From an uncultured Pelagibacteraceae bacterium (GTDB lineage Bacteria > Pseudomonadota > Alphaproteobacteria > Pelagibacterales > Pelagibacteraceae): a stretch of 64,000 nt of DNA. Location: assembly GCA_902629695.1 (NCBI GenBank), contig CACORY010000003.1, positions 16,730 to 80,729 of the forward strand. Direction: 5' to 3'. Below the pieces are notes generated by a model. It worked only from the letters and a program-made list of their open reading frames with translations. It had not been told where the DNA came from and made no database searches. The first letter of the stretch is position 1, and each line of letters opens with the position of its first letter. Of this stretch, positions 1-64,000 are shown in pieces. Made by a program: the position numbers and the translations under genes.

Positions 1-272
1 TAAATTATTTCCAGAGAAATATTGAATTCATTAATGATATTCCACATATTTTTAATAATAGGATCCTCAAAATTTTTTTGTTTAAAATCATTTACAAATT
101 TTTGGAATTTTATTTTTTTTATTTCTATTTCATTTTCGTCATCTGCAATATTATCTACAACTCTGCAAAAATTGTATAAATAAGAACAATTTTTATATGT
201 TTTTTTTGGCAAGAAAAAACCAGCCCAATTAAATGATTTTGCGTAAATAGATAAATAATTTTTAGACGACAT
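1..272 (-). CDS. crtB: Phytoene synthase (partial, C-terminal part outside the window)
   Basis: Minus-strand reading from ATG at 270-272 gives MSSKNYLSIYAKSFNWAGFFLPKKTYKNCSYLYNFCRVVDNIADDENE, a squalene/phytoene synthase N-terminus; start overlaps crtI stop. Confidence 0.85.
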   Translation of the reverse strand, partial: MSSKNYLSIYAKSFNWAGFFLPKKTYKNCSYLYNFCRVVDNIADDENEIEIKKIKFQKFVNDFKQKNFEDPIIKNMWNIINEFNISLEII

Positions 273-1732
273 TATAAAATTTTATCTAAAACCTTTGCTG
301 AGGAAAGAACTCCAGGTACACCTGCTCCAGGATGAGTTCCTGCACCAACAAAATATAAATTGTTATAAATTTCAGATTTGTTGTGAAATCTAAAGTAAGC
401 AGATTGTGAGAATTTTGGTTGTATAGAAAAACCAGAACCATATTTTGTATTGAGATCTTTTTCAAAATATTCTGGTGTTAAATAAAAATCTTCGACAATA
501 TTTTCTTTTAAGTTTGGCATTAAATCTCTCTCCATTTTTTCTACCACTAAATTTTTCATTTTTTCACCCTCTAACGACCAATCAATTTTTGATTGGTTAT
601 TGGGAACAGGAACTAGAACATAGAAACAATCATGTCCATCTGGTGCCATGGATTTATCAGTGGCAGTGGGTCTATGTAGATAATAACTAATATCGTTATT
701 TAATTTTTTATTATTAAAAATGTCATCAAGGTGCTCTTTATATTTATTGCCAAATTTAATGGTGTGATGTTCAATATTATCGTAGATTTTTTTAGTTCCG
801 AAATAATAAACAAATAAACCCATTGAATATTCCATTCTATTTTTTTTCCATTTAAACATAAAAGAATTATTACTTTGGCCGTTTAACATTTTTTCATAAA
901 CACCAGGAGGATCTGCGTTACAAACAACTTTGTTAGCGCTTATCTTTTTTGAATTGTCTAATTGAACTCCAGTAATCTTATTTTGATCTGAAATTATTTG
1001 AGTTACCTCAGATCCTTTTATTACCTCGATACCTTCCTCATTCATTAATTTTTCAAAACCACTTATGATATTTCCTGTTCCACCCATAGAATAGTGAATG
1101 CCCCATTTTTTTTCTAAGTATAAAATCAATCCATATATGGAAGTTGTGGTAAATGGATTTCCACCAACTAAAAGAGGATGCATGCTCAACATTCTTCTTA
1201 ATTTTTCATTTTTAATATAAGATGATACCAGTGAATATACTGACTTATAGCTTTTAAGTTTGAGTAATGAGGGCAATTGTTTCATCATAACTGATGGTTT
1301 GTCAAAGGGCACATCAGCTAGTTCTGTAAAACCTTTATCAAAAATTTTTTTAGTGAAATTAACAAGTTTTTCATATCCTTGAACATCCTCTTTATTAATA
1401 AGCTCAATTTGTCTTTTCATTTCATTTTCGTCGCCAGAGTAATTGAACTTTGATTTATCCTCAAAAATGAATTGATACCAAACTTTAAGAGGTATTAATT
1501 TAATGTAATCATTTGGATTTTTTTGAAATAATTCAAACAATTCATTAATTAAGTATGGAGCCGTAATTACTGTTGGACCACCATCATAAATGAACCCATT
1601 TTTTTTAAAAACTCTTGCTCTACCACCTAGGTCTTTGTGTTTTTCAATTAATGTAACATTGTGACCCTTAGCTTTAAGACGAAGAGCAGCCGCTATACCA
1701 CCAAAACCAGAACCAATTACAATAGAATTCAT
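272..1732 (-). CDS. crtI: Phytoene desaturase
   Basis: N-terminal FAD motif GSGFGGIAAALRLKAKGHNVTLIEKHKDLGGRA; C-terminal VGAGTHPGAGVPGVLSSAKV typical of CrtI. Confidence 0.93.
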   Translation of the reverse strand: MNSIVIGSGFGGIAAALRLKAKGHNVTLIEKHKDLGGRARVFKKNGFIYDGGPTVITAPYLINELFELFQKNPNDYIKLIPLKVWYQFIFEDKSKFNYSGDENEMKRQIELINKEDVQGYEKLVNFTKKIFDKGFTELADVPFDKPSVMMKQLPSLLKLKSYKSVYSLVSSYIKNEKLRRMLSMHPLLVGGNPFTTTSIYGLILYLEKKWGIHYSMGGTGNIISGFEKLMNEEGIEVIKGSEVTQIISDQNKITGVQLDNSKKISANKVVCNADPPGVYEKMLNGQSNNSFMFKWKKNRMEYSMGLFVYYFGTKKIYDNIEHHTIKFGNKYKEHLDDIFNNKKLNNDISYYLHRPTATDKSMAPDGHDCFYVLVPVPNNQSKIDWSLEGEKMKNLVVEKMERDLMPNLKENIVEDFYLTPEYFEKDLNTKYGSGFSIQPKFSQSAYFRFHNKSEIYNNLYFVGAGTHPGAGVPGVLSSAKVLDKIL

Positions 1733-1771
1733 CTAAACAATTTATAGCTTTTTTGAAAAATTGTAAAAGTA

Positions 1772-2269
1772 TTATGAGTTAATTTTCTTTAACTCTTCCT
1801 TTGTTTCATCTAAATTTTTTTGAAACAATCGATCCAATTTTGACTTATCAACTGATGTAGAAATAATTTTTTTCACTGAATCTAGTGCAATTTTAATAGA
1901 GGTATTTTTTATTTCATTTATCGCGGACTCTTTCATTTGACTTATTTTATTTTCAGCTAAATTTTTTTTAATTTCAGATGATTTGTGAAATTTATCATTT
2001 AATTCAATTATTAATTTATCACTATCTTTTTTTGCTTGTTCTATAATATCATCACCAACTGACTGTGCTGTATTTAATTTATTTTGAGCTTTTTCTAATA
2101 AAATTTTAGCTTCTGATCTTAATTTTTCACTTTCATCTATCTCATTTTTGATATCTAAAATAAGCTTATTTAAAATTTCATTTATTTTTTGTGGGACTTT
2201 TAAATAAATTAAACCTCCAAAAAATATAACAAATGAAACTGCTACCCAAAAAGTTGCATCAATTGCCAT
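1772..2269 (-). CDS. atpF: ATP synthase F0 subunit b; start trimmed to MAIDATFWVAVSF
   Basis: Short N-terminal TM plus long charged helix; position in F0 operon. Confidence 0.85.
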   Translation of the reverse strand: MAIDATFWVAVSFVIFFGGLIYLKVPQKINEILNKLILDIKNEIDESEKLRSEAKILLEKAQNKLNTAQSVGDDIIEQAKKDSDKLIIELNDKFHKSSEIKKNLAENKISQMKESAINEIKNTSIKIALDSVKKIISTSVDKSKLDRLFQKNLDETKEELKKINS

Positions 2270-2849
2270 AATATTTATCTCCATTTCTTTTTGATAAATC
2301 ATCAACAATTGCAGAAATACTACTACTGTTTATTTCAGCTCCAATAAGTTTCTTTATTAATTCTGATGAAGTTTCTATAGCAATTTTGTTTATTTTTTCA
2401 GGTGCATTTTTCTTTAAAACTTCAATTTCTTTTTCTGCTTTCTTTATTTCTTCATCGATCTGATGATCTAAAACTTCTTTCTTTAAGTTGATATCTTTTA
2501 TAACTTTTTCTCTTGCATCTTTATAAATGTTTTTTGCTTTTACTTTACTTTTTAAAATAAGATCATCATACTCTTTAAGTTTAGTATCACTTTCAATTCT
2601 TTGCTTTTCTGCTGCTTCAATATTTTCTTGTATTTGAGATTTTCTTAATTCTAAGTTTGAACTTATTTTTGGAAGTATGGCTTTTGATAAAACTATATAC
2701 AAAATACCAAATGTTAAGGTTAACCAAAATATTTGAGAAACCCAAAATTCTGGATTCAATTGAGGCATTCCTCCACTTTCTGCTGCAAAAACCTCTTTTA
2801 AAAAAAAGAGGTTTAAAAATATCGAGTGAAAAAAATATTTTTTAATCAT
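2259..2849 (-). CDS. ATP synthase F0 subunit b'
   Basis: N-terminal signal/TM, PQLNPEFWVSQIFWLTLTFGILYIVL b' motif, coiled tail. Confidence 0.85.
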   Translation of the reverse strand: MIKKYFFHSIFLNLFFLKEVFAAESGGMPQLNPEFWVSQIFWLTLTFGILYIVLSKAILPKISSNLELRKSQIQENIEAAEKQRIESDTKLKEYDDLILKSKVKAKNIYKDAREKVIKDINLKKEVLDHQIDEEIKKAEKEIEVLKKNAPEKINKIAIETSSELIKKLIGAEINSSSISAIVDDLSKRNGDKYYGN

Positions 2850-2854
2850 TAAAT

Positions 2855-3082
2855 CTAAAACGCAAAAAGAATAATTAATGCAACTACTAATCCAAATAAA
2901 CCAGTAGCTTCTGCTAAAGCGAAACCTAAAAGCAAATTAGGAAATTGTTTTTGTGCTGCAGAAGGATTTCTCATCGCTCCTGACAAATAATTACCAAAAA
3001 TAATTCCAATTCCAACACCCGCGCCTGCTAAAGCAATTGCTGCTAATCCGGCACCGATCATTTTTGCTGCTTCTAATTCCAT
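2855..3082 (-). CDS. atpE: ATP synthase F0 subunit c
   Basis: 75 aa, two TM helices, FALAEATGLFGLVVALIILF proton-binding helix. Confidence 0.97.
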   Translation of the reverse strand: MELEAAKMIGAGLAAIALAGAGVGIGIIFGNYLSGAMRNPSAAQKQFPNLLLGFALAEATGLFGLVVALIILFAF

Positions 3083-3100
3083 TATGTCCTCCTTTGTTAG

Positions 3101-3835
3101 TTAATGGTGTAAATTTAATGCATCATTTAAATATATGCATGTTAAAATTGCAAAAACATATGCTTGAAGAAAAGCAACCAAGATCTCCAAACCAGTAAGT
3201 GCAACTGAAAAACTCAGTGGAAGCCATCCACCAATTATCCCGAGACTTACAACAAAGCCTCCGAAAACTTTCATCATTGTATGACCAGCCATCATATTAG
3301 CAAAAAGTCTGACTGATAAACTAATTGGCCTACTTAGATATGATATAATTTCAATTACTACAATTAAGGGAAGTAAAACATTCGGTACACCGCTTGGTAC
3401 AAAAAGTTTCAAGTAACCAAAGCCATGTTTTATAAAACCAACAATTGTAACACCAATAAAAATAAATGCTGCAAGCACAAATGTTACTATGATATGACTT
3501 GTGACTGTAAAAGTGTAAGGTATCATCCCAAACATATTGCAAAATAAAACAAACATAAATAATGAGAATATAAAAGCAAAGTAAGGTTTTGCTTTAGATC
3601 CAGCCGTCTCACTAATCATTTTAGATACGAATATATAACTTAGCTCAGCAAGAAGCTGTATCTTGTTTGGTAATACTGAATTTTTTTTTGAGCCTAAGTT
3701 AAAAATGATTAAAATTGCTAGCGAACTTATAACCATAAACAAACTTGCGTTTGTAAATGATATATCAAAAGAACCTATTTTAACTTCAGGACCAATTCTA
3801 TAAACTTCGAACTGGGTCATTGGATTTGCAGCCAT
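3101..3835 (-). CDS. atpB: ATP synthase F0 subunit a
   Basis: SVRLFANMMAGHTMMKVF and C-terminal AYVFAILTCIYLNDALNLHH motifs. Confidence 0.97.
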   Translation of the reverse strand: MAANPMTQFEVYRIGPEVKIGSFDISFTNASLFMVISSLAILIIFNLGSKKNSVLPNKIQLLAELSYIFVSKMISETAGSKAKPYFAFIFSLFMFVLFCNMFGMIPYTFTVTSHIIVTFVLAAFIFIGVTIVGFIKHGFGYLKLFVPSGVPNVLLPLIVVIEIISYLSRPISLSVRLFANMMAGHTMMKVFGGFVVSLGIIGGWLPLSFSVALTGLEILVAFLQAYVFAILTCIYLNDALNLHH

Positions 3836-3843
3836 ATATTTTT

Positions 3844-4119
3844 CTATTTTTGCATGTTTTTTGCAGATCTAATTACATTGGTTATTCCAGCAACTACCCC
3901 TACAAAAAAAAAAATTAAAATTAACCATGGTTTAGTACCAAAGGTCTTGTCTAAAATAAACCCAATAATTGTCCCTACTGCAACTGCCGAAACTAGTTCC
4001 GTGCTAAGCTTAAAAGCAGTGCCAATTGGGGATGGATTATGTTTTTTGTTTGAAAAATTTCGTTTATTAGCCTTTCTCTTTGCAATTTCTAAGCGAGTTT
4101 TAAACTGATCTTTTGACAT
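3844..4119 (-). CDS. atpI: ATP synthase-associated AtpI-like protein
   Basis: Two TM segments, first gene of F0 operon, AtpI/GxxxD-type motif (GTIIGFILDKTFGTKPW). Confidence 0.8.
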   Translation of the reverse strand: MSKDQFKTRLEIAKRKANKRNFSNKKHNPSPIGTAFKLSTELVSAVAVGTIIGFILDKTFGTKPWLILIFFFVGVVAGITNVIRSAKNMQK

Positions 4120-4128
4120 TTATTTTAT

Positions 4129-6525
4129 TTAGGCAACCATGCTTTCTGCTTTTTGTAAGTCAACCGCCACTAACTGACTAATTCCTTTCTCAGGCATTGA
4201 CACTCCGTATAATCTGTTCATTTTTGACATAGTTAAAGCATGATGAGTAACAATAATAAATTTTGTGTTAGTTATTTTGGTAAGTTCATCTAATAAATTA
4301 CAAAATCTAGTTACATTTGCATCATCTAATGGTGCATCCACTTCATCCAAAACACAAATTGGTGATGGATTAGTTAAGAAAACTGCAAAAATAAGTGAGA
4401 GGGCTGTTAGAGCTTGTTCACCACCTGACAATAAAGTTATTGATTGTAATCTTTTACCTGGAGGACTTACTAACATTTCTAAACCCGCCTCAAGAGGATC
4501 CTCAGAATCCACAAGTTCTAATTTAGCATTTCCACCATTAAATAATTTTGTATAAACTTCATTAAATTTTCTGTTAACTTTTTCAAAAGCCTCAACAAGT
4601 CTTTCTCTTCCTTTTTGATTTAATTCATTAATGCTATCTTTCAACTTTACTATCGCAGTCACTAGGTCTGCTCTATCTTGCTCCATTTTTTTTATCTCTG
4701 AAACATATTTATTAGTTTCTTCATCTGCTTTTAAATTTACTGAACCTAATTTTTCTCTTTCTTGTTTTTTCTTGTCCAATAAATCTTCTTGATTAACTGC
4801 ATCAGGAAGTTCTTCAACACCATATAAATTTGAATTTTCCAAAATATTATCTTCTGTAAGATTAAGTTCAGAATTAATCCTATCAATTAAATCACTTTTT
4901 CTTTTTTTTAGACCTTCAATAGTTGCACTAGAGCTTGCTTTTCTCTCTCTAATTTGAATTGATTGCTCTTGTATTTCATTAAGTTGATTTCTGAAAATTT
5001 CAATTTTTTCGTCCGTTTCATTTATTATTTTTTCATTTTCATTTTTTTCGTTTTCAGAAATTCTTAAATTTTCAGAAATCTGCCCTTTTTTTTCTGCTTG
5101 GATTTTTGGTTGATTATCTAATTTCTCTAGTTGGTTATTGGATTTATTTTTTCTCTCGGTTAATTCATTCATCATTTTCTCAGAATTTAAAAGCAAATTT
5201 TTCCAACTTTCAATTTCTTTTTTGATAATACTAATTCTTTCATTTCTTTTAACAGATTCTTTTTTGATATTTTGATTCATGCTATAGCTGTCAGCATATT
5301 TTTCTATACTTCTTTCAATAATATTTAAGGATTTGATTGCTTCTTCATTTTTATTCAAAGATATAAAATTTTTTATGTTTTCTATTTCAATTTTAAGATC
5401 ATTTTTTGATTTGTTTAAATCATCATTTGATTGTTTTTCAGTTTCATAATATTTTGAGTCTATTTCTATTAGGTCACTCTTTTCTTCTTTAAGTCTTTTT
5501 TCATTGGAATTAGCATCAATAATTATTCCTTTTTCTCGAGAAATATCATCATCAATTGTATCTAAAGTTTTTTTAATATTTTCAATTTCCTCTTGTACTC
5601 TTGTATTTTCTTTATCCAAGTTCTGTAATTCCAAATTAAGTCTTTGAATTTTTGACAAATTTTCAATATTTTTTTCTCTTAATGGATTAACTTTTTCTGT
5701 CTCAGATTTAATTATTTTTTCTAAATCTGAAATTTTATTTGTATAACCACTAACTTCTCCCTCTGCTTCGGTATTAATTTCATTCTCAACTTTTATTTCT
5801 TTGTCAATTTCTAATAATTTTAGATAGTAAAGTCCTGCTTCAATCTTTTTAATATCATTAGAAATATTTTTATATTTGGAGGCTTCTTCTGCTTGTTTTT
5901 GAAGATTGGCTAGCTGTCTTTCTTGTTGTTTTCTCAGCTCATCCGCACGTTTCAAATTGTTTTCTGCAGCGTTTAATCTTAATTCTGCCTCATGTCTTCT
6001 AACATGCAAACCTGAAATTCCTGCAGCTTCTTCCAAAATTGCTCTTCTATCAGTTGGTTTTGCTGTTACTAAAGCACCAATACGACCTTGACTAATCATC
6101 GAAGGTGAATGAGCCCCTGTAGATAAATCTGCAAAAAACATTTGAGCATCTCTTGCTCTAACTTCTTTATCATTTATGTAGAACTTTGATCCTTTGTCTT
6201 TTTCAATTTTTCTTCTAACATTAATTTCGGTTAATTCCCTATATTGAACTGGTCCTTCATTACTCTCATTTCTTACTGTAACCGAAACTTCTGCAATATT
6301 TTTTGATGGTTTATTCGAAGTGCCAGAAAATATCACATCTTCCATACCAGATCCTCTCATACTTTTTGCAGAGGTCTCTCCCATAACCCACCTTAGCGAC
6401 TCCACTATATTTGATTTTCCACATCCATTTGGGCCGACAATTCCAGTTAAACCATCTTCGATTAGGAAATTGGTTTTGTCAGCGAATGATTTAAACCCAT
6501 TTAATTGGATTTTTTTAAAGTCCAT
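4129..6525 (-). CDS. smc: Chromosome segregation protein SMC, short form (798 aa)
   Basis: Walker A GPNGCGKSN, C-terminal LLSGGEQALTALSLIFAVF and VLDEVDAPLDDANV; coiled-coil middle. Confidence 0.92.
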   Translation of the reverse strand: MDFKKIQLNGFKSFADKTNFLIEDGLTGIVGPNGCGKSNIVESLRWVMGETSAKSMRGSGMEDVIFSGTSNKPSKNIAEVSVTVRNESNEGPVQYRELTEINVRRKIEKDKGSKFYINDKEVRARDAQMFFADLSTGAHSPSMISQGRIGALVTAKPTDRRAILEEAAGISGLHVRRHEAELRLNAAENNLKRADELRKQQERQLANLQKQAEEASKYKNISNDIKKIEAGLYYLKLLEIDKEIKVENEINTEAEGEVSGYTNKISDLEKIIKSETEKVNPLREKNIENLSKIQRLNLELQNLDKENTRVQEEIENIKKTLDTIDDDISREKGIIIDANSNEKRLKEEKSDLIEIDSKYYETEKQSNDDLNKSKNDLKIEIENIKNFISLNKNEEAIKSLNIIERSIEKYADSYSMNQNIKKESVKRNERISIIKKEIESWKNLLLNSEKMMNELTERKNKSNNQLEKLDNQPKIQAEKKGQISENLRISENEKNENEKIINETDEKIEIFRNQLNEIQEQSIQIRERKASSSATIEGLKKRKSDLIDRINSELNLTEDNILENSNLYGVEELPDAVNQEDLLDKKKQEREKLGSVNLKADEETNKYVSEIKKMEQDRADLVTAIVKLKDSINELNQKGRERLVEAFEKVNRKFNEVYTKLFNGGNAKLELVDSEDPLEAGLEMLVSPPGKRLQSITLLSGGEQALTALSLIFAVFLTNPSPICVLDEVDAPLDDANVTRFCNLLDELTKITNTKFIIVTHHALTMSKMNRLYGVSMPEKGISQLVAVDLQKAESMVA

Positions 6526-6533
6526 AGATAGAC

Positions 6534-7109
6534 TTATATCAGTTTTTCTAAAGATTTTTTTAAATTTTTATAATTAAGGGATTTTTCAAACTTTTTGTTA
6601 TTAATTATTATCGTAGGAGTAGCATTTATTTCAAAATTTTTTGTTCCTTCGATTCGATCATTTATAACAAAATCTTCTATTTTTTTATTATCAACACATT
6701 TGTTAAAATTTAGACTAAAACCCTCATCTTTTAAAAACTTCTCTAAACTTGTATTTACTTCTTCGATTGTACCACCTTTGATCCAAGCTTGCTGATTGGA
6801 GTATAAGGTCTCTAAAATTTCAAGACTTTGATTTTCTTGACATTGAGCAATTTTTGCAGCATTTAAAGCAGCAAGATCTAAAGGAAAATGTCTAAATTCA
6901 ATTTTGACCAATCCTTTATCTATATAATCTTTTTTTAGTTCAGGATAAATTTTTTTATGAAAATCTGCACAGTGGCTACATGTTAAAGACTCATAAGCAA
7001 TAATAGTAATTCTTGCGTTTAAATCTCCAGAAACAATTCTTTTAATTTCTGAGTTTGCATTGGTAAAAGAAGCAAGAAAATAAATTAGTAATATAAAAAT
7101 TTTTTTCAT
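6534..7109 (-). CDS. DsbA-like thioredoxin-fold protein (CSHC active site)
   Basis: Signal peptide, ESLTCSHCADFHKKIYPEL, cis-Pro region NATPTIIINN. Confidence 0.85.
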   Translation of the reverse strand: MKKIFILLIYFLASFTNANSEIKRIVSGDLNARITIIAYESLTCSHCADFHKKIYPELKKDYIDKGLVKIEFRHFPLDLAALNAAKIAQCQENQSLEILETLYSNQQAWIKGGTIEEVNTSLEKFLKDEGFSLNFNKCVDNKKIEDFVINDRIEGTKNFEINATPTIIINNKKFEKSLNYKNLKKSLEKLI

Positions 7110-7594
7110 TTTTCTTTAAATACTTTTGACAATTCTATTAGTGATTTCTTTATTTTTTCATTTTTAACATCATTAATCTTTTTATGAAACCTATCAATTG
7201 TCACATTATTCTTTTCTGAGCTTTCTTTTGTAATTTTCAAATTTTCGTCATCAAAACTCATAAATTTAATTTTTTCAACAACAGTGTATCCAAAATGATT
7301 GTTCATTCTATCAATAATATTTTTTTTTGAATATTCTAAATCAACCTCATGTCCTCTTTTGACCATGATTAAAAGAGTGCTAACACTAAATTTATTAGAG
7401 TTTTTTAAAGATTTTGGATAACAAACCTTAAATAAACTATCCCCAATAATGATTTTCCAGTTATTTAATATTTCAGAATAAATATGTCCTTTTTTATTAA
7501 TGACTCTTTTAATATTTTTTGGCAAAGTGTCTTTAAAGGATCTTAATCCTTGAATGCTTCTATTTCTCTGCTTAGTATATTTTTTATAATGCAT
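7106..7594 (-). CDS. DUF721 (DciA-like) protein; start trimmed to MHYKK
   Basis: N-terminal DUF721-like region (WKIIIGDSLFKVCYPKSLK) followed by C-terminal charged region. Confidence 0.65.
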   Translation of the reverse strand: MHYKKYTKQRNRSIQGLRSFKDTLPKNIKRVINKKGHIYSEILNNWKIIIGDSLFKVCYPKSLKNSNKFSVSTLLIMVKRGHEVDLEYSKKNIIDRMNNHFGYTVVEKIKFMSFDDENLKITKESSEKNNVTIDRFHKKINDVKNEKIKKSLIELSKVFKEK

Positions 7595-8575
7595 ACGAAA
7601 GAACAATTATTAACAAAAAAAATTCTCAATTGGTATGATTTAAATAAAAGGTCGTTACCATGGCGAAAAGATGTTTCTTTTAAAAAAAAACAATATTACA
7701 CTTTAGTAAGTGAATTTATGTTGCAACAAACACAGGTTGTAACAGTAATTCCTTATTTTAAAAGGTTTATAAAATTTATTCCAAATTTTAATTCACTTGC
7801 GAAAGTAAAAAATGAAAAATTGATTAAACTATGGGAGGGTCTGGGGTACTATTCAAGAGCTAGAAATTTAAAAAAAACCGCTCAATTAATTATTAAAAAC
7901 TTTAGAGGAAATTTACCAAATAATTTTGATGATTTGACTAAACTACCAGGAATAGGAAATTATACTGCAAGTGCAATTCTAGCTATTGTTTTTAATAGAC
8001 CATACATTCCATTGGATGGAAATGTAGAAAGAGTTTTGAAAAGATATCTTTATTTAAAAAAAGATAAAGAAATTCAAAAGTCTAATCTTATAGAAAAAAA
8101 AACTATATTTGGAAAATCCTTGAGATCAGGTGATTATGCTCAAGCCTTAATGGAATTGGGAGCCTTAATTTGTAAACCTACAAATCCAATATGTAATGAA
8201 TGTCCAATTTCAAAAAATTGTAAATCTTACAAAAAAAAAGATTTTAATTTAATTAAGACCACGAAGAAAAACTTAGAAAAATATTTCATTTTAAAAGTGT
8301 ATAAAAAAAACCAAAGTTATTTATTAATTAAAAATACTAAGTTTAATTTTTTAAAAAATTTATCAATATTTCCTATGGAGGAACTTTCAAATCCTAAAAA
8401 TTTTAATGAAAATTTAAACTTTAAAATGTCTAACATGAATATGAATATAAAAATTCAATATTTTAAATTTAATCAAAAATTTCCCTCATCTTACTGGATA
8501 GATAAAAAGAAATTAGATAGTTACATGTTGCCATCATTTACAAAAAAAGTTGTTCGATATCTAGAGAAAAATTAA
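7589..8575 (+). CDS. mutY: A/G-specific adenine glycosylase; start trimmed to MHTKEQ
   Basis: SEFMLQQTQVVTVIPYF, LPGIGNYTASAILA, 4Fe-4S ligands C-x6-C-x2-C-x5-C. Confidence 0.94.
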   Translation: MHTKEQLLTKKILNWYDLNKRSLPWRKDVSFKKKQYYTLVSEFMLQQTQVVTVIPYFKRFIKFIPNFNSLAKVKNEKLIKLWEGLGYYSRARNLKKTAQLIIKNFRGNLPNNFDDLTKLPGIGNYTASAILAIVFNRPYIPLDGNVERVLKRYLYLKKDKEIQKSNLIEKKTIFGKSLRSGDYAQALMELGALICKPTNPICNECPISKNCKSYKKKDFNLIKTTKKNLEKYFILKVYKKNQSYLLIKNTKFNFLKNLSIFPMEELSNPKNFNENLNFKMSNMNMNIKIQYFKFNQKFPSSYWIDKKKLDSYMLPSFTKKVVRYLEKN

Positions 8576-9717
8576 TGAAAAAAATTGCTATTATTGGAGC
8601 TGGTATTTCAGGATTATTTATTGCGAATTTATTTAAAAAAAATTCAAATTATCAAATATCAATTTATGAAAAAAATAACTCAATTAATTTAGACGAGGGT
8701 TATGGAATTCAATTATCTGTAAATAGTGTGAAGCTTTTAAACAAAATTGGATTTTATAAATTTAAAGATGAGAAAAAATTCAATCCAGATAAAATAAATT
8801 TTTATTCTATAAAAAGCACAAAGAAAATATGTGACTTAGATATCTCTTATTTTAATTCAAAAGACTGCAAGTACACTACTTTGAAAAGATCTGATTTGAT
8901 AAATTTTTTAAATGAGGATGTAAAGGATTTGATAAAACATAGTCATAGCATTTCTCAGATTGAACATGAAAATCATAAAATTAAACTTACTTTTGAAAAT
9001 AGAGAAAATTCTGAATGTGATTACTTAATTATTTCTGATGGTGTTTTTTCAAATAGTAAAAATCTTATTTCAAAAAATCCAACTCGACCAAAATATAATA
9101 ACACTCTTGCTATTAGAGGAATGATACCAAATTCTCCTAAAATTGATTATAAAAATATTTCGTTGTTTTTAGGTCCTGATTTTCATCAAGTAATTTACCC
9201 AGTATCTCAAAATGGAGATTTAAATTTTATAGCGATAATGAGATATGAACTTACTTTAGAAAAACAAAAAAACTATTCTTTATTTAGTGAAAATTCTTTT
9301 ATTAAAAAAGTTTTAGAAAATGTTCCAAAAGAAAACAAAGCTTTTTTTGAAAACGTTAAAGAATTAAAGATATTTCCAGTATTTGTTAGTAGCGATTTTT
9401 TTGAAACTAAAAATGATAATATTAATCTTATAGGCGATGCTTTTTTTGCTTTTCAACCATCATTTGCCCAAGGGGCATCACAGTCTATAGAGAGTGCTTA
9501 TGAATTATTTAAGAGCATAGAAAATAATACAGAAGGTAATTATTTTAAAAGTAGAGTTTACAAAACTAAAATGGTGAATAATAGATCAAAATTCAATCAA
9601 TTTGCATTTCATTTATCAAGCCCTTTAACTACATTTTTTAGAAATATTTTTTTAAAAAGGTTAGTTAAAAATAAAAAGTTTTTAGAGAGTTATTTGGGAA
9701 AAATATATAACAATTAA
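8575..9717 (+). CDS. FAD-dependent aromatic-ring monooxygenase (UbiH/salicylate hydroxylase-like)
   Basis: [13 protein letters not shown] Rossmann motif, [35 protein letters not shown]. Confidence 0.85.
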
Positions 9718-10784
9718 TTATTAGAAATTAATCTCTGTCTTAAATGATCAATGGGAACTGACCGACCATCTAAATTAAAGTGCCAAAAAGTCCATCCATT
9801 ACAGCTTTCAGCTCCAAGTATTGTAGCAGCAACTTTGTGAATTGAGCCTTCGGCTTGAGCGTGTTTAATACTGCCATCAGCCATGATTTTTGCATTAATT
9901 TTCTTTTTATTATCAAAAATGGTAGTACCTGGTTTAATTATTCCTAATTCAACTAATGAGCCAAAAGGTATTCTTGGTTTTGATCTGCCATTTTGCAGGG
10001 TATCTAAATAATCATCTTCAATAGGTTTAGTTACTCTTAATCTTTGTTCAGCAGCTTTAAAATAGGTCTTTTCTTTTTCAATTCCGTAGTAATTTCTACC
10101 TAGTTTTTTAGCTACCGTCGCTGTAGTTCCAGATCCTAAAAACGGATCTAAAACTAAATCATTTTTATTCGAAGTAGCCAATAAAATTCTGTGAAGTAGG
10201 GCCTGTGGTTTTTGTGTAGAATGTACTTTTTTACCATTCTTTTTCAGTCTCTCAGAGCCATTACAGATCGGTAATTCCCAATTAGACCTCATTTGAAGAT
10301 CATCATTCAAACACTTTAAGGATTGGTAGTTAAAAGTATATTTTGATTTTTCAGATTTTGATGCCCAAATTAAAGTTTCATGAGCATTTGTAAAACGTGT
10401 CCCTCTAAAATTTGGCATAGGATTTTTTTTGTTCCAAATAACATCATTTAAAATCCAAAATCCTAAATTTTGTATAGCTGTTCCAACTCTAAATATATTG
10501 TGGTAACTCCCTATTACCCAAATTGCTCCATTTTTTTTTAAAATTCTTTTACATTCAGTTAGCCAAGAGTAAGTAAATTCATCATATTTTTTAAAATTTT
10601 CAAATTGATCCCATTTATCATTTACCGCACTAACTTTAGATCTGTCAGGTCTTGTAAGCTCACTTTTAAGTTGTAGATTGTAAGGAGGGTCTGCAAAAAT
10701 TAGATCAAAAGTTTCATCAGGAATTTTTTTTAATTCTTTTAAACTATCTCCATTAATTAATTTATTTTTTAAATCTAAATTCAT
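9714..10784 (-). CDS. ccrM: CcrM-type adenine-N6 DNA methyltransferase (GANTC) with C-terminal RAMA-like domain
   Basis: [33 protein letters not shown]-terminal [21 protein letters not shown]. Confidence 0.93.
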
Positions 10785-10903
10785 TTTTTAAAAATAAATT
10801 AGACTCTAAAAAGATTCTTGGGTCAACCTACGATTGAATTATTTGAATTAAATTTGTGTAAAATTTTTTTGGGATTACCATATATTGTGTTTCTACGTGA
10901 AAC

Positions 10904-11467
10904 CTATCTTATTTTATTAAAAGGTGAAAAAGTTTTCCTATGATGAGATGTTACACCTAGTGTTTTAATAGCTTTTAAATGTTGTTTTGTCCCATACCCA
11001 TGATTCTTATCCCAGCAATAACCTTTAAATTTTTTTCCTAAATTAGTTATCATTTTATCACGTGTAACTTTTGCAATAATTGATGCAGCAGAGATCGATG
11101 GTATTTTTTGGTCACCTTTAACTACTGAATTTAATTTATAATTTTTGATTTTTGGCAATTTGTTTCCATCAATCAGCACCAAAGAGGGTTTTTTTCGTAA
11201 TTTAATAATAGCTCTTGTCATTGCAAGTAAGCTTGCATGCAAAATATTTTTTTTTTCAATTTCTTTAACGGTCGCTTTTCCTATGGCCCATACAGAGTTT
11301 TTTTTTATATATTTTGCTAAAATTTCTCTTTTTGTTTTTGTTAATTTTTTTGAGTCTTTTAATAATTTTTTATTTATAGAGTTATTTAATATTACTGCTG
11401 CAGCATATACAGGGCCTATTAAGCTTCCTCTGCCCACTTCATCTACACCTGCAATTACTTCCATCAA
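10904..11467 (-). CDS. rnhB: Ribonuclease HII
   Basis: AGVDEVGRGSLIGPVYAAAV, SISAASIIAKVTRD, NHGYGTKQH. Confidence 0.96.
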   Translation of the reverse strand: MMEVIAGVDEVGRGSLIGPVYAAAVILNNSINKKLLKDSKKLTKTKREILAKYIKKNSVWAIGKATVKEIEKKNILHASLLAMTRAIIKLRKKPSLVLIDGNKLPKIKNYKLNSVVKGDQKIPSISAASIIAKVTRDKMITNLGKKFKGYCWDKNHGYGTKQHLKAIKTLGVTSHHRKTFSPFNKIR

Positions 11468-12183
11468 ATATTTATATTTAAATCTTGAATTTTTTTTTTA
11501 ATTTTTTTTAAATCTTCCCATGAATATTTCTTATTTTCGGGAAATCTGATTAAATAAGAGGGACTAAAAGTTATTATAATTGGAATATTAACATTATTAG
11601 AGATTAGTTCTCTCCATTTTCCTCTTTCATCTGAGATTTTATTATTCATTCCGGTTACAGTCTCCATAGCAGTGCTTCCCATCAGCACTAAAATTTTTGG
11701 ATTTATAATAGAAATATGTTCTTTTAAAAATTTTGAGTACCGCTTTATATCTTGAGTAGATGGTTTTTTGTCTTCAGGAATACGAAAGTTTATAGAGTAA
11801 GTGAGATATATTTTTTCTATTTTTATATTAATTGCGATTAACATTTTTTTTAAAAGTTCTCCCGCATCTCCCTGAAAAGCAAATCCAGTTTCATCCTCTT
11901 TTTCTCCAGGAGCCTCGCCAATTAACATAATTGGACTATTAATGTCGCCATGACCAAAAATAAGATTTTTTGAATTCTTTCTTAAATTACAATTTTCAAT
12001 TGAATTTATTTTTTTTTTAAGTTCAGAAAGTTTTTTGGTTTTATCGTCTTCAATATTTCCTGTGTTATTTTCATCAGATTTGAACCTATTTATTGTATTT
12101 TTATAAAAAGAAAAATTAGGCTCAAAGCTATTTATTAACTCCTGCTCATAATTAGCATTTTGATTTAGAAGTTTTTTCATCAT
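11464..12183 (-). CDS. Uracil-DNA glycosylase superfamily (family 4/5-like)
   Basis: IMLIGEAPGEKEDETGFAFQGDAGELLKKML; C-terminal PSYLIRFPENKKYSWEDLKK. Confidence 0.85.
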   Translation of the reverse strand: MMKKLLNQNANYEQELINSFEPNFSFYKNTINRFKSDENNTGNIEDDKTKKLSELKKKINSIENCNLRKNSKNLIFGHGDINSPIMLIGEAPGEKEDETGFAFQGDAGELLKKMLIAINIKIEKIYLTYSINFRIPEDKKPSTQDIKRYSKFLKEHISIINPKILVLMGSTAMETVTGMNNKISDERGKWRELISNNVNIPIIITFSPSYLIRFPENKKYSWEDLKKIKKKIQDLNINI

Positions 12184-12195
12184 AAATTATACTTA

Positions 12196-13872
12196 ATGAT
12201 TTTTAAAAATATAAAATTTATTTTAATTTTATTATTATTTTACCAAAATCCCTTGTATTCTAAAAGCAGAAGTTCTGAAAATTTTGATGCTAAAAATTTA
12301 TCGAATTATTTTTCTGGTATTATAGCTTTAGAGAATAAAAATAATTCTTATGCTTTAAGTTTCTTTGACTCCTCAAAAAGCCTAATAAACAAGCACGATC
12401 CTTTTATTGAAAAATATGTAACATCTTTAGTTTTAGAAAATAAAGTTTCAAGAGCAGTAAATATATTAAAAAGAAATATTGAAAAAGATAATTCAAAATA
12501 TTTTGAGGCTTATTTAATATTGATTTTAGAGAGTATTAAAAACAAAAATTTCGAATTAGCTGATAAATATTTAGATGAAGCCTTTAATGTTTCTGAACAA
12601 AGAGGTTTAGAACTAGCGATTTTAGAAAGTTTTAAAGATTATGTTTATGTATTTAGAAATAAAACAATTAATCAAGACAATAAAAATTTTGGAAACCTTT
12701 CATTAATTAATCAAATGTTTCAAAGATGTTATTTAGATGATCCTAGAACAGATAATTTTTTCTTTAACATAATAAATAACAATGAAGCTGATTACTCTAG
12801 ATATAATTTTTTTTATATGAGCTATCTAATCGAAAATAATAGAATTGAAGATTTAAATAAACTAGTAAATGAAATTGGATATATCAATTCTAGCTTACTT
12901 CTTTCACAAGCTAAAAGTTGGATTGAAAATAAAAATCAAAAAAAAATAAATCAAGTTTTTTCTTGTAAAAATTATAATCATATTATTGGTGAGTTTTTAT
13001 TTTTGATATCGAGCCTTTACTCTTCTCAAGATAATTTTGAAAAATCAAATTTTTTTATAAATCTATCACTTTATTTGAACCCAAAATTTATTTATAATTT
13101 TTCTCTTATTTCAGAAAATTACTATTCAATTAAAGATTATAAAAAAACAAAAAAAATTTTAAGGAATTTTAAAAAGGACGATGAGTTTTATTATTGGTAC
13201 AGGATAAAAAAAGAAGCTCAAATAATTTCAAAAGAAAAAAATGACGATGAGTCAGTTAAATTTATTGAAACTAAATTTTATCAATTAGATAAATCTAATG
13301 TAAAATTTCTATATGATCTAGCTAATTATTACAGAAGTTCTAAAAGATATAAGGAGGCAATTCCTGTTTACACAAAAATTTTAAATGAGTTTGATAATAA
13401 TGACGAGATGAAATCCGATCTGTTATATAGGCGAGGAAGCAGCTATGAAAGAATTAAAAATTTCGATAAAGCAGATGATGATTTGTTAAATTCACTGAAA
13501 ATATATCCTGATGATGCTTATGTATTAAATTATTTAGCCTATTCTTGGTTGGAAAGAGAATACAAGATAAATGAAGCAATTAAGATGCTAGAAATTGCTT
13601 ATGAAGCTGAAAGTGATGATCCATATATAATAGACTCGATTGGCTGGGCCTATTATCTGATTAATGATTTTTCAAAAGCGGAAGAATTCTTGATTAGAGC
13701 TGTTGAATTAATGCCAGATGACCCAATTGTAAATGACCATTATGGTGATGTTCTTTGGAAACTTGATAGAAAAATTCAAGCTAGATATTTTTGGTCTAAT
13801 GTCCTTTTAATGAATGATGTAGAAGATGAAATAATAAATAAAATTAATTCAAAGCTGATTCAAGGCTTATAG
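12196..13872 (+). CDS. TPR-repeat lipoprotein/periplasmic protein
   Basis: N-terminal signal sequence; multiple TPR-like helices (PDDAYVLNYLAYSWLEREYKINEAIKMLEIAYEAES). Confidence 0.8.
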   Translation: MIFKNIKFILILLLFYQNPLYSKSRSSENFDAKNLSNYFSGIIALENKNNSYALSFFDSSKSLINKHDPFIEKYVTSLVLENKVSRAVNILKRNIEKDNSKYFEAYLILILESIKNKNFELADKYLDEAFNVSEQRGLELAILESFKDYVYVFRNKTINQDNKNFGNLSLINQMFQRCYLDDPRTDNFFFNIINNNEADYSRYNFFYMSYLIENNRIEDLNKLVNEIGYINSSLLLSQAKSWIENKNQKKINQVFSCKNYNHIIGEFLFLISSLYSSQDNFEKSNFFINLSLYLNPKFIYNFSLISENYYSIKDYKKTKKILRNFKKDDEFYYWYRIKKEAQIISKEKNDDESVKFIETKFYQLDKSNVKFLYDLANYYRSSKRYKEAIPVYTKILNEFDNNDEMKSDLLYRRGSSYERIKNFDKADDDLLNSLKIYPDDAYVLNYLAYSWLEREYKINEAIKMLEIAYEAESDDPYIIDSIGWAYYLINDFSKAEEFLIRAVELMPDDPIVNDHYGDVLWKLDRKIQARYFWSNVLLMNDVEDEIINKINSKLIQGL

Positions 13873-13885
13873 AGTTTTAAATAAA

Positions 13886-14731
13886 ATGGCCACTTATAAG
13901 ATAAAATCATATGCAAAAATTAATCTAGCTTTAAATATTGTTGGAAAAACCTCATCATTACACAAAATTGAAACAATCGTGGCATTTATTGACTTATTTG
14001 ATGATATCTTAATTGAGAAAATAAAGTCAAAAAAAAATAAAATTGAATTTGTTGGTAAATTTTCAAAAAAAATTACTAAGAATAATACAGTATCAAAATT
14101 ATTGAATATTCTAGAAAAAAAAAAATTGTTAAAAGGCAAGAAATTCAAAATAAGAATTTTAAAAAAAATTCCAGTTCAAGCAGGTTTGGGTGGTGGATCT
14201 ATGAACGCCGCAAGTATATTAAGATATTTTATAAAAAAAAAGATTATAAAAATTAGTAAAGAGGAATTAAGAAAAATTTGTAATTTAATTGGCTCAGATG
14301 TGATCTTAGGGCTTGATCCAAAATTTACTATTTTGAATACAAGACATAAAATAATAAGATATATGAATATCAAAAAAATTTATACTTTATTGATTAAACC
14401 TAAGTTTGGATGTTCTACTAAGGCTATATATTCAAAAGTTAAAAAATTTAGTAGACCTAAATTTTTGTGTCCTTCAAGAAAAATGTTTGATTTAGATTTT
14501 TTAAATCAAATGAATAATTCTTTAGAGCATGTGGCCTTTTTGCAATATCCAAAACTTAGACAATTAAAATTTTCAATAGAAAAACTAACAAGCCCAATAT
14601 TTGTTAGGATGACGGGTTCAGGATCAACTTTGGTCGCATATTTTACTTCAAAAAAAGTATGTGAGAATGCAAAAAAAAATTTTTATAAAAAATACAAAAA
14701 TTACTGGTGTATAGCTTCAAAAACTATATAA
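13886..14731 (+). CDS. ispE: 4-diphosphocytidyl-2-C-methyl-D-erythritol kinase
   Basis: AKINLALNIVGK, IPVQAGLGGGSMNAASIL, MTGSGSTLVAYF GHMP motifs. Confidence 0.94.
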   Translation: MATYKIKSYAKINLALNIVGKTSSLHKIETIVAFIDLFDDILIEKIKSKKNKIEFVGKFSKKITKNNTVSKLLNILEKKKLLKGKKFKIRILKKIPVQAGLGGGSMNAASILRYFIKKKIIKISKEELRKICNLIGSDVILGLDPKFTILNTRHKIIRYMNIKKIYTLLIKPKFGCSTKAIYSKVKKFSRPKFLCPSRKMFDLDFLNQMNNSLEHVAFLQYPKLRQLKFSIEKLTSPIFVRMTGSGSTLVAYFTSKKVCENAKKNFYKKYKNYWCIASKTI

Positions 14732-14763
14732 GGTTGGATTTTTGTGGTATACAAAATTTTTAT

Positions 14764-14837
14764 TGGGGCGTAGCCAAGCGGTAAGGCACGGGTTTTTGGT
14801 ACCTGCATCCTAGGTTCGAATCCTAGCGCCCCAGCCA
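14764..14837 (+). tRNA. tRNA-Gln(TTG), CCA encoded
   Basis: Cloverleaf TGGGGCG/CGCCCCA acceptor, anticodon TTG, T-loop TTCGAAT, encoded CCA at 14835-14837. Confidence 0.96.
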
Positions 14838-14840
14838 ATT

Positions 14841-16112
14841 ATGAATAGTATTTTAGATATAATTTTTCTTAGAAGAAATAATTTCAAAAATATTACTGCA
14901 AGTATTAAAGATCTTTCGACTCATAAAAAAGTAGATCAGATTTTTAAAGCAATCAAACTAAACTCTACTACTGGTGAAATTCGGTACGTTGGTGGTTGTA
15001 TTAGAAAGATTTTGAATAATGAAGTTGTAGATGATATTGATTTAGCAACAAATTTAGAACCTCAGGAAGTATGTGAAATTTTAAAAAATAATAATATTAA
15101 ATTCTATGAGAGTGGTATTGAACATGGAACAATAACCGCGATGATAGATAATTTTAAATTTGAGATAACTACTTTAAGAGAGGATGTAGAAACAGATGGA
15201 AGACATGCTAAAATAAAATTTTCCAAAGATTGGAAAAAGGATGCTTCTAGAAGAGATTTTACAATTAATTCAATTTACTCTGATGATGCTGGTAATTTAT
15301 TTGATCCATTTAATGGAAAAAAAGATCTTGAAAATGGCTATATCAAATTTATTGGAGAACCAGATAAAAGAATAAAGGAAGATTATCTTAGGATTTTAAG
15401 ATATTTACGATTTTATTCAAACTATTCCAAACACCATCACGATACAGATGTTATTAAAAAAATAAAAATTAATATAGGTGGTATTTCAAAACTATCAAAA
15501 GAGAGACTATTTGATGAATTAAAGAAAATCACAAATATAAAAACATTAGAAAAATTATCAAAAGACAAAACCAGCTCTGAAATATTCTTAATGATTTTTC
15601 CAGAAATTAAAAATTTAGATTTTTTTTCAAAGCTGAAACCACACTCTTTTAATTTGACTAGGGAATTTGATTTTATTTTTCTATTAACGTTAATGATATT
15701 AGATAATAGTGATAATGTAGATTATTTTTTATATAAGTTTAATATTTCAAATAAGGATAAAAAAAGGATAAAATTATTGGATAATTTTTATAGAGAAAAT
15801 TCTTCTAAAAAAATTACGTTGAATGATTTAAATAAGATTTTTTACTTTAGTGGAAAACAAGCAGTAATTGATATTCTAAATTATAAAATTTTTAAATCAA
15901 AAAAATTAGATCTAAAGTTAAAAGAATTTAAAGACCATTTTATTAATAAGATTATACCAATAATGCCTATTAAGGCGGATCTATTAATGTCTAAATATAA
16001 AATATCGAAGGGTAAGATTTTAGGTGATAAAATAAAAAGTATTGAGGAAAAATGGGTTGAAAATAATTTTAATATTTCTGATCAAGAAGTTGAAAATATT
16101 TTAAAAAATTAA
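14841..16112 (+). CDS. tRNA CCA-adding enzyme / poly(A) polymerase family nucleotidyltransferase
   Basis: YVGGCIRKILNNEVVDDIDLATNLEP, RRDFTINSIY motifs. Confidence 0.93.
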   Translation: MNSILDIIFLRRNNFKNITASIKDLSTHKKVDQIFKAIKLNSTTGEIRYVGGCIRKILNNEVVDDIDLATNLEPQEVCEILKNNNIKFYESGIEHGTITAMIDNFKFEITTLREDVETDGRHAKIKFSKDWKKDASRRDFTINSIYSDDAGNLFDPFNGKKDLENGYIKFIGEPDKRIKEDYLRILRYLRFYSNYSKHHHDTDVIKKIKINIGGISKLSKERLFDELKKITNIKTLEKLSKDKTSSEIFLMIFPEIKNLDFFSKLKPHSFNLTREFDFIFLLTLMILDNSDNVDYFLYKFNISNKDKKRIKLLDNFYRENSSKKITLNDLNKIFYFSGKQAVIDILNYKIFKSKKLDLKLKEFKDHFINKIIPIMPIKADLLMSKYKISKGKILGDKIKSIEEKWVENNFNISDQEVENILKN

Positions 16113-16585
16113 ATATATTTTACATCTTTAATTTCAAAATTCTTTATTCCTGCTGGTGTGGAAATTTCAACTAAATCATTTTTATTTTTTCCAATTAATC
16201 CTTTTCCGATTGGTGATTTAAAGTAAATAAGTTTTTCTTTTAAGTTGGCCTCATCTTTTCCAACAATTTTATAATTTATGTTTTCACCACTGTCTAAGTT
16301 TTCTAAAAAAACTGTTGAACCAAAAATTACTTTTCCATCATTCTTTAATTTTGTTACATCAATAACATTAGCTCTTGCAATGATATCATTAATTTCTGTA
16401 ATCCTTCCCTCATTATGAGACTGTTCTTCTTTAGCAGCATGATATTCAGCGTTCTCTTTTAAATCTCCATGAGATCTTGCCTCTGAAATAGCGGCAACTA
16501 TTTTTGGTCTTTTCTTTTCTTTTAAAAAAATTAATTCTTCCTTAAGTTTATTTAACCCATTAAGAGTTATTGGCTCTTTGTCCAT
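16109..16585 (-). CDS. greA: Transcription elongation factor GreA
   Basis: ARSHGDLKENAEYHAAKEEQSHNEGRI. Confidence 0.97.
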   Translation of the reverse strand: MDKEPITLNGLNKLKEELIFLKEKKRPKIVAAISEARSHGDLKENAEYHAAKEEQSHNEGRITEINDIIARANVIDVTKLKNDGKVIFGSTVFLENLDSGENINYKIVGKDEANLKEKLIYFKSPIGKGLIGKNKNDLVEISTPAGIKNFEIKDVKYI

Positions 16586-16586
16586 A

Positions 16587-17414
16587 TTATTTCCATTTCG
16601 CTAATGGAGGAAGTGACATCAAAATACCTTCTGTATTCCCACCAGTTTGTAATCCAAATTTTGTGCCTCTATCATAAAGTAAATTAAATTCTGTATATCT
16701 ACCTCTTTTAAAATATTGTTCTTCTTTATCTTTAGCTGTCCATTTTTTTTTGATTTTATTTATTATGATCTTATTAAAAATTAATTGAAATGTAACCCCT
16801 ACATCTCTTACAAATTTAAAATCATTTTCAAAGTTATCATCTTTGTAGTCAAAAAAAATTCCACCTATTCCCCTAGGCTCTTTTCGGTGTGGTAAGTAAA
16901 AATATTCATCACACCATTTTTTATACTTTCTATAATAATTTTTATTATGACGATTACACATATTTTTTAAAATTTTGTGAAATTTAATCTTTTCAATTTT
17001 GTCGAATTTTGACGGCGTGACATCCATTCCTCCTCCAAACCAATCTTTCGTAGTACAGATATATCTGGTGTTAAAATGCATAGCTGGTATTAATGGATTT
17101 TGCATATGCATTACTACGGAAATACCAGATGCCCAAAATCTGGGGTCTTTTTTCGCTCCAGGAATACTATTTTGAAATTCTTTAGGAAATTTTCCGTAAA
17201 CTTTTGAAAAATTTACTCCAACTTTATCAAAAATTTTTCCATTTTGTAAGATTCTATACTCACCTCCACCTTCATCTTTAGAAATATTTTTTTTCCAAGA
17301 TGTTGATTTAAATTGAACTCGGTTATTTTCAAGTTTTTTAATATCTTCACAAAATGAGTCTTGTAAAGACTTAAACCAGTTGCTTGCTAAATTTTTTCTT
17401 GTATCAAAATCCAT
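16587..17414 (-). CDS. hemF: Oxygen-dependent coproporphyrinogen III oxidase
   Basis: HFNTRYICTTKDWFGGGMDVTP, FLPHRKEPRGIGGIFFDY, RGRYTEFNLLYDRGTKFGLQTGGNTEGILMSLPP. Confidence 0.97.
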   Translation of the reverse strand: MDFDTRKNLASNWFKSLQDSFCEDIKKLENNRVQFKSTSWKKNISKDEGGGEYRILQNGKIFDKVGVNFSKVYGKFPKEFQNSIPGAKKDPRFWASGISVVMHMQNPLIPAMHFNTRYICTTKDWFGGGMDVTPSKFDKIEKIKFHKILKNMCNRHNKNYYRKYKKWCDEYFYLPHRKEPRGIGGIFFDYKDDNFENDFKFVRDVGVTFQLIFNKIIINKIKKKWTAKDKEEQYFKRGRYTEFNLLYDRGTKFGLQTGGNTEGILMSLPPLAKWK

Positions 17415-17415
17415 T

Positions 17416-17889
17416 TTAAATTAATTCATTTTGTCTTAAACTTTCAGCTAATATAATTGCTACTGATGATGCAATATTAAGAGAACGCTTATCATTTTTC
17501 ATAGGAATTTTTAGTTTATATTTTATTGATTTATGTACTTTATCAGGAACTCCTGCACTTTCCCTTCCAAATAAAATTGTATCATTTTTATCAAATTTAA
17601 ATTTGGTATAAGATATAGAAGCTTTAGTTGTCATCAATATAATTCTTTGATTCTTTTTTGACGTAAAAAATTCATCTGCACTTTTATAAAATTTGATATC
17701 TTTTTCATCCATATAATCCATTACGACACGTTTAAATCTCTTATCATTCAATAAGAAACCACAGGGCTCTATAATTTCTAGTTTTGCCCCGAGACAAGAG
17801 CAAGTTCTTATAATTGCAGCTGTATTTTGGGGTATATCAGGTTCAAATAATGCAATTATAGGCCCCTGAATTGTTGAATTCTGTGTCAT
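17416..17889 (-). CDS. trmL: SPOUT tRNA 2'-O-methyltransferase (TrmL-like)
   Basis: ALFEPDIPQNTAAIIRTCSCLGAKLEIIEPCGF, LFGRESAGVPD, RSLNIASSVAIILAE. Confidence 0.92.
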   Translation of the reverse strand: MTQNSTIQGPIIALFEPDIPQNTAAIIRTCSCLGAKLEIIEPCGFLLNDKRFKRVVMDYMDEKDIKFYKSADEFFTSKKNQRIILMTTKASISYTKFKFDKNDTILFGRESAGVPDKVHKSIKYKLKIPMKNDKRSLNIASSVAIILAESLRQNELI

Positions 17890-17982
17890 TCTTTCAGTAG
17901 TAAATTTGTTATTTTATATTATATGAATTTATATATTTAGGTAGAAATAATCTATATTGAGTATATTTAAGAAAAAACATTA

Positions 17983-18492
17983 ATGTCAGAAAAAAAAACC
18001 AACAGACGAGATTTTTTATTTACAGCAACTTATGCCGTGGGTGCAGTAGGGGTGGGAGCAACAATTTGGCCTATGATTGATCAAATGAATCCTGATGCCT
18101 CGGTAAAAGCACTTGCAAGTACAGAGGTAGATGTGAGCGCGGTTAATCCAGGCAAAACTATAACAGTTTTGTGGAGAGGGAAACCAGTTTTTATTAGAAG
18201 AAGAACTCAAGATGAGATTGCTGAAGCGAGATCAGTAAAGCTCGAGGAATTAAAACATCCTGAAAGTGATGAAGATCGAGCTAAAGATCCAGAGTGGCTT
18301 GTCATGTTGGGTGTATGTACTCATCTTGGATGTGTTCCATTAGACCAAAAAGGTGATTACAATGGTTGGTTTTGTCCATGTCACGGATCTCATTATGATA
18401 CATCTGGAAGAATTAGAAAAGGTCCTGCTCCAACTAATATGGAAATTCCTAAATATGAATTTGTCAACAGTAATACAATTAAGATTGGATAA
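17983..18492 (+). CDS. petA: Ubiquinol-cytochrome c reductase Rieske iron-sulfur subunit
   Basis: TAT-like N-term [15 protein letters not shown] and CPCHGSHYD Rieske motifs. Confidence 0.98.
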
Positions 18493-18497
18493 TAATA

Positions 18498-19763
18498 ATG
18501 AGTGATCATCAGTACACCCCAGAATCTAAATTTGGAAAATGGTTTAATGACCGTTTACCTCTGCTTACACTAGCAAATCACTTAACTGATTATCCAACGC
18601 CAAAAAACCTAAACTATTGGTGGACTTTTGGGGGAATTTTAACTTTCTGTTTAATAACACAAATTGTGACAGGCTTAGTGTTAGCAATGCACTACATCGC
18701 ACATGCTGACATGGCTTTTGATAGTGTTGAGCATATTATGAGAGATGTAAATTATGGTTGGTTAATTAGATATATTCATGCAAACGGTGCATCAATGTTT
18801 TTTTTAGCAGTCTACATTCATATATTTAGATCTCTTTTTTATGGTTCTTACAAAGCTCCAAGAGAAATAATTTGGATTATTGGGATTATAATTTATCTCT
18901 TAATGATGGCAGCCGCATTTATGGGCTATGTTCTTCCTTGGGGGCAAATGAGTTTTTGGGGCGCAACTGTAATTACAAATTTGTTTAGTGCAATTCCTTT
19001 AGTTGGTGAAGGAATAGTTACTTGGTTATGGGGAGGTTACTCAGTAGATAACCCAACACTTACTCGATTTTTTACACTTCATTACTTAATACCATTTTTG
19101 ATTTTAGGCTTGGTAGTATTGCATATTTGGGCATTACATGTTCCTGGAAATAACAATCCAGTAGGTATTGATATTAAGAAGCCATCGAAAGACACAGTAC
19201 CATTTCATCCTTACATTGTTATCAAAGATGGATTTGCTTTATTAATGTTCATGATCGTTTTTGCATTTTTTGTTTTTTATACACCAAATATACTTGGCCA
19301 TGCAGATAATTACATTGAGGCTGATCCTTTAGTAACTCCAGCCCATATTGTTCCTGAATGGTACTTGTTACCTTTTTATGCAATTTTGAGATCAGTTCCT
19401 GATAAACTTTTAGGTGTTGTTGCAATGTTATCAGCTATTTTTATTTTAGCAGCTTTACCTTGGCTTGATACTTCAAAGATTAGATCTGCAGTCTTTAGAC
19501 CATTATACAGACAATTTTATTGGATCCTTGTTGCTGATGTTTTAATTTTAGGCTACGTCGGAGCGATGCCTGCAGAAGGATTGTATTTGCTAATTGCGAG
19601 GGTAGCTACAGCATATTATTTTTTACACTTTTTAGTGATTTTACCAGTTTTAGGATTTAGAGAAAAAACTCTTCCAATACCATTGAGTATAACCGAGCCA
19701 GTTCTGGGTGGATCTCCTAATTTAGCTACGGCAAAAAACAAAGAAAGTTCAATAATTAAGTGA
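18498..19763 (+). CDS. petB: Cytochrome b of bc1 complex
   Basis: [42 protein letters not shown]. Confidence 0.98.
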
Positions 19764-20539
19764 AAAACTTCTTAAGAATATTTTATCTATTCATATTATT
19801 TTCTGGGGTTCAATCAAATTCTATTGCGGCTGAAAAAATAGAGTATTTAAAAACTGATTGGAGCTTTAAAGGACTTTTCGGTAAATTTGATAGAGCTGCG
19901 CTTCAAAGGGGATATCAAGTTTATACTGAAGTATGCTCTTCATGTCATTCAATGAAATATTTGAGTTATAGAAACTTAGCACAAAAAGGTGGACCTGAGT
20001 TCACAGAGGCTCAAGCAAAAGCAATTGCAGCATCTTTTGAAGTGAAGGATGGACCGAATGCAGATGGTGATATGTTTACAAGACCAGGAAAATTATCTGA
20101 TAAATTTGTAATGCCATATGAAAATGTTAAGGCTGCTCAAGCAGCTAATGGAGGTGCATATCCTCCTGATATGTCAGTATTAGTTAAAGCAAGAGGCGGG
20201 GGTGTAGATTATATCTATTCACTTCTTCAAGGATATGAAGATCCGCCGGTAGGAGTTACCTTAGACGATGGAGTTTACTATAATAAATATATGTATGGTA
20301 ACAAAATCAAAATGTCTAACCAATTATCAGATGGATTAGTTGAATATTCTGATGGCACAAACGCAACTGTTGAGCAAATGTCGAAAGACGTAACAACATT
20401 TTTAATGTGGGCAGCTGAGCCTCATTTAGAGGCACGACATCAAATGGGTTTTAAAGCTATTATTTATTTAATAATTCTTACTGTTCTAGTTTATTTTAGC
20501 ATGAAAAGAATATGGTCACGTATTGAAACGGAAGTTTAA
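19760..20539 (+). CDS. petC: Cytochrome c1
   Basis: [16 protein letters not shown] heme site, [18 protein letters not shown]-terminal TM. Confidence 0.97.
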
Positions 20540-21589
20540 AACATCCCCATCTTTAACAATATAATCTTTCCCCTCTAATCGCATTTTACCATTGGTTTTA
20601 GAATTTACCCAACCATTGTTATTTATAAAATCCTCATAAGAAACAGTTTCTGCTCTAATAAAACCCTTTTCGAAATCTGTGTGAATTACACCTGCAGCCT
20701 TTGGTGCTGTACAGTTTTTTTGAATTGTCCATGCCCTTGTTTCCTCTGGCCCAGAGGTGAAATAAGTATCAAGTTCAAGAATTTTATATCCTTTTTGTAT
20801 CAATAAATCTAATCCAGTTTTTTTAATTCCAATCATTTCCATATAATTTTTTCTTTCATTTATATCTAATTCATTTATTTGATTTTCTATATCTGCTGAA
20901 ATAATAAGAGTATTTTCTTGGTCAAACTTATTAACAAAATCTCTAGTATAAGCGTTACCATTCTGGATACTTTTTTCATCTACATTACAAATGAATATCT
21001 TTGGTTTTAAAGATAGCAATCCACTTTGTTTAAGTTGTTTTTTATCAAAAAGACCTTTTAGATTAGATAAATCTTCATTTTTATTTATTGAATTTAAAGT
21101 CAACTCAAGAATTTTTAACTGTTCATCTTCAATATTTTTCTTATTATTTTTTTCTAGTCTTTTTTGAATTGACTCTAAATCTGCAAGCATCATTTCAGTC
21201 TCTATAATTTCAAGATCTCTTACAGGATTAACATCTGGATTAACATTCTGTATATCATCAGAGTCAAAGCATCTAATCATATGAATTACTGCATCAACTT
21301 CTCTAATATGTGAAAGAAATTTATTACCTAAGCCTTCGCCTTTTGAGGCTCCCTTCACCAAACCTGCTATATCAACAAATGATATAGTGGTATTAATAAT
21401 TTTTTTTGAGTTTGAAATCTTTGCTAAATTTTCCAATCTTTCATCTGGAACTGGAACAATCCCAATATTTGGATCTATAGTGCAAAAAGGAAAATTTGCA
21501 GCTTGCGCTTTGCTAGAATTAGTTAATGCATTAAAAAGAGTAGATTTTCCCACATTTGGTAATCCAACAATACCACACTTAAAACTCAT
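20516..21589 (-). CDS. ychF: Ribosome-binding ATPase YchF
   Basis: CGIVGLPNVGKSTLFNALT, FVDIAGLVKGASKGEGLGNKFL, TGS-like C-terminus. Confidence 0.97.
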   Translation of the reverse strand: MSFKCGIVGLPNVGKSTLFNALTNSSKAQAANFPFCTIDPNIGIVPVPDERLENLAKISNSKKIINTTISFVDIAGLVKGASKGEGLGNKFLSHIREVDAVIHMIRCFDSDDIQNVNPDVNPVRDLEIIETEMMLADLESIQKRLEKNNKKNIEDEQLKILELTLNSINKNEDLSNLKGLFDKKQLKQSGLLSLKPKIFICNVDEKSIQNGNAYTRDFVNKFDQENTLIISADIENQINELDINERKNYMEMIGIKKTGLDLLIQKGYKILELDTYFTSGPEETRAWTIQKNCTAPKAAGVIHTDFEKGFIRAETVSYEDFINNNGWVNSKTNGKMRLEGKDYIVKDGDVLNFRFNT

Positions 21590-22149
21590 TATTTGTTATT
21601 AACTGTACTAGAAAATAAATCTAATTTTTTTTCAACAAGTATTGAGATGGATTCGGTAATATTATTTAAAGTTTTTTCGATTCCAACTGACTCATCTTCA
21701 TTAAAATTTTGCAAGACATAATCAGCAATTTCCATATCGTTTTTTGGTTTTCCTATTCCAATTCTGACCCTTGAATATTCCTTTCCAATAAATTTATCAA
21801 TAGAGGCTATTCCATTATGGCCTGCACTTGAGCCACCAAATTTAGCTTTTATCTTTCCAAATTCAATATCAAGATCATCATGAAAAACCACTACATCTTC
21901 AGCATCTATTTTAAAGTACTCAATTAACTCTCTAATACATATTCCAGAATTATTCATAAATGTAAGAGGCTTAATGGCATAAACTTTTTTGTCACCTATA
22001 TTTCCTGTTGTTAGAAGTCCTTTAAATTTTGGTTTTTGTTTAGACAAATTAAATTTTTTATTAATAGAGTCTATGATCTTAAAACCTATATTATGCCTAT
22101 TGTTCTCACTATCTGGAGTTGGATTGCCTAGACCTACAAATAAAATCAT
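21589..22149 (-). CDS. pth: Peptidyl-tRNA hydrolase
   Basis: FVGLGNPTPDSENNRHNIGFK, FMNNSG, HDDLDIEFGKIKAKFGGSSAGHNG. Confidence 0.97.
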   Translation of the reverse strand: MILFVGLGNPTPDSENNRHNIGFKIIDSINKKFNLSKQKPKFKGLLTTGNIGDKKVYAIKPLTFMNNSGICIRELIEYFKIDAEDVVVFHDDLDIEFGKIKAKFGGSSAGHNGIASIDKFIGKEYSRVRIGIGKPKNDMEIADYVLQNFNEDESVGIEKTLNNITESISILVEKKLDLFSSTVNNK

Positions 22150-22180
22150 AATTTAATGAGATTAGATTTAACCTAATTGA

Positions 22181-22921
22181 TTATTTTTTTTCTTCAGAAG
22201 ATTTTTTTTCTGCAGGTTTCTTTTCATCGCCTTCTTTTTTATCACCTTTTGCACCTTCTGCAGCTACCTTATCACCATCTGCTGACGCAGTTGCTTCTGC
22301 TCCTTCAGCACCCTCTTCTCCTTCAGCAGTTTCAGCTTCTGTTGGTTTTTCTGGTTCTTTCATAACCGTAGGAGCAGCCAATGTAGCGATCACAAAGTCT
22401 CTCCCTTGAATTGTTGGGGTAACTTCAGGATCTAATTTAACTGATGAAATTTTAAAGCTTGATCCAATATCTACACCGTCTAGATCTAATGTTAAACTTT
22501 CAGGTATTTTTTCACTAGGACATTTTAATTCAACTTTTCTTCTTACAATATTTAAAACGCCACCTCTTTTTAATCCAGGAGATTTTTCTTGGTTAATAAA
22601 GTTTACTGGAACCTCAATTTTGATTTTAACACCAGGCAAAACTCTTAAAAAATCTACATGAGTAGGTTCATCTGTAATAATATGATACTTCACTTCTCTT
22701 GGAAGTACATTTTGACTTTTTCCACTAATATTTAGTGTAATAATATTTGATAAAAAATTTTCTTTTTCAATCAAAGTTTTTAATAATTTTTTTGATATAG
22801 AAATTTTTTGATTTTCTTCTTTTCCGCCATAAATAATTGCAGGAACACCTCCGTTTGCTCTAATTAAATTAAGCTGACCTTTTGTTTTATTATCTCGGAT
22901 ATTTGCTTCTAAAGAATTCAT
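22181..22921 (-). CDS. rplY: 50S ribosomal protein L25/Ctc with long low-complexity charged tail
   Basis: VPAIIYGG, PTHVDFLRV; C-term EPEKPTEAETAEGEEGAEGAEATASADGDK...EEKK. Confidence 0.95.
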   Translation of the reverse strand: MNSLEANIRDNKTKGQLNLIRANGGVPAIIYGGKEENQKISISKKLLKTLIEKENFLSNIITLNISGKSQNVLPREVKYHIITDEPTHVDFLRVLPGVKIKIEVPVNFINQEKSPGLKRGGVLNIVRRKVELKCPSEKIPESLTLDLDGVDIGSSFKISSVKLDPEVTPTIQGRDFVIATLAAPTVMKEPEKPTEAETAEGEEGAEGAEATASADGDKVAAEGAKGDKKEGDEKKPAEKKSSEEKK

Positions 22922-22963
22922 GAAGACAGGTTTTTAACCCATGTTTATAAATAATCAAGATAT

Positions 22964-23896
22964 TTATTTAAATAAATCCGATACTGAGGTAGAATTAGAA
23001 ATTCTTTTAATCGCTTCTCCCATTAATGCAGATATTGGTAAAACTTCAATATTTTTTATATTTTTAGTTTTTTCACCATTATTTATTGTATCCGTAATTA
23101 CTAACTTTTTGATTGCAGATTTTTGAATTTTTTTAACTGCATCACCACTTAAAACTCCATGAGTTATATATACAAAAACTTCTTTAGCACCTCTTTTTTT
23201 TAAAGCTGCTGCTGCATTTACAATTGTGCCTCCTGAGTCAATTATGTCATCAACTAAAATACAAGTTTTATTTTTTACATTTCCTATAACATTCATTACT
23301 TTAGATTGACCAGGCTTAGGGCGTCTTTTATCAACGATTGCTAGTTCTGCATTTAAAAGTTTTCCAAGTGCTCTTGCTCTTTCAGTTCCGCCAACGTCAG
23401 GAGCAACACAAACAATTTTTTTGCTTTTAATTTTTTTTCTGACATGTCTAGCAAAAATAGGTGTTGCAAAAAGATTGTCTACAGGTATGTCAAAAAATCC
23501 CTGAATTTGTCCCGCATGCAAATCCACAGTCACAATTCTGTCTGCTCCTGCTTTAGTAATAAGATTTGAAACAAGTTTTGCTGAAATAGATGTTCTTGGA
23601 ACAACTTTTCTATCTTGTCTTGCATATCCAAAATAAGGAATGACTGCAGTGATATTTTTAGCGGAGGATCTTTTTAATGCATCAATACACAACAACAACT
23701 CCATTAAATTATCATTCGCAGGAGAAGAGATAGATTGAATTATAAATATACTGTTACCTCTTATATTTTCATTAATTTCAATATAAATCTCACCATCAGC
23801 AAATTTTCTAATACTTGAATTAACAAGTTTTGATTTTAAATATTTTGCAATATTTTTGCTAAGAGTTTTATTACTATTTCCTGTTAATAACTTCAT
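22964..23896 (-). CDS. prs: Ribose-phosphate pyrophosphokinase
   Basis: [45 protein letters not shown]. Confidence 0.98.
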
Positions 23897-23903
23897 TAAG
23901 AAA

Positions 23904-24665
23904 TCAATTAATCATAATTATTGAAATATTTCTACCATAATCATCATGTTTTAAACTTAAAGATCTTCTTGCACTAAAAAAATTATTTTTTTTATCAAAA
24001 GTATCAATATTTAACATATCAATTTTTTTAATTTTATTTGATTTAAGTTGATATTTTACAAATCCTGGTAAATCAAAATAAATAGTATTTTTTTTTGTTT
24101 TAAAAAATAATCTATTTCTTTTATCTTTCTTTATAAATTTTTTCTTAAAGTCTTTTTTTACATTGTAATTATTTTGCTTAATACAAGGCCCAACAGCAGC
24201 TATAATGTTATTTTGTGTACTTCCGTTTTTTAATAAAAAATTAATTACTTTTTTAATTATATCTTTAAAAGCACCTTTCCATCCTGCATGAATTGCTGCA
24301 ATAATGTTATTTCCTTTATCAAATAATAGAATTGGCACACAATCTGCAGTTAAAACAGCAATCGGTAAATTTTTCTGATTTGTTATAATTGCATCTGCTT
24401 TGAATTTTTTTTTATAAGATATAAAATTTTTGTCAAAAAAAACAAACTTGTTACTATGAGTTTGATGCACCAATGAAATATCATTTGCTTTTTTACTTAT
24501 TTTATTTTTTACAATTTTTAAATTTTTTTTCACTAAAAATTTTTTATCTTTAGAGCCTACTCCGCAATTCAAACTTCTATAAATTCCGCTAGATTTTCCA
24601 CCATTACTATTAAAAAAACCGTGGGAGATATTTTTTTGTTTCAACAATTTCTTTGATGTAATCAA
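23904..24665 (-). CDS. pgeF: Multicopper polyphenol oxidase/laccase-domain (YfiH/PgeF) protein
   Basis: [40 protein letters not shown]. Confidence 0.9.
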
Positions 24666-25714
24666 TTATTGAACCCTAATTTGAATGTGTTTTTTTTATT
24701 TTTTATTAACATTACTTTAAATAAAGAACCCATTTGTTTATCGTCAATTAGTCTATTAAGACGATAATAAATATCAGCCTTTTTTAAAAAGTTTAGTTTT
24801 TTAGATATAATTTCTGCTCTCTCTTTAATTCCCATTTCTACTAAAAATTTTTTTTGGGTTGTTAAATTATTTTCCAAACTGTTAAATTGTGTTAAAAATT
24901 TTTTAAAAAGCTCAAAACTTATATTGTGAGTTATATCTACATTACCAATATTGTTTAAAATGTTGGCAAATTTATGGTTAGCAACTGCTTTAAGAGTATT
25001 TTTCATCTTTTTATCAGTGTACCCATAATCAATTATCAACAATCCTCCATCATTTTTCTTAATTATTTTTGATATTTTTTTAAGGTAATCATGACCAAGA
25101 TTTGAATACTCTATGAAATTTTGATTTTGAGATATTTTAAAATTAATTTTTTTTTCTAATTTTTTTATGTTAATTTTTTTTTCAAAAAAAGAAGCTTTTT
25201 TTTTATCATTTAATACCACATATTTTTCAAACCATTGATTTTTATTTTTTCTAAATTGTTTAATTGCAATTGAGTCAAAAAATTCATTTGCAACAAATAT
25301 ACTGGGATTTTTTTTTATTCTACTAATTTGAGAAGTCCAAATAATTTTTTCTTTACTAAATTTTTTTTTTTGAATTTTTACTAATGAAGGACTTTTTTCA
25401 TGAATAATAAAATTGCACGAACTAAAAAAAGAAGGAAACCTTTTGAAACTTTCAATAAAAACTCTCATCATTTCTCCGTTTCCTGCTCCCAGTTCGATGA
25501 GGTTAAATCTTTTAGGAGAACCTAAACTTTTCCAGAAACTTATTATCCAAATAGCAATCATTTCAGAGAAAAGTCTAGAAATATTAGGAGCAGTTATAAA
25601 GTCACCTTTTTTTCCAAATGGATTTTTTTTCATGTAAAATCCAGATTTATTATCGTAAAGACTTAAATTTATAAACTTGTCTAATGAAATCTTAAGACTC
25701 TTTTTTATTTTCAT
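24662..25714 (-). CDS. SAM-dependent methyltransferase, MidA/NDUFAF7 family
   Basis: GDFITAPNISRLFSEMIAIW, FNLIELGAGNGEMMRVF, IFVANEFFDSIAIKQF. Confidence 0.92.
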   Translation of the reverse strand: MKIKKSLKISLDKFINLSLYDNKSGFYMKKNPFGKKGDFITAPNISRLFSEMIAIWIISFWKSLGSPKRFNLIELGAGNGEMMRVFIESFKRFPSFFSSCNFIIHEKSPSLVKIQKKKFSKEKIIWTSQISRIKKNPSIFVANEFFDSIAIKQFRKNKNQWFEKYVVLNDKKKASFFEKKINIKKLEKKINFKISQNQNFIEYSNLGHDYLKKISKIIKKNDGGLLIIDYGYTDKKMKNTLKAVANHKFANILNNIGNVDITHNISFELFKKFLTQFNSLENNLTTQKKFLVEMGIKERAEIISKKLNFLKKADIYYRLNRLIDDKQMGSLFKVMLIKNKKNTFKLGFNN

Positions 25715-26474
25715 ATCTTACAATTGTTAGATAAATTCCTATTAGAAAGAATATACAACTAATGATTTGTCCCATAGTTAGATTAAATAATAAATAACCT
25801 ATCTGTTCATCGGGCACTCTAAGAAATTCAATCATAAATCTAAAAATTGAGTAACAAATTAAAAATATTCCAGACATCAAACCAGTTGTTTTCATCAATC
25901 CTTTGTTTCTTAAATAAATTAAAATTAAAAAAAGTATTAATCCTTCAAATATAGCTTCATATAATTGAGTTGGATGTCGATATAAATTATCTATCTTAAT
26001 AAATTGTACTGCCCATGGAAGATTGGTTTCAGACCCATATAATTCTGAATTTATAAAATTTGCTATTCTTCCAAAAAAAATACCTATCGGCGCAACAATA
26101 GAGACAACATCTAAGTAGATAAAAAAATTTTGATTATTTTTTTTAGCGAAATAAATACTTGCTAATACAACTCCTATTAAACCTCCATGAAAGGACATTC
26201 CACCTTCCCAAATTTTGAAAATATCGATTAAATTATCTAAATAATAGTTTGGGTTGTATAGTATAACGTAACCTAATCTCCCACCAATTATGATACCCAA
26301 AATTACAAATGTTAAAAAATCGTCAAATTTTTCTTTCAATTCTACATTTGATATAAAAAACCTCTTACTTAAAATCCATCCAAGCAAAATTCCAATTATA
26401 TAAGCTAAAGAATACCATCTTATTTCAATTGAAAAAATTTGAATAGCAACTGGGTCAAAATTATTAATGAACAT
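25692..26474 (-). CDS. lgt: Prolipoprotein diacylglyceryl transferase
   Basis: GGMSFHGGLIG, GRIANFINSELYG, RHPTQLYEAIFEG. Confidence 0.97.
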   Translation of the reverse strand: MFINNFDPVAIQIFSIEIRWYSLAYIIGILLGWILSKRFFISNVELKEKFDDFLTFVILGIIIGGRLGYVILYNPNYYLDNLIDIFKIWEGGMSFHGGLIGVVLASIYFAKKNNQNFFIYLDVVSIVAPIGIFFGRIANFINSELYGSETNLPWAVQFIKIDNLYRHPTQLYEAIFEGLILFLILIYLRNKGLMKTTGLMSGIFLICYSIFRFMIEFLRVPDEQIGYLLFNLTMGQIISCIFFLIGIYLTIVRYENKKES

Positions 26475-26511
26475 TATAAGATATAATTATAATAAGTTAC
26501 TATATAAATAT

Positions 26512-26763
26512 ATGAAAAATTCAAAATTTATCATAGATAAATTTGCTAAATTATTCGAGCAAGGTTTAGTTTCATCAAAAGATCTTGCTGATGAATTAAC
26601 AAATATATTAAAATCTAAAAGAGATGAAGTGGTTTTTAAAATGAAACTTACAAGCAAAGATGAATTTGATGTTCTATCCAAAAGAGTTGAGATACTTGAA
26701 CAAAAATTAAGACAACCAAAAAAGCAGAAAAAAAGAAAAATTAAACGGGTAAAAAAATCTTAA
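26512..26763 (+). CDS. BMFP/UbiK-family accessory protein; start trimmed to MKNSKF
   Basis: Small coiled protein, KDEFDVLSKRVEILEQKLRQ. Confidence 0.75.
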   Translation: MKNSKFIIDKFAKLFEQGLVSSKDLADELTNILKSKRDEVVFKMKLTSKDEFDVLSKRVEILEQKLRQPKKQKKRKIKRVKKS

Positions 26764-28060
26764 CACCAAGACCTTTTAGTGAGGATTTTTCTAATTTAAT
26801 GTTTCCACCATGGGATCTGATTATGTCAGATGCAATTGATAATCCCAAGCCAACACTGGATTTAGAGTCTGCTCTTCCTTTATCGATTTTATAAAAAGGT
26901 TTAAATACATTATCGTATTCTTTTTCTGGAATCCCTGGTCCATTATCCTCAACTTTTAGAAAAAGATTGTTATTATTTTTACTTAACTCAACAACCACTT
27001 TATCACCGTATTTAATTGCATTATCTATCAAATTATTGATACATCTTTTAATTAGATTTTTTCTACCATTAATATGAATTCTAGATGGTATTTTTATAGA
27101 TATATTATCGTTATTATACTTTTTGATTATTTCTTGAATTAATTCACTTAAATCAAATATTTCATCCTTTTCAAGATATGCAGAACTTGTAAATTGCAGA
27201 TATTCATTGAGCATTTTTTCCATTTCATTAATATCCTCAGAAAGTTTATTTGCTAGTCCTTTTTCTTTAATAAAAGCTATTTGTAGTTTCATTCTAGTAA
27301 GTGGAGTTCTTAAATCATGACTAATTCCTGAAAGCATCTCAGATCTTTGATTTAAATGTCTAATTATTCTTTTTCTCATTTTATCAAATTCATAGCCAGC
27401 TTGTCTAATTTCAGCTGCTCCAGATGGTTTAAATTCCTCTATCTCTTCTCCTTTACCAAATTTTTCAGCTGCTCTTGCAAGATTTGTAATTGGTCTAGTT
27501 TGGTTTTTTAAAAAGATTAGGGATATCAAAACCATTATTAAAGCTGGTACGGTGATCCACAATGCAAAAATTCTTGCTGATGAGCTTGTAACTCTATCTC
27601 TAGGAATTAAAAATTTAAAATAACCATCTTGATATTTGATTCTAATATCAATTAATTCTTTATAACCTGTTGTATCAAACCAGAATTCTGAAGTACCGTA
27701 TCTTGATTTAAGCTCTCTTCTAAGTGTTCTATCAATTGGACTAAACCATCTCTCATCATGATTATAATTAAAATCATTATCTTGAATAAATTCTATATTC
27801 AAATCTTGATAAATAGAGAACAAATTTGTTATTTCATTTTTATTATAAATTTCGTCATTATAAACTTCAATAAAAGTACTTATTTCATTCACTACTGCTT
27901 TAGTCATTCCTTTATTTGTCTTAATCCAAAGACTATCAAAAAAAACAATTGTTACTACTATTTGTAAAACAATTACTGGAACAGCTACAATTAATAATGC
28001 TCTGTAAAATAATCTTTTAGGTAAAATATTTTTTACAAATTTATTTAATCCATAAAACAT
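26741..28060 (-). CDS. EnvZ-like sensor histidine kinase; start trimmed to MFYGLNK
   Basis: Two TM helices, HAMP, SGISHDLRTPLTRMKLQIAF, VEDNGPGIPEKEYDNVFKPFY. Confidence 0.93.
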   Translation of the reverse strand: MFYGLNKFVKNILPKRLFYRALLIVAVPVIVLQIVVTIVFFDSLWIKTNKGMTKAVVNEISTFIEVYNDEIYNKNEITNLFSIYQDLNIEFIQDNDFNYNHDERWFSPIDRTLRRELKSRYGTSEFWFDTTGYKELIDIRIKYQDGYFKFLIPRDRVTSSSARIFALWITVPALIMVLISLIFLKNQTRPITNLARAAEKFGKGEEIEEFKPSGAAEIRQAGYEFDKMRKRIIRHLNQRSEMLSGISHDLRTPLTRMKLQIAFIKEKGLANKLSEDINEMEKMLNEYLQFTSSAYLEKDEIFDLSELIQEIIKKYNNDNISIKIPSRIHINGRKNLIKRCINNLIDNAIKYGDKVVVELSKNNNNLFLKVEDNGPGIPEKEYDNVFKPFYKIDKGRADSKSSVGLGLSIASDIIRSHGGNIKLEKSSLKGLGVKIFLPV

Positions 28061-28718
28061 ATCCTGCTCCTCTAATGGTTTGTAAAAATTTTGGATTTTT
28101 TGGATTAGTCTCAATTTTTTTTCTTAGTCTTGTGATTATTACATCAATTGATCGTTCTTTATCTAAATTAATTAATATACCTATATCTTCTCGCGAAAAA
28201 GTTTTACCAGGATTATTAATCATTTTTTCAAGAATTACTTTTTCAGTGTTATTAATTTTATACTCAGTATCTTTTTTAATTATCATTTGTTTATTTAGAT
28301 CAATCTTAATATCATCAAATTCTATGACCCTTATTTGATCATTTTGTTTCGTTTTATCAATTATATTTTGAATTCTTAAAATTAGTTCTTTAGGTTCGAA
28401 AGGTTTTGGAAGATAGTCATCAGCACCAATCTCTAGTCCTTCTATTCTTTCGTTTGCTTCGCCTTTTGCTGTAAGTAATATAACAGGTGTTTCTAGTTTA
28501 TTTTTATTTTCATGAATAAATTCTAACCCACTTTTTCCTGGCATCATGATATCAAGTATCAATAAATCAAATTTTATTATTTTAACTTTTTCAGTTGCAT
28601 CTTCAGCGCTTACTGCAGTTGTTACCAAATAATTATTTTCATTTAAGTATTTTTTTACTAGCGATCGAATTCCATCATCATCATCTACTACTAAAATATG
28701 CGCAATAAAATTATCCAT
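28041..28718 (-). CDS. OmpR-family response regulator
   Basis: Receiver DLLILDIMMPGKSG, LPKPFEPKEL; winged helix RSIDVIITRLRKKIETNPKNPKFLQTIRGAGYVL. Confidence 0.95.
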   Translation of the reverse strand: MDNFIAHILVVDDDDGIRSLVKKYLNENNYLVTTAVSAEDATEKVKIIKFDLLILDIMMPGKSGLEFIHENKNKLETPVILLTAKGEANERIEGLEIGADDYLPKPFEPKELILRIQNIIDKTKQNDQIRVIEFDDIKIDLNKQMIIKKDTEYKINNTEKVILEKMINNPGKTFSREDIGILINLDKERSIDVIITRLRKKIETNPKNPKFLQTIRGAGYVLWIK

Positions 28719-29148
28719 GAATTATTTTACTTAGAACATTATCAAAATTAATCACTTCTTCAGAGCTCGAATTAAGTAAAGCATTATAAATTCTTTTTTT
28801 TTGGGTTGAAAAAATTTCATTAGATATTTTTTTTCCTTTTTCATTTAAATATAGATGTTTTATTCTTGTATCTATTTCATCTTTTTTAAAAATAATAACC
28901 TCTAATTTAATTAAGTCTTTAAGAACTCTATTTAAACTTTGTTTAGTGACCTTAAGTTTTTTTAATAGTTCGGAAATCGATATGCCTTCATACATAGATA
29001 ATAAATGAATTACTTTCTGATGAGCTAGTCCAATTGAATATTTATTTAGTATCTTTTTGGAGTCAGAAAATGTTTCTCTATAGCTAACAAAGAGCTTTTC
29101 TATTAAATCTTTTAATTGATCATCTTTTAAATATAAAAGTTCTTTCAT
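28711..29148 (-). CDS. MarR-family transcriptional regulator
   Basis: ISISELLKKLKVTKQSLNRVLKDLIKLEVI winged helix. Confidence 0.9.
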   Translation of the reverse strand: MKELLYLKDDQLKDLIEKLFVSYRETFSDSKKILNKYSIGLAHQKVIHLLSMYEGISISELLKKLKVTKQSLNRVLKDLIKLEVIIFKKDEIDTRIKHLYLNEKGKKISNEIFSTQKKRIYNALLNSSSEEVINFDNVLSKIIHG

Positions 29149-29220
29149 ATTGGTAAGTTATATTGACATATTATAGATACAAAGATATTTTTTTATAATT
29201 AATTTTTAAATATTTCATAA

Positions 29221-30102
29221 ATGATACCCTACGATAAAAGATCTGGAAAAATATGGTATAATGGTGAATTGGTTGATTGGTCAGATGTCAAAGTTCATGT
29301 TTTGAGTCATGGATTACATTATGCAAGTTGTGTTTTTGAGGGTGAAAGAGTTTATGATGGTTCTATTTTTAAATTGGAAGAACACACTTCAAGATTATTT
29401 CATTCTGCAAGAAGAATGGGTTTTGAAATACCTTATAGCGAAGATGAAATTAATACAGCATCAAAAAAAATAATTACAACTCAAAAAGTTGAAAATGGTT
29501 ATGTTAGGCCAGTAGCTTGGAGAGGAAGCGAAATGATGGCTATTTCGGCTCAACAAACAAAAATACATGTAGCAATTGCTACATGGGAATGGGGATCATA
29601 TTTTGATCCAAAACTAAAGATAGAGGGAATTAAACTTAATATTTCTAGTTGGAGGAGACCAGCGCCAAACACTATTCCTTGGGATACAAAAGCATCAGGA
29701 CTTTATATGATTTGTACATTATCAAAACATGAAGCAGAGAAGCAAGGCTATACAGATTCTTTAATGCTTGATCATGAGGGCAATATTGCTGAGGCGACTG
29801 GTGCAAATATTTTTTTTAAAGATAAAAATGGTGAGTTGCATACTCCAATACCTGATTCTTTTTTAGATGGCATTACAAGAAGAACAGTAATTGAAATAGC
29901 AAAATCTAAAAATATTAAAGTAAATGAAAGAAAAATAAGTCCCGAGGAATTACCAAATTTTGTAGGATGTTTTTTGACAGGTACTGCAGCAGAAGTTACA
30001 CCCGTGTCTTGTATTTCGAAACATCAATATAAAGTTTGTAAAATGATAATTGATTTGAATGAGAGCTATCAAACTTTAGTAAAAAAGAAAAAAGCTGCTT
30101 AA
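29221..30102 (+). CDS. ilvE: Branched-chain amino acid aminotransferase
   Basis: HGLHYASCVFEGERVY, EATGANIFFKDKNGELHTP, DGITRRTVIEIA. Confidence 0.96.
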   Translation: MIPYDKRSGKIWYNGELVDWSDVKVHVLSHGLHYASCVFEGERVYDGSIFKLEEHTSRLFHSARRMGFEIPYSEDEINTASKKIITTQKVENGYVRPVAWRGSEMMAISAQQTKIHVAIATWEWGSYFDPKLKIEGIKLNISSWRRPAPNTIPWDTKASGLYMICTLSKHEAEKQGYTDSLMLDHEGNIAEATGANIFFKDKNGELHTPIPDSFLDGITRRTVIEIAKSKNIKVNERKISPEELPNFVGCFLTGTAAEVTPVSCISKHQYKVCKMIIDLNESYQTLVKKKKAA

Positions 30103-30683
30103 TCTTTGCTATCTTCGGAAATAGCATGATCAATTCCTTTTCTCATGTACTCATAACCAGTAAAAAGGGTTAAAGCAGCAGACAGCCAAAGTAATATGAT
30201 ACCTATTGTTTGAGCATTATAATCTTGAAAATTTATAATTTTATTTCCAGTATCTCCTGATAATAAAAGAGCTATAGATACCATCTGTAAAACAGTTTTT
30301 AATTTTGCAAGGTTAGAAACGGGCATTTTAATTTTTCCTTTTGCTAAAAATTCCCTCAAACCAGAAATCAATATTTCTCTAGTTAAAATTATAATTGCAG
30401 CAATTACTTCGTAATTTCTAATCGTACCATCCATTACTAAAAGTATGAGTGCAGTGGCAACAATTATTTTGTCAGCTATTGGATCTAATAATTCACCAAG
30501 TTTAGACTCTTCACCCAAAACTCTTGCTAACATTCCGTCTAAAAAGTCAGTAAAAGATGCAACAATAAATAATATTAAAGCAGTAAGGTCTCCATAAAAA
30601 CCTGGTAAGTAGAATGCTAAAACAAAAAAAGGGACTATTAAAATTCTTCCGACTGTCAGAATATTTGGAATTTTTTTTAACAT
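30099..30683 (-). CDS. pgsA: CDP-diacylglycerol-glycerol-3-phosphate 3-phosphatidyltransferase
   Basis: TDFLDGMLARVLGEESKLGELLDPIADKI CDP-alcohol phosphotransferase motif. Confidence 0.95.
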   Translation of the reverse strand: MLKKIPNILTVGRILIVPFFVLAFYLPGFYGDLTALILFIVASFTDFLDGMLARVLGEESKLGELLDPIADKIIVATALILLVMDGTIRNYEVIAAIIILTREILISGLREFLAKGKIKMPVSNLAKLKTVLQMVSIALLLSGDTGNKIINFQDYNAQTIGIILLWLSAALTLFTGYEYMRKGIDHAISEDSKD

Positions 30684-30688
30684 ATTTT

Positions 30689-32524
30689 TTATTCGTGAAA
30701 AAAGTTATATATCTTTTTTGCAACTTTTTCCTCAACACCTTCAACAGATTTAATTTCATCAAGACTTGCTGACTCAACTGCTCTTGCAGAGCCAAAATGA
30801 TTTAAAAGAGCTCTTTTTCTAATACTTCCAATACCACTAATTTGATCCAACATTGATTTCGAGATCCCTTTTTTTCTTTTTGCTCTATGAGCACTAATTG
30901 CAAATCTATGAGCTTCATCACGTACCCTTTGTAAAAAAAATAAAGTAGGGTCATTTTTTGCAAATTTGAACTCTTTGCCATTATGAAAAAAAGTTTCGTT
31001 TCCACTATTCCTAAATTTACCTTTTGCTATTGCAATAACTGGTATTTCATTCAATCCTAGTTCATTTAGTGTTTCTCTTGCTGAAGAATATTGTCCTTTA
31101 CCTCCATCAATGAGCACAAGATCTGGAAAGGTTAAGTAATTTCCTTTTTCTTGGATTGCTCGTTTAAACCTTCTACCCAAGACCTCTCTAATCATGCCAT
31201 AGTCGTCTTGTTTGAAATTTTCGTTTTTAATATTGAATTTTCTATATCTTTTTTTGATAAATCCTTCTTCCCCGTACGTTATTAGGGCTCCAACACTGTT
31301 TGTTCCTTGTATATGACTGTTATCATAAACCTCAATTAGACTTATGGTATTATCAATTTGAAATTTTTTTGAAATCTCATCTAGTAATTCTTTATTATTT
31401 TGACTTTCATAAAGATTTCTATTCAAACTATTTTTAGCATTTTTAATTGCCAAATTAATAACTTTTAGTTTTGATCCTTTTTTTGCAATTGAAATGTTAA
31501 TCTGCTTATTTTCTTTTTTTGTAAGGGTTTTTTCTATTAATTTTTTTTCTTTGATTTCTTCACTCAGAATTATTGATCTTGGAACAGCTTTATTTTCATA
31601 AAATTGTGATACAAAAGAATTTAAGATGTTACTTAATTTCTCATCTGGATCATGTTTTGGAAAAAAAGCTTGATTTCCCCAATTTTGTTTTGATCTATAG
31701 AAAAATACTTGAATACATGTTTTTCCAGATTCCTTGTAACCAGCTATAACGTCTGCCTCTGTTAAATTTACATCATTTATAGTTAAAGAGGATTGAATTA
31801 TATTTAAAGATTTAATCTTATCTCTTATTATTGCAGCTTTCTCAAAATCTAATTCTTCACTAGCTTTCTCCATTTGAGAAGAAAGAGTTTGCTGTATTTT
31901 TCTTGATCTACCCTTACTTAAAAATTCATCTGCTGCTTCTACTAGTTTAGCATAATCAATTTGGTCTATCTTTCCTCCACAAGGACCAGCACATCTTTTT
32001 AAAAAATAATTAAAACAAGTTTTGTCTCCTGCTTCTACTTGTTTGTCAGTACATGATCTTATTAAGAATATACGCTGAAGAGTTTTAATTGCACTATTTA
32101 CTGCAAGAGAACTCGCAAATGGTCCATAATATTTTCCAGGTTTGTTCTTTGCTCCGCGGTGTCTTTCGATTCGTGGGAATTCGTGATCTGAGATAAATAT
32201 ATAGGGAAAAGATTTATCATCTTTAAGCAATATATTAAATTTAGGTTTATGTTTTTTAATTAAGTTTGCTTCTAGTAGTAACGCCTCACTCTCATTAGTT
32301 GTAGTTGTAATTTCAAGCTTTTCAGTTTGAGACAACATTCTCTCAGTTCTAATGATATGATTTTTCTCAGAAACATAACTCTTTAATCGATTAGGAAGAT
32401 TTTTAGCTTTTCCGACATACAAGATTTCGTTTTTAGAGTTTAACATTCTATAAACTCCAGGGAGCTTTGGTATTAAAGGTAATTCTTTTTTAATTATTTC
32501 TTTTCCAGCTTCAGGATTTAACAT
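30689..32524 (-). CDS. uvrC: Excinuclease ABC subunit C; start trimmed to MLNPEAG
   Basis: GIY-YIG domain [26 protein letters not shown] motif, C-term Hh[16 protein letters not shown]. Confidence 0.97.
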
Positions 32525-32936
32525 GGCTTCTAATCTTAGAAATTTGTATTCCAACTGATGAACAATCTTTAAGAATTTCTAATTTTTCAATTTTTAACAT
32601 AATTTTACCAATTCTTTTATCTTTAAATAATTCATCAAAAACTGCTTCTGCCAAAGTCTCTAAAAAATTATAATGCCTCTTTTTTACAAGTTTTTTGATT
32701 AATTTTACAATTGTTCCATAATTTACAATTGATTTTAAATCTTTATCATTTGAAGGTTTTTTATCTTGATAGTCTATTTCAAGACTAAATTTTACTTTTT
32801 GAGAATTCTCTTTTTCAAAATCGTAATACCCAAGTTTTAAGTCCAAAATTAACTCATTAATTATTATCTTTTTCTCATAATTAAATAAGCTTTTTGATTT
32901 ATCAATTTTAACAATCTTAAAATTATTTTTTCTCAT
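32511..32936 (-). CDS. folB: Dihydroneopterin aldolase-like (FolB family)
   Basis: [46 protein letters not shown]. Confidence 0.8.
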
Positions 32937-32990
32937 TAGCTAAAAGATTTGTTAAAAAAAAAATTGCAAATATAGACAAAACTATTTTTT

Positions 32991-33727
32991 TCACTCTTTT
33001 CCTTTCATTATATCGGGCGTTTGCCAATTTAAGCTTTGACCACCATCAATAGCTAAAACTTGTCCTGTAATAGAACTGTTTTTAATAAAAAAGTCAACTG
33101 CATTACAAATCTCATTTACATCAACTTGTTGTTTTAGTGGAGTTGCTAAATATTGGCTTTTAAAGTGTTTTTCAGATTGTCTTTTATTTTTAATAGTTGG
33201 TCCAGGAGCTATTCCATTAACTCTTATATTAGGCGAAAGGCTCATTGCACTAGTTTTGGTTAAAGTATGTAAACCAGTTTTACTTAATGTATATGAGAAA
33301 AAAAATGGAGTTAGTTTAAATACTCTTTGATCAATTATATTAATAATATTGTTATTTTTACCTCTGACATTTTTTGAAAATTCTTTTGATAAAAGAGCAG
33401 GAGCTTTAAGATTTGTGGAAATATGTTTTTCCCAACTTTTAGAAGTAAAATTTTCTAATTTATCGTTTTCAAATAATGAGGCATTATTTATTAAACAGTC
33501 AAAAAATTTCATTTTTGATTTTGAAAATTTGACTATTTTTTGAACATCTTTCTCTTTACTTAAATCTGCGCTTACCAAATAAACTTTTGTTCCAAATCTC
33601 TGTAATTTTTTCCTTAAACTCTCAGCTTTAGATTTTGATTTATTGAAATGAATAGTAATTTCTATGTTTGGTCCGGCTAATTTTTCTGCTATAGCAGCTC
33701 CTATTCTAGTAGCTCCACCGGTGATTA

Positions 33728-33746
<19 letters not shown>
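32991..33746 (-). CDS. Short-chain dehydrogenase/reductase (pteridine-reductase-like)
   Basis: [47 protein letters not shown]. Confidence 0.88.
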
Positions 33747-37129
<3,383 letters not shown>

Positions 37130-38077
37130 TTATTTTTGTTTTAAAATACTTTTTACCGGATTAGTTTTTTTAATCCAAGAATTTGGAATAGAATTTATTC
37201 CTTTTAATGCAGCAAAATATGCTCCAGTGAAATTTGCTCTTGAACAATTACAGCCACCTGCTTTTATTGTTCTTAAAATAGCATCTTTATAATTTTTTGA
37301 ATTAATAATTGTGTATATTGAACTATTAAAAGTTCCAGGATAACTACAAGCCATACCTAATTTTTTTATAGTAATAGAGTTAAATTTTGATTTAAATTTT
37401 TTTATTTTTTTTATGTCATGTACGATCTCTCTAAAATATGAATTTCTATTGTATCTTTTAACAAATTCTTTAATTGGGTCTTTAGCTCCTTTTAACGCAA
37501 AATCTATTAAATAAAATTTTGCCATGGCGTACTTAAAACTAATTTTTGACACAGTTACAATTTTGAAAATTTTCTTTAAACTTTTAAAATCAAACCCATA
37601 TAGAAAATATGGAAGAGTAGCACAAAAACCATCTGACTCATTGACTTTTACACCACCAGAAATTTTTTTTTTTAAATTAATATTATTTACCGTTTCAATA
37701 ATATTTTGATGTATCCATGGTCCTTTAATCATACCACGCCAGTCTTTAACTTTTTTATATTTAGATCTCAGTTTTAAATTTTTCCAATATTCACTACCAG
37801 GACCGAAGTTTTTAAGAATATTTTTTTTAAATCTTTTTTCTATATTTTCATGTCCATCTAGCAGTGTATTAAACATCACTTGGCCAATTTCATTATATCC
37901 AGAGACTTTTCCAGTTTTTATATTATAGAATGGGCTTTTATTTTTTTTTAAAAAAGCAAAGTCTTTTTTACCTTTAATATGATTATTTAATTTTTTTTGA
38001 TTATATACCCAATGTAACGGCCTTGCTGCCGCATCAGCTACCGTGGCGCCTAAGAAGACATGTAGATTATTTTTCAC
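37130..38077 (-). CDS. ADP-ribosylglycohydrolase/crystallin J1-like protein
   Basis: GATVADAAARPLHWVYN and AGGCNCSRANFTGAYFAALKG. Confidence 0.75.
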   Translation of the reverse strand: MKNNLHVFLGATVADAAARPLHWVYNQKKLNNHIKGKKDFAFLKKNKSPFYNIKTGKVSGYNEIGQVMFNTLLDGHENIEKRFKKNILKNFGPGSEYWKNLKLRSKYKKVKDWRGMIKGPWIHQNIIETVNNINLKKKISGGVKVNESDGFCATLPYFLYGFDFKSLKKIFKIVTVSKISFKYAMAKFYLIDFALKGAKDPIKEFVKRYNRNSYFREIVHDIKKIKKFKSKFNSITIKKLGMACSYPGTFNSSIYTIINSKNYKDAILRTIKAGGCNCSRANFTGAYFAALKGINSIPNSWIKKTNPVKSILKQK

Positions 38078-38078
38078 T

Positions 38079-39023
38079 TTAATGAGACAAAAACTTTTCA
38101 GCCTCTAGCGCTGCCATGCATCCCATACCAGCAGCAGTAACTGCTTGCCTAAATGTTTTATCTTTTACATCTCCAGCCGCATAAACACCCGGAACATTAG
38201 TTTCTGTTGAATCTGGTTTTGTTATTAAATAACCTTCCTTGTCCATACTTAGTTGATCTTTAAACAATTGTGTTGCAGGGTCATGACCAATTGCAATAAA
38301 TATACCGTCTAACTTTATTTCATCAGTTTTACTCGTTTTTACATTTTTTACTTTAATTCCTTTAACATTTTTTGGATCTTTGTCACCGATTACATCCTCG
38401 ACAACGGTATCCCAAATGATTTCAATTTTTTTATTTTCCATAAGTTTTTTTTGAAGCATCTTTTCAGCCCTCAATGTATCTCTTCTATGAATTAATTTTA
38501 CTTTTGATGCAAATTTTGTAAGAAACATTGCTTCTTCAACAGCTGCATTACCTCCACCGACAACTGCAACTTCTTTGTCTTTAAAGAAAAAACCATCACA
38601 TGTAGCGCACGCTGATACGCCAAATCCTCTAAACTCCTGCTCAGATTTAATATTTAACCATCTAGCTTGGGCACCTGTTGAAATTATTATGCTGTCAGCG
38701 GTATATTTTTGACCAGTGTCACCTACAGCCTCAAATGGGGTTATCTTTAAATTTACTGAGCTTATATGATCTTCAATCATTTCTGTTCCAACTGCTTTTG
38801 CCTGCTCTTTCATTTGATCCATAAGCCATGGACCTTGAATAACATCCGCAAATCCAGGAAAATTTTCAACATCTGTTGTTGTAGTTAACTGGCCACCAGG
38901 CTCTGATCCGTAAACTAAAATTGGATTTAACATCGCTCTAGCCGCATAAACTGCAGCAGTGTATCCGGCAGGACCAGACCCAATTATTAACACTTTTGTG
39001 TGTTTAGTTGGATTTTGACTCAT
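38079..39023 (-). CDS. trxB: Thioredoxin reductase
   Basis: IGSGPAGYTAAVYAARA, SACATCDGFFFKDKEVAVVGGGNAAVEEA. Confidence 0.98.
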   Translation of the reverse strand: MSQNPTKHTKVLIIGSGPAGYTAAVYAARAMLNPILVYGSEPGGQLTTTTDVENFPGFADVIQGPWLMDQMKEQAKAVGTEMIEDHISSVNLKITPFEAVGDTGQKYTADSIIISTGAQARWLNIKSEQEFRGFGVSACATCDGFFFKDKEVAVVGGGNAAVEEAMFLTKFASKVKLIHRRDTLRAEKMLQKKLMENKKIEIIWDTVVEDVIGDKDPKNVKGIKVKNVKTSKTDEIKLDGIFIAIGHDPATQLFKDQLSMDKEGYLITKPDSTETNVPGVYAAGDVKDKTFRQAVTAAGMGCMAALEAEKFLSH

Positions 39024-39044
39024 ATGAAAGCTATATAGTGATTA

Positions 39045-39995
39045 ATGACTAAATTAAAAGGTTTATTATTGACAGAGGGTATGCACGGCATGATAAGCCA
39101 AGTTGAAGGTCTCGCAAAAGCATTAAATTTAGATTTTATACACGAAAAAATTGAACTTAATAATTTTTGGAAACTTATACCCCCCAAATTAACTCCAATA
39201 CAAAGTTTTGTTTTTAAAAATAAAATTGATCAAAAATTTAGCATTGTTATTTCTTGTGGAAGAAAAAGTGTAATTCCCTCAATTTATTTAAAAAAAAAAC
39301 TAAAAAACAAAATTATGACTATACATATTCAAGATCCTAAAGTTTCAACAAGTAATTTTGATTATGTCATAGTGCCAGAACATGATGGCATAACTGGTAG
39401 CAATATTGTTACTAGTAAAGGGGCAATTCATTATTTAAGAAATAACGAATTAGATCTGAATATGAATTACCTAAAATCCCAGTTAAATAAAGATAAGATT
39501 GTTTCCTTGATTATGGGTGGTCCCAATAAATATTACAATTATGATAAGAAGATAATAGAGGAAATATTTTTTAAAGTTCAAAATAATTTTATAGAAAATG
39601 ATTATCAATTAATTTTTATTCCTTCAATGAGAACACCAAAAAATATTATTGAATTAGCAAAGAATTATTTTGATAATGATCAAATCATAATTACTGATAT
39701 TGATAAAAATGCCTATCTTTCATCCCTAAGACTAGCAGATCATATAGTTGTGACATGTGACTCAACATCAATGATTTCTGAGGCAGCGATGACAGGTAAA
39801 CCAATCTACGTGGTCCAGATGCCACCAGTAAAAAAAAATGAAAGATTTCAGAAATTTTTTAGATTATTTAAATCTTTAAACATTATCAAAGATCTTGAAA
39901 ACTCTTTAGAAGTATGGAGCTATGAAAAACTTAATGAAACTGATAGGATATCAAGTTATATAAAAAAAAAATTTAAAGATTATGACTTTTCTTAA
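39045..39995 (+). CDS. Mitochondrial-fission ELM1-like (DUF1022) protein
   Basis: TEGMHGMISQVEGLAKAL, VTCDSTSMISEAAMTGKPIYV. Confidence 0.8.
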   Translation: MTKLKGLLLTEGMHGMISQVEGLAKALNLDFIHEKIELNNFWKLIPPKLTPIQSFVFKNKIDQKFSIVISCGRKSVIPSIYLKKKLKNKIMTIHIQDPKVSTSNFDYVIVPEHDGITGSNIVTSKGAIHYLRNNELDLNMNYLKSQLNKDKIVSLIMGGPNKYYNYDKKIIEEIFFKVQNNFIENDYQLIFIPSMRTPKNIIELAKNYFDNDQIIITDIDKNAYLSSLRLADHIVVTCDSTSMISEAAMTGKPIYVVQMPPVKKNERFQKFFRLFKSLNIIKDLENSLEVWSYEKLNETDRISSYIKKKFKDYDFS

Positions 39996-40644
39996 TTCTA
40001 TATTAAATAATTCAAAAAAACATGAGTCTCCTTTTGATCATTGGGAATACAACGATGCGTTAAATAATGATGCTATTAATGAAATCATATATGCAGATAT
40101 ACCAGATGTAAGAAAGCATAACTTATCTTATGACGGAACGAGAGCTATTGATGGTGGTGGAGCGGAATTTAGGGAAGGGATAGAGTCAGGTGGAAAAGCA
40201 ATTAAATTTAGATGTTTTATAACAAAAGAAAATGCCTCAAAATTTCCAAATCTTGTTAAGTTTATTAAGGAGCTACAATCAAAGGAGACATATCAAACAA
40301 TTTCAAAAATGATTAAAAAGGATTTGACAAATTCTTATGTACGAGTTGAAGTTATATGTGACAGAGAAGGATTTTGGCTCAAACCACATTGCGATATTAA
40401 AGAAAAATTAATGTCAGGCCTTATTTTTATAAATAAAGAGAATGAGTCTGAAGACTTGGGAACAGATTTTTATAATGAAAAATTAGAAAAAGTTAAAACT
40501 GTTCCTTATAAGCATAATTATGGATATTTTTTTACTAGTGGACCCAATACATGGCACGGAATGGAAAAAAAAAAAATTCTAAAAGAAAGAAGATGTATTC
40601 AAGTAAATTATGTTACTTTCAAAACTGATTGGAAAGTTGAATAA
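39982..40644 (+). CDS. 2-oxoglutarate/Fe(II)-dependent oxygenase-like protein
   Basis: HxD in LKPHCDIKEKLMSGLIFIN; distal His/Arg in WHGMEKKKILKERRCIQVNYV. Confidence 0.7.
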   Translation: MTFLNSILNNSKKHESPFDHWEYNDALNNDAINEIIYADIPDVRKHNLSYDGTRAIDGGGAEFREGIESGGKAIKFRCFITKENASKFPNLVKFIKELQSKETYQTISKMIKKDLTNSYVRVEVICDREGFWLKPHCDIKEKLMSGLIFINKENESEDLGTDFYNEKLEKVKTVPYKHNYGYFFTSGPNTWHGMEKKKILKERRCIQVNYVTFKTDWKVE

Positions 40645-40652
40645 GTAATTTT

Positions 40653-40898
40653 TTATACAAAATTAGAATAAATTCCGATTACGATTAGAGAAACCAGCGT
40701 AAAACAAATACCAGTTACTGCTCTCAATTGATCACTATTAGATTTATCATTAATTTTCCAAATATTTATATTGTGAATTTGGAATTTATTAGAAACTTTA
40801 ATTTTATTATCTTCAGGAAAATCCAAGACTTCTGCATTAAATAAATTTTTTTTCTTTTCTAAAGCTGTTTCAATATATTTGTGGACTTCTGAGCTCAT
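40653..40898 (-). CDS. Small protein with C-terminal TM helix, unknown function
   Basis: 81 aa ORF filling the gap; hydrophilic N-terminus, GICFTLVSLIVIGIYSNFV tail. Confidence 0.6.
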   Translation of the reverse strand: MSSEVHKYIETALEKKKNLFNAEVLDFPEDNKIKVSNKFQIHNINIWKINDKSNSDQLRAVTGICFTLVSLIVIGIYSNFV

Positions 40899-41039
40899 AA
40901 TTTATTAATAAACCTTAAAAAAAAGATTTATTTTATTCAATAAGCGTATCAATCAAAATGGGTCATTTAAAATTAATTTTTTAATTTTAATCAACTTAAG
41001 ATTGTATGAATTTTATCAACTTTTGATTGAATAATTTTT

Positions 41040-44000
41040 TTAAAAAAGATCTTGAAGAGAGTTGACCTCAAGTTTTTTAGATTTTAGTGATTTGATACCT
41101 TGTATACAAGCAAGCGCAGTAGACATATTTGTACAATATGGAACTTTATTTTTAAGTGTTGCTCTTCTAAGGGCAATTGCATCATTTAATCTGTGCTCAC
41201 TATTTCCACCACCAGTATTAATGACAATAGCAATTTTTTTTGAGTTTAGGACGTCTACGATATGAGGAGATCCACTACTTACTTTGTTTATTATTTTGCA
41301 TTTCATTCCATGGTTTTTAATATATTCAGCTGTACCTTTAGTCGCACATAAATCAAAATTTAATTTAGTAAGTTGCTTTGCAAGATCTATACCTTCATCC
41401 TTATGTGAGTCTTTAAGCGATATAAATGCGAGACCTTTTTTTGGTAACGAGTTAGCTGATGCTATTTGACTTTTTGCAAAAGCCATCCCAAAATCTTTAT
41501 CAAAACCCATTACTTCACCTGTTGATTTCATTTCAGGACCCAGTAGCAAATCACTATTAGGAAATTTATTAAAGGGAAATACCGCTTCTTTCACTGCAAA
41601 CATATTTTTAGCTTTTTCTCTAAGCTTAAATTTTGATAATTTTTCACCAGCCATTACTCTTGAGGCAATCTTTGCTAAAGGAAGACCTTTTGCTTTAGAT
41701 ACAAATGGGACTGTTCTACTAGCTCTTGGATTTACTTCGATAACATAAATTTCATCTTTTTTAATTGCAAATTGTATATTCATAAAACCTTTTACTTTCA
41801 AAGCTAATGCAAGTTTTTTAGTTTGATTTTCAATTTCTTTTATTAAATAAGGCTTTATTGATACAGGGGGGAGACAACAAGCAGAGTCTCCAGAATGAAT
41901 TCCAGCCTCCTCAATATGTTGCATTATACCAGCCACATAAACTTGTCTTCCATCTGATATTGCATCTACATCTACTTCCATTGCATGGTCAATAAATTTA
42001 TCAATTAAAATTGGATTTTCCTCTGCTGCTCTAAATGCTTCTTTAACAAAATTTTTGAGCTGGCTTTTTTCGTGAACAATTTCCATTGCTCTACCTCCTA
42101 ATACATATGAGGGTCTCACCATAAGAGGTAATCCTACTTTGTCTGCAATTTTAATAGCCTGTTTAAAGTTTTTCGCAATTCCGCTTTCTGCTTGTTTTAA
42201 TTTTAATTTATTTAATAAATTTCTAAATCTGTTTCTATCCTCTGCTAAATCAATAGAAGAATATTGTGTTCCCAATATTGGAAGTTTGTTATCATTTAAA
42301 AATTTTGCAAGTTTAATTGGTGTTTGACCTCCAAACTGAGCTATGACACCAATCAAGCTTCCTTTTTCTTTTTCTATTTTAATAATATTAAATACATACT
42401 CTTCTTTAAGAGGTTCAAAATATAATCTATCACTTGTATCATAGTCTGTTGAAACTGTTTCTGGATTGCAATTGATCATAATTGTTTCGTAACCAGCATT
42501 TTTTAAAGAAAAACTTGCTTGGCAGCAGCAATAATCAAACTCAATTCCTTGGCCAATTCTGTTTGGTCCTCCTCCAAGAATAATTATTTTTTTCTTATTA
42601 GATGGATCAGCTTCACATTCAGAATTAATTGAAAAATTTCTTTGATAAGTTGAATACATATATGGAGTAAAAGATTTAAATTCAGCAGCACAAGTATCTA
42701 CTTTTTTATAAACAGGAAGTATTTTTAGTGCTGATCTTTTTCTTCTTACAATTTCCTCAGAAGTTTTAGACAATTCTGAAAGTTTCTTATCTGAAAATCC
42801 CATTGATTTTATTCTATTAAATTCTGCGAAATCTTTAGGCAGTCCCTTGCTTTTGATATGTATTTCACAATCAACTATTTCTTTAATTTGTTTTAAAAAC
42901 CAAGGATCAATTTTGGATAAATTGTATATTTTCTTTAATTCTATTTTTTTTCTAATCGCTTCGGCGACTAATAATATTTTATTTGGAATAGTTTCTTTAA
43001 GCTTCCTTTCAATTTGTTTTTTATTTAAATCGAAAATTCTGTCTAAACCTGAAAAACCAGTTTCAAGAGATATAAGCGCTTTTTGCAGAGATTCTTTAAA
43101 GTTTCTTCCAATAGCCATTGCTTCACCAACTGATTTCATAGATGTTCCTAAAGTTGCAGGAGAGGTTGAGAATTTTTCAAAAGTAAATCTTGGAATTTTA
43201 GTTACAACATAATCTATGCTTGGCTCGAACGATGCAGGTGTAACTTTAGTTATTTCATTTTTTAATTCATCTAGTGTATAACCAACCGCTAATTTTGCAG
43301 CCACTTTCGCAATTGGAAATCCAGTTGCTTTTGATGCAAGTGCTGATGATCTTGATACACGCGGATTCATTTCAATGATAACCATTCGACCATCTTTAGG
43401 ATTGATAGCAAACTGAACATTTGATCCACCAGTTTCAACTCCAATTTTTCTTAAACATGCAATAGAAGCATTTCTCATCATCTGGTATTCTTTATCTGTA
43501 AGAGTAAGAGCAGGTGCAATTGTTACTGAGTCACCAGTATGTATTCCCATTGGATCTATATTTTCAATTGAGCAAATTATTATACAGTTATCTTTCTTAT
43601 CTCTTACAACTTCCATTTCAAATTCTTTCCAACCTTCCAAACATTCCTCAACAAGAACTTGGCTTACAGGAGACTCATACAATCCATTTTTTACAATCTT
43701 AAAATAATCTTTTTTAGTTTTAGCTATTCCTCCACCAAGTCCACCAAGAGTAAAAGCAGGTCTTATGATTGCTGGCAATCCAATTTTTTTTAACACTTTT
43801 GATGCTTGGTTATTGTTATTAACAATTTCAGATTTTGGTAAATCTAAACCAATATCAATCATATTTTTTCTAAATTTTTTTCTATCCTCTGCATTAGAAA
43901 TTGCTTTAGAGTTTGCTCCTATTAATTCAATTTTGTATTTTTTTAAAACTCCTTTTTTCTCTGCTTCCATCGCAAGGTTTAGCGCGGTTTGGCCTCCCAT

Positions 44001-44267
44001 TGTTGGAAGAATTGCATCTGGTTTTTCTTTTTTGAGAATTTTTTCTAATACATTTAGTGTAATTGGTTCAATATAAGTTTTATCCGCAACATCTGGATCT
44101 GTCATAATTGTTGCGGGATTTGAGTTTATTAGAACTACTTTATAGCCTTCATCTTTTAGTGCTTTACAAGCTTGTGTTCCTGAATAATCAAATTCACATG
44201 CTTGTCCTATAATTATTGGACCAGCGCCCACGACCAAAATTTTTTTAATATCTTTTCTTTTTGGCAT
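41040..44267 (-). CDS. carB: Carbamoyl phosphate synthase large subunit
   Basis: [26 protein letters not shown], duplicated ATP-grasp. Confidence 0.98.
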
Positions 44268-45438
44268 TTTTTTTCATGTTGTTAATAAATTCTTGAAACA
44301 AATAAACACTATCTTGAGGGCCGGGATTAGACTCCGGATGGTATTGAACTGAAAATATTGGTTTATTTTTAAGCTTTATTCCTTCAATAGTATTATCAAA
44401 AAGAGATTTATGAGTTACTTCAATTTTTTTTGGCAAAGTTTCTTCAACTACTACAAATCCATGATTTTGACTTGTAATTTCAACTTTGTCATGAACTAAA
44501 TTTTTAACAGGATGGTTTGCACCTCTGTGTCCTAACTTCATTTTTTTTGTTTTGCCACCTAAAGCTAATGCTAAAATCTGATGGCCTAAACAAATACCAA
44601 AAATAGGTAAATTATTTTTTATAAGCTCGTTAATTATTGCGATTGAATATTTTCCAGTTGCAGCTGGGTCCCCTGGTCCATTAGATAAGAAAATTCCGTT
44701 TGGTTTTAAACTTAGTATTTTTTGTGCATTTGTTTTACAAGAAACAACAGTAACTTTACAGTTGAAGTCAGAAAAATATCTTAAGATATTTTTTTTGATT
44801 CCGTAATCAACCGCAACTACATGGAATAAATTTTTATTATTTTTTTTATATCCCACGTTTTTTTTCCATGTTTGAAGACCTCTCCAAGTATAATTTTTTT
44901 TGGTTGAAACTACTTTTGCAAGATCTAAATTTTTTAATCCACTCCATTTAAGGGTAGTATTTGTTAATTTACTAACATTAAATTTGCCATTTTTTAAATA
45001 AGATATTGTTCCTTTTGGTGCTCCTTTATCTCTTATAAAATTTGTGAGGCTTCGAGTGTCTAAACCAGTAATTCCGATAATTTTATTTTTTTTGAGCCAA
45101 GCATCTAAATGTAGAAATGATCTGTAGTTTGATGGTGAAGTTATTTCAGAGTTAATTATTACTCCTTTTGTCCATATTTTATCAGACTCATGATCTTCTT
45201 TGTTGGTTCCAACATTTCCAATATGAGGAAAGGTAAAGTTAATAATTTGACCTGCGTATGATGGATCAGAGATGATTTCCTGATAACCTGTTAAAGATGT
45301 ATTAAAGCAAACTTCGCCTGTGGCTTCTCCTTGATAACCAATTCCAATTCCTCTAAATACCTTTTTGTTTTCAAGAACTAAGACGCCTGTATTGATTTGA
45401 GATTTTTTTGAGTTAGTTTTTTTTGCTTTTTTGATCAA
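44245..45438 (-). CDS. carA: Carbamoyl phosphate synthase small subunit
   Basis: [44 protein letters not shown]. Confidence 0.98.
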
Positions 45439-45564
45439 TTACAACTCATGAGTTAAAGGTTAATACAATAATTGCATTATTATGGCAACAGAGATGTAAT
45501 AAAAAAATTAAAAAAAAACAATTTTTCTTTTGAAGAATTCTTTCTTTAAAGTAGATTAAAAATT

Positions 45565-46026
45565 ATGTCACTTAAACAGACTATCGAAAATGAATATAAA
45601 AATGCATTAAAATCTAAAGATAAAAATAAAATATCAACCTATAGGTTAATACTATCATCTATAAAAGATTTAGACATTGTTAACAGGTCAGGACCTAATA
45701 AAAAGGATACTGATGATGAAGATATTAAAAAACTTTTAAAAAAGATGGTTAAGCAAAGAACCGAATCAATTGATATTTATAAAAAAAACAACCGAGCAGA
45801 TCTTTTAAAAGTTGAGCAAAATGAATATGATATTTTAATAAGTTTTTTGCCCAAACAGCTTAGCGATGAAGAAACTAAGAAAATTTGTTTAGATATAATC
45901 GTAAAGCTTAAAGCAAATTCAGTTAAAGATATGGGTAAAGTCATGGGTGAATTAAAAAAGACACACACAGATACAATTGATTTTGCTAAAGCTGGATTAT
46001 TGATTAAAGAATTGTTAAATAAATAA
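45565..46026 (+). CDS. GatB/YqeY domain protein
   Basis: STYRLILSSIKD, YDILISFLPKQLSDEE, DMGKVMGELK. Confidence 0.93.
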   Translation: MSLKQTIENEYKNALKSKDKNKISTYRLILSSIKDLDIVNRSGPNKKDTDDEDIKKLLKKMVKQRTESIDIYKKNNRADLLKVEQNEYDILISFLPKQLSDEETKKICLDIIVKLKANSVKDMGKVMGELKKTHTDTIDFAKAGLLIKELLNK

Positions 46027-47801
46027 TGAAATATCCTAAAGAGTACCTTAATGAGATCAAGACAAGATTAAAAGTTTCTACAGTTGTATCAAAAACAGTT
46101 GCATTAAAAAAAAGAGGAAAAGAGTTTGTAGGCCTATCTCCATTTAAAAATGAAAAAACTCCATCATTCACTGTTAATGATGAAAAAGAATTTTATCATT
46201 GTTTTGCAACATCAGAACATGGCAATATTTTTGATTTTATTATGAAAACACAAAATCTTAAGTTTAGCGAAGCAGTAAAACATTTGGCACAATTTGCAGG
46301 TATGCAGCCCTATATTTTTTCAAAACAAGATGAAGAAAGAGAAAAAAAATGGAAAGAATATCAATCAATTTATAATCAATATGTAGATTTTTATCATGAT
46401 GAGCTTTTGAAAAATGAAAGTTATACAGCTGCTAGAGACTACCTAAAAAAACGATCATTAAATAAAGATGAAGTTAAAAAATTCAAAATAGGCTATGTGG
46501 CTAAAAATCCAAAATTTTTTGAGAAAATAAGTAAAGAATTTAGTGAACAAACTTTAGCAGAAACAGGTTTGTTTTATTTTGATGAAAAAAAAAAAATTAA
46601 CGTCGAAAGATTTCGAGGCAGGTTAATTTTTCCAATTAATAATATTTCAGGTCAACCAATAGCTTTAGGTGGAAGAATTATAGAAAATCTAGATTATTTA
46701 GCTAAGTATATTAATTCACCTGAAACCAATTTTTTTAAAAAAGGATCAAATTTATATAATTTGGATTTAGCAAGAAAACTCTCAAATAAAATAAATCATA
46801 TTTACCTAGTAGAGGGTTATATGGACGTGGTTGGACTTAGTAAAAGTGGAATAGAAAATGCAGTTGCAAATCTAGGCACATCTTTAACTGATAAACAAAT
46901 TTTAACTTTAAATCAGTTTTTTGATGATATCATTATTTGTTTTGATGGTGATGAAAGTGGTTATAAAGCAGCTTTAAGAGCTGCAGAAAATTCTATGAAA
47001 CATCTAAAACCAGAAAAACAAATTTCATTTTTGTTTTTACCAAATAAAGAAGACCCAGATAGTTTTGTTAATAAAAAAGGAAAAAATTATTTTTTAGATT
47101 TTACAAAAAAAAACAAAGTACCAATACATCAATTTATTTTTGATCATCACAAAAAAAAAACAGAAAATAACCCTTCCTCAATGGCTATTTTAGATAAAAA
47201 ATTAAGATCAATTACTAACAATATAAATGATAGTTTTATTAAAAAGTATGTTTTAGAATATTTTTTGGAAAAACTCTCTGAGCTAGCTCCGTATACAAGC
47301 CAAAGGAATAAACAAAATTTTTTTAAAAAAACCAAATCCCTTGAATCAACTAGAAAATATTTTAAAGAAAGCGAAAAATTATCAGGTGTTGAATTAAAAG
47401 AATTTTCTTTACTTTATTTATTAATAAATAATTTAAAATTAGTACAAGAAAACATTGGTATATTAGAAAATGTTAAATTATTTACTGAAGTTAATAAACA
47501 AATTTTTAATAAGACTGTTTCTATACTGAAAACTAAAAGTGATTTAATTTTAAGTGACCTTGATATAGATAAACAATTAATTGATAAGATAAATAAGTTT
47601 GCTCCAATAAAATATATTTTAAGAAATAGGCCAGATGATCCTCATCATGTTTTAGAATTGTTAGAAGATATAATTCGAGATTTAAACAATTTAGATTTAG
47701 AGTTTAGAATACAAGAGCTAGAATCAAAGTTTTCAAAAGATTTGAGTGAAGTGACTTTTAACGAGCTAAAAGAGCTAAAAAAGAAGCAAAATGTCAATTA
47801 A
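46026..47801 (+). CDS. dnaG: DNA primase
   Basis: SPFKNEKTPSFTVNDEKEFYHCF, LVEGYMDVVGLSKSGIENAVANLGTSLT TOPRIM. Confidence 0.96.
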   Translation: MKYPKEYLNEIKTRLKVSTVVSKTVALKKRGKEFVGLSPFKNEKTPSFTVNDEKEFYHCFATSEHGNIFDFIMKTQNLKFSEAVKHLAQFAGMQPYIFSKQDEEREKKWKEYQSIYNQYVDFYHDELLKNESYTAARDYLKKRSLNKDEVKKFKIGYVAKNPKFFEKISKEFSEQTLAETGLFYFDEKKKINVERFRGRLIFPINNISGQPIALGGRIIENLDYLAKYINSPETNFFKKGSNLYNLDLARKLSNKINHIYLVEGYMDVVGLSKSGIENAVANLGTSLTDKQILTLNQFFDDIIICFDGDESGYKAALRAAENSMKHLKPEKQISFLFLPNKEDPDSFVNKKGKNYFLDFTKKNKVPIHQFIFDHHKKKTENNPSSMAILDKKLRSITNNINDSFIKKYVLEYFLEKLSELAPYTSQRNKQNFFKKTKSLESTRKYFKESEKLSGVELKEFSLLYLLINNLKLVQENIGILENVKLFTEVNKQIFNKTVSILKTKSDLILSDLDIDKQLIDKINKFAPIKYILRNRPDDPHHVLELLEDIIRDLNNLDLEFRIQELESKFSKDLSEVTFNELKELKKKQNVN

Positions 47802-47868
47802 GATAAATAAATTAATAATGGATTTTTGCAAATTAGAGATTATATAAGACTCTTCAAATTGTATTGTT

Positions 47869-49695
47869 GTGGAAAGAATTATTACTAAATCATTCGCTAG
47901 ATTAATGGGGAGAGGAACTCATAGAGGTTTCATTACTCATGAAGAGTTAAGCAAGTCATTAGGTAAAAGAAATTTATCGGATGAAAATCTTGCTCAAGCT
48001 TTTATTCACATTCTAAATGAGAAAATCACACTTGTAGAAAAAAAATCTGACTACAAGGTTTTAAGAAAAAAAGAAAAATCTTCTAAAGAAGAAGGTAAAT
48101 CAATTGAAAAAAGTGATGATCCTATAAGAATGTATTTAAGAGAGATGGGAGGTGTTGAGTTACTTTCTAGAGAGGGAGAGATTGCAATTGCAAAAAGAAT
48201 AGAAGCTGGGAAAGATGTTATGTTAATCGCACTATCTCAAAGTCCAATTACAGCACAACAATTTTTTGAGTGGGATGAAAAGTTACAAAATGAGGAAATT
48301 TTAGTAAGAGAAATTATAGATATTGATACAAATTACATGGAAGATGAGTCTACAGGCCCGAGTGCAAAACAAAAAAATTCAGCAGATGTTGATAAAGATG
48401 AAAATTCAAATGATGAAAGTGATGATGATTTTAATCCAACACTTGCTGCTATGGAAAGTGAAATAAAACCCAAAGTTTTAAAAACTGTAAAATTTTTGAC
48501 CAAAGAATATAATAAGCTTATAAGATATCAAAAAGAAAAACTAGATTGTGTTTTAAAATCAGAAACATTTTCATCTGCAAAAGAAAAAAGCTATGAAAAA
48601 ATAGTTGATGAAATCTTAAAAAATATTAAATCTCTTCAACTTTCTCCATCTGTGCTAGAGGATCTCGTTCAAAAACATTATGTTGAAAATAGAAAAATTC
48701 TTTCACTAGAGGGAAATTTATTAAGACTTGCTATGAATAACAAAATTTCTAGAGGTGAATTTATAAAATTTTATGTAGGTAATGAAATAAATCCTAATCT
48801 TAAAAAATTTTTAGACACAAATTCTACCTGGAAAGAATTTTTTTCTAAAAACAAAGATGAATTTAAAAATATTAAGGAAAGATTAATTGAGATAAGTCAT
48901 AAGCTGGGAATTTCGGTGACTGATTTCAAAAAATTAGTTAGTAGGGTTCAGAAGGGTGAAAAAGAGTCGAGGATTGCAAAAAAAGAAATGGTTGAGGCAA
49001 ACCTAAGATTGGTAATATCAATTGCAAAAAAATATACAAATAGAGGACTTCAATTCCTGGATTTAATCCAAGAGGGCAATATTGGTTTAATGAAAGCAGT
49101 TGATAAATTTGAATATAGAAGAGGTTATAAGTTTTCAACATATGCTACTTGGTGGATTAGGCAAGCAATTACAAGATCAATTGCTGATCAAGCCAGAACT
49201 ATCAGAATTCCAGTCCATATGATTGAGACAATAAATAAAATTGTTAGAACACAAAGACTAATACTTAGTGAATATGGTCGAGAGGCAACACCTGAGGAAT
49301 TAGCAAAAAAACTTCGAATGCCTTTAGATAAGGTAAGAAAAGTTTTAAAAATTTCAAAAGAACCAGTTTCATTGGAAAAACCAGTTGGTGATGAAGAAGA
49401 TAGCAGCTTAGGAGATTTTATTGAAGATACAAAAGCACTTGCTCCATTGGAACAAGCGATCAAATCTAATTTGGGAGAGGCAACAACAAAAATTCTTTCA
49501 ACTTTAACACCTAGGGAAGAAAGAGTTTTAAGAATGAGATTTGGTGTAGGGATGAATACAGATCATACACTCGAAGAAGTTGGTTTGCAATTTTCTGTTA
49601 CAAGAGAAAGAATTCGACAAATTGAAGCTAAAGCTTTAAGAAAGTTAAAGCATCCTAGCAGATCTAAGCAATTAAAAAGTTTCTTAGAAAGTTAG
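47869..49695 (+). CDS. rpoD: RNA polymerase primary sigma factor (GTG start)
   Basis: [83 protein letters not shown]. Confidence 0.98.
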
Positions 49696-49707
49696 ATTTA
49701 ATTATTT

Positions 49708-49782
49708 GGGCCGTTAGCTCAATAGTAGAGTACTGCATTGACATTGCAGGGGTAGTTGGAGCGTAACCAACACGGCCCACCA
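49708..49782 (+). tRNA. tRNA-Val(GAC), CCA encoded, atypical D-loop and T-loop
   Basis: Acceptor GGGCCGT/ACGGCCC, anticodon stem CTGCA/TGCAG with loop TTGACAT, T-stem GTTGG/CCAAC but T-loop AGCGTAA. Confidence 0.85.
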
Positions 49783-49856
49783 TTAAATTGTTTTTTGAAA
49801 ATTGATATTCAAACTTGATTAACAATTATATTGATGTAAAACTTTCTAATGCTTTA

Positions 49857-49933
49857 GGGCCTGTAGCTCAGTTGGTTAGAGCAGTACACTCATAATGTAT
49901 TGGTCCCAGGTTCGAGTCCTGGCGGGCCCACCA
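49857..49933 (+). tRNA. tRNA with CAT anticodon; most likely tRNA-Ile2 (lysidine type) rather than Met
   Basis: Cloverleaf GGGCCTG/CGGGCCC, anticodon loop CTCATAA, T-loop TTCGAGT, encoded CCA; body resembles ileX-type tRNAs. Confidence 0.9.
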
Positions 49934-49944
49934 TTGCAACATAA

Positions 49945-50535
49945 TTACTCTTGTGAGAACTCCTCTAAAACTTTAAATAGAGCATTTATATCATTGTTAT
50001 TTGAATTTAAAATTGATGCAAATTCCTCTTTTTGAGTTCTTGCTAAACTTAATCCTTCAATTATTAAATCTCTTATTAATGGGTTTGTTGGATCTTTTGT
50101 GTAAACTCTCCATGTAATTTTTATTTCAGGTCTCTCATTTGTGGCCTTAAGTAGGCTGTTTACAATAGTATATTTCTCATTAAGAACCTCTTTATCTTGT
50201 ACGTCAATTTCTGGGTTTGTGTATTCTGATAATCTGCTAGAAAAGCTTTTTAAAAAATAACTTTCGAAAAGTTTAGAATATTTGGTTTTTTCATTATCAT
50301 TTAAATTTTTTCTTATTGCACCTAGAGTATAAAAACCAATTCCTCTAATATCTACAGTCTCTTTAGCGATAAGCTTAAGTTTATCTATCTTTTCTTTTTT
50401 AGTTAAATCCTCTGATAAGACTTTTGAAGCTCTATTAACAGTTGATTGAACAAATACATCTGGCTCAATCGAATGACTAATAATATAATTATTTAGGAAT
50501 ATTAATATTAGAAAAATTAATTTATAGTTTTTCAT
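49945..50535 (-). CDS. MlaC-like phospholipid-binding ABC transport protein
   Basis: Signal peptide; RGIGFYTLGAIRKNLNDNEKTKYSKLFESYFLKSF. Confidence 0.88.
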   Translation of the reverse strand: MKNYKLIFLILIFLNNYIISHSIEPDVFVQSTVNRASKVLSEDLTKKEKIDKLKLIAKETVDIRGIGFYTLGAIRKNLNDNEKTKYSKLFESYFLKSFSSRLSEYTNPEIDVQDKEVLNEKYTIVNSLLKATNERPEIKITWRVYTKDPTNPLIRDLIIEGLSLARTQKEEFASILNSNNNDINALFKVLEEFSQE

Positions 50536-50549
50536 AACTTAGCTTATAA

Positions 50550-51335
50550 TTAATTATCTAATTCTTCCCAATCACTATCATTTTGAGTATTGATAGTTTT
50601 CTTAGTATTTAGAATTTTTTGTTGTCTATCTTGTAAGTATAAACTTTTTACAGATGCATAAAAATCTAAAGAATTTTCCTCTAAGTTTTCTATAGCATCA
50701 TAATTTTTAGCTCTAAAATCTACCCCGGTTGTTACTTTTGAGGCATAATAATCAATGTCACTAAAATATTGTGTGTCGTTTTTGATAGAAACATTATACC
50801 ACGGGTCACCGCCCATAAAGTTTGCAACTGATGAAATAGCATCTCTCGTTGTGCTCGGACCTAAAATTGGAAGCACGATATAACATCCTGGTCCTACTCC
50901 GTGTTTAGCTAAGGTTTGTCCATAATCCTCTTTCTCATATTCTGACAGACCCATTAATTCAGCAACATCGAATATTCCAAAAATACCTAGAGTTGTATTA
51001 ATTATTAATCTTCCTGTATTAACGCCTGCTTTTTTCAAATCACCTTGAAGAATATTATTTGGAATAGTTACTAAATTAGAAAGATTATCCATTGAATTTC
51101 CAACACCAGTTCTAATTGAAGTAGGCAAAATATTATATGCGCTTGCGAGAGGTTTTATAATAGCCCCATCCAAAGCCTGATTGAAAGCAAATGTCGCCCT
51201 ATTAAACTTCTCTGAACAATCTTTAATTTCAGATGGTTGATTTTTTTTTAATATTAATTCTCCATCTGTCCCCGCAACTGCATTAAAAGTTAACGCAAAA
51301 GTTGTAACTAACAAAATTGTAAATCTTCTCATCAT
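50550..51335 (-). CDS. MlaA/VacJ-family lipid asymmetry protein
   Basis: FNRATFAFNQALDGAIIKPLASAYNILPTSIRTGVGN, GVGPGCYIVLPILGPSTTRDA. Confidence 0.92.
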   Translation of the reverse strand: MMRRFTILLVTTFALTFNAVAGTDGELILKKNQPSEIKDCSEKFNRATFAFNQALDGAIIKPLASAYNILPTSIRTGVGNSMDNLSNLVTIPNNILQGDLKKAGVNTGRLIINTTLGIFGIFDVAELMGLSEYEKEDYGQTLAKHGVGPGCYIVLPILGPSTTRDAISSVANFMGGDPWYNVSIKNDTQYFSDIDYYASKVTTGVDFRAKNYDAIENLEENSLDFYASVKSLYLQDRQQKILNTKKTINTQNDSDWEELDN

Positions 51336-51377
51336 AATTGATTTATATTATATAAAGAACTAATGTAAATTAAGATT

Positions 51378-52124
51378 TTGTTACAAATGATGCTTAAAAA
51401 AGGCCTAAATTTGATAAGAAATTACTCTATCAATTTTGATATTCCAGAAAGAAACAACAAAGATATAAATTTTATTATTATTCACTATACTGGAATGAAA
51501 AGTGAAACAGCGGCAATTAAAAGACTGTGTAATTCAAAATCAAAAGTAAGCTCACATTATTTTATAAAAAAAAATGGAGAAATATTAAATCTTATACCTG
51601 ATAATTATATTGCTTGGCATGCTGGTAAGTCACAGTGGAAAAAAAAAAATTTTTTAAATAAAGAGTCAATTGGTATTGAGATCCAAAACCCTGGTCATTC
51701 ATCTTATTATTCAAATTTTTCAGAAAAACAAATTGTTGCATTAAAAAAATTATTAAGATTTTTAATGAAAAAATACAAAGTTTTAAAAAGAAATGTATTG
51801 GGTCATTCAGATGTAGCACCAATAAGAAAAAAAGATCCTGGTGAAAAATTTCCCTGGCATAGACTTTCAAAAGAAGGATTTTGTATATGGCATAAACTAA
51901 AAAAAAAAAATTTAGAAAAGTCTAGGAAATTAAATCTTTCAAATTTTGATAAGAAGATATTTTTAAATAACTTAAAAAAGATAGGATATAACTGTGCTAA
52001 AGGTTACAGGAATAATATTAAGCAGAGATTATTAACAACAGCCTTTCAAAGAAGGTTTAGACAAGAATTAGTTGATGGCAAAATTGATAAAGAATGCTTC
52101 TTAATTAGTCAGAATTTGATTTAA
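51378..52124 (+). CDS. N-acetylmuramoyl-L-alanine amidase (amidase_2, AmiD-like)
   Basis: IIHYTGMKSETAAIKRLC, SSHYFIKKNGEI, AWHAGKSQW, VLGHSDVAPIRKKDPGEKFPW. Confidence 0.92.
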   Translation: MLQMMLKKGLNLIRNYSINFDIPERNNKDINFIIIHYTGMKSETAAIKRLCNSKSKVSSHYFIKKNGEILNLIPDNYIAWHAGKSQWKKKNFLNKESIGIEIQNPGHSSYYSNFSEKQIVALKKLLRFLMKKYKVLKRNVLGHSDVAPIRKKDPGEKFPWHRLSKEGFCIWHKLKKKNLEKSRKLNLSNFDKKIFLNNLKKIGYNCAKGYRNNIKQRLLTTAFQRRFRQELVDGKIDKECFLISQNLI

Positions 52125-52169
52125 TTAAAAATTATCATTGAAATTACAAAATTATGTTGTAAAGATTAA

Positions 52170-52526
52170 CCGCCAGATAAATGACTTGTCGCTTTAATAA
52201 ATTAAAGAGGAAAGTCCGGGCTCCACAAGGATACAGTGCCAGATAATATCTGGCAGGGGTAACCCTAGGGACAGTGCCACAGAAAACAAACCGCCATAAC
52301 ATGGCAAGGGTGAAAAGGTGTGGTAAGAGCACACCGGTTCTATTGGTAACAATGAACGCTGGAAAACCCCACTGGGAGCAAGGCTAAGTAGAGATAACAT
52401 TGTTTAAAAACTAAAAGCCATCCTTGGCTAGTTATCAGGGTTAGCTGCTTGAGCTTAAGAGCGATCTTAAGCCTAGAGAAATGATAGGTTTAAATGACAG
52501 AACCCGGCTTACAGTTTATCTGGCAT
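52170..52526 (+). ncRNA. rnpB: RNase P RNA (bacterial A type)
   Basis: GAGGAAAGTCCGGGCTCCACA core, CAGGGGTAACCCTAGGGACAGTGCCACAGAAA, closing helix GCCAGATAAA (52172-52181) with TTTATCTGGC (52515-52524). Confidence 0.96.
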
Positions 52527-52612
52527 ATTCTATTTAAGATTTATCCTAAATGTTCACATTTTGATACAATTTTTAATGATTAGCACAATTATTAAATTAT
52601 AAATTGTATGTA

Positions 52613-52641
52613 TTGACACTTTTCCTAAAAGCCCATAATAT
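52613..52641 (+). promoter_or_regulatory. Putative sigma70 promoter of mraZ: TTGACA (52613-52618), 17 nt, TAATAT (52636-52641)
   Basis: Consensus -35, ideal spacer, near-consensus -10. Confidence 0.7.
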
Positions 52642-52655
52642 CCCATAAATTCCCA
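52632..52655 (-). promoter_or_regulatory. Putative MraZ operator: three TGGG boxes at 10-bp period
   Basis: CCCA at 52632-52635, 52642-52645, 52652-52655 (TGGG on minus strand). Confidence 0.75.
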
Positions 52656-52684
52656 AATTGGGAAAATAATGGATTTTATGGTTT

Positions 52685-53140
52685 ATGTTTTTATCAACCT
52701 ACGAAAACAAATTAGACAAAAAAGGGAGGGTGTCAGTGCCAGCAAGCTTTAGGTCTTATCTATCTAATTTGGGTTATAACGGAATAATTTGTTTTCCATC
52801 TTTCAATAATCAATCAATTGAAGCTTGGCCACAAGACAGAATAGAAAAAATTTCTAATACAATAGACTCATTAAATCCTTTTGAAGAAAAAAGAGATTTT
52901 TTTGCAACATCAATTTTATCGGAAAGTACAAATTTACAATTTGATAGTGAGGGAAGAATTTTATTATCCTCAAAATTACTAAAGCATGCAAAAATTAAAA
53001 ATAGTATGATTTTTGTTGGACAAGGCAAAACCTTTCAAATATGGGAACCAGCAGTTTTTGAAAAATTTAAGATAAGTGCAAGAAAAAAAGCAAATATTAA
53101 TCGTGCAAGTCTTAAATGGGAGCAACAATTAAATAAATAA
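52685..53140 (+). CDS. mraZ: Transcriptional regulator MraZ
   Basis: STYENKLDKKGRVSVPASFRSYL; duplicated AbrB-like fold (FDSEGRILLSSKLLKHAKI). Confidence 0.95.
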   Translation: MFLSTYENKLDKKGRVSVPASFRSYLSNLGYNGIICFPSFNNQSIEAWPQDRIEKISNTIDSLNPFEEKRDFFATSILSESTNLQFDSEGRILLSSKLLKHAKIKNSMIFVGQGKTFQIWEPAVFEKFKISARKKANINRASLKWEQQLNK

Positions 53141-53155
53141 AGAGGGGATAATAAA

Positions 53156-54619
53156 ATGACAATAAACTTTAAGGTACCAGAAATAAAAGAATTAAAACCA
53201 AGAATATTGGTTCTTGGAGTTGGAGGAGCTGGAGGTAATGCAATAAATGAAATGATCGACGCAGGTGTAGAAGGTGTTGAATTCGTTGCTGTAAATACTG
53301 ATGCTCAAGATTTAAAAACAAGTAAGTCAAAAACTAGGATTCAAATTGGTTTAAATTTAACAAAAGGCTTAGGTGCTGGAGCAAAACACGAAATTGGCTT
53401 AGCAGCAGCGAATGAGTCTCTAAATGACATTGTTGATATTCTTAAAGGTGCCAATATGGTTTTTATTACAGCTGGAATGGGTGGAGGAACCGGTACAGGT
53501 GCTGCACATGTAATTGCAAGAGCTGCTAAAGAATTAAATATTCTTACAGTGGGCGTAGTAACTTTACCATTTTTATATGAAGCACCATCAAGAATGCGAA
53601 GAGCTCATGAAGGCCTTGAAGAACTAAGAAAACATGTAGATACTATTATAGTAATTCCAAACCAAAATTTATTTAAAATTGCAAATGAACAAACTACATA
53701 CAAAGAGTCTTTTCAACTATCAAACAGTATTCTAAGACATGGGGTTCAAAGTGTAACAGATTTGATGGTAAAAGATGGTTTAGTTAATTTAGATTTTGCG
53801 GACGTAGAAACTGTAATGAGTTCTATGGGTAAAGCAATGATGGGCACAGGTGAAGCTGAAGGAGAGGATAGAGCTGAAAAGGCAACTGAAATAGCTTTAA
53901 ATAACCCTCTAATTGATGACTATTCACTTAAAGGCGCAAAAGGTTTGTTAATTAATATCACTGGAGGAAATGATCTTAAACTTTTTGAAGTAGATGAAAT
54001 AGTAAATAAGATTAGATCTGAAGTTGATGCTGAAGCAGAGATTATAAATGGATCAATCATTGATCCATCATTAGATGGAAAAATTCGCGTATCTATTGTT
54101 GCGACTGCTTTAGATGGTCAACACCCTGAGTCAAAATCAGTAATTAATATGGTTCATCGTATTCAAAATCGTAATCCAGGATATTCTGACTTTACAACAG
54201 CAACTGGAACAAACCCTCACAACTTTTCTAATGCAAGTTCTAATCCGGTCTCGCATGGCGCTAATGCTTTAAAACTTGAGAATGAAATAGTAAATGAAAA
54301 TTTAAACAATCAAACAGTTGATGAGGTGAATAATCAATATCACGAGGAATTACTAAAGGATCAAGAAGCAAAAAGTATAGTTGAGAGTACCTCAGAAGAT
54401 GAAGAGAAATCTTTTTCTCAAGAAGCAATTAATAATAATGAGACAGAACACAATATAACTAATGATCTAAAAGAATTTGGTGTAGATACAGACGAACCAG
54501 ATTTGTTTAGTAATGATAATCTAAATTCATCTTCTGAAAGTTTATTAGGATCTGAAAAAGATGATCAAGAAGATGATGATCTTGAGATACCTGCATTTTT
54601 AAGAAGACAAAAAAATTAA
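53156..54619 (+). CDS. ftsZ: Cell division protein FtsZ
   Basis: [34 protein letters not shown]-terminal peptide [15 protein letters not shown]-like GAGGGG upstream. Confidence 0.98.
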
Positions 54620-54637
54620 TGGTCTTCGAAAAAATAA

Positions 54638-55648
54638 ATGGAAGCCACCATGGTACTGGATACTCCAAAACATTATCCGGTATTGCTAAATGAACTAATT
54701 AGCATTATTTCCCCTCAACATGGTGGCACATTTATTGATTGCACATTTGGGCAAGGCGGATATACAAAAAAAATTTTAAATTTTAAAAATACAAAAGTAA
54801 TTGCAATAGATAGAGATTTAAAAACTAAAGAAATAGCAGATAAATTTCTAAATAAATTTCATGATAGGTTTTCATTTAAAAATAAAAAATTTAGTCAGTT
54901 AGATAATCTAAAACTTAAAAATATTGATGTTAGAGCAGTTGTTTTTGATTTAGGATACTCATTAGTTCAAATAAAAGATCCTGATAAAGGATTATCATTT
55001 AATTCAATTGGGGATCTAAATATGCAGATGGGAATTAATGATTTTTCTGCATCTGATGTAATCAATAAATTAAATGTAAAAGAATTAGAAAAAATTTTTA
55101 AATTTTTTGGTGAGGAAAAAGATGCAAAAAAGATTGCAAATATTATCGTAAGAGAGAGAAAAAATAAGAAAATTGATACTCAAATTTTAGTAGAATTGAT
55201 TGAAAAAATTAAAAAAAAGAAAAATTTGAAAATCCATAATGCAACAAAAGTTTTTCAAGCTTTGAGAATTTTTGTAAATAAAGAAATTAGTGAATTGATA
55301 TTTGGTTTAATAACCGCTTCGAAAATTCTTAAAAAAAATGGAGTATTAGCTGTTGTAACCTTTCATTCTATTGAAGATAAAATAGTTAAATATTTTTTTA
55401 AAAGCTTATCCGAAAAAAAAAGTGTCTCAAGATATTTACCAAAATTAGAACAATCTGAAAAATTATTTTATCTAAAAGAAAAAAAACCAATTTTACCATC
55501 AATTAAAGAACTAAAAGAAAATATATCATCAAGATCTGCAAAACTTAGGTATTTAATTAAAAAGGATAATTCTTATCACTTTGAAAATGATATTTTAGAT
55601 AAATTTGAACATTTATTAAAGATTGAGAGTATTGGAGATAAGTTATGA
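54638..55648 (+). CDS. rsmH: 16S rRNA (cytosine1402-N4)-methyltransferase
   Basis: [48 protein letters not shown]. Confidence 0.97.
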
Positions 55649-55953
55649 AAAAATTTTTAATTTTTTTCATTATACTACCCTTAATTTTATTAACTGCTTT
55701 CATTAAAAACTCAACAAAAAGAATAGATGATCAAATGTACGTGACTAAAGAAGAAATTAGGATTTTAAAAAAAGATTATGAGAGAAATAAATTGGAATAT
55801 GATTATCTCAGTTCAGCAGAAAAACTTTTGGAGTTCCATCGATTATATTTTGATGATGAGTTGATAAGAAAAGATATTAATCAAATAAGTTTACTTAAGA
55901 GAGTAAATAATGATCTTCATATTGAAAGATTAAAAATAAGTGTAGATAAATGA
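55645..55953 (+). CDS. FtsL-like cell division protein
   Basis: Small, single N-terminal TM then coiled region; between rsmH and ftsI. Confidence 0.7.
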
Positions 55954-57638
55954 AAAATAAAAAACAAAATATTGTTTTGGAGGATCAACAAGATGATTTT
56001 TTATTCAAAAAAACCAAATCTAACTTAAATATTTCGTTTAACAGAGTATCATTTGTTTTTTTTGTTTTCTTTGTTATTTTTTTAATTTACTCAATACATT
56101 TAGTTCATCTTGGATTAAGAAAATCAAAAATTAATATAATAAACAATGTTAAGCAGCCATTAAATAAACTTTATAGAGCAGATATTGTTGATAGAAATGG
56201 AAGATATCTTGTTAAAACTGTTAGTTCTATTGATATAGGTATTAGCACTAAGAAAGTAATAGATCAAAAAAAATTACTACTAAATTTAAGATACATTTTT
56301 CCAAACAAAAATTACGAAAAAATTGAATCTAATCTTAAAGACAAAAATTTTTTTTATTTTGAGAAAAGAATCTCAGAGGAAAAATATGAAAAATTAATGA
56401 AATTAGGAGATAAATCTATTCAATCAGAGGAGAGATTAACAAGAGTTTATCCTGAAAAAAACTTATTTAGTCACATAATTGGTCAAATTGATAATGATAA
56501 TAATGGAATTTCGGGCTTAGAAAAGTCTCTAGATAAACGTCTTAAAAATACTAATGGATCCATTAAGCTGACTGTCGATAAAGATATTCAATTTTTAATT
56601 AGGAATGAATTAATAAAATTTAATAAAATTTTTAAAACCAAAGGAAGTGCATCTATTTTAATGGATGTTAATAATGGTGAAATTTTTTCTTTAGTTTCTT
56701 TACCTGATTTCGATCCAAATAAAAGAAAAGATATCTCAGACTTAAATTTCATTAATAGAGCAACAAAAGGAGTTTATGAATTTGGATCTGTTTTCAAAAC
56801 TTTAACTTTAGCATCTGCTTTTAATGAAAAAATTCTTGAACCTGAAAATGAGTTTAATGATTTACCACAATCCTTAACTTGTGCAGGTTTTACCATACGA
56901 GAATATGACAAAGAAATACCTACTGATTTAACTGTTGAACAAATTTTAGTAAGATCTGGCAACATTGGCTCTGTTAAAATTGGTCAAAAAGTTGGAGAGG
57001 AAAAATTTAAATTATTTTTATCAAAACTTGGAATACTAAAAAAAATCGAATTTGATATTGAAGAAGTGGGAAAGCCAATTAAATTTAATTGGGGCAAGTG
57101 TCCTCTGGCAACAGCGTCTTTTGGCCATGGTATTACAACGACTCTTTTACAATTGGTAAAAGCATATTCCATTATAGTCAATGGAGGTTATGTAGTAAGG
57201 CCCACATTAATTAAACAAATAGATAAAAATGAAAAGATACAAATTTTAGATGAAAGTGTTTCAGAAAAAATTCTTCCAATCTTGAGAAAAATTGTGACAA
57301 CAAAGGAGGGCACAGCCTCGTTAGCAAACGTAGATGGTTACGAAATTGGTGGTAAAACTGGAACAGCTCAAAAAAGTGTAGCAGGTGGTTATTCAAGAAA
57401 GAAAATAAATTCTTTTATATCAGTCTTTCCAACTTCAAAACCGAAATTTATTTTAGCAGTTATGTTAGATGAACCTCAAATTAATAGTGAATATGTTTAT
57501 CATTATAGGGACGGTTCTAATATTAAATACAAAGGTACTCCGTTTAATACATCAGGTTGGACCACAGTTGAGGTAACAGGTCAAATTGTTGAAAAAATTG
57601 GGCCTATTTTAGCCACAAAATACAGTGAAATTAATTAG
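55950..57638 (+). CDS. ftsI: Peptidoglycan transpeptidase FtsI/PBP3
   Basis: YEFGSVFKTLT (SxxK), SGN, GGKTGTAQK. Confidence 0.95.
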   Translation: MKNKKQNIVLEDQQDDFLFKKTKSNLNISFNRVSFVFFVFFVIFLIYSIHLVHLGLRKSKINIINNVKQPLNKLYRADIVDRNGRYLVKTVSSIDIGISTKKVIDQKKLLLNLRYIFPNKNYEKIESNLKDKNFFYFEKRISEEKYEKLMKLGDKSIQSEERLTRVYPEKNLFSHIIGQIDNDNNGISGLEKSLDKRLKNTNGSIKLTVDKDIQFLIRNELIKFNKIFKTKGSASILMDVNNGEIFSLVSLPDFDPNKRKDISDLNFINRATKGVYEFGSVFKTLTLASAFNEKILEPENEFNDLPQSLTCAGFTIREYDKEIPTDLTVEQILVRSGNIGSVKIGQKVGEEKFKLFLSKLGILKKIEFDIEEVGKPIKFNWGKCPLATASFGHGITTTLLQLVKAYSIIVNGGYVVRPTLIKQIDKNEKIQILDESVSEKILPILRKIVTTKEGTASLANVDGYEIGGKTGTAQKSVAGGYSRKKINSFISVFPTSKPKFILAVMLDEPQINSEYVYHYRDGSNIKYKGTPFNTSGWTTVEVTGQIVEKIGPILATKYSEIN

Positions 57639-57641
57639 GCA

Positions 57642-60488
57642 ATGCAACTCAAAGATTTTATTCCTAATGTAAAAAAAAAATTTGGTAAAATATTTTTTTC
57701 TGGAATTTCTTTTGACAGCTCTAAAGTAAAAAAAAACCATATTTTTTTTGCAATTAAAGGTAACAATTTTGATGGAAATAAATTCATTCCCCATGCAATT
57801 CAAAATGGTTCAAGAATTATTGTTAGTGAAAATAAGTCTGATGAATATAAAAATGGAATTTTATATATCAATAAAAAAAATATTCGAAAGTTATTAGCTG
57901 ACGTTTCATCAAAAATTTATAACAAAAAACCAAAAAACTTAATTGCAGTAACTGGAACAAATGGTAAATCTTCAGTGTCAGATTTTTATTACCAAATATT
58001 AAGATTAAATAAAAAGAGGGTTGCGTCGATTGGGACTTTGGGGGTAAAAGCAGAAAATTTCAATATCAAGTTATCTAACACAACTATTGATCCGATACAA
58101 TTAAGCCAAATATTACAAAAAATTAAAAATCAAAAAATCGATAATGTGATAATGGAAGCCTCAAGTCATGGACTAATACAAAATAGACTAGATGGATATA
58201 AATTCAATTCAGGAATATTTACAAATTTATCACAAGATCATTTAGATTATCATAAAAATTTAAATGCTTACCTTAAAGCAAAGCTTTATTTGTTTCAAAA
58301 TCTTATAAAAACAAAAGGTAATGTTATAGCAGATGAAAAAATAGCGCAATTCAATCAGATTAAAAGAATTACTAATAGAAAAAAATTAAAATTAGTGACT
58401 TTAAATGATAAAAAAAATAATTTTAAAATTATTTCTCATAGATATAAAGGAAATTCTCAAATTCTCAAAATAGAGTATAAGAAATCTATAATAGAACTTA
58501 ATGTTAATCTAATTGGAAAAATTCAAATTAAAAATTTATTAATGGCGATTATTGCAGCGAGCAATAGCAACCTAAATTTAAAAAAAATTTTATCTGTAGT
58601 ACCGAAAATTAAACCTGTGAAAGGAAGATTTGAAAATATTAGTAAAATTAAAAACAAATCTAAGGTTATTCTTGATTATGCACATACTCCAGATGCTCTG
58701 GAAATATGTCTTTTAAATTTAAAAGAACAATTTCCCGATAAAAAAATAATTTTACTATTTGGTTGTGGTGGAAATAGAGATCAAAACAAAAGATCAAAAA
58801 TGGGAAAAATTGCGAACAATTATTCTGATAAAATTTATCTCACTAATGATAACCCTAGATTTGAAAATCCTAATAAAATTAGGCATGACGTTAGAAAAGG
58901 AATAAAAGATAAAAGAAAAATAATTGAGATTTCAAATAGAGCAATAGCGATTTCAGAGGCAATCAAAAATTTAAATACAGGTGAAGTTTTATTAGTAGCT
59001 GGAAAGGGGCACGAAACAATTCAAGATATTGGTAAAAGAAAGATTAATTTTTCTGATAGAAAGTTTATTTTGAAAGCAATTAAAGCCAAGAATAGGTATC
59101 TATCAAATAATTTAAAACTAAATATTATTAAAGAGTTGTCAGGTTTTAAAAATTTACCAAATTCTTTATTAATTAAACAAGCTAGAATTAATTCTAAAGA
59201 GGTCAAAAAAAATGACATCTTTTTTGCGATTAAGGGAAAAAAAAATGATGGAAATAAATTCGTAGAGCAATCTTTTAAAAAAAAAGCTTCACTAGCTATA
59301 GTAAGTAAAATAAAAAAAAAACTTAATTTAAGTCGTCAAATAAAAGTTAAAGATACATTAAAATTTTTAACAACTTCCTCAAATATTTTAAGAAAAAATA
59401 TTGACGCAAAAATAATTGCTATCACTGGAAGTTGTGGAAAAACCACCTTAAAAGAGTTATTAGGTTACACTTTAAGCAAATTTTCTAAAGTAAGCATTTC
59501 TCCAAAATCTTATAACAACAAATATGGGGTACCTTTAAGTCTTTTGAATTTAGATCATAATGATGATTATGGTGTTTTAGAAGTAGGGATGGATAAGAAA
59601 GGTGAAATAGATTTTTTATCTAAAATTGTACAACCTGACGTGAGTATAATTACGAATATAAACTATGCACATATTAAAAATTTTAAAAATATAAAACAGA
59701 TTGCTTTAGCTAAAGCAGAAATTATAGAAAACACAAAATCAAATGGTCACATAGTTTTAAATGCGGATGATAATTTTTTTAAATTACATGAGAAGATTGC
59801 TCTCAAAAAAAATCTTAACGTGAAGTCTTTTGGTATTAAAAATAAAAAATCAGATATCAAATTGTTAAGTATTAAAAAAAATTCAAAATTTTATGAAGCT
59901 TCTGTAAAAATTGATAATTCAAAAAAATATTTCGTAATTCCTAATAATTTTAAAAGTAATATCTATAATATATTAGCAACTTTAGCAGTAATAAATCTTT
60001 TTACTGATATTTTTCGTTTAAAATTTAATACTTTCTTAAAATTTAAAACACCATCAGGAAGAGGTGATTTTTTAAGATTAAATATAAATAAAAAAATTAT
60101 TAATTTAATTGATGAAAGTTATAATTCAAACCCTCTTTCTCTTAAATCAGCGATAATGAATTATGATAAATTAGATAAAAAAAATTCCAAAAAATATCTT
60201 TTGCTTGGAGATATGTTAGAGCTTGGAAAACATTCTAAAAACCTTCATCAATCAATTGCTCCTATTATAAATCGAACAAAAATTGATAAAATTTTTGTTA
60301 AGGGTAGAAATGTCGTTTCTATCTATAATAAACTTTTAAAATCAAAAAAGGGTAAAATATTGACAAATAACTCTCAAATTATTGAATTGATTAAAAGAGA
60401 TTTAAATAATAATGATTACTTAATGGTAAAAGCCTCAAATGCAACAGGGTTTAATAGAATAATAAAAAATTTAAAAGGATCTAATTAA
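57642..60488 (+). CDS. Fused MurE-MurF bifunctional Mur ligase (948 aa)
   Basis: N-half ITVTGTNGKSS-type P-loop (AVTGTNGKSSVSDFYY), DYAHTPDALE; C-half IAITGSCGKTTLKELLGY, YNSNPLSLKSA; two repeats of (K/N)-IFFAIKG motif. Confidence 0.93.
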   Translation: MQLKDFIPNVKKKFGKIFFSGISFDSSKVKKNHIFFAIKGNNFDGNKFIPHAIQNGSRIIVSENKSDEYKNGILYINKKNIRKLLADVSSKIYNKKPKNLIAVTGTNGKSSVSDFYYQILRLNKKRVASIGTLGVKAENFNIKLSNTTIDPIQLSQILQKIKNQKIDNVIMEASSHGLIQNRLDGYKFNSGIFTNLSQDHLDYHKNLNAYLKAKLYLFQNLIKTKGNVIADEKIAQFNQIKRITNRKKLKLVTLNDKKNNFKIISHRYKGNSQILKIEYKKSIIELNVNLIGKIQIKNLLMAIIAASNSNLNLKKILSVVPKIKPVKGRFENISKIKNKSKVILDYAHTPDALEICLLNLKEQFPDKKIILLFGCGGNRDQNKRSKMGKIANNYSDKIYLTNDNPRFENPNKIRHDVRKGIKDKRKIIEISNRAIAISEAIKNLNTGEVLLVAGKGHETIQDIGKRKINFSDRKFILKAIKAKNRYLSNNLKLNIIKELSGFKNLPNSLLIKQARINSKEVKKNDIFFAIKGKKNDGNKFVEQSFKKKASLAIVSKIKKKLNLSRQIKVKDTLKFLTTSSNILRKNIDAKIIAITGSCGKTTLKELLGYTLSKFSKVSISPKSYNNKYGVPLSLLNLDHNDDYGVLEVGMDKKGEIDFLSKIVQPDVSIITNINYAHIKNFKNIKQIALAKAEIIENTKSNGHIVLNADDNFFKLHEKIALKKNLNVKSFGIKNKKSDIKLLSIKKNSKFYEASVKIDNSKKYFVIPNNFKSNIYNILATLAVINLFTDIFRLKFNTFLKFKTPSGRGDFLRLNINKKIINLIDESYNSNPLSLKSAIMNYDKLDKKNSKKYLLLGDMLELGKHSKNLHQSIAPIINRTKIDKIFVKGRNVVSIYNKLLKSKKGKILTNNSQIIELIKRDLNNNDYLMVKASNATGFNRIIKNLKGSN

Positions 60489-61574
60489 ATGCTTTATCAA
60501 TTTTTGTTAAATTTTGTAGATACTTTTAGTTTTTTAAATGTTTTTAAATATCTTACTTTTAGGACTGGATTATCATTTTTCACTTCTTTAATTATAGTTT
60601 TATTTATTGGAGGTCCGTTTATCAAATTTTTTTCAAATCAAAAAATTTTAAATCCTATACGTAATGACGGTCCTGAGGATCATATAGTTAAAAAGATTGG
60701 AACTCCAACAATGGGAGGTGTTATCATTTTATTAGGTTTATTAATATCCGTACTGTGCTGGGGTGACTTGTCAAATATAAATATTTTATTTTGTATATTT
60801 ATTGCCGTTTCTTTTGGATTATTAGGAGCTCTTGATGATTACAAGAAAATTAGACAAAGCAATTCATCAGGCATTTCCTCTAAATTTAAGATAATTTCTC
60901 AGATTATACTTGCAACAATTGGAATAAGTTTTTTTGTTTATCTTTCAGATTATCAAGAAATAACAAATTTATATTTTCCATTTTTTAAAAATTTAATTTT
61001 TGATCTTGGTTGGTTTTTTATTCCATTTGCTGTGTTTGTTATAACTGGTTCGTCTAATGCAGTTAATCTTACAGATGGCCTTGATGGTTTAGCCACTGTT
61101 CCAGTAATATTAGTTGCAGCGTGTTTTGCTCTCATAAGTTATGTCACTGGAAACATTGTATTTTCAAATTATTTACAAATACCTTACATAGAGGGAACAG
61201 GTGAAGTCGCAATTTTTTGTGGAGCTATCATAGGTTCATGTTTAGGTTTTTTGTGGTTTAACGCACCTCCAGCAAAAATTTTTATGGGTGACACCGGTTC
61301 ATTATCCTTAGGAGGATCTTTAGGTGCAGTAGGTATTATAACTAAACATGAAATTGTATTAGCAATTACAGGAGGTCTTTTTGTTTTAGAAGCAGTCTCA
61401 GTCATGGTTCAGGTGATTTCTTATAAACTCACTGGAAAAAGAATTTTTAAAATGGCTCCAATTCATCATCATTTTGAAAAAAAAGGTTGGCCAGAGTCCA
61501 CTGTTGTAATTAGATTTTGGATAATTTCTATAATTTTAGCAATGATTGGCTTAGCTACTTTAAAATTAAGATAA
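60489..61574 (+). CDS. mraY: Phospho-N-acetylmuramoyl-pentapeptide transferase
   Basis: GTPTMGGVIIL, NAVNLTDGLDGLA, FMGDTGSLSLGG. Confidence 0.98.
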   Translation: MLYQFLLNFVDTFSFLNVFKYLTFRTGLSFFTSLIIVLFIGGPFIKFFSNQKILNPIRNDGPEDHIVKKIGTPTMGGVIILLGLLISVLCWGDLSNINILFCIFIAVSFGLLGALDDYKKIRQSNSSGISSKFKIISQIILATIGISFFVYLSDYQEITNLYFPFFKNLIFDLGWFFIPFAVFVITGSSNAVNLTDGLDGLATVPVILVAACFALISYVTGNIVFSNYLQIPYIEGTGEVAIFCGAIIGSCLGFLWFNAPPAKIFMGDTGSLSLGGSLGAVGIITKHEIVLAITGGLFVLEAVSVMVQVISYKLTGKRIFKMAPIHHHFEKKGWPESTVVIRFWIISIILAMIGLATLKLR

Positions 61575-62857
61575 TGAAAAAAAATAAAAATATTTTTTTA
61601 GGTAAAAAAATATTGATATATGGACTTGGAAAAAGTGGAATTTCAACATTTAAATTTTTAAGGAACAAAGCAAATATATACTTGTTTGATGATAATTTAA
61701 AAAAAAATCAAAAATTAATCAGCTTTAATAAAATCTCCCAAAAAAATTTTGATGCAATTATTGTAAGTCCCGGAATAGATATACTTAATTGTAAACTATC
61801 AAGATTCTTAAAAAAGAATTTTGATAAAATTTATACTGATTTAGATATTTTTTACTCTTATTTTGATAATGAGAGTATTTCAATTACTGGAACTAATGGA
61901 AAATCAACAACTGCAAAAATTTTACATGATGTATTATTAGATCAAAAAAAAGATGTAAGATTAGTAGGAAATATTGGTAACCCATTATTATCTGAAAAAA
62001 AAATAAATAAAAAAACAATTTTTGTAATTGAAGCTTCCTCATATCAACTAGATTACAGTAAAATATTTAGCTCAAAGTATGCAATGATTCTTAATATAAG
62101 TGTTGATCACATTGAGCGACATAGAAATTTAAAGAATTATGTAAATGCGAAGTTTAAATTATTAGACTCTCAAACAAAAAACAGTGTCGCTTTTGTAAAA
62201 AAAAATGATGATCTTATAAAGAAGAAACTTAATTCTAAAAATTTTAGATCAAAAATTATTAAGGTCGATACACAAAAAAATAATAGTTTTTTAAAAGATA
62301 TTAAAAATGAGTATTTTTTAACAGAAACCAATAAAGAAAATTTGTCATTTATTTTTGAAATATCAAAAAAATTAAAACTAAAAAACAATTTGCTATTGAA
62401 AACAATTAATAAGTTTAAAGGGCTCAAGTATCGTCAGCAAATAATTTTAAAGAAAAAAAACTTGATTGTTATAAATGATTCTAAGTCTACCAGTTTTGCT
62501 TCGTCCATAGGCATACTTAAAAATTATCAAAATATATATTGGATAATTGGAGGTATTCATAAAAAAGGTGATAAACTTAATTTACCAAAAAAATATTTTA
62601 AAAAGATAAAAGCTTTTGTGTTTGGTAAAGACAAGAAATTTTTTAATAATGAGCTTAAAGGTAAAATAGTTTATGAAAATTTTATGAATGTAGAATTTGC
62701 ATTTAAAAAGATAATCAAATTAATAAAAAAAGATAGATCTTCAGAAAGAACTATATTGTTTAGTCCATCTGCTGCTTCGTTTGATAGTTTTAAAAATTTT
62801 GAAGAAAGAGGTTTATATTTTAACAAATTAAGTAAAAAATATTTAAATGGAATATAA
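61574..62857 (+). CDS. murD: UDP-N-acetylmuramoylalanine-D-glutamate ligase; start trimmed to MKKNKNIFLGKK
   Basis: YGLGKSGISTFKFL, SITGTNGKSTTAKIL, NDSKSTSFAS. Confidence 0.95.
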   Translation: MKKNKNIFLGKKILIYGLGKSGISTFKFLRNKANIYLFDDNLKKNQKLISFNKISQKNFDAIIVSPGIDILNCKLSRFLKKNFDKIYTDLDIFYSYFDNESISITGTNGKSTTAKILHDVLLDQKKDVRLVGNIGNPLLSEKKINKKTIFVIEASSYQLDYSKIFSSKYAMILNISVDHIERHRNLKNYVNAKFKLLDSQTKNSVAFVKKNDDLIKKKLNSKNFRSKIIKVDTQKNNSFLKDIKNEYFLTETNKENLSFIFEISKKLKLKNNLLLKTINKFKGLKYRQQIILKKKNLIVINDSKSTSFASSIGILKNYQNIYWIIGGIHKKGDKLNLPKKYFKKIKAFVFGKDKKFFNNELKGKIVYENFMNVEFAFKKIIKLIKKDRSSERTILFSPSAASFDSFKNFEERGLYFNKLSKKYLNGI

Positions 62858-63971
62858 AAAAACTGTATTTAATTTTTATTACGAGTGGTGGAAAAATATT
62901 GATAAATTCATATTTTTATTAATTGTCTTGTTATTTTGTACAGGATTATTTTTTTCATTAGTATCAACCTCTTTAGTTGCATCTGATAAATTGAACACTA
63001 ACGATTATTCTTTTTTTTTTAAACACTTTATTTTTATACTACTTGGTGTATTTGTAATTTTTTTTCTTTCCTCAATAGATAAAGAAACTCTTTTAAAGTT
63101 TTCGGTAATCTTTTTTTTAATATCATTAATTTTTTTAATTTTAGTACCTTTTATTGGCATTGAAATAAAAGGTTCTAAGAGATGGATTGATCTTAATTTT
63201 TTACCACGATTTCAACCAATCGAGTTAGTTAAACCCTTTTTGATAATGTTTATAAGTATAATCTTAAGTAGTCAGAAATATACAAATATTTACATCAAGT
63301 ATTTACTCACTTTTTTTACTACTTTAGTTATTGCTTTATTACTGGCTGTTCAGCCGGATATTGGGCAGACATTATTAATTTTTTTTACTTGGTCAATCTT
63401 AATCTTTACATCAGGTATAAACATATTTTTTTTAATAATATTATTTTTATTTTTGATTTTTGCATTTTTGTATTTAATTTTTTTTGTAGAGAAATTCGAA
63501 TATATAAAAAACAGATTAACTTCCTTTTTTGACTCTGAAAAAGGCACTCATAACTTTCAATCAGACAAAGCTATTGACTCTATCACAAGTGGGGGATTTT
63601 TTGGCAAAGGAATAGGTGAAGGAACATTAAAGAATCGTGTTCCAGAAGCTCATACAGATTATATTATTTCTGTTATTTCTGAGGAATTTGGAGTGATTGC
63701 CATAATTCTAATCTTATTATTGTTTTTAATATTTATCTATTCAGTATTTAAAAAAGTAAATTTTGAAAATGATGAAAAAATTAAATTAATTTTAGTTGGA
63801 TGTGCAAGTCTAATTCTAATGCAAACAATGATACACATTGGTGTAAATATCAGATTGTTTCCAACTACTGGAATGACTTTACCTTTCATAAGTTATGGAG
63901 GCTCATCGATAATAAGTATTTCGATATTATCAGGAATAATTTTAAATTTTACAAAGAGAAAAATTGCCTAA
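62847..63971 (+). CDS. ftsW: Lipid II polymerase/flippase FtsW (SEDS family)
   Basis: GSKRWIDLNFLPRFQPIELVKP, QPDIGQTLLIF, LPFISYGGSSI. Confidence 0.96.
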   Translation: MEYKKTVFNFYYEWWKNIDKFIFLLIVLLFCTGLFFSLVSTSLVASDKLNTNDYSFFFKHFIFILLGVFVIFFLSSIDKETLLKFSVIFFLISLIFLILVPFIGIEIKGSKRWIDLNFLPRFQPIELVKPFLIMFISIILSSQKYTNIYIKYLLTFFTTLVIALLLAVQPDIGQTLLIFFTWSILIFTSGINIFFLIILFLFLIFAFLYLIFFVEKFEYIKNRLTSFFDSEKGTHNFQSDKAIDSITSGGFFGKGIGEGTLKNRVPEAHTDYIISVISEEFGVIAIILILLLFLIFIYSVFKKVNFENDEKIKLILVGCASLILMQTMIHIGVNIRLFPTTGMTLPFISYGGSSIISISILSGIILNFTKRKIA

Positions 63972-63972
63972 A

Positions 63973-64000
63973 ATGAAAAAAATATTAATTTCGACTGGTG
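63973..64000 (+). CDS. murG: Start of murG (partial)
   Basis: MKKILISTG at the window edge, expected dcw order after ftsW. Confidence 0.6.

Follow-up and report, generated by a model that had tools for sequence, protein, structure and literature searches.

The elbow of a canonical bacterial tRNA is built on the contacts G18-Psi55, G19-C56, T54-A58 and R15-Y48. A tRNA-Val gene with the anticodon GAC, found in a 64,000-nt stretch of DNA from an uncultured Pelagibacteraceae bacterium (the window), departs from all of these contacts except G19-C56. This raises the question of whether such a gene encodes an ordinary tRNA of translation and, if so, what takes the place of the missing contacts.

The tRNA-Val(GAC) gene and its fold

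The gene occupies positions 49708-49782 of the window on the + strand, as are its parts below and the neighboring tRNA, with its encoded CCA included; it was located by ARAGORN and is further supported by Rfam, by its cloverleaf fold and by identical copies in the genus. It lies 3' of an open reading frame at 47869-49695, taken for rpoD, a sigma factor gene, and 5' of a tRNA with a CAU anticodon at 49857-49933 (sequence, ARAGORN, Rfam), a canonical neighbor that has G18/U55 and serves as an internal control. The Rfam tRNA model (RF00005) scored 53.6 bits on tRNA-Val(GAC) against a gathering score of 29, and at minimum free energy the sequence folds into a perfect cloverleaf (-28.6 kcal/mol, z -3.3). 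The 5' strand of the acceptor stem (49708-49714) pairs with 49772-49778, and the 3' segment (49772-49782; direct reading and fold) ends with the discriminator A73 and CCA. Together with these two, the anticodon GAC at 49740-49742 (ARAGORN), for GUU and GUC, marks the gene as tRNA-Val. A preliminary description had seen here perfectly paired stems, an encoded CCA and a functional-looking tRNA, and ARAGORN, Rfam and the fold agree with it.

The loops are where the gene departs from the norm. The D-loop AATAGTA (49721-49727) reads A14 A15 U16 A18 G19 U20 A21, with A15 at 49722, A18 at 49724 and G19 at 49725. The T-loop AGCGTAA (49760-49766) reads A54 G55 C56 G57 U58 A59 A60, and A48 (49754) stands opposite A15 as an unusual Levitt pair. 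Direct reading confirmed the letters first reported for both loops, for A18 and for A15/A48, and an alignment of relatives also supports A48 and the T-loop. The gene shares with the canonical elbow the cloverleaf, G19-C56, the purine at 57, U8, A14, U33, the stem lengths, A73 and CCA. Unlike the canonical elbow, it has other letters at 18, 55, 54, 58 and 48, giving A18/G55 for G18/U55, A54/U58 for U54-A58 and A15 facing A48 for R15-Y48. Because U is missing at both 54 and 55, tRNA-Val(GAC) can carry neither m5U54 nor Psi55, exactly as had been proposed.

Conservation and purifying selection

A search of 61 genomes gave matches to tRNA-Val(GAC) in 30, all of one genus; the genomes concerned here are 1.0-1.5 Mb at 28% GC, which makes an assignment to Pelagibacterales plausible. 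All 75 bases are identical in 21 genomes, the window genome counted, while the flanks (60 bases upstream and 40 downstream) have diverged between relatives. Identity at 75/75 despite diverged flanks rules out chance or a sequencing error, and an assembly error was dismissed in view of the same 21 copies. One DNA match, in G027 (L055), was excluded because the copy looks damaged or misassembled.

Among the nine distinct sequences aligned, 12 of the 21 stem pairs are variable, 11 of them with changes on both sides, and pairing is 100% throughout, a state that none of 500 shuffles of this alignment reached. Within the acceptor stem, two-sided compensatory change was seen in relatives at 5/7 pairs. 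Furthermore, columns 15, 18, 19, 48, 54, 55, 56 and 58 show zero variation in these nine sequences, and G19 and C56, thought from the start to be kept, are thus invariant.

The preliminary description would have been refuted by a canonical T-arm in this gene or by a second, normal tRNA-Val(GAC), and neither was encountered. No second copy was found among the 26 tRNA matches of the window genome, which is 79.75% complete, nor in the complete relative G011, where a generic tRNA-Val(GAC) pattern gave a single gene; annotated phages held no tRNA-Val(GAC)-like sequence. In most genomes of the genera g5, g6, g8 and g9, the generic pattern matched no tRNA-Val(GAC), and there all GUN codons may be read by tRNA-Val(UAC).

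Coordinated switching within the genus and the order

A tRNA with both A18 and G55 is present in 103 of 113 genomes of the genus, all of them at least 90% complete except the window genome; among the matches listed it is either tRNA-Val(GAC) or tRNA-Phe(GAA). Three members of the genus have a tRNA-Val with canonical loops, namely G036 (ATCGGTTA / TTCGATT), G081 (ACCGGTTA / TTCAATT) and G082 (ACTGGTTA / TTCGATT), and in each of them positions 18, 54, 55 and 58 are canonical jointly. The G036 gene is identical to the window gene in the acceptor stem, the anticodon arm and the D-stem and differs from it in the D-loop and the variable-loop/T-arm region, which means that two separate segments have switched jointly. 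The idea that the D-loop and T-loop changed in a coordinated manner, rather than through sequencing error, is thereby upheld: the altered state is fixed in most of the genus, and in three relatives positions 18, 54, 55 and 58 switch as a set. What needs revision is the accompanying notion that the usual contacts were simply removed. The letters of G18-Psi55, T54-A58 and R15-Y48 are indeed gone, but since the new letters switch jointly as matching sets, the tertiary contacts appear to have been replaced.

On the RpoB tree, the elbow states of tRNA-Val require at least four changes, and the canonical G081 is nested in a group whose other members are of the altered form. The full set of A15/A48, A18/G55 and A54/U58 is also found in other tRNA-Val genes of the order, among them those of genus g7 and of one g8 genome. 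In the canonical-loop genes L051/L101 (G036), L103 (G081) and L105 (G082), the Levitt pair is inverted or unusual, with U15/G48 and C15/A48 as the combinations seen.

The tRNA-Phe(GAA) of the window genome (G000:C1:123859-123930; L017) has A18 (AGGAGTA) and G55 (TGCGAAT) and is canonical at 54/58 and 15/48. Its A18/G55 form, as AGGAGTA / TGCGAAT or AGTAGTA / TGCGATT, occurs across much of the genus as well as in g8 and g9; the tRNA-Phe of genera g5, g6 and g7, of f2 and of some genus members has G18/U55. Most tRNAs of the window genome retain G18/U55.

Covariation of residues 18 and 55 in other phyla

A scan of a large collection of species genomes for G55 tRNAs, in which the D-loop was left free and Val and Phe anticodons were excluded, gave at least 120 stretches. 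Among the matches listed, A18/G55 tRNAs come from Actinomycetota, Verrucomicrobiota, Planctomycetota, Cyanobacteriota, Patescibacteria, several archaea and others. Again among the matches listed, and in raw counts uncorrected for relatedness, A18 is carried by 80 of the 84 distinct tRNAs of other phyla chosen on G55 alone, and the unselected tRNAs of the same loci divide into 99 with G18/U55, 70 with A18/G55, none with A18/U55 and 13 others; the assignment of position 18 preferred G over A when both were possible, a bias against finding A18 in G55 tRNAs. In 117 genomes of Patescibacteria, the phylum of L151, A18 is present in 9/10 G55 tRNAs, and in 242 alphaproteobacterial genomes the same pattern found A18/G55 tRNAs solely in this order, a tRNA-His of G061 included. 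A few G55 tRNAs (L131, L165, L203, G631, G789) retain G18, so that A18-G55 pairing is not strictly required. As judged from these genes, the exchange of G18/U55 for A18/G55 is a recurrent one in other tRNAs of bacteria and archaea.

The three-site set of A15/A48, A18/G55 and A54/U58 was also found in the tRNA-His(GTG) of L151, L161 and L187, from Microgenomates-type bacteria, with the T-loop AGCGTTA and the variable loop AAGTA. Elsewhere A54/U58 is seen with different 15/48 combinations, indicating that the 54/58 swap is separable from the 18/55 swap.

Proposed elbow architecture

Taken at the level of the gene, tRNA-Val(GAC) is a true natural tRNA, functional-looking and with a coordinated alternative elbow. 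From its conservation and its intact tRNA features we infer that it acts in translation, and it is probably an ordinary translating tRNA for GUU and GUC in which the D-loop and the T-loop make alternative, self-consistent contacts. Comparison of the genes shows that G18/U55 is exchanged for A18/G55 in one step, that A54/U58 takes the place of U54/A58, that A15 is accompanied by A48 and that G19-C56 stays unchanged.

A 'specific purine trap' is said to have been described by Doyon, Zagryadskaya, Chen and Steinberg in the J Mol Biol of 2004, in E. coli suppressor tRNAs that were selected in vivo and reportedly came from a randomised library with U54-A58. According to the rule attributed to that work, the purine at 18 follows residue 55, G going with U and A with G. 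If the suppressors obey it, they would show that an A18/G55 pair works in translation. The genes described here differ in being natural, and the tRNA-Val form additionally swaps 54/58 and 15/48. The covariation of A18 with G55 is as expected of the trap; of its further marks, a purine at 57 and U54-A58, tRNA-Phe has both, whereas tRNA-Val has G57 but A54/U58. The natural use of the A18/G55 rule, the three-site form and the evolution seen here are apparently undescribed.

In the normal elbow, residue 18 is inserted between residues 57 and 58 and contacts Psi55, and residue 19 pairs with residue 56 (PMC4810234). In tRNA-Val(GAC), A18 would slot between 57 and 58 just as G18 does normally and pair with G55, and G55-C56-R57-A18 would form a composite GNRA-like turn with no need for pseudouridine. 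Such an arrangement would account for the pairing of A with G and for the purine kept at 57. A similar G at T-loop position 2 is found in the UGNRA type R1 lonepair triloop, a T-loop motif of the TPP riboswitch and other RNAs, in which the G of the triloop, by binding either an A from outside or the pyrimidine of TPP, gives a composite GNRA tetraloop or turn (PMC2258182). The T-loop UGCGA of tRNA-Phe fits the UGNRA consensus; the AGCGU of tRNA-Val does not, owing to its reversed closing pair.

The T-loop of tRNA-Val(GAC) would be closed by A54-U58, and the purine pair A15/A48 would make room for the purine at 54. Purine-purine 15/48 together with A54 is likewise known from eukaryotic tRNA-Ala, in which R15/A48 is coupled with A54, residues 48 and 54 lying on the same strand and moving jointly (Westhof 2020, PMC7566577). 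That type is R15/A48 with A54/A58, and its pairs were found in no bacteria or archaea in the same study; tRNA-Val(GAC), unlike it, is bacterial and has U58 and A18/G55. The coupling of 48 and 54 seems loose here, as A48 is kept alongside U54/A58 in the tRNA-Val of G081 and G082. It also speaks against this pair model that exchanging the two letters of a reverse-Hoogsteen pair, as A54/U58 would do, does not preserve isostericity.

Natural, conserved A18/G55 tRNAs, whether or not 54/58 and 15/48 are swapped as well, could reveal which elbow contacts are essential, these being by the present reading G19-C56 and a match between residue 55 and the purine at 18. They constitute a ready natural sequence set for studies of structure and modification. 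Programs that find tRNAs or predict their modifications on the assumption of TTCRANY should accommodate elbows of this type.

Alternative explanations and the apparent loss of TruB

Elbow changes occur in tRNAs diverted from translation, as in the staphylococcal tRNA-Gly for peptidoglycan. Such a role would be conceivable here since the window genome also has a canonical tRNA-Val(UAC), which could in principle cover the Val box, and tRNA-Val(GAC) is unmatched in many sister-genus genomes. It is nevertheless very unlikely, because tRNA-Val(GAC) is the sole GUC/GUU-specific tRNA found, GTT and GTC make up 56% of the Val codons in the long open reading frames of the window, the Val anticodon bases, A73, CCA and G19-C56 are retained, and A18/G55 recurs in tRNA-Phe here and the entire set of loop letters in the tRNA-His of other bacteria. 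The apparent loss of the gene in some relatives might instead hint at neutral decay of a dispensable tRNA, an explanation refuted for this genus by conservation and left with a vanishingly small probability by the 21 identical copies between diverged flanks, the compensated stems and the same loop solution in other phyla. A joint change of 18 and 55 might, with no direct contact between them, just serve to evade modifying enzymes, since TrmH at G18 and TruB at U55 would both lose their target base. This is again highly improbable, for evasion would not dictate A with G, and other letter combinations, equally good for that end, are rare.

A larger share of the probability, small as it is, goes to the loss of TruB, the Psi55 synthase, as the driver, G18-U55 being weaker without pseudouridine and tRNAs converting singly to the A18-G55 elbow. 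With two profile families, zero TruB matches were obtained in 30 genomes of the genus (g1), several of them one-contig genomes 99-100% complete, in 7 of g8 and in 4 of g9, and with one profile family there were none in one genome each of g10 and g12. TruB was found in every tested genome of g5, g6, g7, g11 and f2 and in 14/14 controls, and in sister genera truB lies within infB-rbfA-truB-rpsO-pnp. This distribution can be explained by one loss on a single branch of the RpoB tree, and in the genomes sampled A18/G55 tRNA-Phe is limited to the TruB-less clade; no TruB match was obtained either in the five CPR genomes tested, each of which has an A18/G55 tRNA-His. Yet the window genome has G18/U55 in most of its tRNAs despite lacking a TruB match, several TruB-less members of the genus have a canonical tRNA-Phe, and a single loss offers no independent replicates. 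A18/G55 is also found in the tRNA-Val of TruB-positive g7 genomes (G191, G132) and in the tRNA-His of the TruB-positive G061. The loss of TruB is therefore at most a contributing pressure, and the missing profile matches are suggestive, but not sufficient, as support for its having driven the switch.

The translating tRNA with replaced contacts thus stays the preferred reading of tRNA-Val(GAC), and the data suggest that an abundant bacterial group may live without Psi55. A wider scenario is put forward tentatively, as rather doubtful in its entirety: a free-living lineage would have lost a near-universal Psi55 synthase, its tRNA set would be in mid-conversion from G18-Psi55 to a pseudouridine-free A18-G55, and the three-site form of tRNA-Val would be a distinct second elbow architecture that arose by convergence in two or more bacterial lineages distant from each other.

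Other tRNAs with unusual T-loops

The Streptomyces tRNAs L126, L129, L145, L156, L169, L173 and L197 have one common Pro-like body, mostly with a CGACGTG.. acceptor, and diverse anticodons (CCG, CGG, GTG, CTG, GCA), and they carry A18/G55 with mostly G54/G58; at L145 three of them lie in tandem. The loci L134, L166, L186 and L213, perhaps tRNA arrays on mobile elements, hold multiple A18/G55 tRNAs together with other odd T-loops such as ATCGTTG with G18.
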